A DNA stretch of 42,249 bases, taken from positions 1 to 42,249 of the forward strand of contig CAJJCU010000045.1 of NCBI GenBank assembly GCA_905182775.1, given 5' to 3'. Of this stretch, positions 1 to 42,249 are shown piece by piece. The translations under genes and the position numbers were made by a program. This stretch comes from an uncultured Flavobacteriales bacterium. Lineage in GTDB: Bacteria > Bacteroidota > Bacteroidia > Flavobacteriales_D > Crocinitomicaceae. Each line of letters begins with the position of its first letter. Positions within the stretch are counted from its first letter, which is position 1. Under the pieces are notes generated by a model. The model ran no database searches. It had not been told where the DNA came from and saw nothing but the letters and a program-made list of their open reading frames with translations.

Positions 1-178
1 TCTCATTGTAAATCGGCCAGAAATTTTCAGCTTGTTCTGTAGTCAGTTCTATTTTTCTTGAAATAAAAGCAATTTTAGCCTGCTCTATCTGCTCTTTTCT
101 TTCATTTTTTTTGCTTTTCCCCTGGGAAAGGAGGGTAAAACTGCTCATTAACAGGCATACAATTAATAGGTTTTTCAT
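1..178 (-). CDS. Spy/CpxP-like periplasmic protein of an ECF sigma operon (partial, C-terminus off the window)
   Basis: The gene starts at 178 and runs off the left edge, so only about 59 residues are visible. The N-terminus is a clear signal peptide (MKNLLIVCLLMSSFTLLSQG), followed by a Lys/Glu-rich helix and the segment ELTTEQAENFWPIYNE. An L-T-x-x-Q-A-x-x-F-W-P-x-Y pattern is typical of the small Spy/CpxP-like proteins that Bacteroidota encode next to ECF sigma factors, often labelled 'sensor of ECF-type sigma factor'. It lies 11 nt downstream of the anti-sigma candidate on the same strand and is probably the third gene of that operon. A role in sensing or buffering envelope stress is inferred from this context. 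The C-terminal part cannot be judged. Confidence 0.8.
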   Translation of the reverse strand, partial: MKNLLIVCLLMSSFTLLSQGKSKKNERKEQIEQAKIAFISRKIELTTEQAENFWPIYNE

Positions 179-189
179 GGTAAATTGGT

Positions 190-672
190 TTAAAAAATTA
201 ATAATTCGTCTTCTTCAAATTCATTTAGGTTGATGTATTCTTCATTTATATATTGTTCTATATCTGCTTGCTCAATGTCCGAGGGTAAAAAACTGCCATC
301 GCCCATAAATTCATTGTCTTCTGTCAATATGATGCTCGCTATTTCAATAATCTCATCATCTGAATAGTTCTCAATATGGGCATCTATGTACTCAAGGATT
401 TGAGAAGTACTTACCTCAGCTAAATAACTTTCGGCTGTTTTGACCTGAGGGGTCGGTGCATTGAATTGTTGAAATAAAATGAATCCAATGACAAGGATTG
501 CCGCTGCTGCATATCCAAAATATAAAAAACGAGTGACTCCTTTTTTCTTTGTTGCTTTTACTTTGGGATACGTGTCCGTAACTTTTGTCGCAAGACTAGT
601 GAAGAAATCTTCATCGGGCACTTTTATTTTTGCCGGTTTGATATGGTCTAGTATGTTTTTTTTATTGCTCAT
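190..672 (-). CDS. Single-pass membrane protein, probable anti-sigma factor
   Basis: A 160-residue protein with one hydrophobic segment at about residues 49-67, preceded by a Lys-rich stretch (KATKKKG), so the N-terminus is predicted cytoplasmic. The N-terminal 48 residues would be the sigma-binding part. The C-terminal part is strongly acidic, with many Asp/Glu up to the end (EEDELLIF), and would be periplasmic. The gene starts 18 nt after the ECF sigma stop, same strand, the usual sigma/anti-sigma arrangement. No zinc-binding H-x3-C-x2-C motif (ZAS type) is visible, so this is not a classical ZAS anti-sigma factor. The call rests on position and topology, not on a recognised domain. Confidence 0.65.
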   Translation of the reverse strand: MSNKKNILDHIKPAKIKVPDEDFFTSLATKVTDTYPKVKATKKKGVTRFLYFGYAAAAILVIGFILFQQFNAPTPQVKTAESYLAEVSTSQILEYIDAHIENYSDDEIIEIASIILTEDNEFMGDGSFLPSDIEQADIEQYINEEYINLNEFEEDELLIF

Positions 673-690
673 TCTCTTTTTAGATACTTG

Positions 691-1254
691 TTAAGTCAAT
701 AGGTTTAATTTGATGCTTAAAAAGGTGCTTATTTTTTCTTTGGCTAAATGAAAGCTTGCCTTTAGTGCTCCCTGTGAGGTTCCTGTTATTTCTTGGATTT
801 CTTTATAACTGAGGTTTTGAAAATACTTCAACTCAAACACCAGTGCTTGTTTTTTCGGTAAGGTATTGGTGGCCTCGTTTAATAACCCTAGTATTTGGTC
901 TGGGTTTTGACCTTCAAGACTAGAGTGCCCAGGTAAAATCTCAATGAGCTCATGATCTAAAGAAATAGCCGCTTTTCTTTTCTCTCTATTGAAAGTACTA
1001 ATGGCCTCATTATGCGCGATTCGGAAGATCCATGAATAAAAAGAGGATTTCCCCTGAAACTGCTCAATATTGAGCCATATTTTTATAAAAACATCTTGAA
1101 GAACATCTTTAGTTATATTGTCTGTTTTGAGGATTTTGAAGACCTGAGCATATAGCTTTGGGCCATAAAAGACGGATAATTCGCTGAATGCTTTTTCAGC
1201 TTCAGGACCTCCCTGAACAATTGCATCTCTCCATTTTTGATCTTGCTCTTTCAT
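691..1254 (-). CDS. ECF-type RNA polymerase sigma-70 factor
   Basis: A 187-residue protein with the two-domain ECF layout. Region 2 spans about residues 25-95 (DVLQDVFIKIW, then SFYSWIFRIAHNEAI and the basic NREKRK). Region 4 spans about 130-180, with the helix-turn-helix LSYKEIQEITGTSQGALKASF. It would direct RNA polymerase to a small regulon in response to an envelope signal relayed by the next gene. The ATG at 1254 gives the usual length (170-200 residues). It is the first gene of a minus-strand trio with the membrane anti-sigma candidate and a Spy-like protein, and is divergent from the 519-residue secreted protein. Its own promoter is not obvious to me. Confidence 0.93.
   Translation of the reverse strand: MKEQDQKWRDAIVQGGPEAEKAFSELSVFYGPKLYAQVFKILKTDNITKDVLQDVFIKIWLNIEQFQGKSSFYSWIFRIAHNEAISTFNREKRKAAISLDHELIEILPGHSSLEGQNPDQILGLLNEATNTLPKKQALVFELKYFQNLSYKEIQEITGTSQGALKASFHLAKEKISTFLSIKLNLLT
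697..708 (+). repeat. 12-bp direct repeat, copy 1 (CAATAGGTTTAA)
   Basis: Exact 12-mer lying over the last codons of the sigma gene. An identical copy sits just upstream of the same gene at 1284-1295. Function unknown; chance is possible in AT-rich DNA. Confidence 0.35.
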
Positions 1255-1283
1255 CTACTATACCGATAAGATAGCCATAAGAC

Positions 1284-1295
1284 CAATAGGTTTAA
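1284..1295 (+). repeat. 12-bp direct repeat, copy 2 (CAATAGGTTTAA)
   Basis: Second exact copy of the 12-mer, 29 bp upstream of the sigma start codon, inside the 210-bp divergent region shared with the 519-residue gene. The position would suit a regulatory site, but nothing else supports that. Confidence 0.35.
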
Positions 1296-1428
1296 ATAGC
1301 GCAACTGTTTTTTTGAGAGCAGGTACGCAAAAAGAACCGAAACGGACTCATAATCGCTATTTTGTCAATGTTTATTCGTGTAACTTATTCTCAATAAAAT
1401 AAAATTAATCGGTTTAAAATCATATGAT

Positions 1429-1436
1429 TACATTTG
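1429..1436 (+). promoter_or_regulatory. Bacteroidota -7 promoter box for the 519-residue protein
   Basis: TACATTTG matches the Bacteroidota -7 consensus TAnnTTTG and ends 28 bp before the ATG at 1465. I see no good -33 TTG at 19 bp, so the call rests on the -7 box only. The rest of the 1255-1464 gap holds nothing else I can name. Confidence 0.5.
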
Positions 1437-1464
1437 CCTAAATCAAACTAAAAAACAATTCACA

Positions 1465-3024
1465 ATGAAAAAAATAGTTCTATTTAGTCTAACAATGCTG
1501 CTCACAACGCTTGGTATTACACAATCTGTCGAGATTGAAGGGGTTAGAGGGTACAGGTTTAATGGTGTTGCACCTATCTTGGATGACAAGGGAGAATCTG
1601 TTAGTGGTTATTATACCTATTACCTTGTTGACAAGGGAGAAAAAGGAATGAGAACCCTTGAATTCAGTATCATAGACAAGGGTGTTACTAAGGTAACAAC
1701 AGCTCAAATCGAGCTTCATAAATATGCGAATCTTAACAATACGGTGTTTAATGGGAAGTATTTTTTAATCTCTTATGATGACAGAAAAAACAAACAAATT
1801 GTATTTACGGTTCTCGATCTAGACGGAAATGTATTCGCTACTGAAAACATTGTTGCTGATAAAAAAAGAGGTGCCTCTAGTGTTGTTTATCCTGCCGCAA
1901 ATGGCGAAGGATTCTACGTTGTTCGACCGGCTTTCGTAAAGAACAGAGTTAAAGGGCATTATTTAGAGAAAATAGGAAATAACCTTGAGACATTATGGAG
2001 CGTCGAGGACATCACAGATAAAGGTTATATTGGCATCGCATCGCTAATTAATAACAACGACCGTGTTGTTGTTTGGAGAGAGCACGGTTCTGGAATTAAG
2101 AAATTAAAGCCTCAAATCGTTAGTTATGATGCGAATACTGGAGAAACTATATTTTCAAGAGACGGTTTTGATGGCGAGAGCACTATTTTATACAACCAAA
2201 TTCGAATCGATGCGGATAACAATTTATTGATTGGTGGAGCATATGTAAAAGGTGAGAAATATAAAACCGTTAATAATACGGGAGTCTACTTACTCAAACT
2301 TACTGCTGATGGTGAAGAAGAATTTTACACAAAAATAGTGACGAAAGAAGAAATTCAACCCATCCTTAAACAAGTAAGTAAAGGGGTCTCTTTAGGAAGT
2401 AAGGATAAAGTTTGGTGTGAAGATTTAGTGATTGATGGTGATGAGATTGTCATTGTATCTGAGATGTTTAGAAAGAACTTTAATCCAAAACCTCAAATCG
2501 TTCAAGGTCCGAGAGATTTAATTACAGGTAAATTTATTGGTGACATTTCTTATCGAAATGAATCAGGTAAGGCGCCTAAAGTGACCTTTGAAATCATGGA
2601 TTACATTCTATTTAAATTTGCTAAAGATGGCGAATTAATAGAAATTAAACCAATCGTAAAAGAGAAGTACAATAAGCTAACTGTTTACAGTCCTTTTGTT
2701 AATTTATACGGCATGTCTATGGCTGCCGTTGTGGAGCGTTTGGGATGGTTTGATTATGGATTTACGACAACGAATTCGAACGGTGACAAAATCATGGTTT
2801 GTTCCAATAATGCAGAAGCTAGAAAGCCACAAGTTTTCTCATACGAACTAAAGGATGACTTTAACAAAGTTCAGATCGACCTGAAGCAAGAAGCTAATAT
2901 TAATTTGGATGAGGGTAAAGTGAGTTATTTTAAAACAATGAGAAACGACGGTTCTAAAATCGCTGTTGCTTATTACCAGCGTAAGCTGAAAAGAATTACA
3001 ATTAACATAGAGTCTTTAGAGTAA
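1465..3024 (+). CDS. Secreted protein of unknown function, 519 residues
   Basis: The protein begins with a signal peptide (about residues 1-20, ending GITQ), so it is exported. The mature part is rich in short beta-strand-like segments of the form 'value, turn, value' (YDANTGETIFSRDGFDG; IRIDADNNLLIGGAYV; LLKLTADGEEEFYTKIV), which suggests a beta-propeller or similar all-beta fold. No catalytic motif and no C-terminal type IX sorting domain is evident. It may belong to a family of Bacteroidota secreted proteins listed as DUFs (DUF6770 comes to mind), but that is memory and not a search. It is monocistronic: a -7 box lies upstream and a strong terminator 20 bp downstream. It is divergent from the ECF sigma operon and could be a target of it. 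Confidence 0.85.
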   Translation: MKKIVLFSLTMLLTTLGITQSVEIEGVRGYRFNGVAPILDDKGESVSGYYTYYLVDKGEKGMRTLEFSIIDKGVTKVTTAQIELHKYANLNNTVFNGKYFLISYDDRKNKQIVFTVLDLDGNVFATENIVADKKRGASSVVYPAANGEGFYVVRPAFVKNRVKGHYLEKIGNNLETLWSVEDITDKGYIGIASLINNNDRVVVWREHGSGIKKLKPQIVSYDANTGETIFSRDGFDGESTILYNQIRIDADNNLLIGGAYVKGEKYKTVNNTGVYLLKLTADGEEEFYTKIVTKEEIQPILKQVSKGVSLGSKDKVWCEDLVIDGDEIVIVSEMFRKNFNPKPQIVQGPRDLITGKFIGDISYRNESGKAPKVTFEIMDYILFKFAKDGELIEIKPIVKEKYNKLTVYSPFVNLYGMSMAAVVERLGWFDYGFTTTNSNGDKIMVCSNNAEARKPQVFSYELKDDFNKVQIDLKQEANINLDEGKVSYFKTMRNDGSKIAVAYYQRKLKRITINIESLE

Positions 3025-3043
3025 TTGTGGAGTAATAAATTTT

Positions 3044-3069
3044 AAAAAGCCCTTATTAGGGCTTTTTTA
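3044..3069 (+). terminator. Rho-independent terminator
   Basis: A ten-pair stem (AAAAAGCCCT / AGGGCTTTTT) with a 4-nt TATT loop, running into a T-run, 20 bp after the stop of the 519-residue gene. The A-rich 5' arm means it could work in both directions. It separates that gene from ileS. Confidence 0.88.
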
Positions 3070-3084
3070 TTGTCCTAGATTTTA

Positions 3085-3101
3085 GGCCGCTTTTAGTGGC
3101 C
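3085..3101 (+). other. Second small hairpin after the terminator
   Basis: GGCCGCT-TTT-AGTGGCC can form a 7-bp stem (one G-U pair) with a 3-nt loop. No T-run follows, so it is not a second terminator. It may be chance, or a processing or stabilising element. Confidence 0.3.
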
Positions 3102-3122
3102 CTTTCAATAAAGTAGTCAATC

Positions 3123-3138
3123 CCTTGAATTCTCAAGG
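3123..3138. promoter_or_regulatory. Inverted repeat overlapping the ileS -33 region (operator candidate)
   Basis: CCTTGA-ATTC-TCAAGG is a perfect dyad: 6-bp arms around a palindromic ATTC/GAAT centre. The left arm contains the TTG proposed as the -33 element of the ileS promoter, so a bound protein could block initiation. No regulator is identifiable. Confidence 0.4.
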
Positions 3139-3154
3139 AATCTTCCTAATTTTA
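3125..3154 (+). promoter_or_regulatory. ileS promoter (Bacteroidota type)
   Basis: TTG at 3125-3127, a 19-bp spacer, then TAATTTTA at 3147-3154. This fits the -33 TTG / -7 TAnnTTTG architecture, with G to A in the last position. It ends 22 bp before the ileS ATG, so a short untranslated leader is predicted and there is no room for a T-box. Confidence 0.6.
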
Positions 3155-3176
3155 CACCCCTAGTTATTGAAGAAAA

Positions 3177-6100
3177 ATGAAATCAGAATATCCTGTTTAT
3201 AAAGCCTTAGAGCTTTCAAAGATTGCCGGTGAGGTAGAGAGTAAATGGTCGGAGGAATCTATTTTTGAGGAATCCATGCGTGCTAGAGAAGGGCAAGAGC
3301 CTTTTGTTTTTTTTGAAGGACCTCCCTCTGCCAATGGAATGCCAGGGATTCACCATGTCATGGCCCGTTCTATTAAGGATCTCTTTTGTCGTTTCAAAAC
3401 CCTAAAAGGTTTCCATGTAAAACGAAAAGCGGGATGGGATACCCACGGTCTTCCTGTGGAGCTTGGTGTTGAGAAAGAGCTCGGGATTACGAAGGAAGAT
3501 ATAGGAAAAAAAATTACGGTAGACGAATACAATACGGCTTGTAAAAAAGCGGTGATGAAATATACCGATGTTTGGAATGACTTGACTAAAAAAATGGGTT
3601 ACTGGGTAGATATGGAATCGCCTTACGTCACTTATGAGTCCAAATACATGGAGTCTGTTTGGTGGATTATCTCAGAGCTTTATCGTAAAAATTTATTGTA
3701 CAAAGGGTACACAGTTCAGCCCTATTCACCTAAGGCTGGTACGGGGCTCTCTTCCCATGAGATCAATCAGCCAGGATGTTATAAGGACGTTAAGGACACC
3801 TCTGCGGTAGCACAATTTAAAGTCTTAGAAGGGGAACAGAACCCTTTTCAGTTAGATGGGGAATGGTTCCTTCTGGCCTGGACGACGACACCTTGGACTT
3901 TACCTTCCAATACGGCTTTGACAGTTGGAGAAAAAATCGAATATGTTTGTGTAACTACATTTAATCAATATACACACAAGAAAACCAATGTCGTGTTGGC
4001 TAAAAAATTGGTGAATTATCAGTTTTCAAAAGCTTTTTTTGCTGTTGAAGACATCGAGGAATTGAATGCTTATCAGCCTGGAGATAAAAAGACCCCTTAT
4101 TTTGTCGGTGCATCTTGTACAGGTAAAGAGTTACTTGGTTTGCGCTATGAGCAATTGCTTGACTATTGCTTGCCTGCTGAAAATGCAGAGGCTGCGTTTA
4201 GAGTCATTGCGGGTGATTTTGTGACTACTGAGGACGGAACAGGAATTGTACATACCGCACCAACCTTTGGAGCAGATGATGCAAAGGTAGCTAAGGAAGC
4301 AGGTATTCCTCCAATGCTCGTGAAAGACGATCAGGATAATCTAGTTCCTTTAGTGGATCTCCAAGGTCGTTTTCGCAAAGAAGTTTCAGATTTTTCTGGG
4401 ATGTATGTCAAAAACGAATATTACCCGGTGGATGAGGTCCCTGAAAAATCAGTCGATGTCTTAATTGCCGTGAAGCTAAAAGAAGAAAACAAGGCCTTTA
4501 AAGTTGAAAAGTATGAGCATAGCTATCCGCACTGCTGGAGAACGGATAAGCCTATCTTATATTATCCTTTAGATTCCTGGTTTATAAAAGTTACGGAGAA
4601 CAAGGAGACTATGGTCGCCCTCAACAATACGATCAATTGGAAACCAAAATCAACGGGATCCGGTCGTTTTGGGAAGTGGTTAGAAAACGCCAATGATTGG
4701 AACCTTTCGCGTTCTAGATATTGGGGTATACCCATTCCTATTTGGAGAACAGAGGATGGTCTTGAACAAATTTGTATCAGCTCGGTAGGACATCTAAAAA
4801 CAGAATGTCAAAGAGCTTATGAAGCAGGAGTCATGTCTGAAAATCCACTTGAGCATTTCGTTGAAGGTGATATGTCGAAAGAGAATTACAACAAGATTGA
4901 TTTACACAAGCACATTGTGGATGCGATTGTCTTGGTTTCTGATTCAGGCAAGCCAATGAAACGTGAAGCAGACCTAATGGATGTTTGGTTTGATTCTGGT
5001 TCGATGCCTTATGCCCAATGGCATTATCCCTTTGAAAACAAAGAAAAGATTGACAACAACACGTCGTACCCTGCCGATTTTATTGCAGAAGGGGTTGACC
5101 AAACTCGAGGTTGGTTTTATACCCTTCACGCGATTTCATCAATGGTTTTTGGAAAGGTAGCTTATAAAAATGTCCTTTCTAATGGCTTGGTTTTAGATAA
5201 AAAAGGTCAAAAAATGTCCAAGCGATTGGGTAATGGAGTGGATCCTTTTGAAACATTAAGTAAATACGGCCCTGATGCTACACGTTGGTATATGATTACA
5301 AACGCACAGCCATGGGATAACTTAAAGTTTGACATTGAGGGTATTGTTGAGGTACAGCGAAAGTTTTTTGGAACACTCTATAACACCTATTCTTTCTTTT
5401 CATTATATGCTAACGTTGATCACTTTGATTATTCACAAAAGGATATCCCTCTTAAAGAAAGACCAGAAATTGATAGGTGGGTTTTATCCAAGCTTCATTC
5501 CTTGGTTGAAAATGTAGATGAAAGCTATTCGAGCTATGAGCCTACTAAAGCGGGTAGGGCGATACAAGAATTTGTAACAGAACAATTGTCAAATTGGTAT
5601 GTGCGACTATGCAGGAGACGGTTTTGGAAAAACGATGACCCGCAAGACAAAATTGCAGCTTATCAAACGCTATATACCTGTCTAGAGACAATTTCTATAA
5701 TTGCTTCACCCATTGCACCCTTTTTTATGGATCGTTTATACCTAGATTTAAACAAAGGTTCACAAAAATCTAAGCTTGCTTCGGTTCATTTGTCTGATTT
5801 CCCAGTGGCCAATTCTGAGATTATACAAAAGACATTAGAGACCCAAATGGAATTAGCGCAGCGCGTTTGTTCTTTGGTTCTCGGTTTACGTAAGAAAGAA
5901 AGAATACGCGTAAGACAGCCCTTGCAAAAGATTATGGTTCCTGTACTCAACAAACAGACTGCAGAAAACTTGAACCATGTCAGAAGCCTTATTCTGTCAG
6001 AAGTAAATGTGAAAGAGCTTGAAATGATTGCCGAAGACAATGAGATATTGGTAAAAAGCATCAAGCCTAATTTTAAAACAATTGGCCCGAAGTATGGAAA

Positions 6101-6581
6101 GCATATGAAGGCTATAGCCAGCCTTATTTCAAGCTGGACAGCTAAGGATATTGCCGGGCTTGAAAAGATAGGTGCTTGGGCCGGGGAGGTTAATGGGGAG
6201 CAGGTTTCTTTAGATCTAGCAGATTTTACAATCAACACAAAAGATATTCCAGGTTGGCTTGTTGCCAATGAAGAAGGCTTAACTGTTGCGCTAGATATTT
6301 CTATTTCAGAAGATTTGAAATCAGAGGGGATTGCAAGAGAGCTCGTCAATAGAATTCAAAACTTAAGAAAAGAAAAAGGTCTTGAGGTAACCGATCGGAT
6401 TTCATTGATTTTAGATACGAATGAAGGGATACAAAGTGCGGTAAAAAGCAATGAAAAATATATTTCAGATGAGGTTTTAGCATCTGATATTAGCTTTAAT
6501 ACTTTAACGGAAGAGATGCATTTGGAAACAATTGAAACAGAAAATGATCTAAAAATTAGCTTGTTCAAAAAAGAACTTTAA
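3177..6581 (+). CDS. ileS: Isoleucyl-tRNA synthetase, eukaryote-like (type 2)
   Basis: Charges tRNA-Ile with isoleucine in the cytoplasm; 1134 residues, longer than the roughly 940 of E. coli-type IleS. The class I 'HIGH' site reads GIHH (57-60, in PSANGMPGIHH) and the second signature is KMSKR (679-683). The CP1 editing domain (about 190-420) is present, with its Thr-rich WTTTPWTLPSN (about 235) and GTGIVHTAPTFGADD (about 355). WNLSRSRYWGIPIPIW (about 507) follows, then the anticodon-binding region from about 720 and a long C-terminal extension. GxHH plus KMSKR are features of type 2 IleS, the branch shared with eukaryotes and actinobacteria, which is generally less sensitive to mupirocin; resistance is an inference. 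The ATG at 3177 follows a good promoter. A biotin carrier gene follows 18 bp later. Confidence 0.97.
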   Translation: MKSEYPVYKALELSKIAGEVESKWSEESIFEESMRAREGQEPFVFFEGPPSANGMPGIHHVMARSIKDLFCRFKTLKGFHVKRKAGWDTHGLPVELGVEKELGITKEDIGKKITVDEYNTACKKAVMKYTDVWNDLTKKMGYWVDMESPYVTYESKYMESVWWIISELYRKNLLYKGYTVQPYSPKAGTGLSSHEINQPGCYKDVKDTSAVAQFKVLEGEQNPFQLDGEWFLLAWTTTPWTLPSNTALTVGEKIEYVCVTTFNQYTHKKTNVVLAKKLVNYQFSKAFFAVEDIEELNAYQPGDKKTPYFVGASCTGKELLGLRYEQLLDYCLPAENAEAAFRVIAGDFVTTEDGTGIVHTAPTFGADDAKVAKEAGIPPMLVKDDQDNLVPLVDLQGRFRKEVSDFSGMYVKNEYYPVDEVPEKSVDVLIAVKLKEENKAFKVEKYEHSYPHCWRTDKPILYYPLDSWFIKVTENKETMVALNNTINWKPKSTGSGRFGKWLENANDWNLSRSRYWGIPIPIWRTEDGLEQICISSVGHLKTECQRAYEAGVMSENPLEHFVEGDMSKENYNKIDLHKHIVDAIVLVSDSGKPMKREADLMDVWFDSGSMPYAQWHYPFENKEKIDNNTSYPADFIAEGVDQTRGWFYTLHAISSMVFGKVAYKNVLSNGLVLDKKGQKMSKRLGNGVDPFETLSKYGPDATRWYMITNAQPWDNLKFDIEGIVEVQRKFFGTLYNTYSFFSLYANVDHFDYSQKDIPLKERPEIDRWVLSKLHSLVENVDESYSSYEPTKAGRAIQEFVTEQLSNWYVRLCRRRFWKNDDPQDKIAAYQTLYTCLETISIIASPIAPFFMDRLYLDLNKGSQKSKLASVHLSDFPVANSEIIQKTLETQMELAQRVCSLVLGLRKKERIRVRQPLQKIMVPVLNKQTAENLNHVRSLILSEVNVKELEMIAEDNEILVKSIKPNFKTIGPKYGKHMKAIASLISSWTAKDIAGLEKIGAWAGEVNGEQVSLDLADFTINTKDIPGWLVANEEGLTVALDISISEDLKSEGIARELVNRIQNLRKEKGLEVTDRISLILDTNEGIQSAVKSNEKYISDEVLASDISFNTLTEEMHLETIETENDLKISLFKKEL

Positions 6582-6586
6582 AATCA

Positions 6587-6594
6587 TATATTTG
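6587..6594 (+). promoter_or_regulatory. -7 box for the biotin carrier gene, 5 nt before its ATG
   Basis: TATATTTG is a perfect TAnnTTTG box in the 18-bp gap after ileS. A TTG at 6561-6563 is a weak -33 candidate, with a 23-bp spacer that is too long. Only 5 nt separate the box from the ATG, so a transcript from here would be leaderless. Confidence 0.5.
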
Positions 6595-6599
6595 TAAAT

Positions 6600-7070
6600 A
6601 TGTCAGAGTCCTCAGTTTTTATAGTCGATGGTATTGAAATGCAGTCAGAAATGTCCTCGCAGGTACATTGGAAAGACAGAAATTTCTTTGAAGTAATTTA
6701 TAAAGGAAAGAAGTTTCATGGTGAAATTTTGAAACGAGATATTGAGAACCGTCGCCTTAGCGTGAAGTTAAACCATCGCGTTTTTGATATTCAGAAAAAA
6801 TTTGTTTTAGATGATCTTATTTCAAAGTTGGGTCTTGATAAGGTAAAGGTTAAAAAGTTGAAAGAGCTTGATTCTCCAATGCCAGGTCGTATTTTAAAGA
6901 TTCAGGTTCAACAAGGAGATCAGATTCAGGTTGGGGACCCTATTCTTTCCTTAGAGGCAATGAAGATGGAAAATATTTTGAAATCCGATGGGGAAGGTAT
7001 TGTTAAAAGGATTGCTGTGAAAACGGATCAGATTGTTGAAAAGGGCCAGCTCTTAATTGAATTCGAATAG
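6600..7070 (+). CDS. Biotin carboxyl carrier subunit of an acyl-CoA carboxylase
   Basis: A 156-residue protein whose last 70 residues form a biotinyl/lipoyl carrier domain: SPMPGRILKIQVQQGD, then AMKMEN (120-125) with Lys122 as the expected biotinylation site, then the second half-hairpin ending LLIEFE. The N-terminal half is the short extension seen in Bacteroidota subunits of acetyl- or propionyl-CoA carboxylases; no Pro/Ala-rich linker of the E. coli AccB kind is present. It probably carries CO2 between a biotin carboxylase (not in this window) and a carboxyltransferase such as the one at 19926. It is convergent with the DUF2141 gene, with only 2 bp between the stops. Confidence 0.9.
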   Translation: MSESSVFIVDGIEMQSEMSSQVHWKDRNFFEVIYKGKKFHGEILKRDIENRRLSVKLNHRVFDIQKKFVLDDLISKLGLDKVKVKKLKELDSPMPGRILKIQVQQGDQIQVGDPILSLEAMKMENILKSDGEGIVKRIAVKTDQIVEKGQLLIEFE

Positions 7071-7072
7071 TT

Positions 7073-7477
7073 TTATTGAACCTTTATTGTGATGCTCTGA
7101 TCGTTTAGATGCTTAAATACGGCTTGTGAAAAGGTCGGTGCACTAAACCTGTTTCTTGCATTTTTTGAAAACCCATAAGGCTCCGTTGGTATTCCTAATA
7201 AATTCTTGTCGAGAACTCCATTTCTATTCACATCATGAAATACAGCTACTGCATATGACTTATGCCTTAGATCCTTAAAGGTGTATTTCATTTTCTCAGA
7301 ATCTAGATCCAATATAATCGCTTCGAGCTGTTTTCCAAAGGTGGGAAATGTACTTTCCGAATCAAATACCGCAATATAAACTTGTCCCTTGGTATTTTGG
7401 AATCCAAGGATGTTCACGGTCAGGTCTGAGCTCGTGTTGAAAATACTTAATAGAATCGAGAGTAATATTGCGTGCAT
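7073..7477 (-). CDS. DUF2141 domain secreted protein
   Basis: A 134-residue protein with a short N-terminal signal sequence (MHAILLSILLSIFNTSS). The body matches the DUF2141 pattern: strands around GQVYIAVFDSESTF, then YAVAVFHDVNRNGVLDKNLLGIPTEPYGFS, then a closing strand. The D-x-N-x-N-G-x-L-D segment resembles a calcium-binding loop. DUF2141 proteins are common, uncharacterised and exported in Bacteroidota. The gene lies 18 nt after the 42-residue membrane peptide gene and is probably cotranscribed with it. Its stop is 2 bp from that of the biotin carrier gene on the other strand. Confidence 0.88.
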   Translation of the reverse strand: MHAILLSILLSIFNTSSDLTVNILGFQNTKGQVYIAVFDSESTFPTFGKQLEAIILDLDSEKMKYTFKDLRHKSYAVAVFHDVNRNGVLDKNLLGIPTEPYGFSKNARNRFSAPTFSQAVFKHLNDQSITIKVQ

Positions 7478-7495
7478 AGCTAATGGTTAATACTG

Positions 7496-7624
7496 TTATA
7501 AAGTTGCGAATAAATAATAGACGATAGAAAACGTAATGACTGCGTAGAAAATTAATCTAATGATCGTACTTTTTTTTGGTCGCTCTGGTAAGCGGGACCG
7601 GAAATTAAAATCCTCATCTTTCAC
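7496..7624 (-). CDS. Small single-pass membrane protein, 42 residues (GTG start)
   Basis: Reading the minus strand from GTG at 7624 gives 42 codons and TAA at 7496. A charged N-terminus (MKDEDFNFRSRLPERPKKS) is followed by one hydrophobic helix of about 19 residues (about 23-41, IRLIFYAVITFSIVYYLFA). An in-frame TAA lies two codons upstream and no ATG is available, so GTG is the only plausible start. The positive-inside pattern (RPKK just before the helix) predicts a cytoplasmic N-terminus. It sits 18 nt before the DUF2141 gene on the same strand. I do not recognise it; the compact charged-head, one-helix layout and the operon position argue that it is real. Confidence 0.6.
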   Translation of the reverse strand: MKDEDFNFRSRLPERPKKSTIIRLIFYAVITFSIVYYLFATL

Positions 7625-7648
7625 ACCTTAAAAATAATTCAATTTCTC

Positions 7649-7656
7649 TACCTTTG
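7649..7656 (+). promoter_or_regulatory. -7 box for galE, 4 nt before its ATG
   Basis: TACCTTTG is a perfect TAnnTTTG box, ending 4 nt before the galE ATG at 7661, so transcription should begin at or next to the start codon. It is part of the dyad TACC-TTT-GGTA (7649-7659). No clear -33 TTG is seen at 19 bp. Confidence 0.55.
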
Positions 7657-7660
7657 GTAC

Positions 7661-8686
7661 ATGCGTAAAAAAGTTTTAGTTACGGGTGGTGCTGGGTATA
7701 TTGGTTCGCATACTGTTGTGGAGCTTTTTAACGCGGGCTATCAGCCAATCATATTGGATGACTTTAGAAACTCTGATGAGTCGGTACTTGATGGTATTTC
7801 TCAAATTATAGGATCAAAACCTGAATTGTTAAGAGGCGACGTTTGCGACACAAATCTGCTTAGCAAGTTCATAAAGGAAAATGAAATTTGTGGAATCATA
7901 CACTTTGCCGCCTATAAGGCTGTTGGAGAATCTGTGGAAAAGCCTTTAAATTATTATCAAAACAATTTAGAGGGCTTGGTTGCAGTGCTAAAGGTCGTTT
8001 CTATGCATCCTGAGATTACTTTTGTTTTTTCTTCGTCATGTACCGTCTACGGTGAGCCTTTTGGTCAAAAAGAAGTGACTGAGAAAACAGAAAGGAGCAT
8101 TCCAACTTCTCCCTATGGTTACACAAAATGGTTGGGAGAACAAATTATAAATGACGTCTTTAACTCGAATGCAGACCTTCGGTTGATGAGCTTGCGCTAT
8201 TTTAACCCTATTGGTGCGCATGAATCAGCGGCAATTGGAGAGCTACCTATAGGGAAGCCTAACAACTTACTACCTTTTATCACGCAGACTGCTGCAGGAC
8301 TGCATGACCAATTAACTATTTTTGGAAATGATTACCCGACAATTGATGGGACATGTGTTCGTGACTACATTCATGTTGTTGATCTTGCCGAGGCGCATGT
8401 GAAGGCCTTAGATTTTTTGGTGAAGGAATCAAAAGGATGTCATGAGGTCGTCAATATTGGTACAGGAAAGGGCTCTAGTGTCTTGGAAATGGTTCGTGCC
8501 TTTGAGCAAGTGAATCAGGTTAAATTGAATTATGAATTTGGGCCAAAAAGAGCTGGTGATGTCATAGAGATATATGCAAATGTTGATTATGCAAAGGAAC
8601 TTCTGGCTTGGCAAGCAAATAAAACGATTACAGATGCGGTAAGAGATGCATGGAATTGGGAAAAATTAATCCGCTCCATAGAATGA
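7661..8686 (+). CDS. galE: UDP-glucose 4-epimerase
   Basis: Interconverts UDP-glucose and UDP-galactose in the cytoplasm, supplying galactose for surface glycans. The 341 residues match the usual 335-345. It is an extended short-chain dehydrogenase: NAD-binding GGAGYIG (9-15), LRGDV near 57-61, the SSSCTVYG segment with the catalytic Ser (about 124-126), and the YxxxK pair Tyr152/Lys156 in SPYGYTKW. PIGAHESAAIGE and the C-terminal GRPS-like KRAGD segment are also typical of GalE. Its stop codon overlaps the next start (ATGA at 8683-8686), so it heads a tightly packed operon with a barrel protein, tatD and ansA. Other sugar-nucleotide epimerases are possible, but the motif set fits GalE best. 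Confidence 0.95.
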   Translation: MRKKVLVTGGAGYIGSHTVVELFNAGYQPIILDDFRNSDESVLDGISQIIGSKPELLRGDVCDTNLLSKFIKENEICGIIHFAAYKAVGESVEKPLNYYQNNLEGLVAVLKVVSMHPEITFVFSSSCTVYGEPFGQKEVTEKTERSIPTSPYGYTKWLGEQIINDVFNSNADLRLMSLRYFNPIGAHESAAIGELPIGKPNNLLPFITQTAAGLHDQLTIFGNDYPTIDGTCVRDYIHVVDLAEAHVKALDFLVKESKGCHEVVNIGTGKGSSVLEMVRAFEQVNQVKLNYEFGPKRAGDVIEIYANVDYAKELLAWQANKTITDAVRDAWNWEKLIRSIE

Positions 8687-9405
8687 GATTAGTGATTATA
8701 TTTCTTTTCATCTGTTTTGTTTCAACCGCTCAAGGAGAAAAAAAACAAACACAAGAGCGACCTGGTTTATTTTGGTATTTCAGTGGCTTGAGGCCATTTA
8801 AGGATACCGATAGAAAAAAGTATGATCGTGTTATCGTTGACTTAACCTATAACGATTGGATTGGGGAAAATGGCCCTTTCAATAACAACTGGAATTCAAT
8901 TGGAGTAGCCGCGAGTCTCAATAAAGATATCCTCTTGGAGCGTTCAGAAAACATCACGTTAGGTATTGGTTTAGGTTATGGTTATTTAAACCATCGTACT
9001 CCCAGGCTATTTTATGTGACGCCATTTGAATCTGTTCAATCTCAGGTCCCAGTATCGACGGACAGCATTATCTCGTCATTTTTTACAGTGCATCAATTTT
9101 ACATTCCTTTAGAGCTCCGGTTCAGGTCAAAAGGGTGGAAACACAAAAAAATAATTTTAGGGGCGAGATTGGGTATTCAACCCTTTATGAATATAAGTTC
9201 CTACCGCACATTTGAAGGGCAAGTTGAATATTCCGAGGTTAAATTAAAAGAGGAATACAATTGGTTTTACTTTTCGACCTATATCCGATGTGGGTTTAGA
9301 AATTGGTCTTTATTTTGTGCTTACCAACCTCTTTCAATCTTCTCAAATAATCAAAGTATGGAAATTCATCCGCTACAAATGGGAGTAAGCCTTTCTTTAT
9401 TCTAA
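8683..9405 (+). CDS. Predicted outer-membrane beta-barrel protein
   Basis: I chose the ATG at 8683 (240 residues), which overlaps the galE stop as ATGA and gives a proper signal peptide (MRLVIIFLFICFVSTAQG); an upstream in-frame ATG at 8650 would hide it. The mature protein has alternating amphipathic strands rich in Tyr/Phe/Gly (LGIGLGYGYLNHR; YIPLELRFRSK; KIILGARLGIQPFMN; FYFSTYIRCGF) and ends in Phe (MGVSLSLF), the C-terminal signature expected of a BAM-assembled barrel. It resembles the PorT/OmpA-barrel-like proteins common in Bacteroidota. Substrate or partner unknown. It lies between galE and tatD, with its stop overlapping the tatD start as TAATG. Confidence 0.75.
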   Translation: MRLVIIFLFICFVSTAQGEKKQTQERPGLFWYFSGLRPFKDTDRKKYDRVIVDLTYNDWIGENGPFNNNWNSIGVAASLNKDILLERSENITLGIGLGYGYLNHRTPRLFYVTPFESVQSQVPVSTDSIISSFFTVHQFYIPLELRFRSKGWKHKKIILGARLGIQPFMNISSYRTFEGQVEYSEVKLKEEYNWFYFSTYIRCGFRNWSLFCAYQPLSIFSNNQSMEIHPLQMGVSLSLF

Positions 9406-10190
9406 TGATTGATACGCATTCACATATGTACAGCTCGCAATTCGATGAAGATCGAAACGCAACTCTTGAACGAGCAAGGGCTGAAGGGGTTTCTCATATC
9501 CTACTCCCAAATATTGACTCTACTTCTATTGAGGCATTACATCAACTGTCTGTGAGTGAAAAAGACTGTATTCCCATGATGGGCTTACACCCCTGTAGTG
9601 TCAATAAAGATTTTGAATCTGAACTCTCTAGAATAGAATCTGAACTCTTTCATGGGAAGCATCATTATATTGCAGTCGGTGAGATTGGGATTGATCTTTA
9701 TTGGGACCAAAGTTATCTTGAAGAACAGAAAACTGCTTTTCAAAAACAAATTGTTTGGGCTAAACAGTTAGGACTTCCTATTGTGATTCACGCTAGAGAT
9801 TCAATGGCTGAAATTTTAGAAATTTTGGACCAAGAGAACAGCACAGAATTGACTGGAGTATTTCATTGTTTTTCAGGAACAAGCGAAGATGCAGAGCGTA
9901 TATTAGCTTATGGTGGTTTCAAATTTGGTATAGGCGGTGTGGTGACATTTAAAAAGTCAGACCTCCCTCTGATTCTAAAAGCAATCCCATTGAATGAAAT
10001 TCTGCTCGAAACGGATGCTCCTTATTTGTCCCCTGTTCCTTTTCGTGGAAAACGTAATGAAAGTGCCTACCTGCGATATGTAGCGGAAAAATTATCTGAC
10101 ATCTACGCGTGTTCATTAGAAAAGATTAAACAGACAACATCAGTCAATGCAGAAGCCCTTTTTAAAATCTCAAAATTCATAAAAAAATGA
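9405..10190 (+). CDS. tatD: TatD family metal-dependent deoxyribonuclease/hydrolase
   Basis: A 261-residue TIM-barrel amidohydrolase with the full TatD ligand set: His5 and His7 in MIDTHSHMY, Glu93 in GEIGIDLYWD, His129 in VIHARD, His154 in FHCFSG and Asp204 in LLETDAPYLSP. Family members cleave DNA exonucleolytically using two metal ions, and some act in DNA repair or RNA quality control; the substrate in this organism is not known. It starts one base inside the stop of the barrel gene (TAATG), and its own stop overlaps the ansA start (ATGA). The name TatD is historical, and no tatABC gene lies nearby. Confidence 0.94.
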   Translation: MIDTHSHMYSSQFDEDRNATLERARAEGVSHILLPNIDSTSIEALHQLSVSEKDCIPMMGLHPCSVNKDFESELSRIESELFHGKHHYIAVGEIGIDLYWDQSYLEEQKTAFQKQIVWAKQLGLPIVIHARDSMAEILEILDQENSTELTGVFHCFSGTSEDAERILAYGGFKFGIGGVVTFKKSDLPLILKAIPLNEILLETDAPYLSPVPFRGKRNESAYLRYVAEKLSDIYACSLEKIKQTTSVNAEALFKISKFIKK

Positions 10191-11209
10191 CGAAAGTATT
10201 AGTCATCTATACGGGTGGTACGATAGGAATGATCAAAGACCCTGAATCAGGACTATTGAATAGTTTTGACTTTAATTCTGTTTATGAGCATATACCTGAG
10301 CTCAATAGATTGAACGTAGAGATCGATACGATGAGCTTTAAAAAACCGATAGATTCTTCTGAGATTACTCCAAAGCATTGGGTGGAGCTGGCAGAGTGTA
10401 TCAAAAAATCCTATAGCGCCTACGATGGGTATGTCGTTCTACACGGAACGGATACGATGTCTTTTACGGCCTCAGCATTGAGTTTCATGATTCAAGGTCT
10501 TCAAAAGCCAATCATTTTTACGGGAAGTCAATTACCCATAGGGGTCATAAGGACAGACGGGAAAGAGAATCTCATAACTGCAATTGAAATCGCTGCTGCT
10601 AAAGATTCTAACGGTGAATCTATTGTTCAGGAGGTTGCCGTTTATTTTGAGTATTCCTTGTACAGAGGGAATAGAAGCTCGAAAGTGAGTTCACATCAAT
10701 TTGAGGCATTTAAATCTCCAAATTATCCTGAATTGGCAGTTGCAGGTGTCAATATTAAATACAAATGGAATAGTTTATTGCGGTCACAACACCCAGAACC
10801 CATTTACCAATTTGACTTATCGACCTCAGTCGCATTGCTTAAAATATTCCCAGGAATGGATATTGAAATTTATAAAGGGATATTCAATTTGGCGCAGACC
10901 AAGGGAATTGTTTTGGAGACATTTGGTTCTGGAAATGCCCCATCCAATATTGCAATGCAAAAGATGATGGAGCAATATGTTGAGGCGGGCGGTGTCATTC
11001 TTAACATAACGCAATGCAGCACAGGTGGCGTGAAGCAAGGAGCCTACCAAACGAGTTCTTTTTTCAATAAAATAGGGGTTATTAGTGGCGTTGATATGAC
11101 TGCGGAAGCGGCATTGACAAAGCTGATGTTCGTCTTGGGCACGTGCACCTCTGTTGCCGAGGTAAAAGAGCTTATTTCGACTCCTATTTGCGGAGAGATG
11201 GAGCGCTAG
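10187..11209 (+). CDS. ansA: L-asparaginase, type I (cytoplasmic)
   Basis: Hydrolyses L-asparagine to aspartate and ammonia. The 340 residues carry both family signatures: YTGGTIGM with the nucleophile Thr12, and LHGTDTMSFTASALSFM (about 85-101) with Thr88 and Asp89. No signal peptide is present, so this is the cytoplasmic, AnsA-like type. FTGSQLPIGVIRTDGKEN is also typical. The ATG overlaps the tatD stop (ATGA). At the other end its TAG shares the palindrome CTAG with the stop of the convergent ftsE gene. A glutamyl-tRNA amidotransferase-like or lysophospholipase side role, as in some homologues, cannot be excluded. Confidence 0.94.
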   Translation: MTKVLVIYTGGTIGMIKDPESGLLNSFDFNSVYEHIPELNRLNVEIDTMSFKKPIDSSEITPKHWVELAECIKKSYSAYDGYVVLHGTDTMSFTASALSFMIQGLQKPIIFTGSQLPIGVIRTDGKENLITAIEIAAAKDSNGESIVQEVAVYFEYSLYRGNRSSKVSSHQFEAFKSPNYPELAVAGVNIKYKWNSLLRSQHPEPIYQFDLSTSVALLKIFPGMDIEIYKGIFNLAQTKGIVLETFGSGNAPSNIAMQKMMEQYVEAGGVILNITQCSTGGVKQGAYQTSSFFNKIGVISGVDMTAEAALTKLMFVLGTCTSVAEVKELISTPICGEMER

Positions 11210-11880
11210 ACTCTTTGGTCAATGACTTCTCCATTTTCGACCAATAGCGTTCTATTTGGAAATAATTTCACAATATGCATGTCGTGGGTAGCCATAAGGA
11301 TTGAAGCTTTTTTCTCTTTTGCTACTGCAATTAATAAGCGCATAATTTCTTCCGAAGTTTCTGGATCTAGATTGCCCGTAGGTTCATCAGCTAAAATTAG
11401 CTTCGGCTCATTTAATAAGGCTCTGGCAATCGACACTCTTTGTTGCTCTCCTCCGGATAGCTCATGAGGCATTTTTTCATTCATGTCTTCGAGTCCCACC
11501 ATTTTTAAACAAGCGATCGCACGTTCATGTATAAGGGGCTTTTTCCTCCATCCTGTAGCTTTAAGAACGAAATAAAGGTTCTGAATTACTGTTCGATCCA
11601 TTAATAATTGAAAATCTTGAAAAACGATTCCGATTTTTCTTCGAACCAAAGGAATATCTCGTCTTTTTAATTTTCGCAGATCATACGTGTCAAATTGGCC
11701 TTTCCCATTTGTTAATGGTAATTCGCCATAGAGTGTTTTTAAAATGCTACTCTTCCCACTTCCTGTTTTTCCTATTAAGTAAACAAATTGACTTTCTTCA
11801 ATATTCAATTGGACGTTAGAGAGAACTTTGTTCCCTTTTTGGAAAATATCGGTGTTTTCGAGAGTAACTACTTTAGACAT
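11206..11880 (-). CDS. ftsE: FtsE-like cell division ABC transporter ATP-binding protein
   Basis: The 224 residues from the ATG at 11880 match the usual FtsE length (222 in E. coli); a longer upstream reading into 12063 would run through the promoter of the neighbouring gene and is rejected. Walker A is GKTGSGKS (37-44), the ABC signature LSGGEQQRVSIARALL (141-156), Walker B LILADEPTGNLD (161-172) and the H-loop His199. With FtsX, FtsE powers activation of peptidoglycan hydrolases at the division site. The start MSKVVTLENTDIFQ and YLIGKTGSGKSS resemble flavobacterial FtsE. No ftsX is adjacent, which I recall as usual in Bacteroidota. LolD is the main alternative, but no LolC/E partner is present. 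Confidence 0.85.
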   Translation of the reverse strand: MSKVVTLENTDIFQKGNKVLSNVQLNIEESQFVYLIGKTGSGKSSILKTLYGELPLTNGKGQFDTYDLRKLKRRDIPLVRRKIGIVFQDFQLLMDRTVIQNLYFVLKATGWRKKPLIHERAIACLKMVGLEDMNEKMPHELSGGEQQRVSIARALLNEPKLILADEPTGNLDPETSEEIMRLLIAVAKEKKASILMATHDMHIVKLFPNRTLLVENGEVIDQRV

Positions 11881-12007
11881 AAAACTTATGTGTTTATACA
11901 AAAGTGCAGAATCATCTTCGTCATAAATGAATTGTTTTGGAATATCTCTTAACATGATGAGGTTTAAAACTTTTGAATTCTTACTTAAAATGGCTTGTTT
12001 GTGAATG

Positions 12008-12015
12008 TAAATTTG
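12008..12015 (+). promoter_or_regulatory. -7 box for the large TPR protein, 4 nt before its GTG
   Basis: TAAATTTG matches TAnnTTTG and ends 4 nt before the GTG at 12020. Only a weak TTA stands near the -33 position. The region 11881-12019 is the divergent gap between ftsE and this gene. Confidence 0.5.
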
Positions 12016-12019
12016 TTTA

Positions 12020-15000
12020 GTGCGACAATGTAGAACAATAAGTATTTTGATGGCGTTTGCCATCCTTCCTTTTCTTGTTTTCTCCCAGGAAACAGATAAG
12101 TATTCAAGTCTCTATGAAGGATATTTTCGTGGAGAAGAGTTTTATTCCAATTTGCAATATGGTGCTGCTAAAAAGGAGTTTAGAGATTTCATAACCCATT
12201 GTGATAACTATAATGACCCTTTGTTTCAGAAGGCATTGTATTATGAAGGAATGGCTGGTCTTGAACTTTATAATAGCGATGCCATTGATCTTCTTATGGA
12301 GTACAATCGGCTTTATCCTGAAAACATTCACCGCAAGTTCATCAATTTTAAAATTGGTAACTCCTTCTTTCAAGATGAAACCTATGATGATGCACAAATT
12401 TGGCTCGATAAGTTGTCTGCCAGTGATTTAGACACCACTTACCGGGAGGAATATCATTTTAAGTTAGGGTATGCAGCTCTTCAAAATGAAGACTCGGAAG
12501 TAGCAATTAATGCCTTTCGAGAAAATTTAAAAGGCCACTCTCAGTATGCCCCTCCAAGCAAATACTTTTTTGCTCATTTATGTTTTGAAAGGGGATCTTA
12601 TCAGCTCGCCCTAGAACAATTTATAGCGCTTGAAAAAAACACCTCTTATTGCGGGATTGTTCCTTATTACATTGTTCAAATTTATCACAAGCAGGGAGAT
12701 TTTGATGCGGTAATTGACTATGCACCAACCGTTCTGTCTTGCAAGCTGGTTAATCATGAAAAGGACGTCAACCATATTATTGGAAACGCACATTATAAGA
12801 AGCGGAACTATCAGGATGCGTTAAGCTACCTCATTAAGTATGCGAAGAAATCTCGTTTACGCAGAGAGGATGCCTATCAGATTGGGTATGCCTTTTTTCA
12901 AACAAAGTCCTACGGTAAGGCCATTCAGTATCTTGATCAAGTTGCCCGTATAGATGATAGTTTAGGGCAAATCTCAATGTATAAAATAGCGGAGTGTTAC
13001 CAACTAACCGAACAGCTTTTACCTGCAAGAAGTGCCTTTGAATATGCATCTGAAATGACATCTATTCCAAAAATACAAGAAGATGCATTGTATAATTTTG
13101 CTGTGATTTCTTTCGCCGTAGACATCAATCCTTACGATGAGTCGGTTCGAGCTTTCGAGAACTATCTTGAAAAGTATCCAAACTCTTCAAGAAAAGGAGA
13201 TGTCTATCAATACTTAATCAACGCCTATAGCTCGACAAGTAATTATAAAAAGGCGATTGAATCTCTTAAAAAGCTTCCAAATTTAGATACACGATTAAAG
13301 CGCGTCTATCAAACTTTGTCCTACAATCATGGTGTTGAGTTATTTCAGAAGCGTCTATACAACTCATCTATTCGTGCATTTGCAGCTGTAAATGACCACC
13401 CAATTGACCCACAGCTCTCGGCTCTTTCTAGATACTGGATTGCAGATGCCTATTTCAGACAAAACAAAATGCAGGAAGCTATTGCAAATTACAAGATGTT
13501 TATTGCTTCTCCTGCTTCAAATTCGATCCCAGAAAAAATCGATGCTTTTTACAACATTGCATACGCCTATAAAGAAATTGATGCAGAAACTAGAGCTTCT
13601 GAGAATTTTAGAATTTACTTACAATCCAATCCAAACAACCCGAGAAAAGAGGTTGATGCCTGTTTTAGAGTTGCTGATATTTTTTACCTCAACAAAGAAA
13701 ATGCGTTAGCTATTGAGTTCTATGAAAAGGCATTGGCTTATAACACAAAATTAAATGACAAGGCCCTTTATTATGTTGCCAAAACTTATGGGTATAGCGG
13801 GCAAGGTGCGCTTAAAGTCTCAAAACTGATTGAAATTTTAACGACCTACGTTGACTCTAAATATGCAATGAATGCTACCTATGAGCTGGCAAACACCTAT
13901 TCCTCTATAGGGAACAATGATGATGCTTTAATCTATTACGATAATTTGCTTATTGATTATCCGAATTCTCCTTTCCTTACGCAGGCAAAGATTGGTAAAG
14001 CAAATTGTTATCTAAAAAAGTGGCAATATGAAAAAGCAGAGACCGCATATCTAAAGGTACTTGCAGAGCACGAAAACGAGAATGACGTTTGCGAGATTGC
14101 AGCCAAAGGATTGGTTGATGTTTATACAGCCCTTCAAAAGCCTCAAAAGGCCGCTGAGGTTGTAGATCGTTATAGCTGTATCAATTACACGGACGATGAA
14201 AAGGAGAATCTATTTTACACGCCTGCGCTTCAAGCCTACCTTGATACAAATTACATGGAGGCTATTGATAAATTTAAAATTTACCTCAATAGCTTCTCTG
14301 AGTCTGGTCAGTATGTTGCCGAAACGTATTATTACCTAGGAACTTCTTATTTGGCGGTCAATGATACGTTAAACGGGATCGAGAATTACAAACTATTTTT
14401 AGCGCGAACCACAAATTCTTATAGTGAAGCTGCTGCGCGTAAAGTTTCTAGATACTATTATAGCCAAAAGGATTATGCAACAGCCGTTTCCTATTATGAA
14501 AAGCTAGAACTTTTAGCAACGACACCGAGCACCATCTTTATTTCACGTTTTGGTATTATGCGGTCTGCTTATTTTATCGAGGACTATCTAAAGAGCAAGC
14601 AATATGCGGCGTTGGTTCTTGAGTCACCAGCTTTAGATAACACCCAGGAAGCGGAAGCTAATTATGCTTTGGGGATTTCTGCTTATCGCTTGAAGATTTA
14701 TACTGATGCAATTACACCGTTGCGATGGTTGGTCGGAAATACTACAACATTTATGGGCTCAGAGGCCAAGTATTCCTTAGCCTATATTAATTTCATAGAG
14801 GAAGATCTAGAGGGAGCAAGAAAAGGAATAAAAGAGCTCCTAAAGATGAAACCAAGTTATGATTATTGGATAGCGAAAGCTTTGATTTTAAAATCGAGAA
14901 TTTTTGTAAAAGAAGCAGACTATGTACAAGCTGAACAAAATTTAAAATCCGTAAAAGAGCATTATCCGATCCAAGATGATGGTGTGGTTGACGAAGCGAA

Positions 15001-15094
15001 TGCTTTGTGGCAAGAAATCCTTCTTTTAAAAGAAGCAGAAGAAAATAAAGAAGAGGAAAATCCAGAAACTAAAATTGAAATAAATGAAGAATAG
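12020..15094 (+). CDS. Large secreted tetratricopeptide-repeat protein
   Basis: A 1024-residue protein. The GTG at 12020 gives a good signal peptide (MRQCRTISILMAFAILPFLVFSQ, positive start then hydrophobic core); the later ATG at 12050 would lose the charged N-region. The mature protein is almost entirely TPR-like helical repeats with typical A/Y/G/F spacing, for example ALYYEGMAGLELY, AAKKEFRDFI, AIQYLDQVARI, AIANYKMFI, AIEFYEKALAY, ALIYYDNLLIDYPNSP and AIDKFKIYLNSF. It ends in an acidic tail. Bacteroidota have such long periplasmic TPR proteins, sometimes labelled 'putative component of TonB system'. It overlaps the next gene, an outer-membrane barrel, by 11 bp, so a shared role at the outer membrane is likely but inferred. 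Confidence 0.88.
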   Translation: MRQCRTISILMAFAILPFLVFSQETDKYSSLYEGYFRGEEFYSNLQYGAAKKEFRDFITHCDNYNDPLFQKALYYEGMAGLELYNSDAIDLLMEYNRLYPENIHRKFINFKIGNSFFQDETYDDAQIWLDKLSASDLDTTYREEYHFKLGYAALQNEDSEVAINAFRENLKGHSQYAPPSKYFFAHLCFERGSYQLALEQFIALEKNTSYCGIVPYYIVQIYHKQGDFDAVIDYAPTVLSCKLVNHEKDVNHIIGNAHYKKRNYQDALSYLIKYAKKSRLRREDAYQIGYAFFQTKSYGKAIQYLDQVARIDDSLGQISMYKIAECYQLTEQLLPARSAFEYASEMTSIPKIQEDALYNFAVISFAVDINPYDESVRAFENYLEKYPNSSRKGDVYQYLINAYSSTSNYKKAIESLKKLPNLDTRLKRVYQTLSYNHGVELFQKRLYNSSIRAFAAVNDHPIDPQLSALSRYWIADAYFRQNKMQEAIANYKMFIASPASNSIPEKIDAFYNIAYAYKEIDAETRASENFRIYLQSNPNNPRKEVDACFRVADIFYLNKENALAIEFYEKALAYNTKLNDKALYYVAKTYGYSGQGALKVSKLIEILTTYVDSKYAMNATYELANTYSSIGNNDDALIYYDNLLIDYPNSPFLTQAKIGKANCYLKKWQYEKAETAYLKVLAEHENENDVCEIAAKGLVDVYTALQKPQKAAEVVDRYSCINYTDDEKENLFYTPALQAYLDTNYMEAIDKFKIYLNSFSESGQYVAETYYYLGTSYLAVNDTLNGIENYKLFLARTTNSYSEAAARKVSRYYYSQKDYATAVSYYEKLELLATTPSTIFISRFGIMRSAYFIEDYLKSKQYAALVLESPALDNTQEAEANYALGISAYRLKIYTDAITPLRWLVGNTTTFMGSEAKYSLAYINFIEEDLEGARKGIKELLKMKPSYDYWIAKALILKSRIFVKEADYVQAEQNLKSVKEHYPIQDDGVVDEANALWQEILLLKEAEENKEEENPETKIEINEE

Positions 15095-16817
15095 TAAACT
15101 GTATTTATTGCTTTTTTCATTTTTTATCATCGTCCATATGGGTTATGCACAGCCACCGGATGTTACGATTGATGGTCGTGGTAGTCGTCAAGTAGAACCA
15201 GCTCACAGGCTCACTGTCTCACCTCAAGTGATTGACACGGTGAAACCTTCAGCTGTAGCGTCTTACCCCCTTTTGGTCTACCTTTATCCTACTGACATTC
15301 GTCTTAATCCAATAAAGGCCGCAGAAATAGAGACGACGGAAAAGTTACGCCAGCTCTATCCTTTTTATGCAAAAATAGGTGTCGGTTCTGGAGTAATGCC
15401 ACTAGGTCAGTTTGTTTATAATTCAACGCGTTCGAAAGGTTATCAATATAGACTAAAAGCAGATCACGTAAGCTCTTTTGCATCTATAAAGGACAGAGAT
15501 AATGTAGCATATGCTCCTGCAAACTTTGACAAAACCGGTGTCTCACTTCATGGTAAAATTGTTGACAATCGTTATATGATAAACGGGCAATTAGATTATC
15601 AAAACCATGGATTCAATTATTATGGAATTCCATCTGATACGATTGATAAATCCCTCATTGGGCAAAGGTTCCAAAAGTTCGGTGGTAAAATGGGTTATGT
15701 CTCTGACTTTGGAGATAGTGCGGTGATGAATTATGCCGCTGATCTAGATTACCATTACCTGCAGACGGCATCACCTTTAGAAGATTCCTTAGCTGAATGG
15801 AGGTCTGCGGAGCATAACGCAAAGTTCAATATTAAGGGTTGGTATAATTATAAATCCGAGGAGTTTTATGCGAATTTAGGATTAAGGTTTAATGATTATA
15901 GTTTTGGAACTGAAGATTCAATTGTCAGCTCATCCTTAGATTCTGGTCGAGCAATGACCAATACAATTATTGATTTAAAGCCGGGTGTTTTAACACAACT
16001 GATGAATAACCGATTCAAATTGGATCTGGGCTTTTCAATGTCTGTAGATATAGGTGAGGAAACCAAGTTTTATGTCTACCCGCAAGCCGAGGTGAAATAT
16101 TCGCTATTTAATGATATTTTCATTCCATTTGCAGGTATTCGAGGTGGGCTTGAGCAAACCTCTTTTTCTTCTTTGACTCAGGTCAACCAATTTCTTGCGC
16201 CCTCAGTGGTTCTGGCTAATGAAAATAATCCCTACGATATTTATGGAGGAATTAAAGGAACCTTAAGTAAAAACATGGGCTTTAATGTGAATGTAAGTTT
16301 TAAAAAGATCACCAATAAGGCACTTTTTGTTACGGATACACTTGGGGAATTTAGAAATAAGTTTGCTTTGATTTATGACACCTTGAACCATACGAGAATT
16401 GAAGCTTCTATGTTTTACCAACTTGATGAAAAGCTCAAAATTGATGGACTGGCGCGCTATAATTCCTATGAGACAAAAAATGAGTCATTTGCTTGGAATC
16501 TTCCAACCTTAGAGTTTCAGCTAAGGGCTTCTTATAATTTATTTGATAAGTTCTTATTAAATATTGATGGGCATATTGAAACTGGGCGTAAGGCTTTAGT
16601 TTATGAATCAGGGGAAGATGTCCTCGAGGAGAATGACCAGTATTATGTTGCTTTGGGTAGCATTGTTGATTTCAACCTTGGTGTTTCCTACCGTTATAAT
16701 AAAAGAGTTACGGCTTTCTTAGAGCTAAATAACCTTGCATCTCAGCGATATAATAATTGGTACAATTATCCTGTCCAACCTATTCAGGTAATGGGTGGTG
16801 TTTCCTTTAGATTTTAA
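15084..16817 (+). CDS. TonB-receptor-like outer-membrane barrel without a plug domain
   Basis: A 577-residue protein with a signal peptide (MKNSKLYLLLFSFFIIVHMGYAQ). A short N-terminal region (24-110) contains no recognisable TonB box or plug motifs. About 450 residues of amphipathic strands follow, and the end reads FLELNNLASQRYNNW ... GGVSFRF. The N-N-L-x-x-Q-R-Y and terminal G-x-x-F-R-F pattern is that of the last strands of TonB-dependent receptor barrels. A full receptor usually has 650-1000 residues with a plug of about 130, so this looks like a plugless relative acting as a structural or assembly protein rather than a transporter. It is translationally coupled to the TPR gene (11-bp overlap); a quinone-reductase-like gene follows 5 bp later. 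Confidence 0.8.
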   Translation: MKNSKLYLLLFSFFIIVHMGYAQPPDVTIDGRGSRQVEPAHRLTVSPQVIDTVKPSAVASYPLLVYLYPTDIRLNPIKAAEIETTEKLRQLYPFYAKIGVGSGVMPLGQFVYNSTRSKGYQYRLKADHVSSFASIKDRDNVAYAPANFDKTGVSLHGKIVDNRYMINGQLDYQNHGFNYYGIPSDTIDKSLIGQRFQKFGGKMGYVSDFGDSAVMNYAADLDYHYLQTASPLEDSLAEWRSAEHNAKFNIKGWYNYKSEEFYANLGLRFNDYSFGTEDSIVSSSLDSGRAMTNTIIDLKPGVLTQLMNNRFKLDLGFSMSVDIGEETKFYVYPQAEVKYSLFNDIFIPFAGIRGGLEQTSFSSLTQVNQFLAPSVVLANENNPYDIYGGIKGTLSKNMGFNVNVSFKKITNKALFVTDTLGEFRNKFALIYDTLNHTRIEASMFYQLDEKLKIDGLARYNSYETKNESFAWNLPTLEFQLRASYNLFDKFLLNIDGHIETGRKALVYESGEDVLEENDQYYVALGSIVDFNLGVSYRYNKRVTAFLELNNLASQRYNNWYNYPVQPIQVMGGVSFRF

Positions 16818-16822
16818 TTATC

Positions 16823-17842
16823 GTGAAATCAGAAGCAATTTTCTTAGTAAAAAAAGGGCCATCTAGTGATGCTTTTGAAAAACGACATATTGTTCTACCC
16901 GATCTAAATTCTGGTGAGGTCTTAATTAAAAGTGAAGCTTTTGGCTTGAATTATGCGGACGTAATGGCGCGTAATGGGATGTATCGTGATGCTCCTCCGA
17001 TGCCTTGTGTAATTGGATACGAAGTCGTAGGGGAAGTCATAGGCGTTGGCCCTAATGGCTCTTCTGAGCTCATGGGTAAAAGAGTACTTGCATTTTGCCG
17101 TTTTGGAGGTTATGGAAGACATGCAATTACCACGGAGCTCGCTACTGTGGCTATAGGAGATATGCCCTCTTCGGAAGTCCTCGCATTAAGTACCCAAGGG
17201 GTTACCGCTTATTATATGACAGATGTTCTTGCACCAATTCAAAAAGGAGAAAGGGTTTTGGTTCATGCTGCTGCGGGTGGTGTGGGGTCCTTTCTAATTC
17301 AGCTGGCGAAGAGAAGAGGCGCAACGGTCATTGCTAAGGTAGGGTCTTCTCAAAAGGAGGCTCGATCCAAGGAGCTAGGTGCGGACTTTACCATAAATTA
17401 TAAAGAAAAGGATTATGTAGAAGTCCTAAAAAAACAACCCAAAATTGATGTAAGCTATAACCCCTTTGGAGGCTCTACATTTTCTAAGGATATGAAGCTA
17501 ATGAATTCAGGAGGCAAGCTGTTCTTGTTTGGTGGATCTGAATTGTCGGGAGGTCGTTATGGCTTTTTCTCCTCTTTAAATTTTTTAAGAAAAATGGGCA
17601 TCGTCATTCCGGCGGTTCTTATGATGAGCTCAAGAAGTATTTTGGGTGTAAACATGTTAAAAATCGCAGATCATAGACCAAAGGTTATGCAAGAGTGTTT
17701 AGCAGCACTTATGGAGCTCTACAGCAAAGAACAAATTAAGGTTTGTGTGGGTAAAGTTTACGCTGTGAAAGACATAGCTCTCGCACATGATTACTTGGAA
17801 AGCGGTGCCTCAATGGGTAAAATATCAATAACTTGGGACTAG
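16823..17842 (+). CDS. Quinone oxidoreductase-like MDR enzyme (VAT-1/QOR type)
   Basis: A 339-residue medium-chain dehydrogenase/reductase without the zinc-binding residues of classical alcohol dehydrogenases. The QOR/VAT-1 features are GLNYADVMARNGMY (41-54), GYEVVGEVIGVG (65-76) and the NAD(P)-binding VHAAAGGVGSFLIQLAK (147-163), with Gly-rich AAGGVGS at 150-156. It probably reduces quinones or enals with NADPH in the cytoplasm. A GTG at 16823, 5 bp after the barrel gene, gives a start aligned with the family. Its stop shares CTAG with the convergent 81-residue gene. It has no evident functional link to the envelope genes upstream. Confidence 0.88.
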   Translation: MKSEAIFLVKKGPSSDAFEKRHIVLPDLNSGEVLIKSEAFGLNYADVMARNGMYRDAPPMPCVIGYEVVGEVIGVGPNGSSELMGKRVLAFCRFGGYGRHAITTELATVAIGDMPSSEVLALSTQGVTAYYMTDVLAPIQKGERVLVHAAAGGVGSFLIQLAKRRGATVIAKVGSSQKEARSKELGADFTINYKEKDYVEVLKKQPKIDVSYNPFGGSTFSKDMKLMNSGGKLFLFGGSELSGGRYGFFSSLNFLRKMGIVIPAVLMMSSRSILGVNMLKIADHRPKVMQECLAALMELYSKEQIKVCVGKVYAVKDIALAHDYLESGASMGKISITWD

Positions 17843-18084
17843 CCTTTTTTTGCGAATAATTTCGATACTAAATTTTTGATCTGAACACGAAACAAAAACA
17901 TCAATATCAAGTATGGAATAATCATTAAGAAAAGAATTCCGCTATTGATATTACTTCCAAAAGAAGCTTCTTCGAGTCCACTCCCTTGCTCAGCTAAAAG
18001 TTTACATTGTGAACAGCCCTGAGACCATCCATTTGACATGAACGTTAGGGTTAAAACAAAAAATAGAAGAATTTTTAGGCGCAT
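17839..18084 (-). CDS. Small secreted/membrane protein with a CxxC motif, 81 residues
   Basis: MRLKILLFFVLTLTFMSNGWSQ is a signal peptide. GCSQCKLLAEQG follows directly, with Cys24 and Cys27 in a CxxC arrangement. A hydrophobic helix (about 49-66, ILFLMIIPYLILMFLF) and a basic tail (KNLVSKLFAKKG) complete the protein. The mature form would expose a short Cys-containing periplasmic head anchored by one helix with a cytoplasmic basic tail. It is not long enough for a thioredoxin fold; the CxxC could bind metal, form a disulfide or interact with a redox partner. It has the best Bacteroidota promoter in the window and shares its stop palindrome with the convergent oxidoreductase gene. Small proteins of this shape recur in Flavobacteriia as far as I recall; function unknown. 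Confidence 0.8.
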   Translation of the reverse strand: MRLKILLFFVLTLTFMSNGWSQGCSQCKLLAEQGSGLEEASFGSNINSGILFLMIIPYLILMFLFRVQIKNLVSKLFAKKG

Positions 18085-18109
18085 GGTCCATTGAATAAAA
18101 TTACTTGGT

Positions 18110-18140
18110 CAAAGGTACAAAATGCTTAAAGCAAAACAAA
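18110..18140 (-). promoter_or_regulatory. Promoter of the 81-residue CxxC protein (perfect consensus)
   Basis: On the minus strand: TTTG (18140-18137), exactly 19 bp, then TACCTTTG (18117-18110). Both elements match the Bacteroidota sigma consensus completely. The box ends 25 bp before the ATG at 18084. Confidence 0.8.
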
Positions 18141-18146
18141 ATAACT

Positions 18147-18154
18147 TAACTTTA
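18147..18154 (+). promoter_or_regulatory. -7 box for the TPR lipoprotein gene, 4 nt before its ATG
   Basis: TAACTTTA fits TAnnTTTG with the last base changed and ends 4 nt before the ATG at 18159. It lies 7 bp from the -33 element of the divergent promoter, so the two transcription units share a 74-bp control region. Confidence 0.4.
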
Positions 18155-18158
18155 CCTT

Positions 18159-19289
18159 ATGAAAATAGGTTTGTATTTAATATCCTTTTTAGGATTGTTT
18201 ATCGCTTGCTCCACTGACGATTATAATGAGTCAACAAGTTCTGATGTGCTCATCGATGCTCCATCCGCATCTTATGGTGATTTGAAAGCAGCTATAGACA
18301 CAAAACTGATTAAAAACCCGAATGATGTCTCCCTTTTAGTCAATCGTGCAAATTTAGCTTTAGAGCACTACGATTACCCTCGCGCTTTTTCTGATGCGGC
18401 AAAAGCCTTTCGTTTAGATAGTAATTTTTTGGATTCTCGACTTGTTTATGCTCTTGCAATGATCAATCAAGGCCAGCGTAGTGTTGCCGATATTAGAGAG
18501 TCTCAAAGGCATTTTCAATTCGTGGTATCGAAAGACGCCAACAATACAAAGGCAATGGTAGGATTAGCCAATACTTATGCTTTACAGCAGGATTTTGAAT
18601 TGGCAAGAGAATGGATTGAAAAAACATTGATCGTGGATCCAAAATTTTTTGATGCGCATGTCCTAAAGGGAAGTATGTACAAGGTTCTATGCGGAGCATT
18701 GAAGGGTGATAAGGAGTCTGAGAAGCTTTCTAAAATCTATTTAGATTCGGCTATTCAAGCTTATTCACGTGTAAGTCAATATTATCCAGATAGGCCAGAG
18801 ATCTACCTTGAGCTCGGCATTTTATTCCAGCAGTCAAATAATGAAATTTGTCTTGATTATTATTATTCAGCCGTGCAATTAGCCCCGGAAAATATGGATT
18901 ATAAATATGCATTGGCTTATGCGTATGGTCTTTTCGACGAAGAAAGAAAAGCCATGGCTATTTATTTAGAGATGCAAGAACAAGACTCTCTTTTTTGTGA
19001 AGCTTTTTGTCAGATGGGACAAATTTATCAAAAGAAATTCGGCGAAATTGACAGTGCTTTAAACATGTATAGGACAACGATTGAAATAGATGAAAACCAT
19101 ATAGATGCGTACGTGAATATGGGGGTCATTTATGAAGAACAAAAGGATTACTATAACGCCATAAGGAGTTATGCAAGAGCACTAGCAATCGAACCCGATA
19201 ATAGAGGCCCTTATATGCCTTTAAGCGATTTTTCTGAAATCCAGGGTTTGGCGAGAGAATATGCCGATGGACTCAAAAATAAATTGTGA
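18159..19289 (+). CDS. TPR-repeat lipoprotein
   Basis: A 376-residue protein with a lipoprotein signal (MKIGLYLISFLGLFIAC), the lipidated Cys being residue 17, followed by an acidic Ser/Asp-rich linker (STDDYNEST). From about residue 40 it is built of TPR units, for example LLVNRANLALEHYDYPRAF, AMVGLANTYALQQDFELA, SAIQAYSRVSQYYPDRPEIY and AYVNMGVIYEEQKDYYNAIR. It is presumably an outer-membrane-anchored periplasmic scaffold, like many Bacteroidota TPR lipoproteins; its partner is unknown. Its stop overlaps the GTG of the following membrane protein (GTGA at 19286-19289), so the two are cotranslated. Confidence 0.87.
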   Translation: MKIGLYLISFLGLFIACSTDDYNESTSSDVLIDAPSASYGDLKAAIDTKLIKNPNDVSLLVNRANLALEHYDYPRAFSDAAKAFRLDSNFLDSRLVYALAMINQGQRSVADIRESQRHFQFVVSKDANNTKAMVGLANTYALQQDFELAREWIEKTLIVDPKFFDAHVLKGSMYKVLCGALKGDKESEKLSKIYLDSAIQAYSRVSQYYPDRPEIYLELGILFQQSNNEICLDYYYSAVQLAPENMDYKYALAYAYGLFDEERKAMAIYLEMQEQDSLFCEAFCQMGQIYQKKFGEIDSALNMYRTTIEIDENHIDAYVNMGVIYEEQKDYYNAIRSYARALAIEPDNRGPYMPLSDFSEIQGLAREYADGLKNKL

Positions 19290-19861
19290 AGAAGATAGAA
19301 ATCACGAGTGCATTATTTGGTGATGTTGCTCTCCCGTTAGCTGGTTTTCTATTTTGGGATTGGGGGTTTTATTTTATCGCTTTGTTTTTTCTTTTTGATA
19401 TTTCTTTCCGTTCGATTTTTTTAAATAAAAGAGTCAAACTTCTTCCATCGATGGAAATCGAAAATCGTTTTGTGCTAAAAGGAGTTTTGCTTACCGTCTT
19501 TGAAATATTTGCTCTGCATATCCTGGTGATTCTTTCAATCCCGTCTATTGATTTTGTTTCTGAATTTTGGTCTTTTTTAACTTACAAAGAGATCGGTGTT
19601 GCCCAGGGTGTTGTATTATTACCCTTACTGATTCTTAACGAGTTCATGAGAATACGCAATGAACAAAAAATGAAGATGCCTCAGAATGTTCGTTTTGAGA
19701 TCATGAGAAGTGGCCAGAAAGTTCAGTTTTTTAGGGTGCTTTTATGGTGTGTTTTTATGGGGTTGACGTTGCTCATCCCTTTTCCTGAAACCGCTTTAGT
19801 TTTGATTTTCATTGCCGCATTAAGCATTCAGCCCTTTTGGATCTATAGAAATATCTCATAA
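19286..19861 (+). CDS. Multi-pass membrane protein of unknown function
   Basis: A 191-residue protein starting with GTG inside the stop of the TPR lipoprotein gene. Four or five hydrophobic helices are visible, at about residues 9-42, 63-85, 104-118, 147-164 and 167-185, separated by short basic loops (NKRVKL; MRIRNEQKMKMP), so it is an inner-membrane protein. The first part (LPLAGFLFWDWGFYFIALFFLFD) is faintly like DUF6498 proteins, but I am not sure. No catalytic motif seen. The overlapping start suggests it works with, or is regulated together with, the TPR lipoprotein. Confidence 0.75.
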   Translation: MKKIEITSALFGDVALPLAGFLFWDWGFYFIALFFLFDISFRSIFLNKRVKLLPSMEIENRFVLKGVLLTVFEIFALHILVILSIPSIDFVSEFWSFLTYKEIGVAQGVVLLPLLILNEFMRIRNEQKMKMPQNVRFEIMRSGQKVQFFRVLLWCVFMGLTLLIPFPETALVLIFIAALSIQPFWIYRNIS

Positions 19862-19900
19862 TGGCATCTAGTTCAGGGTGGCATACATTGAATTTTCTCT

Positions 19901-19908
19901 TATTTTTG
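19901..19908 (+). promoter_or_regulatory. -7 box for the carboxyltransferase operon
   Basis: TATTTTTG matches TAnnTTTG and ends 17 bp before the ATG at 19926. It lies downstream of the longer alternative ATG at 19878, which supports 19926 as the start. The -33 is weak (GTG at 19878-19880). Confidence 0.45.
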
Positions 19909-19925
19909 TTTACTTGATACGAGAT

Positions 19926-21467
19926 ATGGATAAGAACCAAGAGTTACACGATAAAAGAAAAAAGTCCTTAGAGGGAGGCGGTAAAGAACGTATTGAACGC
20001 CAACACAGCCAAGGAAAACTTAGTGCAAGAGAGCGCCTTACGGTGCTTTTAGACGAAGCGAGTTTTCAAGAGATTGGAGGGCTCGTTGAGCACCGAGCTA
20101 CGGCATTTGGCCTAGATAAGCAAAAAATACCTGGAGACGGTGTTGTTGCTGGTTACGGAACGATTCACGGTAGATTGGTCTATGTGTTTTCGCAAGATTT
20201 CACTGTTTTAGGAGGTTCTCTTTCAGAGACCCATGCGGCTAAAATCTGTCGTGTAATGGATATGGCCTTGAAGAATGGCGCGCCTATTATAGGACTCAAT
20301 GATTCAGGAGGAGCTAGAATTCAAGAAGGTGTCGTATCACTTGCGGGTTATGCAGATATCTTTTATAGAAATACAAGGGCATCAGGAGTGATTCCCCAGC
20401 TTTCTGTCATTATGGGGCCTTGTGCTGGAGGTGCAGTATATTCACCTGCTTTAACTGATTTTATTTTTATGGTTGAGGACACCTCTTATATGTTTGTCAC
20501 TGGGCCTAATGTTGTAAAAACTGTTACCCATGAGGAGGTCACTTCAGAGGATCTTGGAGGTGCTAAAACACATGCAGAAAAGTCAGGTGTCAATCACTTT
20601 ACTTCATCAAATGATGTCGAAAGCTTAAAAAGTGTTCGGGATATTATGAGCTTTATGCCTCAAAATGCCCAAGAGCAAGCCCCGCATCCAGAGTCTTATC
20701 TGTATGATTCAAAAAAGGAACAAGCGATCGAAGCAGTTCTTCCCGAGAACTCCACGATTCCCTATGATATAAGAAAAATCGTTGATTGTGTGATCGATGA
20801 TGATTCATTTAGAGAGGTACATAAAGACTTTGCCCAAAACATTGTCATTGGTTTTGCTAGAGTTGAAGGTAAAACAATTGGCGTAGTTGCAAATCAGCCA
20901 TCCTCTATGGCGGGTGTTTTAGATATTGATTCTTCTCGAAAAGGAGCCAGATTTGTTCGGTTTTGTGATGCTTTCAATATTCCTTTACTCGTTTTTGAAG
21001 ACGTGCCTGGTTTTCTTCCTGGAACTGATCAAGAGTGGAGGGGGATTATTACGCATGGTGCAAAATTGCTTTATGCTTTCTCTGAAGCCACAGTGCCTCG
21101 AATTACTGTGATTACCCGAAAAGCATATGGTGGAGCTTTTGATGTGATGAACTCCAAAAGTATTGGTTCTGACCTTAATTTCGCTTGGCCTACAGCGGAA
21201 ATTGCTGTTATGGGAGCCAAAGGAGCTGCAGAAATTATTTTCAAAAAGGAAATTGCGAACAGCCCAGACCCTCAAAAGAAATTGCTTGAGAAAGAAGCGG
21301 AATACGCTGAGTTATTTGCAAACCCATATCGCGCGGCAGAAAGAGGAATTATTGATGAGGTCATTTTCCCAAATGAAACGAGAACAAAAGTCATATTAGG
21401 TTTTAAAATGCTCGAAAATAAGAACGAGACATTGCCTCAAAAGAAACATGGAAACATTCCATTATAA
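19926..21467 (+). CDS. Acyl-CoA (propionyl-/acetyl-CoA) carboxylase, carboxyltransferase subunit
   Basis: A 513-residue carboxyltransferase of the PccB type, with both crotonase-like halves in one chain. Markers are the start [66 protein letters not shown], and in the second half [12 protein letters not shown] and [18 protein letters not shown]. It transfers CO2 from carboxybiotin to acyl-CoA, making methylmalonyl-CoA or malonyl-CoA. An upstream in-frame ATG (19878) would add 16 residues not seen in the family and precede the promoter, so I rejected it. No biotin carboxylase gene is nearby; the biotin carrier at 6600 is a candidate partner. It heads an operon-like run with the isomerase, lipB and a serine hydrolase. 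Confidence 0.93.
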
Positions 21468-21478
21468 AATAAATAAAA

Positions 21479-22462
21479 ATGAAAGAATTAATAGAAGCAT
21501 TCCCTGACAACATAAAGGAAGCCATTAATATAGCTGAGTCTACCTCTTTAAAGAAGCCTGTAAGCGCCATACACAATATTGTAATGTGCGGTCTAGGTGG
21601 CTCAGGAATCGGCGCTAAAATGGTTGCAAATTGGCTACAAGATGAAATGAAAGTGCCCGTTTCACTCGTAAATGATTATACCCTGCCTGCGTATGTAGAC
21701 AAGCACACTTTGGTTATCGGATCAAGTTATTCTGGTAATACAGAAGAAACTACGATTGCCATTGAAGAAGCGCAGTCTAGAGCTTGTCACATTATTGGAA
21801 TTTGTAGCGGCGGTAAATTAGAACAATTTTGTAAAGACAATGGCTACGATTGTATTGTCGTTCCTGGTGGGAACCCACCAAGAAGCGCTTTAGCTTACTC
21901 TGTTATTCAGCTCTTGCATATTTTTGCAACATTGGGTTTTGTCTCCCATGACCATAAACAACACATGCTTAAAGGCGGAGCCCTTATAGAAGCCAATCAG
22001 GAGGAAATTCATGTCTTAGCGAAAGAAATGGCATCACACTTATTTGGAAAGGTAGGTGTCTACTATGCTGAGACAAAGTACGAGGGCGTCATCGTACGCG
22101 CAAGACAGCAATTCAATGAGAATTCAAAATATCTAGGGTGGCATCACGTCATACCTGAGATGAATCACAATGAGCTTGTTGGATGGACAGGTGGCGATGA
22201 TCGGTTCGCTCCTATCTTTTTTAACACAGGAGATTTACATCCTAGAAATTATCGACGATTTGAAATCTCCAAGACGGCGATAGCAAAGAAATGTGGGAAG
22301 GTTTTAAATGTTTCTGCAAAAGGAGACTCCTTTATTGAACGTTCTCTTTACTTAATTAACGTTGTGGATTGGGCATCTTATTATTTATGTGAAATGAATG
22401 GTGCCGATATTATAGATATAGAGATTATTGATTATCTGAAAGGAGAATTGGCGAAGTTTTAG
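21479..22462 (+). CDS. Bifunctional phosphoglucose/phosphomannose isomerase
   Basis: A 327-residue double-SIS-domain protein. The first SIS domain has CGLGGSGIGAKMVANWL (37-53) and the phosphate-binding SSYSGNTEETTIAIEEA (82-98). The C-terminal catalytic segment VIPEMNHNELVGW (224-236) contains Glu227 and His230, and RNYRRFEIS follows. This architecture belongs to the PGI/PMI family known from archaea and many Bacteroidota, which interconverts glucose-6-P, fructose-6-P and mannose-6-P. It may serve glycolysis/gluconeogenesis and mannose supply for GDP-mannose. It lies 11 bp after the carboxyltransferase and 3 bp before lipB. Its length (about 330) distinguishes it from the roughly 550-residue E. 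coli Pgi. Confidence 0.92.
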   Translation: MKELIEAFPDNIKEAINIAESTSLKKPVSAIHNIVMCGLGGSGIGAKMVANWLQDEMKVPVSLVNDYTLPAYVDKHTLVIGSSYSGNTEETTIAIEEAQSRACHIIGICSGGKLEQFCKDNGYDCIVVPGGNPPRSALAYSVIQLLHIFATLGFVSHDHKQHMLKGGALIEANQEEIHVLAKEMASHLFGKVGVYYAETKYEGVIVRARQQFNENSKYLGWHHVIPEMNHNELVGWTGGDDRFAPIFFNTGDLHPRNYRRFEISKTAIAKKCGKVLNVSAKGDSFIERSLYLINVVDWASYYLCEMNGADIIDIEIIDYLKGELAKF

Positions 22463-22465
22463 AGC

Positions 22466-23161
22466 ATGATGCCGAGAGTTTCTATTCAAGATATAGGGTT
22501 AATTGACTATCAAGAAGCTTGGGATTTCCAGGAAAAGTTATTCAAAGATTCCATTGATAACAAAATTGCCACACGGAAAGGTGCTTTATTGCCACTGCCT
22601 CGGAATCATATGTTGTTTTGTCAGCACTCTCATGTTTATACGCTTGGTAAAAGCGGTGATAAAAACCACTTATTATTAGATGAAGATGGGCTGAAGGATA
22701 AAGATGCGGTCTTCTACAAAATAAATAGAGGAGGAGACATCACCTATCATGGGCCAGGTCAGCTCGTAGTATACCCCATTTTAGATTTGGAACAATTCTT
22801 TACAGACATTCATAAATACATGAGGCTTCTGGAGGAGGCCGTAATAAGAACCATTGCCGTTTATGGAATTAAAGGAGAACGAATTGATGGGTTGACAGGT
22901 GTTTGGATCGATGGCGGAACTAAGCATGAACGTAAAATTTGTGCGTTAGGTGTAAAAGCATCTCGTTGGGTTACTATGCATGGTATTGGTTTTAACGTGA
23001 ATACAAATCTTGATTATTTCCGGAATATTGTTCCTTGTGGAATAGAGGATAAAGCCGTAACTTCAATGCAAAAGGAACTTGGTTCACCACAAGACATACA
23101 AGAAGTTCAATCTATACTGCTTCAGGAGTTAAAAGATTTATTTGGATTTCAGGTACTGTAA
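22466..23161 (+). CDS. lipB: Octanoyl-[acyl carrier protein]:protein N-octanoyltransferase
   Basis: LipB moves octanoate from ACP to lipoyl domains (pyruvate and 2-oxoglutarate dehydrogenases, GcvH), the first step of lipoate synthesis. The 231 residues show the signature INRGGDITYHGPGQLVVYP (86-104). The acyl-enzyme Cys191 lies in IVPCGIEDKAVTSM and Lys157 in RKICALGVK, and their 34-residue separation equals that in E. coli LipB. Two consecutive ATG codons (22466, 22469) are possible starts. It sits 3 bp after the isomerase gene and 11 bp before a serine hydrolase gene. No lipA is visible in the window. Confidence 0.96.
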   Translation: MMPRVSIQDIGLIDYQEAWDFQEKLFKDSIDNKIATRKGALLPLPRNHMLFCQHSHVYTLGKSGDKNHLLLDEDGLKDKDAVFYKINRGGDITYHGPGQLVVYPILDLEQFFTDIHKYMRLLEEAVIRTIAVYGIKGERIDGLTGVWIDGGTKHERKICALGVKASRWVTMHGIGFNVNTNLDYFRNIVPCGIEDKAVTSMQKELGSPQDIQEVQSILLQELKDLFGFQVL

Positions 23162-23172
23162 ATGTTAGTTAT

Positions 23173-24405
23173 ATGGTAAAGAAATTTTTTAAGTACACAG
23201 CCTACATTCTTGTGACCATTATTTTAATGGTCAATCTTTTCATCGTTCTGTCTGGGAGGTATTATTTATATTCTGGCATTGCGAAAACATATCTTATTGG
23301 TGAAACCGGCCCAGGCATTTATGACCTAGACGTTTTTTCAGTTAATCCAATACCGAAATCAACCGTACCTAGTGAAATCATCTCATCTGAATCTCAAAAA
23401 TCTAAACTTAGCGGAGCCGAGAATGATTACCTAGAGAGTATCGAGACTAGAGCCTTATTGGTTTTCGAAAATGACACACTGATTCACGAACAATATTGGG
23501 GAGACCACACGATTGATGAGGTTTCAAATTCCTTTTCAGCATCGAAGACGGTGATCAGCCTTCTAATCGGTATTGCAATCGAAGAGGGGAAGATCAAGAG
23601 TGTGGATGATCTGGTTTGTAACTATATTCCAGAATTTAAAACCAATGGTCGAGAAGCTTTGACGATTCGACATTTGTTGTTAATGTCAGCAGGTTTTGAT
23701 TGGGAAGAAAGCGGTAAAAACCCTCTTTCAGAGGCTGCTGAGGGATATTACACTTCTGATCTTTATGGTTTGGTGACGCGCTTGAGGATTGTTGAAGCAC
23801 CAGGAAAACGTTTCCATTATCAAAGCGGTAATTCTCAAATATTAGGTTTTATTTTGGAGAAAGCTACGGGAGTAACGCTAACCAATTATATGCAACATAA
23901 GATCTGGGATCCAATCGGAGCAGGGAGTGATGCTTTTTGGAGCTTAGATAAGGAAAGTGGCGATGAGAAGGCATTTTGCTGTCTCTACGCAACGGCTCGA
24001 GACTTCTCTCGCCTTGGGACGCTTCTTTTACATGATGGAAAATTTAATGGCAAACAAATCGTTCCTGCCTGGTATCTTAATGAAATGATTAAGACACCGG
24101 AATTGACAACAGATGATGGCGTGACGAACATGAGGTATGGTTGGCATATTTGGGTATATAAGAATCAAGGCAAACCCATTCATTATTTTAGAGGTTTAAA
24201 AGGCCAATATATTATCGTGATACCTCATTTAAATCGGATTATTGTCCGTCTTGGAGAAAAGAGGGGGGAACATTACAAGATCCCTGAAAAAGAGTTTAAA
24301 AACGCTTCATTTAGAGCGCTTAATAATGAGCGATTGGGTCATACCGTAGATTTATTTGAGTACTTAAATATTGCAGACCGAATCGCATCAAAAAGCAGAC
24401 GTTAA
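23173..24405 (+). CDS. Membrane-anchored serine hydrolase (class C beta-lactamase/PBP fold)
   Basis: A 410-residue protein with an N-terminal membrane anchor (about 9-28, YTAYILVTIILMVNLFIVLS) and a periplasmic beta-lactamase-like domain. The SxxK motif is Ser122-Ala-Ser-Lys125 (NSFSASKTVISLLIG), and the YxS/N element is Tyr217 in HYQSGNSQI. MRYGWHIWVY and HYFRGLKGQYIIVIP precede the third (KTG-like) strand. Such proteins are D-aminopeptidases, esterases or peptidoglycan-active enzymes; real beta-lactamase activity is only one option. A paralogue lies convergently at 24842-25939, sharing EKAFCC. The stop overlaps the start of the 135-residue gene (TAATG). Confidence 0.88.
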   Translation: MVKKFFKYTAYILVTIILMVNLFIVLSGRYYLYSGIAKTYLIGETGPGIYDLDVFSVNPIPKSTVPSEIISSESQKSKLSGAENDYLESIETRALLVFENDTLIHEQYWGDHTIDEVSNSFSASKTVISLLIGIAIEEGKIKSVDDLVCNYIPEFKTNGREALTIRHLLLMSAGFDWEESGKNPLSEAAEGYYTSDLYGLVTRLRIVEAPGKRFHYQSGNSQILGFILEKATGVTLTNYMQHKIWDPIGAGSDAFWSLDKESGDEKAFCCLYATARDFSRLGTLLLHDGKFNGKQIVPAWYLNEMIKTPELTTDDGVTNMRYGWHIWVYKNQGKPIHYFRGLKGQYIIVIPHLNRIIVRLGEKRGEHYKIPEKEFKNASFRALNNERLGHTVDLFEYLNIADRIASKSRR

Positions 24406-24812
24406 TGAAAGAAAATCTCAAAGGTCCAAAAGTTGAAAATGTTTCCGTTGCGATTGTACAAACTGAAATTGAGGGCGCATTGTGTTATTATGCCTACCTG
24501 ATTAGTCAAAGAGATGATATCATGGAGGGGATTATTATTGCGAGTACGGGATATGGTCAAAACACGAAGACTGGAGAAAAAATAAGAACTTCTACCTTAA
24601 GGCATTGTATAGAGCTTTTGTTGCCCAATGAGGCAGCAAAAATTGAGTCTATTATGCCTGAAGTTTTTGGGTTGTCTAATGAATATTGGGTTAGCTTTTG
24701 GGTGAATGACGTAATGTATGATAAACGCTTTGTCTTTCCTGCAGAATCTGTTTCGGAGGCGAACATGAGCCTTGTTCCTTCACTTGGCCTTCAGGGGGTC
24801 ATCATTAAATAA
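24405..24812 (+). CDS. Conserved-looking cytoplasmic protein of unknown function, 135 residues
   Basis: There is no signal peptide and no membrane helix. The chain is mixed alpha/beta: a beta-hairpin (ENVSVAIVQTEIEGALCYYAYLIS), ASTGYGQNTKTGE, a helix with STLRHCIELLLP, then FGLSNEYWVSFWVNDVMYDKRFVFPAES. I recall short unnamed Bacteroidota proteins with the same TLRH and NEYWVSF...YDKxxVF layout, so it is probably a conserved family without an assigned function. It starts on the last base of the serine hydrolase stop codon and ends the operon. The gap to the convergent hydrolase (24813-24841) holds a T-run but no hairpin I can see. Confidence 0.72.
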   Translation: MKENLKGPKVENVSVAIVQTEIEGALCYYAYLISQRDDIMEGIIIASTGYGQNTKTGEKIRTSTLRHCIELLLPNEAAKIESIMPEVFGLSNEYWVSFWVNDVMYDKRFVFPAESVSEANMSLVPSLGLQGVIIK

Positions 24813-24841
24813 TCGAGTCATTTTCTTGGGTATTTTTTTTT

Positions 24842-25939
24842 CTAAAGCTGGTCAGATATTTGCCTAAAGACAGACCACCAATTTACCCGCTCAGCAGAAA
24901 GTTTTTTTTCTCTATCGTTTAGGCTAACAATGATTAAGTTCTTATTCGGGTGAATATAAATGTGCTGCTTATATAATCCGATAGCCATAAAGTCTCCATA
25001 GGCTTCCAAACCAATGTGCCATGAATAATTATAATTGAAACTGCTCCCATTTAGAGTATCTCTGCAAATAGATTTTTCGTACCATGACTCACTAAAAATA
25101 CGCTGGTCCCCCCATGATCCTTTATTTAAATAAAGCCGCCCGAATTTCGCATAATCGAGGCTACTTGCAGAAATACAGCAAAATGCCTTTTCTTCACCAA
25201 GTCGATCCGTGGACCATTTAGCATCATTACACATTTGAATTGGCTTCCATAGCTTTTCTTCTGCGTATTTTGAAAAGCTTTTCCCTGTTGCTCTTGCCAA
25301 TATAATAGCCAATAATTGGGTATTTATATTTAAGTAGGATTGCTTCGTTCCGGGGCGGTCTTTAAATCGAATGCTCGGGATTACTTTCAATAGATTACGG
25401 CCATAATATAGACGGGCATCCATTTGTAAGGAGCCTTCAATTCCTGAGGTATGGTTTAATAAATGAAAAAGCTTTAAGGAGTCAGCGCTTGGGGTTTTTT
25501 TTAGCTCCGGCAAATACTGTGAGACTAAGGCCTTTTCATCTCGGAAGTATCCATCATCTATAGCAATTCCTATAAGACAAGAGACTACGGATTTTGAAAT
25601 AGAGTAAGAGGGGTGCAGGGACTGTTCAGTAAATCCGTTCTTCCGAAAATGGTAAACTAGGCTGTCATTTTGAATGACCAAAAGTTCTCTTACTCGATGC
25701 TGCATGCATACGCTATCTATATTTTCAAATTCAGGTAAATCACTGGTCCAATTATTAACCATGAGCTTCAATGGCTTTTGCGATGCTTTAAATTGGAAAC
25801 ACTCTGTGTTTGCTGAGATGATTTTAGATTTAAAACGAGAGGCGTCTTTCTTTCCTGGCCTTCCTAGAATCAGGCTTTGAATGGGAACACATGAGAACAA
25901 TAGGGATAATAATACTATAGAAGTTAGAATTCGTTTCAT
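24842..25939 (-). CDS. Lipoprotein serine hydrolase (class C beta-lactamase/PBP fold)
   Basis: A 365-residue protein with a lipoprotein signal (MKRILTSIVLLSLLFSC), the lipid-modified Cys at residue 17. The beta-lactamase-like domain has SxxK at Ser113-Ile-Ser-Lys116 (SYSISKSVVSCLIG), the YxN-like Tyr in SYLNINTQLLAII, and GEEKAFCCISASSLDYAKFGRLYL, closely matching the block in the hydrolase on the other strand at 23173. The C-terminal YSWHIGLEAYGDFMAIGLYKQHIYIHP replaces the canonical KTG strand, where the motif is not obvious. It probably acts in the periplasm or at the outer membrane on peptides, esters or peptidoglycan. It is an inverted paralogue of its neighbour, with lipid rather than helix anchoring. 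Confidence 0.87.
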   Translation of the reverse strand: MKRILTSIVLLSLLFSCVPIQSLILGRPGKKDASRFKSKIISANTECFQFKASQKPLKLMVNNWTSDLPEFENIDSVCMQHRVRELLVIQNDSLVYHFRKNGFTEQSLHPSYSISKSVVSCLIGIAIDDGYFRDEKALVSQYLPELKKTPSADSLKLFHLLNHTSGIEGSLQMDARLYYGRNLLKVIPSIRFKDRPGTKQSYLNINTQLLAIILARATGKSFSKYAEEKLWKPIQMCNDAKWSTDRLGEEKAFCCISASSLDYAKFGRLYLNKGSWGDQRIFSESWYEKSICRDTLNGSSFNYNYSWHIGLEAYGDFMAIGLYKQHIYIHPNKNLIIVSLNDREKKLSAERVNWWSVFRQISDQL

Positions 25940-25946
25940 GGGAAGT

Positions 25947-25954
25947 TAAATGTA
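25947..25954 (-). promoter_or_regulatory. -7 box for the lipoprotein serine hydrolase
   Basis: On the minus strand TACATTTA (TAnnTTTG with one change) ends 7 nt before the ATG at 25939. No TTG at the proper -33 distance. Tentative. Confidence 0.3.
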
Positions 25955-25993
25955 CTTCAATAAATTCAATTCATTTAGGGATTACCTGCTGCT

Positions 25994-28228
25994 TTACTTT
26001 AATAAGGTGAGCAATTTTTGAATGGTTGAAATTTGTTTCTCAATTTCAGGAATAGCTGTTACACCTACCGGTCCTACAATCAAAATCTCATCTCCATTGC
26101 ATTCAATGTGATAAATTGGATGTTGAACGAAGAAATCTAAGATTTCAGGAGTGAAATAGGAACGTATTTCAGATTCATTTGAGCCTTTTAGAAAATAGAG
26201 CTTGGAAAAACCTGGATTATCCGCAAAATTAAGATCCCCCATTGATCCAAAAACCCTGACTCTGTCAATAAAACGGTCCACAAATTCTTCTCTTCGAAGG
26301 ATAAATGATGGCGCTTCTGAAGCTAGGTTTGAAACTTGAACGGTACAATGATAAACCTCACGTGCAAGCATGGCTCCTTCCGAGAAGGTAACATCTGTGA
26401 GCTCCCAAGATATTTCATCATCAAGGTAGGAGCCTCTGATTATATTTTCCTTGTATTCAATGGGTCTCGAATCGAAAAAATGAAAACGCTCAAGTCTTTT
26501 GAAGCTGCTGTCCTGACCAAGCTGAAACTCCCATTTGTTTTCAATTGCAAGCTCCTTTAGTTTTTTCTGTCGGGGAGATACCCGCTGAGCAATTGGGGCA
26601 ATACTGCTTTTCAAAGCGAACTTATGGTTTGTGGAAGAGATGTGCTTATGTAAGCCGATCAGCTCAACGGTACCTCCAGTTAATTCATGGCTTCTCTTGA
26701 AGTCATCAATTGCTTCTTGCACTGTTAAGTCAATGATTTTAGCCCCAGAGAAATTTATTTTTAATTCCGCAGCTGCAGGGACTTCTTCTAACTTCTTCAG
26801 AATCTTTAACAAGGTCATAAAGTTTGCAACCCCACGAATCCTAAGTTCTAATACGCCGCTATTTTTTTTGAATTCTATATTTCCAGGAGAAAAGACGTAC
26901 AGGAAAAATTGCGGAACCGAAATTCGAGCGATCAGAATGTGGGTGATTAATGTTATAATGATCCCGGCAATTAATCCAAATAAAAGGTTGTTATAAACGG
27001 TGAACAATAAGGTTGAAATCATAAAAACCAGCTGCTCAACACCCTCTTTATAGACTTCTTTAAATACCCTCGGGGAAGCCAGTTTTATTCCAGCAAAAAC
27101 GAGCACAGCTGCTAAGGCAGCTAGCGGAACCATATTCATTACAGGCTGAAGCAGCACAATAAACAACAGGACCAAGAAACCATGGAAAAAGTTAGAAGAT
27201 TTCGTTTTTGCTTTGTTTTGAACATTCACCGTACTTCTTACAATAACATTTAAGATTGGAAGCCCTCCAAGCATTCCAGAGACAATCGTACTTGCCCCCA
27301 AGCCCATAAGGTCTTTGTTCAAATTTGTTTTCCTTTTATAGGGGTCTAATTTGTCAATGGCTTTAGCTCCAGCCAAGCTGATAATAGATGAAATGATAGT
27401 GAGCGAAAGTACAACTAACCAGAAAACGCCACTGTCAATCCTTGAGAAATCAGGAAATAAGAAAACCTCAGTCAAGTCAGAGGGAATAGAGATGAGATAA
27501 TTAGTAGGTTTTTCGAAGGCCATACCCAAAAACTCAATATGCTGACCGTCTAGGTAGTTATAGAGTATGACAATTGGAACTGAGATTGCTAAAACCCAAA
27601 CAGGTGCAGGAATAATATGAAAGACTTTATAGCTTATTCTTGCATGAAAGAAGAGTAGAAAGATACCTATAATTGAAATTAATGAGATATATGGATTGGC
27701 ATTGGGTAGTTGATCAACTAAATCTCTTAAAATACCCACAGCATTGTCAGCTGTTGAGTTTGTACCTATGGCGACATGCATTTGTTTGGCGAATATAATC
27801 ACACCAATAGCCGCGAGAATACCATGGATAACCGAAGACGGAAATATTTCTGCAATGCGTCCTAGTTTTAAAAAACCAAGAACAACCTGCAAGATTCCAG
27901 AAACGACAATCGCAGCTAAAACATAATTTATGGCGCGACCACTCCCGTCATCTAAAGAAACAATAGCTCCAAATATAACGGTAATCAATCCGGCAGCAGG
28001 GCCATTAATGGTAAGCTTACCACTTCTGAAAAAGGTAGTTACAAACCCTCCTATAACACACGAAAGCAACCCTGACAAGGGCTGTACGCCTGAAGCAATA
28101 GCAATAGCCATAGATAAAGGCAGAGCAACTAAGGCGACGCTCAGCGACGCAATAAGGTCGTTTCTCCAGTTCTGCTTGAAACCTGCAAAGCCCTCTTTTG
28201 GTATGTCCTCTGTGTGCGTGTGGTACAT
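25994..28228 (-). CDS. SulP-family anion transporter with STAS domain and an extra C-terminal domain
   Basis: A 744-residue inner-membrane protein. The N-terminal 430 residues form the SulP/SLC26 transporter domain: LIASLSVALVALPLSMAIAIASGVQPLSG, then FFRSGKLTINGPAAGLITVIFGAIVS, then about a dozen further hydrophobic segments. A STAS-like domain follows (about 455-560, VLELRIRGVANFMTLLKIL ... AKIIDLTVQEAIDDF). The last 166 residues (579-744) form an additional soluble domain containing NPGFSKLYFLKGSNESEIRSYFTPEILDFF and ending in a helix. Substrates in the family are sulfate, bicarbonate, chloride or dicarboxylates; no carbonic anhydrase gene is adjacent, so I cannot choose. It is likely monocistronic: 54 bp separates it from the hydrolase downstream, and 70 bp from gpmI upstream. 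Confidence 0.92.
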   Translation of the reverse strand: MYHTHTEDIPKEGFAGFKQNWRNDLIASLSVALVALPLSMAIAIASGVQPLSGLLSCVIGGFVTTFFRSGKLTINGPAAGLITVIFGAIVSLDDGSGRAINYVLAAIVVSGILQVVLGFLKLGRIAEIFPSSVIHGILAAIGVIIFAKQMHVAIGTNSTADNAVGILRDLVDQLPNANPYISLISIIGIFLLFFHARISYKVFHIIPAPVWVLAISVPIVILYNYLDGQHIEFLGMAFEKPTNYLISIPSDLTEVFLFPDFSRIDSGVFWLVVLSLTIISSIISLAGAKAIDKLDPYKRKTNLNKDLMGLGASTIVSGMLGGLPILNVIVRSTVNVQNKAKTKSSNFFHGFLVLLFIVLLQPVMNMVPLAALAAVLVFAGIKLASPRVFKEVYKEGVEQLVFMISTLLFTVYNNLLFGLIAGIIITLITHILIARISVPQFFLYVFSPGNIEFKKNSGVLELRIRGVANFMTLLKILKKLEEVPAAAELKINFSGAKIIDLTVQEAIDDFKRSHELTGGTVELIGLHKHISSTNHKFALKSSIAPIAQRVSPRQKKLKELAIENKWEFQLGQDSSFKRLERFHFFDSRPIEYKENIIRGSYLDDEISWELTDVTFSEGAMLAREVYHCTVQVSNLASEAPSFILRREEFVDRFIDRVRVFGSMGDLNFADNPGFSKLYFLKGSNESEIRSYFTPEILDFFVQHPIYHIECNGDEILIVGPVGVTAIPEIEKQISTIQKLLTLLK

Positions 28229-28298
28229 GAGTTTCTAAGATATAAAATATTGAGGAACAGTCAAGAATCAGGGGCGAAATATTTGAATTATTTCATTC

Positions 28299-29804
28299 TT
28301 AAATAATGAGGCTCTCGCCATTCATTTCATTTGGACATGCGATACCCAAGCGATTTAAAATAGTTGGGGCGATATCTGCCAATTTTCCTCCTTTTATTTT
28401 TACGTTTTTCTTAGAAATAAAGACAACGGGTACCGGATTGGTTGTGTGGGCTGTATTTGGTGTAAGGTCAGGGTTTATAGCCATGTCCGCGTTGCCATGA
28501 TCTGCGATCACAATAAATTCATAACCCATTTTTTCTCCATTTGATATGATTTCTTCTATACAAAAGTCAACAGTTTCAACGGCCTTAATGATTGCCGGGA
28601 AATCGCCAGTATGACCGACCATGTCTGGATTTGCAAAATTCAAACAAATAAAATCAGGTGCCTTAGAATTCATATAACTAATGATCTCATCTTTTACTTC
28701 TTGGGCACTCATTTCTGGCAACAGATCATACGTGGCAACCTTGGGAGAATTGACAAGGATTCTGTGTTCCTTTTCAAATGGTGCCTCTCGGCCTCCATTA
28801 AAAAAGAAGGTTACATGAGGGTATTTTTCAGTTTCAGCAATTCGCACCTGAGAAAGCCCATTTTTAGAAATCACCTCACCAAGTGTATTTGTTAAGTTTT
28901 CCTTTTCAAAAATAATTTTAACCTGCTGAAAAGATTCGTCATATCGTGTCATACAGTAATAATGCAGCTCTAATTTTTTCATGTCGAATTCAGGAAAATC
29001 TTTCTGTGTTAATGCTGTTGTTATTTCTCTTGGTCGATCGGAACGAAAGTTAAAGCATATCACTACATCTCCGTTTTCTATAATGCCCGCGTCATTAATG
29101 ATAGCAGGTTCTACAAATTCATCGGTAATTCCATTTTTGTATGAAGTATTGATAGCTTCTGAGGCGGAATGAAAGGTTGCTCCTTTTCCTTTTGTCATTA
29201 GCTGATAGGTTTTCTTGATTCTTTCCCATCTGTTATCGCGATCCATAGCAAAGTAGCGGCCGATTACACTTGCTATTTTTACTGGAGTTGTGCTGATGAA
29301 ATTTTCAAGTGATCGGACAAAACCAAGACCACTTTTAGGATCACAATCGCGCCCATCGGTAAATACATGAATATAAGCCTCTGCTATTTTTTGTTCTTTA
29401 GCCATAGTGCATAGTGCTTCCAAGTGTAGTTGATGGCTATGAACACCTCCATTGGAAACCAGTCCGATAAAGTGCATCTTTTTATTCTGTGTTCTTGCCA
29501 ATTCAAAGGCCTCGAGCAATACAGGATTCTTAAAAAAGGCTTTAGATTCGATACTATTATTGATTCTACTCAATTCTTGATAAACAATCCTTCCAGCACC
29601 AATATTGAGATGCCCCACCTCGGAATTGCCCATCTGTCCTTCCGGAAGACCAACGGCTTCGCCATAGGTAGTGAGCTGCGCATTCGAATATTTTTCAAGG
29701 AGCGAATCAAAAAATGGAGTTTGGGCTTTTGAAATCGCATCGGAATCATCCTTTTCCCCAATACCCCATCCGTCAAGGATCAGCAGGCCAATTTTATTTT
29801 TCAT
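28299..29804 (-). CDS. gpmI: 2,3-bisphosphoglycerate-independent phosphoglycerate mutase
   Basis: Interconverts 3- and 2-phosphoglycerate in glycolysis/gluconeogenesis. The 501 residues are close to the usual 510. It is an alkaline-phosphatase-superfamily enzyme: Asp11 in LLILDGWGIG, the phosphorylated Ser61 in GQMGNSEVGHLNIGAGR, FTDGRDCDPKSG and SVIGRYFAMDRDNRW in the insert domain, then LNFANPDMVGHTGDF and VIADHGNADM for the second metal set. The ATG at 29804 lies inside the end of the histidine kinase gene (11-bp overlap), so the two are translationally coupled. It is the last gene of a four-gene minus-strand run; no clear terminator follows (only a weak GAAATA/TATTTC stem near 28280). Confidence 0.96.
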   Translation of the reverse strand: MKNKIGLLILDGWGIGEKDDSDAISKAQTPFFDSLLEKYSNAQLTTYGEAVGLPEGQMGNSEVGHLNIGAGRIVYQELSRINNSIESKAFFKNPVLLEAFELARTQNKKMHFIGLVSNGGVHSHQLHLEALCTMAKEQKIAEAYIHVFTDGRDCDPKSGLGFVRSLENFISTTPVKIASVIGRYFAMDRDNRWERIKKTYQLMTKGKGATFHSASEAINTSYKNGITDEFVEPAIINDAGIIENGDVVICFNFRSDRPREITTALTQKDFPEFDMKKLELHYYCMTRYDESFQQVKIIFEKENLTNTLGEVISKNGLSQVRIAETEKYPHVTFFFNGGREAPFEKEHRILVNSPKVATYDLLPEMSAQEVKDEIISYMNSKAPDFICLNFANPDMVGHTGDFPAIIKAVETVDFCIEEIISNGEKMGYEFIVIADHGNADMAINPDLTPNTAHTTNPVPVVFISKKNVKIKGGKLADIAPTILNRLGIACPNEMNGESLII

Positions 29805-30690
29805 TTGGTAATTCTATAATAAATTTTGTTCCTTTTGGCATGTTGTTTTCACAAGATATTTTCCCGCGATGAAGGTGTACAAACTCTTTTGTGATAAATA
29901 AACCCAACCCACTGCCTTTTTGAGCACGGGTATCTTCATTTCCAATACGATAGAACTTCGTGAAAATATGCTCTCTTTCTTCTGAAGAAATTCCCGGACC
30001 ATGGTCTGTTACAATTGCCTTGATGCTTTTCTCATGCTTGTTCACTGAGATGGCTATCCTGGGTTCTGATCCTGAATATTTGAGTGCGTTTTCTAAGAGG
30101 TTATTGAAAATTGTTTCAATCATAAAAGAGTCGGCCTTTATGTTTGAAACATTGCAGCTTAAAGAGATAACAGGCCTGTCAAACGAGCGGTTTATTTCTT
30201 CTTTCTTCTTTTCCAGGAAGTTTTCTATTGAGAAATCATCAAGATTGGGAATAAACCCATTGTTTTCTATTCGAGAGGCATTTAAGATGTTGTCAATAAG
30301 AACGGAGAGTCTTTGGTTTTCTGAAATTGCTTTTGCAACTAAAACTTCTTGGTTACTCTCGCTGAGTTTTCTTTTTTGTAGTGTTTGTAAAGCGAGCTGT
30401 ATTGAGGTTAAAGGGGTTTTTAATTCATGAGTAACGGAAAGCATGAAATTGTTTTGTCGCTGAGAAAGACGTATTTCCTTTGCAATTCCTCGTTGAATTT
30501 TCCAAAACCCAGCCATGAGAATCAAAATAAAAACACCGCCTTCTCCAATAATCATTAGGACACGACGAGAATTTTCTTCGTTGGAATTATCTACTAAGGC
30601 TCCGAGATCTATGATTTGATAGCCCCACCATAAAAATTGCAGAAAGACATAAAAGGCCAATAAGTAAATTAAGATATTGGATCGGTTCAT
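29794..30690 (-). CDS. Membrane sensor histidine kinase (orphan)
   Basis: A 298-residue two-helix histidine kinase: TM1 at about 7-26, a periplasmic loop of only about 20 residues, TM2 at about 45-63. The DHp domain carries the phosphorylated His88 in SVTHELKTPLTSIQLAL. The ATPase domain has the N-box NLLENALKY (197-205), G1 DHGPGIS (229-235) and G2 GSGLGLFI (259-266). No response regulator gene is in the window. The tiny sensor loop suggests membrane-state or intramembrane sensing rather than a periplasmic ligand domain. It overlaps gpmI by 11 bp and lies 23 bp after the deacetylase gene, an unusual setting that ties its expression to envelope-glycan and glycolytic genes. Confidence 0.93.
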   Translation of the reverse strand: MNRSNILIYLLAFYVFLQFLWWGYQIIDLGALVDNSNEENSRRVLMIIGEGGVFILILMAGFWKIQRGIAKEIRLSQRQNNFMLSVTHELKTPLTSIQLALQTLQKRKLSESNQEVLVAKAISENQRLSVLIDNILNASRIENNGFIPNLDDFSIENFLEKKKEEINRSFDRPVISLSCNVSNIKADSFMIETIFNNLLENALKYSGSEPRIAISVNKHEKSIKAIVTDHGPGISSEEREHIFTKFYRIGNEDTRAQKGSGLGLFITKEFVHLHRGKISCENNMPKGTKFIIELPNEK

Positions 30691-30713
30691 GTGTTATATT
30701 GTTTTGTTATCCG

Positions 30714-31316
30714 TCATAGGATACTAAAATTAAGCTCTTTTTGCTTTACTATTTCAATTACCCCTGGAAGACTTTCTTGCATATTCAGTTTACTCTTTGC
30801 GCTATTGTGAAAAAGCAGAATGTCTCGCCCTTTTATTTTTTGTGCATTTTTTACAATTGTATCAGGGGCGATTTCTTTTTTGTAGTCTTGTGAATTCCAC
30901 GTCCACATGATTACTTTTTTTCCTAAAGAAAGGATGGCATCTACCTGTTTTAAATTCACCCTACCGTATGGTGGTCTAAATAAACCTGCGGGATAAAGTC
31001 TGTCTGTCTTCTTGATTGATTTGAGGTAGTCTTCAGTTTTTGTGTTGCTACCTTTCTCATGTCTGTAGGTATGGTTTCCAATAGCGTGTCCTTGGGCAAT
31101 TATTTGTTTGAAAATCATTGGATTTTCTTCAATGTTTTTTCCGATACAGAAAAAAGTAGCTTTTACGCTTTCCTTCTTTAGTAAGCTTAAAACCCAAGGT
31201 GTCGTTTCCGGGTCTGGTCCATCGTCAAAAGTAAGGTATACGGTGTTCTTGTCGACCCCTTTCCATACCCGTCTATTAAAAACAAGTTGCACAAGGGTCG
31301 GGACTCGAAAAAACAT
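30714..31316 (-). CDS. Polysaccharide deacetylase (NodB domain)
   Basis: A 200-residue protein consisting almost only of the NodB (carbohydrate esterase 4) domain. Motif 1 is YLTFDDGPDPETTPWVL with Asp31 and Asp32, motif 2 is GNHTYRHEKG with His82 and His86, motif 3 is LFRPPYGRVN, then IMWTWNSQDYK and DILLFHNSA. The metal-binding Asp and two His are present, so it should remove N-acetyl groups from chitin-like oligosaccharides, peptidoglycan or another surface glycan. I see no cleavable signal peptide, only a slightly hydrophobic start (MFFRVPTLVQLVF), so localisation is open. It lies 5 bp after the DUF2723 gene, likely in one operon. Confidence 0.92.
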   Translation of the reverse strand: MFFRVPTLVQLVFNRRVWKGVDKNTVYLTFDDGPDPETTPWVLSLLKKESVKATFFCIGKNIEENPMIFKQIIAQGHAIGNHTYRHEKGSNTKTEDYLKSIKKTDRLYPAGLFRPPYGRVNLKQVDAILSLGKKVIMWTWNSQDYKKEIAPDTIVKNAQKIKGRDILLFHNSAKSKLNMQESLPGVIEIVKQKELNFSIL

Positions 31317-31321
31317 CTGCC

Positions 31322-34300
31322 TTAATTATTCGTTGGAGAATAATTGTATTCCGCTGCCATACTAATGAATTGCCCCTGAAAGGCGGAATTCAAGGCTTCC
31401 ATGTTTTCTGACAACCCATCAGTTGCAAGTTCACGTTCAATCTTAGGGAGTACTTTGCCGTATAAATAATCTATGGCGGCAGTAACCTCTTTTGATATCC
31501 CGCCATTCGGATTTGCCTTTTGAATTTTAAAGCAAGCATCAGCTGCCGCAAATAGGTCATCTCTATTGCTATTCATGGTCCCTTGTTTTATTGCAAATGA
31601 GGCATCGCTTTTTTCAAAAAATTCAAAAATGCGGGTATATCTTTTCAATAATTTTTTCCCTAGTAGAGTGGCTTTTGAATCCTCGCCAAGTAAGGCATAT
31701 AGCTGCACGTATTCGTGAAGACTACCACTAACTCTCGGGCTATAGGAATTGCTTCTTACGCGATTGAAATCCAATGATGTAATGGGATCATTACCCGTCA
31801 CTTCACCAAAGTCAAGAACGGTTTCGATCGGCATGATTTTTAAGGAACGGTCTAAAACCTTTACGGCTCTTAAGGTATCTCCCTGATAATACAATTGTTC
31901 AGCGAGAAGTAAAAAGTCAGTACGGTAATGTGAAGTATGTCTTCGTGCATAATAATCCGTCAATACTTCTGGATTGGCCATGTCTCCGAATTCGTATTCT
32001 ACCATAAGTTTCTTGTACATTCTTTCAACATTGAAGAAGTTTTGTTTTTCATTGATCCTTAAAGGCATTTCGGGTGTACAAGGGTTCAATTCATATGCGA
32101 CTCCAATTTGTTTTACATACCCTTTTTGTAAAAGTCTTGTTGCAAATTTAGAGCCTCTATTGCTTGAAAAATAGATCCCTCTTTCCCAATTGAAATTACT
32201 GAGAACCTCTAGCATCATGATTTCTTCTCTAGAAATTCGGTCGATACCGCTGTAGCTTATTGAGATTGAATTAGGACACCTTTCTGCCTCTTCTTCAGAA
32301 ATAATTCCAGCCTTGATTGCGTTTGGTTTATTTACGGCTAAGGTGAAGTTTTGGCTTGGGAATAGGTTCACCTCCGAGCCTCTTCTCATTTTTAGAAATC
32401 CTTTATTACTTCGGACGAATTCCATCGCTTTTGTTAAATCAATCGTGTCCCAACCTGTTTCGAAAGTCTCAAATGGTTTAGACAATAGGTTTAAAGCACT
32501 AATCGTTGCGTTGTACTTGTCTTCATCGCCTTGTCCGTATGTTTTTAGCCTGCTTTCAAGCTGAGGATAAAGCTGTTTCAATACCCAATAATGAGAGGTG
32601 ATCAAATCGGATAAATCACTATTTGTGTTCGCATTTAGGTAGGAAAATGATTTCTGTACCTGCTTTTTCATCGAAGGTTGAAGTACTGAAAGCTGGTATA
32701 AAATGTTTTGAATGTCCGCTGCGAATGCTGAAAACTTCCTTGTTGCCTCAGTTTTGTTTTTTTCATTTTCAAGACGTAAGCTAATGATCTCTTTTATTAC
32801 ATCTTTACTTATGTTTGAACTGCTGACAATATTAAATAAATCAGTAAAATATAGCTGATCGGTGGTTCCTTCGTACATCAGAATCTGGTCTTCGCTGAAT
32901 TTGATAGGGAGTGGGGCAGATTCATAAGATTTCATTTTCATCTGATTGGTATACCAATCCGTGCCCATCAACGAGAGGTTACAAACACGTACGTCTGTCC
33001 TAAACCCTTCAACTTCTTGAGCATACCACAATGGGAACGTGTCATTATCGCCATTCGTAAAGATGATTCCGTTTTTTGCGCAAGATGCCAAATAGTTTTT
33101 TGCCAAATCACGTGCCGTTGTTTTTCCATGTCTGTTGTGGTCATCCCATCCTTGAGTCCCCATAATAAATGGAACGATAAAACCAATGACTGCTCCGGCT
33201 GATAAATAAACAGTTGCATTTTTGAGTTTTACTCTATTTTTGAGAAAGTCGATAATTGCATAGACCCCAAATGCGATCCACATTGCAAAAAAGTAAAAAG
33301 ACCCTGCGTAGGCATAATCTCGTTCCCTTGGTTCAAATGGTTTTTGATTGAGGTAAATAACAATTGCAATACCCGTGAATAAAAATGCTAAAGTCAAGAC
33401 AAATGCATCCTTTGGAGATTTTTTGTAGTGGAGTACCAAGCCGATAAGGGCGAAAATCAAAGGAATGAAATAAAACTTGTTATTGGATTTATTATCTGAA
33501 GAGTAAAGAGGTGCATAAGACTGATTCCCAAGCCTTGCGTTATCAATAAAATCTATTCCTGAAATCCAATTCCCTCGCATGTCATCTCCATGTCCCTGAA
33601 TATCATTTTGTCTTCCTGAGAAATTCCACATGAAGTACCTGAAATACATCCAGTTGAGCTGGTAATTAAAAAAGTAGGTCAGATTCTCACTTGTTGAGGG
33701 GACTCTTTTTCCGTCCTTACCTATTTCAGCATCTGATTCATCATCGGGGTTGTACCCTGACCAATATTTATATCCTGAGACATGCCGTGGTGTACTCGAA
33801 TACATTCTCGGAAAAAAGGTAGTTTGTTTGTATGTTGGGGTTGCTCCAATCCTGATGGACGCGTTGCTCTCAAAGTACTTTTCTTCAATAGAGAATCCGT
33901 CGGTATTTTGTTTTTCCATCCATTGTGTAGCGTCTTTTATATTGACAAAGGCTTTTAGGTCAGTATCACCGTCAGTAATGACCCAACGGCGTAAATAATA
34001 AGCGGAAAGATCTTTCCATTCCTCTTGTGATGCATATTCTGAATTCCAATATTGACCCTTTGCTAAGGGAGCGCTTCCGTACTGCTCTCTTTTCAAATAC
34101 GAATGAAGCGTGACAAGATTTTCTGGGTCATTTTCATCAAGTGGCGTGTTTGCATTAGATCGGATTACAATGACTGCAAAGGAACCATATCCAATCAATA
34201 AGAAGATCAATCCCATTAAGGAGTTTGATAAGATTGTATTCTTCTTCTTATTCGCAAAACGCACTGCCCATATACAAAGTGCGATTAATAAGGTGAAAAA

Positions 34301-35113
34301 GAAAATCGAACCTGAATAAAAAGGCAATCCAAGGCTATTCACATAATAAACTTCAAATTTTGAAGCAAGAGAAACCGTACCGGGAATAATTCCTTCTTGA
34401 ATAAATCCGAGAACAACAATCGACAAAAGGCCGGCTAGAACGAATCCTTTTGGGGTCGTTTGTTTTACTCTAAAATAGATAACATAACCAATAGCTGGTA
34501 TAACAAGAATCCCCAATAAGTGAACCCCAATCGCTAAACCTAATAAAAACAATATTAATAACAACCACTTGTTGGGCGAGGTCCCATTTTGAAAGTTGTT
34601 TTTTTCGTAAAGCCCCATGGCTTCATCCCATTTCAATATGGCCCAAAAAATAACTGCTGTAAACAAGGACGCCATGGCATAAACCTCACCTTCCACTGCA
34701 GAAAACCAAAAGGAATCAGAAAAAGTATAGGCCAAGGAGGCAACGGTAGCAGAAATAAAGATGGCTATTTTATCTGAGTCTTCGAGCTTCTCTTTTGATT
34801 GGAGGACCAATTTTTTAAGTAAAATGGTTAACGACCAAAACATAAATAAAATGGTAAAGGAACTTGAAAATGCGGATAAAGCATTAATGAAGTATGCGAC
34901 ATTATCTGTAGCTGCAAAGAATGAAAAAATACGACCAAGAAGCATGTACAATGGAGCGCCTGGAGGGTGTCCAACTTCCAGTTTATATGCTGCTGTTATG
35001 TATTCACCGCAGTCCCATAGACTTGCCGTATCCTCAATAGTCATTAGATATACGAGGGAGGCAACAGCGAAAACAATCCAACCATTTAATTTATTGATGA
35101 AAGTATAGTTCAT
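31322..35113 (-). CDS. DUF2723 membrane protein, probable GT-C (protein O-mannosyltransferase-like) enzyme
   Basis: A 1263-residue protein. The first half (about residues 10-660) has about a dozen membrane helices. The first loop carries the acidic pair Asp34/Glu37 in SLWDCGEYITAAYKLEVGHPPG, with PPGAPLYMLLGRIF next; this is the DUF2723 hallmark and corresponds to the catalytic first loop of GT-C glycosyltransferases. The second half is a large soluble, probably periplasmic domain with helical repeats (LLAEQLYYQGDTLRAVKVLDRSL). The human relative TMEM260 has been reported as a protein O-mannosyltransferase, so a role in glycosylating exported proteins is plausible; the donor and acceptor here are unknown. 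It starts a minus-strand operon with the deacetylase, histidine kinase and gpmI. Confidence 0.9.
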   Translation of the reverse strand: MNYTFINKLNGWIVFAVASLVYLMTIEDTASLWDCGEYITAAYKLEVGHPPGAPLYMLLGRIFSFFAATDNVAYFINALSAFSSSFTILFMFWSLTILLKKLVLQSKEKLEDSDKIAIFISATVASLAYTFSDSFWFSAVEGEVYAMASLFTAVIFWAILKWDEAMGLYEKNNFQNGTSPNKWLLLILFLLGLAIGVHLLGILVIPAIGYVIYFRVKQTTPKGFVLAGLLSIVVLGFIQEGIIPGTVSLASKFEVYYVNSLGLPFYSGSIFFFTLLIALCIWAVRFANKKKNTILSNSLMGLIFLLIGYGSFAVIVIRSNANTPLDENDPENLVTLHSYLKREQYGSAPLAKGQYWNSEYASQEEWKDLSAYYLRRWVITDGDTDLKAFVNIKDATQWMEKQNTDGFSIEEKYFESNASIRIGATPTYKQTTFFPRMYSSTPRHVSGYKYWSGYNPDDESDAEIGKDGKRVPSTSENLTYFFNYQLNWMYFRYFMWNFSGRQNDIQGHGDDMRGNWISGIDFIDNARLGNQSYAPLYSSDNKSNNKFYFIPLIFALIGLVLHYKKSPKDAFVLTLAFLFTGIAIVIYLNQKPFEPRERDYAYAGSFYFFAMWIAFGVYAIIDFLKNRVKLKNATVYLSAGAVIGFIVPFIMGTQGWDDHNRHGKTTARDLAKNYLASCAKNGIIFTNGDNDTFPLWYAQEVEGFRTDVRVCNLSLMGTDWYTNQMKMKSYESAPLPIKFSEDQILMYEGTTDQLYFTDLFNIVSSSNISKDVIKEIISLRLENEKNKTEATRKFSAFAADIQNILYQLSVLQPSMKKQVQKSFSYLNANTNSDLSDLITSHYWVLKQLYPQLESRLKTYGQGDEDKYNATISALNLLSKPFETFETGWDTIDLTKAMEFVRSNKGFLKMRRGSEVNLFPSQNFTLAVNKPNAIKAGIISEEEAERCPNSISISYSGIDRISREEIMMLEVLSNFNWERGIYFSSNRGSKFATRLLQKGYVKQIGVAYELNPCTPEMPLRINEKQNFFNVERMYKKLMVEYEFGDMANPEVLTDYYARRHTSHYRTDFLLLAEQLYYQGDTLRAVKVLDRSLKIMPIETVLDFGEVTGNDPITSLDFNRVRSNSYSPRVSGSLHEYVQLYALLGEDSKATLLGKKLLKRYTRIFEFFEKSDASFAIKQGTMNSNRDDLFAAADACFKIQKANPNGGISKEVTAAIDYLYGKVLPKIERELATDGLSENMEALNSAFQGQFISMAAEYNYSPTNN

Positions 35114-35244
35114 GTCTTTTTAATTCCTTTAATAGTGGAGCGAAATTACGAATATTCGTTTGTACTTGAACGTATTTTGAATCAAATGCACCCCTTAATC
35201 ATATAATTTTTGTTAATCGCAAAGAATAAATTAAATTTTGTTGT

Positions 35245-35252
35245 TAAATTTG
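35245..35252 (+). promoter_or_regulatory. -7 box for tRNA-Gln
   Basis: TAAATTTG matches TAnnTTTG and lies 29 bp before the mature tRNA 5' end. No good -33 TTG at 19 bp. The rest of 35114-35281, between the divergent DUF2723 start and the tRNA, holds nothing else I can name. Confidence 0.5.
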
Positions 35253-35281
35253 CACCCTAATTGATGATTCAAATCATCTAT

Positions 35282-35354
35282 TGACCCATAGTGTAATTGG
35301 CAACACGTCTGTTTTTGGTACAGAAGAGTCTAGGTTCGAGCCCTAGTGGGTCAA
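35282..35354 (+). tRNA. tRNA-Gln (anticodon TTG)
   Basis: The 73 nt fold into a standard cloverleaf. The acceptor stem is TGACCCA / TGGGTCA with discriminator A, and the D arm GTGT/ACAC. The anticodon stem TCTGT/ACAGA carries the loop TTTTGGT, anticodon TTG, and the T arm is CTAGG-TTCGAGC-CCTAG. The weak U1-A72 first pair is typical of tRNA-Gln. CCA is not encoded. This reads CAA (and CAG by wobble). Confidence 0.96.
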
Positions 35355-35364
35355 CTGAACGTGA

Positions 35365-35394
35365 AGAGTGAATGTGGAAGCATTCACTCTTTTT
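35365..35394 (+). terminator. Rho-independent terminator after tRNA-Gln
   Basis: A ten-pair stem (AGAGTGAATG / CATTCACTCT) with a 6-nt loop, followed by a T-run, starting 10 bp after the tRNA and ending 13 bp before the thiL ATG. Confidence 0.85.
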
Positions 35395-35407
35395 AATTTA
35401 CGATAAA

Positions 35408-36448
35408 ATGAGCAAAGAAGAAAAGAAGCACCATGAAATAGATGCGCTTGGAGAATTTGGTTTGATTGATTCTCTTACAAAAGATGCGGTTTTAAAAAAT
35501 CCTTCTAGTCTACTTGGTGTGGGGGATGATGCAGCAGAAATTGAGCTTTCTACTAAAGAGTCTATGTTGCTTTCTACAGACATGCTTGTTGAAGGTGTTC
35601 ATTTTAACCTTTCCTATGTTCCTTTAAAGTCTTTGGGTTTCAAAGCGGTTTCTGTTAATGTTTCTGATGTTTTAGCCATGAACGGAAAACCGGAACAATT
35701 AACTGTTTCAATAGGTGTTTCGAGTAAATTCCCTGTAGAAGCGATTACGGAATTGTATAAAGGAATCCATTCGGCCTGCGAATTCTATAACGTTGATCTT
35801 GTCGGTGGAGATACCGTGTCTTCTTTATCTGGTTTGGTTTTGTCGATTTCAGTTATTGGGCGTGCTGCTAAAGAAAAAATATGCTATCGAAGCGGCGCCA
35901 AAGAAAACGACCTTATTGTGGTCACAGGAGATTTAGGAACTTCTTATCTTGGGTTGCAAATTCTAGAAAGAGAAAAAGGGGTTTTTCTTGAAAACCCTAA
36001 TATTCAGCCCAAGCTTGATGGTTATGATGAATTGGTAAAGAAGCAAATTCAACCTATCGCAAGACAAGATGTTATCGATATCTTTCAGGAGCTTGATTTT
36101 GTACCCAGCTCAATGATTGACATCTCTGACGGCCTTGCATCCGAACTTTTACATATTGCCAAATCAAGTGAATGCGCCGTGTCAATCTATTCTGACAAGC
36201 TTCCTATTACTGAAAAAGTAATCTTGACTGCTGAAGAGCTTAGCCTCGACCCTTACATGTGCGCAATGAATGGAGGGGAGGATTATGAACTTTTATTTAC
36301 CGCGAGTCAAAAGGATTACGAAAAAATCAAGAACCACCCTAGTTTTTCGATTATAGGTTTTGTTACTGATAAGTCTCAGGATAATTTATTGATTGATAAA
36401 AACAATAGTGCTGTAAGAATTTCTGCCCAGGGCTGGAAGCACTTTTAA
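35408..36448 (+). CDS. thiL: Thiamine-monophosphate kinase
   Basis: Phosphorylates thiamine monophosphate to the cofactor thiamine diphosphate. The ATG at 35408 gives 346 residues (E. coli 325) with start MSKEEKKHHEIDALGEFGLID; the longer reading from 35372 lies inside the terminator hairpin and is rejected. ThiL motifs are LGVGDDAAEI (metal-binding Asp pair), STDMLVEGVHFNLSYVPL, KAVSVNVSDVLAMNG, VGGDTVSS, SMIDISDGLASEL and MNGGEDYELLF. There is no TPP riboswitch or other thi gene nearby. With a terminator just upstream and no clear own promoter, it may depend on read-through from tRNA-Gln. It shares a TTAA stop palindrome with the convergent SPOR-like gene. Confidence 0.96.
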   Translation: MSKEEKKHHEIDALGEFGLIDSLTKDAVLKNPSSLLGVGDDAAEIELSTKESMLLSTDMLVEGVHFNLSYVPLKSLGFKAVSVNVSDVLAMNGKPEQLTVSIGVSSKFPVEAITELYKGIHSACEFYNVDLVGGDTVSSLSGLVLSISVIGRAAKEKICYRSGAKENDLIVVTGDLGTSYLGLQILEREKGVFLENPNIQPKLDGYDELVKKQIQPIARQDVIDIFQELDFVPSSMIDISDGLASELLHIAKSSECAVSIYSDKLPITEKVILTAEELSLDPYMCAMNGGEDYELLFTASQKDYEKIKNHPSFSIIGFVTDKSQDNLLIDKNNSAVRISAQGWKHF

Positions 36449-36837
36449 TTAATTCGCGGAAGTTGGATCATGTCTTCGTGAATAATACAGATGACAAATT
36501 CCCCAAATATTTGCCGTTTGATTCTTTCAGCCTCACTACGTGTTCTAAAATCTCCTACTTTTAAATTAAAGTGAGGCGCTTCAAATTCGATATACGTATC
36601 TACTTTAGGGTAAAGCTTCAAAAACTGGTCTCTTGCCTCATCAACGATCTTCTTATCTGAATCAAAGCAAATCTGTAGCCGAAAACCTGGGATTTCGTTC
36701 ATGTTCATTTCTTGTTCAACGAGATGGTCAATTCTTGCGTCTTTTAAAACATTAATTTCCCCTTTAGAATCAGACGATTGTGTGAAACCATCAAATCCAA
36801 TTAAAGAAATCATTAAAATAAATGCTATTTTTTCCAT
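36445..36837 (-). CDS. Secreted SPOR-domain-like protein, 130 residues
   Basis: MEKIAFILMISLIGFDGFTQ is a signal peptide. A short Ser/Asp/Lys linker follows, then a domain of about 80 residues: GFRLQICFDSDKKIVDEARDQFLKLYP ... APHFNLKVGDFRTRSEAERIKRQIF ... DMIQLPRIN. The pattern 'phi-x-LKVGDFRTRSEAERIKRQI' is that of the second half of a SPOR domain (beta-alpha-beta, ferredoxin-like), which binds denuded peptidoglycan glycan strands, often at the division septum. Bacteroidota have such minimal secreted SPOR proteins. It overlaps the thiL stop by 4 bp (TTAA). The 208 bp from its start to actA contains only promoter-like sequence. Confidence 0.82.
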   Translation of the reverse strand: MEKIAFILMISLIGFDGFTQSSDSKGEINVLKDARIDHLVEQEMNMNEIPGFRLQICFDSDKKIVDEARDQFLKLYPKVDTYIEFEAPHFNLKVGDFRTRSEAERIKRQIFGEFVICIIHEDMIQLPRIN

Positions 36838-37026
36838 TAGAGCGAACGTGAGTATAATAGTTTATACGAATTTAGTGAAAATAGTTACAATCCCATGTTT
36901 TGTTATTTAGAATCATTTTAAATTAATATTCATCGGTGTCTTTTTGTCATAAAAGTGTCATGTAAACAATGAATCTTCATAATTTTGGCAAGTTAAATTG
37001 TGTTAATTGCCTTTTTAATATTGACC

Positions 37027-37034
37027 TATATTTA
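37027..37034 (+). promoter_or_regulatory. -7 box for the act (Alternative Complex III) operon
   Basis: TATATTTA (TAnnTTTG with one change) ends 11 bp before the actA ATG. A TTG at 37007-37009 stands 17 bp upstream, a slightly short spacer. Tentative. The remaining 36838-37026 is AT-rich with nothing else identified. Confidence 0.4.
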
Positions 37035-37045
37035 GTTTACTTTTC

Positions 37046-38407
37046 ATGAAAATAACTAACATTCAGAAAGTTACAAAGACCAGCTTGGGTTTACAGGCCT
37101 TGGTTCTTTTCTTCTTTCTTACACTCGTCCCAGCGTACTTTTCTCAAGGAGAAGGTCTTTTTAAGGCCAAATGTGCAACTTGTCACGCTGTTTTCAAAAA
37201 CGGAACCGGCCCTAAATTGTATGAAGCCCGCCAAAGGTGGGAGTCTGTCGATGAAGGAGAATTCATTTATGAATGGGTCCGAAATAATGCTGCTTTAAGA
37301 GCGAGCGGAAAGTCAATTCGTGCAAATGAAATATTTCAAGAGTATAAGGGGAGTGTAATGTCTGTTTTTGCTGATCTTTCAGATGAGCAAATCACATCTA
37401 TATTTGATTGGGTTGATTCTCAAGATCCAAATGCACAGGCTGCAGGTGGAGGCGCTCAAGCTTCCGCAGGTGGAGGAGATGTAATGGAAGAAGAAAAAGG
37501 TCTTCCTTGGACCTGGATCTTAATGGGAATCATGTTCAGCATTATTATCATGGCTGTTGGTGGTGTTAGACGTCAATTGAAAATCGCCACTAAAGAAAGC
37601 CTAGAGGGCGCTGAAGGGCTGACTTATGTCGAGGAGTTTAAAACATGGGCCTGGAAATACAGGCTGTATGTTGGACTTGCCACACTGGTTATTGTACTCT
37701 CTTTAATTGTAGGCTTTTTCCAAACCTTGTATCAAATTAACCTGCAAGAGGGTTACCAACCTTCTCAACCTATTGCATTTCCACATGATGTCCACGCGGG
37801 TGTCAATGGTATTGACTGTAAGTATTGTCACAATTCTGTAACCAAGTCGAAGTCGGCTGGCTTACCAACGGTTAACGTTTGTATGAATTGTCACAAGAAA
37901 ATCGACGGGGAAGGGAAAGAATTCCAAGGAGAGATTAATAAAATATATGCTGCTGCAGGATGGGATCCAACGAAAGGGCCTTCTGGTGAGTACACTGGAA
38001 AAACCAATCCAATCGTTTGGAACAAAGTTCATAACCTTCCTGACCACGTCTATTTTAATCACTCTCAGCACGTTGAGGTTGGCGGTTTAGATTGTAAGCA
38101 ATGTCATGGTGATATGGCAAAACTTAAAGAAACAGCAAAAGTACAGCCACATCAAGAGTTGAATAAGATTGCAGAAAATATTGAAAGCAAAATAGAATTT
38201 GATAGAGCAACCCTGACAATGGGATGGTGTATTCAATGTCACGACCAATCTGGAATCTCCCTAACGGACGGGAAAAACCAGTACTATACAGAAATCCATG
38301 ATCGTTTGAAGAAGAATGATTACGACTTATTGAATTCCTACAATGAAGATGGCCGAGTGTCTGTGAAAGAGCTTGGTGGTTGGGAATGTTCAAAATGTCA
38401 CTATTAA
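37046..38407 (+). CDS. actA: Alternative Complex III subunit ActA: monoheme plus pentaheme cytochrome c
   Basis: A 453-residue multiheme cytochrome. After a signal or anchor segment (about 14-33) comes a class I cytochrome c domain with CATCH (43-47), then two membrane helices (about 154-173 and 207-227), then a periplasmic part with CKYCH (258-262), CMNCH (279-283), CKQCH (350-354), CIQCH (395-399) and CSKCH (448-452): six heme sites in all. The C-terminal five match the pentaheme ActA of Alternative Complex III, which takes electrons from the quinol-oxidising core to cytochrome c or directly to the oxidase. The extra N-terminal monoheme domain is fused here; I recall it from other flavobacterial homologues. 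It begins the act operon, 31 bp before actB. Confidence 0.93.
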   Translation: MKITNIQKVTKTSLGLQALVLFFFLTLVPAYFSQGEGLFKAKCATCHAVFKNGTGPKLYEARQRWESVDEGEFIYEWVRNNAALRASGKSIRANEIFQEYKGSVMSVFADLSDEQITSIFDWVDSQDPNAQAAGGGAQASAGGGDVMEEEKGLPWTWILMGIMFSIIIMAVGGVRRQLKIATKESLEGAEGLTYVEEFKTWAWKYRLYVGLATLVIVLSLIVGFFQTLYQINLQEGYQPSQPIAFPHDVHAGVNGIDCKYCHNSVTKSKSAGLPTVNVCMNCHKKIDGEGKEFQGEINKIYAAAGWDPTKGPSGEYTGKTNPIVWNKVHNLPDHVYFNHSQHVEVGGLDCKQCHGDMAKLKETAKVQPHQELNKIAENIESKIEFDRATLTMGWCIQCHDQSGISLTDGKNQYYTEIHDRLKKNDYDLLNSYNEDGRVSVKELGGWECSKCHY

Positions 38408-38438
38408 TATAGAAATTGTCTACCGAAAGAAGAATATT

Positions 38439-41400
38439 ATGACAAACGAAAAAAAATATTGGAAAGGAATGGAGGAGCTTACGGAAACGGCTTCTTTTCA
38501 AGAATCAAAGGATTCTGAATTCCCTCAATCAAACTCGGTTGAAGGATTCCTTACCGATGATGAATTGAACGAGTCAAGCACTGGACGAAGAGATTTTTTA
38601 AAGTTCCTAGGTTTTTCTGTCGCCGCGGCAACTGTTGCAGCATGTGAGGCTCCTGTCATAAAAGCAGTTCCTTATGTGATGAAACCAGAAAATGTAGTTC
38701 CAGGAATGCCTACATGGTATGCCTCTACCTATTACGATGGAAGTTCTTATGCAAGTATTTTAGTAAAAACGAGAGAGGGAAGACCTATCTTCGTGAAAGG
38801 GAATAAAGATTTCGGCTTTTCCAAAGGAGTTGTAAATGCACAAATCATTGCTTCTGTTCTTGGTTTGTATGACAGTGAAAGGCTTCAATTTCCGCAGATT
38901 AAAGGAAAAAAAGCATCATGGTCTGGTGTAGATAGTAAAATTATAAAAGCGCTAGAAGTCGCTAAAAAGACAGTTCTAGTTTCAAATTCGATTATAAGCC
39001 CTTCTGTATTAAAGTCTATTGATGCCTTAAAGTCCTCTTTATCTGGAGGTTTTGAGCACATTCAGCACGATGCCATTTCGTATTCAGCAATGCGTAAGGC
39101 CAACGAATCAAATTTTGGTAAGGATTTAATTCCGAGCTATGATTTTTCTAAGGCGCGCACTGTTGTTTCTGTAAATGCAGATTTTTTGAATTCTTGGTTG
39201 ATGCCTACAGAATTTTCATGCCAATATGGTGTGGGAAGAAATCCAGATGAAGAATGGATGTCAAAGCATTTTCAATTTGAGGCAGTAATGAGTATTACTG
39301 GGTCTAACGCGGATTACCGTGGGATGACAAAGCCCTCTGAGGAAGAGGCTGTTTTAAAATTCATTCTTGCGAGTCTGACAGGCAAAACCCCTCCACCTCT
39401 TTCAGCAGCGTTGAATAAAATAGCAGGTCTTGCTGTTAAAAGCTTAAAGTCAAGTGGTAAAGATTCTTTAGTTGTCTGTGGAACGAACAATACTGGTCTG
39501 CAGCTTTTGGTTAATGAAATCAATAACTACCTCGGCTCTTACGGAACGACTATTGACCTATACAATGAGGTTAATTTATTTCAATCTCAAGATGAAAAGA
39601 TGTTGACCTTCGCTAATGAAGTAGCAAAAGGAATGCATAAAGACACGGCAGTTATTTTTTACAACTCTAACCCATCTTATTACTTACCGAATTCGGCAGC
39701 ATTTAAAAAGGGATTGAAAAACATTAAGGTTTCAGTTTCAATGAATTCGCATGATGATGAAACAGGTGTAGATTGTACTTACAATTGCCCTGATCACCAT
39801 GGCCTTGAGTCATGGGCAGATCACCATCCAAAAACAAATCATTATGGATTGTCTCAGCCGACAATCACACCGCTTCACGATACAGCCTCTGCGATTGAAT
39901 CATTTGCAGTATGGTCTGGTGTTGCAAAAAGAAGAATGACAAATGCAGATGCAGACTTTTCATATAAATTCATTAAAGAAACATTTGCAAGCCTAAGTGG
40001 CGAGGATTTTGATTTGGCTGTTCATAATAGTTGTATCACTATTCCTCAGGCAATGATCGAAGATCGTATCGCATTTAATTCTGTAGAACCAACAGGTTTC
40101 CAGGAGTTTAAGAAAGGATTAGAAATTGTCACTTATCAAAAAGCAGGTATTGGAGATGGTAAATTTGCAAGTAATCCATGGTTGCAAGAAATGCCTGATC
40201 CTATTTCTAAAGTGACTTGGGACAACTACATTACCATGAACCCGGTTGAAATGACCAAAAAAGGTTACAAAACAACATTTGATCAGGAAAATGGACTTTC
40301 CCTAGTGAAGATTTCTTCAAATGGAACAGCGTTCACACTCCCTGTTTATCCTTCTCCTGGACAAGCCCTAGGTACCGTTGGTATTGCGCTTGGATATGGC
40401 CGTGGTGGTAATGGAGAGAAAATCGGTAAAGCAGCCTACCAGACTAAAGAATATGGTGGTTATGAGACAAATGAAAAAGGTTTTCCAAAGCCTATTGGAC
40501 AGAACGCATATCGATTTGTTACTCTTGATAACCAAGAGATGGGTTATGCCAATAGCGCAAAAATCACGAATGTAGAAGGTGAATATATTATAGCTGCAAC
40601 CCAAATTCACCATACGGTAATGGGTAGACACTCTATCGTTAGAGAAACAACAAAAGGAATCTATGACTCCAAAGGAAAGGAGTCTTACAATCCTACGCAC
40701 ATGCTTCAGACCTTAGATGAAAATGCGAATCACGTTGCCAAGCCAGTAGGAGAATTTGATTTATGGGATGAGCATCCTGTTGAAAATATTGGACACAGGT
40801 GGGCGATGTCAATCGACCTTAATGCATGCTTTGGATGTGGAGCATGTCTTATTGCTTGTCAGGCAGAAAACAATGTTCCTGTTGTGGGTAAAGACGAAGT
40901 AAGAAGAGGTCGTGAGATGCATTGGTTGCGTCTTGATCGCTATTACGCAAGTGATGAAGAGGCTGCAGTTGGAACGAAAAAGGATAAAAGTGACTTCTCC
41001 TATGCAGATGCCGAAATTGCTTCATTGAACCCAAAGGTGGTTCACATGCCTATGATGTGTCAGCATTGTAATCATGCTCCTTGTGAAACGGTTTGTCCTG
41101 TAGCGGCAACTACGCATAGCAATGAAGGCCTGAATCAAATGACATATAACCGTTGTATCGGTACAAGATATTGTGCGAACAACTGTCCATATAAAGTAAG
41201 AAGGTTTAATTGGTATAATTACCCTTCATATAAGAAATTCACGGAGATCAACCCAGCTCAAGACGACCTTGGAAGAATGGTATTGAATCCTGATGTTACT
41301 GTTCGTACTCGAGGTGTTATGGAGAAATGTTCCATGTGCGTTCAGAATATTCAAGCTGCAAAACTGCAGGCTAAAAAAGAAAGCCGACCAGTTGTTGACG

Positions 41401-41648
41401 GTGATGTTAATTCCGCTTGTGGTGATTCATGTCCCGCAGGAGCAATTGTCTTTGGAGACTGGAATGACGTAAATTCAGAAATTAGGAAGAGTTCTGAGGA
41501 CAAAAGGTCTTATCAAGCTCTAGAAGAGATTGGAGTGAAACCCAACGTATGGTATAAAGTAAAGGTTCGTAATGAGGAAAATGACTTATTGTCAAAACTT
41601 CAGGTCGAAAAGAAAGCGCATCACGAACCAAGTCACAAACAACATTAA
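38439..41648 (+). CDS. actB: Alternative Complex III subunit ActB: molybdopterin-oxidoreductase-like plus Fe-S protein
   Basis: The 1069 residues run from the ATG at 38439 (MTNEKKYWKGMEELTE); the longer reading from 38373 overlaps the end of actA and is rejected. A twin-arginine signal (GRRDFLKFLGFSVAAA, Arg50-Arg51) precedes a Cys (CEAP, residue 69), a likely lipid-attachment site. The middle (about 75-770) is a molybdopterin-oxidoreductase-like fold (B1), which in known ActB binds no molybdenum. The end (B2) is a ferredoxin-like domain: CFGCGACLIAC (797-807), CQHCNHAPCETVC (874-886), CIGTRYCANNCP and CSMC ... CGDSCPAGAIVFGD, in line with four Fe-S clusters. It works with ActA and ActC in quinol oxidation. 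Confidence 0.95.
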   Translation: MTNEKKYWKGMEELTETASFQESKDSEFPQSNSVEGFLTDDELNESSTGRRDFLKFLGFSVAAATVAACEAPVIKAVPYVMKPENVVPGMPTWYASTYYDGSSYASILVKTREGRPIFVKGNKDFGFSKGVVNAQIIASVLGLYDSERLQFPQIKGKKASWSGVDSKIIKALEVAKKTVLVSNSIISPSVLKSIDALKSSLSGGFEHIQHDAISYSAMRKANESNFGKDLIPSYDFSKARTVVSVNADFLNSWLMPTEFSCQYGVGRNPDEEWMSKHFQFEAVMSITGSNADYRGMTKPSEEEAVLKFILASLTGKTPPPLSAALNKIAGLAVKSLKSSGKDSLVVCGTNNTGLQLLVNEINNYLGSYGTTIDLYNEVNLFQSQDEKMLTFANEVAKGMHKDTAVIFYNSNPSYYLPNSAAFKKGLKNIKVSVSMNSHDDETGVDCTYNCPDHHGLESWADHHPKTNHYGLSQPTITPLHDTASAIESFAVWSGVAKRRMTNADADFSYKFIKETFASLSGEDFDLAVHNSCITIPQAMIEDRIAFNSVEPTGFQEFKKGLEIVTYQKAGIGDGKFASNPWLQEMPDPISKVTWDNYITMNPVEMTKKGYKTTFDQENGLSLVKISSNGTAFTLPVYPSPGQALGTVGIALGYGRGGNGEKIGKAAYQTKEYGGYETNEKGFPKPIGQNAYRFVTLDNQEMGYANSAKITNVEGEYIIAATQIHHTVMGRHSIVRETTKGIYDSKGKESYNPTHMLQTLDENANHVAKPVGEFDLWDEHPVENIGHRWAMSIDLNACFGCGACLIACQAENNVPVVGKDEVRRGREMHWLRLDRYYASDEEAAVGTKKDKSDFSYADAEIASLNPKVVHMPMMCQHCNHAPCETVCPVAATTHSNEGLNQMTYNRCIGTRYCANNCPYKVRRFNWYNYPSYKKFTEINPAQDDLGRMVLNPDVTVRTRGVMEKCSMCVQNIQAAKLQAKKESRPVVDGDVNSACGDSCPAGAIVFGDWNDVNSEIRKSSEDKRSYQALEEIGVKPNVWYKVKVRNEENDLLSKLQVEKKAHHEPSHKQH

Positions 41649-41658
41649 GAATTAACGT

Positions 41659-42249
41659 ATGCAAAAGGAAGCTGCAATAAGAGAACCCCTCATACTTGGT
41701 CACAAGTCCTATCATGACATTACTGAAGATGTTTGTAGACCAATAGAAGACAAGGCACCAAAGCTGTGGTACTTTTTGTTTGGTATCGCATTGGTTGTTG
41801 GTTTATATGGTATAGGTTGTATTCTATATTTACTAGGAACAGGAGTTGGGGTTTGGGGATTGAACAAGACCATTGGTTGGGCTTGGGATATTACATATTT
41901 CGTTTGGTGGGTTGGTATCGGTCATGCTGGAACCTTAATCTCTGCCGTGCTTCTTCTCTTTCGTCAGAAATGGAGAATGGCAATTAACAGGTCTGCAGAG
42001 GCGATGACAATTTTCGCTGTTTTTATGGCAGGGTTGTTTCCATTGATCCACATGGGACGTTTATGGGTAGGTTATTGGGTAATGCCAATTCCAAACCAGT
42101 TTGGTTCTTTATGGGTTAACTTTAACTCTCCCCTTCTTTGGGATGTATTTGCAATTTCGACCTATTTATCAGTATCGGTTGTCTTTTGGTATATTGGTTT
42201 AATTCCTGATTTTGCAACGATTCGCGATAGAGCTAGAAAACCAATTTCT
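41659..42249 (+). CDS. actC: Alternative Complex III subunit ActC, NrfD-like (partial, C-terminus off the window)
   Basis: The ATG at 41659, 10 bp after actB, opens a frame that stays open for 197 codons to the window edge. It begins MQKEAAIREPLILGHKSYHDITEDVC. It continues with membrane helices WYFLFGIALVVGLYGIGCILYLL, the ITYFVWWVGIGHAGTLISAVLLLF helix with its G-H-A-G-T segment, MTIFAVFMAGLFPLIHMGR, and WDVFAISTYLSVSVVFWYIGLIPD. This is the NrfD/PsrC-like quinol-binding membrane subunit of Alternative Complex III; the full protein is about 450 residues. actD, E and F and a caa3 or cbb3 oxidase are expected beyond the edge. Confidence 0.93.
   Translation, partial: MQKEAAIREPLILGHKSYHDITEDVCRPIEDKAPKLWYFLFGIALVVGLYGIGCILYLLGTGVGVWGLNKTIGWAWDITYFVWWVGIGHAGTLISAVLLLFRQKWRMAINRSAEAMTIFAVFMAGLFPLIHMGRLWVGYWVMPIPNQFGSLWVNFNSPLLWDVFAISTYLSVSVVFWYIGLIPDFATIRDRARKPIS

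Follow-up and report, generated by a model that had tools for sequence, protein, structure and literature searches.

The window, a 42,249-nucleotide stretch of DNA from an uncultured Flavobacteriales bacterium, contains two overlapping genes on the plus strand with a divergent ATPase gene upstream of them. The features are listed by position.

11206..11955, minus strand: FtsE-like ABC ATPase, divergent neighbour (NCBIfam TIGR02673; start at 11955 or 11880).
12020..15094, plus strand: TPR scaffold gene (open reading frame of 1024 residues, GTG start).
15056..15091, plus strand: acidic tail at the C-terminus of the TPR protein, containing a short strand motif of IEI type (by eye).
15084..15094, plus strand: 11 bp overlap of the TPR and barrel genes (from the reading-frame coordinates).
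15084..16817, plus strand: predicted plugless outer-membrane barrel of TonB-receptor type (open reading frame of 577 residues).
15150..15353, plus strand: mature N-terminal tail of the barrel protein, residues 23–90, plugless (relatives' N-termini, structure model).
15354..16814, plus strand: predicted barrel domain, residues 91–577, about 22 strands (structure model and structural comparison).

By eye, both proteins start with a Sec-type signal peptide that lacks a lipobox. The TPR protein is matched by Pfam TPR_16 and other TPR models, and its AlphaFold2 model (mean pLDDT 89.3, pTM 0.46) is an all-helical superhelix from residue 33 to residue 1012, with low confidence for residues 1013–1024. 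The IEI-type motif in this tail recurs in relatives (by eye, in a listing of 40 of 67 tails). The protein is predicted to be a giant periplasmic all-helical superhelix scaffold. Searches of the PDB with the sequence and with a profile returned TPR proteins of many kinds. Models of specific TPR proteins scored far below their cut-offs: PorW/SprE (NCBIfam NF052312), 36.7 bits against 250; BamD, 31.7 against 81.4; LapB, at most 37.5 against 363; and the whole-protein CpoB model (NF008068), 25.5 against 383. The YbgF model TIGR02795 did exceed its cut-off (132.7 against 90.1 bits), but this score is summed over seven TPR stretches of the 1024-residue protein and is likely a repeat effect. We therefore reject an identification of the scaffold as PorW/SprE, BamD, LapB or CpoB.

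The structure model of the barrel protein (mean pLDDT 84.6, pTM 0.77) has FhuA and BtuB as its nearest structures. It can be aligned with FhuA over 443 residues (Z 21.5, rmsd 3.7), and on this comparison the protein is predicted to form a 22-strand barrel of TonB-receptor type. The earlier note had judged it too short for such a receptor, but the alignment spans FhuA residues 159–714. In sequence searches, the barrel sequence alone had no PDB match at E up to 10, the sole match of its profile was to FauA, over 45 C-terminal residues (E 0.035), and no Pfam or NCBIfam family was matched at E up to 0.1. The structure model contains no plug domain; residues 22 to 90 are of low confidence and unstructured, and the first strand begins at residue 94. 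The earlier note had seen no TonB box, but a degenerate TonB-box-like segment, DVTIDG, becomes visible near the start of the mature tail once the N-termini of relatives are aligned. Similar strands recur at barrel N-termini across the phylum (e.g. PEFVITG, EEIEVV), and a pattern chosen ad hoc for them matched 102 of 179 N-termini, compared with about 41 in shuffled sequences. Labelled barrels of relatives are of similar length (530–671 residues), and each of 51 relatives with a match carries one barrel per genome, two of them in two pieces.

The two genes are adjacent in all of 30 loci, namely the window's own, 28 from the same genus and one from the same order. A search with the TPR protein alone gave the same picture: the barrel gene lies directly downstream in 75 of 80 loci (the best 80 of 566), and the remaining five have broken reading frames or lie on sequences that break off with the TPR gene or shortly beyond it. 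This conservation is far beyond chance. A true exception is one genome (G110, locus L236) in which the two genes are about 190 kb apart; one other locus (L268) has no TPR gene upstream of the barrel, and six of six genomes from families f34 and f61 do have the TPR gene, but on a different contig from the barrel. Outside family f28, to which we return below, 205 of the 231 genomes sampled had a match to the barrel (by eye, E up to 1e-21, a line chosen after seeing that no f28 genome passed it). The pair is present in most of the Bacteroidota genomes sampled. The earlier note had described the 11 bp overlap, the plugless barrel and the 1024-residue repeat partner correctly, the pair is jointly conserved, and neither of the findings that it had named beforehand as refuting, a normal plug domain or an unconserved pair, was encountered.

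The best NCBIfam match of the upstream ATPase, TIGR02673, scores 224.8 bits, below the cut-off of 264.85; the 285-residue reading frame, which would overlap the TPR gene, probably has too early a start. Of the 103 pair loci that have an upstream gene, 60 have FtsE immediately upstream in divergent orientation. This bears out the divergent ftsE and the possible division context noted before, and FtsE is best regarded as context rather than a functional partner, as it is a divergent neighbour in only some loci. The neighbours gyrB and folC likewise have no obvious function in the machine proposed below.

In other lineages the pair is often followed by further genes, in the recurrent order TPR, barrel, SPOR protein, ExbB/TolQ, ExbD/TolR, TonB-like arm. 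Outside the class, 14 of 19 loci have ExbB at most four genes downstream of the barrel; within it, 9 of 39 do. The 19 are from 21 loci chosen among 70 matching genomes, less two (L260, L270) in which the class profile found no barrel reading frame; the 39 comprise one locus per genus for 38 genera with a match, with two for one genus. The linkage occurs in nine families, in and out of the class. With about two ExbB genes per genome (52 matches in 26 genomes of the class) and an assumed 3000 or so genes, chance would give it at well under 1% per locus. None of 96 further loci (20 from the window's order, and 76 from the TPR scan that are titled Flavobacteriales, Bacteroidales, Bacteroidetes and similar) has ExbB four or fewer genes from the barrel. 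One of these, L121, has ExbB–ExbD five genes downstream.

PF01618 and PF02472 exceed their cut-offs in the operons and in the window's genome, identifying motor proteins of TolQ and TolR type, and one ExbD aspartate, which we take to be the proton-carrying one, is invariant (9/9). In 26 of 26 barrel-carrying genomes, ExbD adjoins the gene that best matches the operon-type ExbB profile. At all nine outside-class loci scanned (L097, L099, L100, L256, L257, L264, L266, L267, L269), the gene that follows the barrel has SPOR above the Pfam cut-off; in the four class operons scanned (L081, L083, L091, L238) SPOR scores below it or is absent. A purpose-built HMM found an HU/SPOR-type gene downstream in 17 of the 39 class loci, and the HU-CCDC81 domain, reportedly the subject of a 2017 paper, was found in 56 of 60 relatives. 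A hydropathy scan gave one membrane span for the SPOR protein of L081 and one for that of L093. TonB_C exceeds its cut-off in the arm at the three outside-class loci scanned (L097, L256, L266) and in none of the four class arms scanned (L081, L091, L238 and the window's genome). folC comes next to the arm on its downstream side in seven of seven class ExbB–ExbD–arm operons and in none of 14 outside-class cases.

In the window's own genome, a motor set resembling these, together with folC, and a gene for an HU/SPOR protein are found on contigs other than that of the pair. The order of ExbB, ExbD, arm and folC in this set matches the class operons. Its ExbB sits on a very long branch in the ExbB tree, so that orthology is suggested by gene order and folC synteny alone. 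In the HU/SPOR protein both domains exceed their cut-offs. A hydropathy scan of this protein gave no membrane span over threshold; by eye, we read a hydrophobic stretch near residue 175 as the span.

The coupling of the pair to the motor is well supported: the sharing of its operon elsewhere with the motor (ExbB, ExbD), the TonB-like arm and the SPOR protein argues for a motor-coupled system and not a passive anchor. Our main reading, which we hold at a probability of about one half, is that the pair forms the outer-membrane end of a trans-envelope machine, driven by the proton-motive force and linked to SPOR, with a job like that of Tol-Pal. A dedicated ExbB/TolQ–ExbD/TolR motor would drive the TonB/TolA-like arm, which would span to the outer membrane and engage the plugless N-terminal tail of the barrel through the TonB-box-like strand. 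The giant TPR protein would act as a periplasmic scaffold joining barrel, arm and cell wall, presumably through direct contact with the barrel. A membrane protein whose HU-type domain is cytoplasmic and whose SPOR domain is periplasmic would tie the set to peptidoglycan, perhaps at the septum. Its most likely job would be the one performed elsewhere by Tol-Pal, in which the outer membrane is pulled in and stabilised during growth and division, and the machine would probably act at division. The earlier interpretation is partly supported; its outer-membrane assembly or anchoring complex leaves out the chief clue, the motor, arm and SPOR protein that share the operon elsewhere, a clue that lies beyond the window.

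The same motor set, the receptor-type fold and the TonB-box-like tail could also belong to a TonB-driven transporter that is gated in an unusual way: the barrel would move a substrate, such as a nutrient, a lipid or a piece of cell wall, and the plug would be replaced by the TPR protein or by the N-terminal tail. We consider this unlikely, given that no plug appears in the model of a barrel whose relatives are similar in length, and that there is one barrel per genome rather than a variable family of paralogues. Moreover, we know of no Ton importer with a place for SPOR and HU domains or a 1000-residue TPR scaffold. An ordinary TonB-dependent importer is likewise judged unlikely, since no plug was found and the TPR and SPOR partners are fixed. 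The earlier preference for an envelope machine over an importer is supported.

A wide barrel without a plug would also suit a motor-powered factor for the assembly or export of protein, lipid or lipopolysaccharide, and the BAM, T9SS and LapB systems, which use TPR scaffolds, are among those that the TPR protein and its profile match. The low PorW/SprE, BamD and LapB scores speak against such a factor, and it seems rather improbable to us. In the excerpted text of one report, the components named for the Flavobacterium johnsoniae BAM complex are BamA, D, G, H, M and P (PMC12611786). Lastly, the separate location of the motor set in the window's genome and the 96 loci lacking a nearby ExbB are what would be expected of a passive tether between outer membrane and cell wall, its operon link to the motor being historical and without function. 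The recurrence of that link across nine families in and out of the class, and the consistent pairing of operon-type ExbB with ExbD in the barrel-carrying genomes searched, make this the least probable of these alternatives. The motor-driven machine is our preferred reading.

If the machine does the work of Tol-Pal, it may have taken its place. No TolB-like gene was recognised in the operons looked at, nor a Pal lipoprotein on inspection of them; TolB_N has no match in the window's genome (79.6% complete) and matches one of 73 genomes of the class. Conversely, family f28 has tol-pal operons at both loci opened. All five of its genomes tested lack a TPR match, and across its 65 genomes barrel matches get no better than 2.4e-20; only ten of the 65 have a TolB_N match, and any mutual exclusion of Tol-Pal and the pair rests on this one family. 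TolB_N was matched in 19 genomes: the ten from f28 and G325, all without a barrel match better than 2.4e-20, and eight with a barrel (G104, G142, G192, G233, G295, G296, G299, G300). The matches in barrel-carrying genomes are mostly weak and in reading frames of other lengths (309–326, 720 or 1037–1105 residues in seven of the eight; 446 and 350 in G300, with no ExbB or ExbD in the 11 kb around the match). Bacteroides ihuae, a control genome, has a TolB_N match above the cut-off. These matches reduce our confidence in a Tol-like machine and in a replacement of Tol-Pal. It is therefore only tentatively, and at somewhat less than even odds, that we suggest that Bacteroidota swapped Tol-Pal for a proton-powered division machine of their own, in which a TonB-receptor barrel that lost its plug would be the outer-membrane handle, a TonB-like arm would pull on it, a 1000-residue TPR scaffold would organise the set and an SPOR/HU protein would tie it to the septal wall and perhaps the nucleoid.

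The question addressed is how Bacteroidetes constrict and hold their outer membrane, as they are reported, in excerpts of one paper, to lack identifiable tol-pal loci (PMC12204202). The conserved gene set provides named targets in tractable strains, and the reading, if true, would make a nutrient-receptor barrel into a mechanical handle. In the titles and abstracts searched, with preprints and most subscription journals outside their scope, neither the pair nor the operon was described. Tol-Pal (TolQRA–TolB–Pal–CpoB) is similar in its TolQ/TolR-type proton motor, its single-span arm, a periplasmic TPR protein in the same operon, and a tie to peptidoglycan and probably to division. It differs in that the operon described here lacks TolB and a recognised Pal, with an SPOR/HU protein in Pal's stead, ends in a plugless TonB-receptor-type barrel at the outer membrane, and encodes a TPR protein about four times the size of CpoB. 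The Ton system and its receptors share the ExbB–ExbD–TonB-like set, the receptor-type barrel and the TonB-box-like N-terminal tail, whereas here there is no plug domain or Pfam receptor match, and there are a fixed TPR partner and an SPOR protein in the operon. In the T9SS, as in the present system, a Bacteroidota proton motor (PorLM/GldLM) and a TPR protein (PorW/SprE) serve an outer-membrane complex; the PorW model scores far below its cut-off on our TPR protein, and the motor family and barrel are different. PorE, described in the excerpts of PMC12204202 as a CpoB–TolB–Pal-like fusion and a proposed tether between outer membrane and peptidoglycan in Bacteroidetes, is likewise proposed to fill the Tol-Pal gap, but as a single multidomain lipoprotein with a role in the T9SS and with domains other than those of the pair.

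The pair consists of two genes:
12020-15094, forward strand: TPR gene, 1024 residues
15084-16817, forward strand: barrel gene, 577 residues
Both open reading frames are as the earlier note described them, including the 11 bp overlap, and an NCBIfam search agrees with it that the divergent gene upstream is FtsE-like. Read by eye, each protein starts with a Sec signal peptide lacking a lipobox. The window is a single contig of its genome, G000 (completeness 79.6%), in which the barrel gene has one match. Elsewhere in the window, 8650-9405 encodes a probable small outer-membrane protein (251 residues, no Pfam match) upstream of tatD, and 18159-19289 a second TPR protein (376 residues, likely a lipoprotein), found near the pair also at the same-genus loci L013 and L022. 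At 37046-41648, a gene for a multihaem cytochrome c protein precedes one for a large 4Fe-4S protein (Pfam Cytochrome_C7, Fer4_7); the two may belong to an alternative complex III cluster.

The barrel model, built on 70 aligned sequences, has a mean pLDDT of 84.6 and a pTM of 0.77. Foldseek ranked BtuB top, with Cir and FhuE within the top ten (TM-scores of about 0.6), and VIA-align, where ranks up to 1 Z apart count as ties, placed FhuA top (Z 21.5, r.m.s. deviation 3.7 for 443 residues). The alignment spans FhuA 159-714, the FhuA barrel without its plug. The protein is therefore predicted to be a full TonB-receptor-type barrel lacking a plug, and not the short barrel that the earlier note had supposed; the note's claim of a missing plug is borne out in the model, residues 22-90 being unstructured and of low confidence and the first strand starting at residue 94. 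Pfam and NCBIfam searches gave no family name for this protein. The TPR protein is modelled as an all-helical superhelix with 54 helices past the signal (mean pLDDT 89.3, pTM 0.46). Structurally it is most like LGN-type and consensus TPR proteins; SprE is also among its best matches, with a Z of 20.6 but an r.m.s. deviation of 20.9.

The barrel was found in 51 of 60 relatives, and in 40 of the 41 with a genome completeness of at least 90%. The two genes are conserved together, as their proposed coupling implied: the TPR gene lies directly upstream of the barrel gene in 30/30 first loci (the window's own, 28 same-genus, one same-order), and a TPR-only scan of genome contigs gave 566 relatives, among the best 80 of which the barrel gene comes next in 75. 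One of the other five has broken reading frames and four stop at or soon after the TPR gene. The closest of these best 80 of 566 are titled Flavobacteriales, Cryomorphaceae, and Crocinitomicaceae, and the window's order is taken here as Flavobacteriales on that basis. A phylum-wide barrel profile was passed at E ≤1e-21 by 205/231 genomes from outside family f28, 0/65 from within it, and 72/73 in the class of the window's genome; these counts were made by eye over 296 genomes, with the line chosen after the f28 values had been seen and match coverage known for the listed matches. At one f34 locus (L097:8325-9341) the place of the TPR gene upstream of the barrel is taken by a gene for a lysylphosphatidylglycerol synthase TM-type protein (PF03706). 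A gyrB-type gene is often downstream of the barrel among L032-L180 (its cluster is in 52 loci, typed from one scanned example).

Profile labelling of downstream genes covered 39 loci of the class, drawn from 38 genera, and 21 loci outside it; operon counts for the latter come from the 19 having a barrel reading frame. At the class loci the TPR gene is upstream of the barrel in 38/39, and up to four genes downstream there is an HU/SPOR-type gene in 17, ExbB in 9, and ExbB with ExbD in 7. Outside the class the corresponding numbers are 12/19 for TPR upstream, 14/19 for ExbB, and 13/19 for ExbB with ExbD. The 26 class genomes searched have 52 ExbB matches, about two each, so that by chance an ExbB would lie within four genes of any chosen gene at well below 1 in 100 loci; the linkage to the barrel recurs in families f14, f19, f20, f24, f34, f41, f44, f45, and f61. 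The gene after the barrel encodes SPOR over the Pfam cut-off at 9/9 outside-class loci scanned. In scans of four operon loci of the class, HU domains exceeded the cut-off at L238 and fell below it at L081 and L083, and SPOR was below cut-off at L091 and L238 and not found at L081 and L083. ExbD is followed by the gene for the arm, a protein with one membrane span and a C-terminus of TonB type (TonB_C over cut-off at L097, L256, and L266, below at L081, not found at L091 and L238), and folC comes after the arm gene in 7/7 class operons and 0/14 outside-class cases.

No ExbB was found within four genes of the barrel at 96 loci from the window's order and the TPR scan. Similar parts are present elsewhere in G000: another contig (L214) carries consecutive genes for ExbB (222 residues), ExbD (136 residues), a single-span 216-residue protein, and folC, and a third contig (L213) carries a gene whose product scores over cut-off for SPOR and for HU-CCDC81 domains 1 and 2. 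The 216-residue protein matched no Pfam TonB model; gene order, topology, and a weak similarity (30 bits) to the L081 arm point to it as the arm. A second, longer ExbB set (C59) in G000 falls on a separate tree branch and resembles transport sets. An operon-type ExbB profile, with the G000 protein among its members, was run against 26 other barrel-carrying genomes, and ExbD adjoined the best match in 26/26 (doubled in G096 and G121); in 11 the next genes encode another protein and FolC, in that order, and in three folC is on the other side. In other genomes of the window's order (L223, L224, L228, L229) the longer ExbB set and the HU/SPOR gene lie beside tatD and the asparaginase gene; in the window, the latter two lie near ftsE and the pair.

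Aligned barrel tails share a short strand where the mature chain starts (KEVQVVKPYEPTISDAFKI and ETVTVVKPYSPTVSDAFKI among class members; PEFVITG and QDIEIRSEF beyond the class; degenerate in the window, DVTIDG). It has a likeness to the TonB box. A simple pattern, chosen ad hoc, is present in 102 of the 179 tails, where shuffled sequences predict about 41; this is suggestive of a TonB-box-like strand. The TPR protein has an acidic C-terminal tail (window 15056-15091) that, like the barrel tail, carries a short strand recurring in relatives, here at its end (IEI, MEIDF, LEIRF); it could be a docking strand.

According to a published analysis (PMC12204202), no tol-pal loci are identifiable in Bacteroidetes, and PorE is put forward as a tether. 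TolB_N was present in 19/296 genomes (1/73 in the class), and there was none in the 79.6% complete G000. Family f28 holds 10 of the 19 (10/65 of its genomes), and at two f28 loci (L313, L314) genes for TolQ-like, TolA-like, TolB, and further lipoprotein-like proteins are consecutive, with TolR labelled at one; likeness to TolA, Pal, and CpoB was judged by eye and from gene position. In five f28 genomes no TPR match was found at E ≤1e-20, and the f28 barrel matches seen are C-terminal pieces of 629-812-residue reading frames. Evidence on the other side is that the barrel occurs in 8/19 TolB_N genomes, where TolB_N matches are mostly weak and in reading frames of other lengths, and that the control genome Bacteroides ihuae has a TolB_N match over cut-off. 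Chlorobi are listed among tol-pal phyla in a review (PMC7391070), which would fit f28. Mutual exclusion of Tol-Pal and the pair is suggested, not proven.

The earlier note's observation of a TPR scaffold with a plugless barrel holds, its reading as an envelope machine is right in part, and the find is larger than it stated. SPOR domains bind septal wall, and here SPOR would recruit the machine to the septum. On the preferred reading, the ExbB/ExbD motor would set the TonB-like arm in motion, and the arm would grasp the N-terminal tail of the barrel. The genes, the predicted folds, the lack of a plug in the model, the operon, and the occurrence of similar parts in G000 are established, and from them we infer the contacts, the septal location, and the function of the machine; rival readings take it for a gated transporter, an assembly factor, or a passive tether. 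In the proposed machine the TPR scaffold would bridge arm, wall enzymes, and barrel, a role that we liken to that of CpoB with TolA as given in PMC7391070. We place the system of the pair, as a variant, among the known trans-envelope systems with a proton motor.
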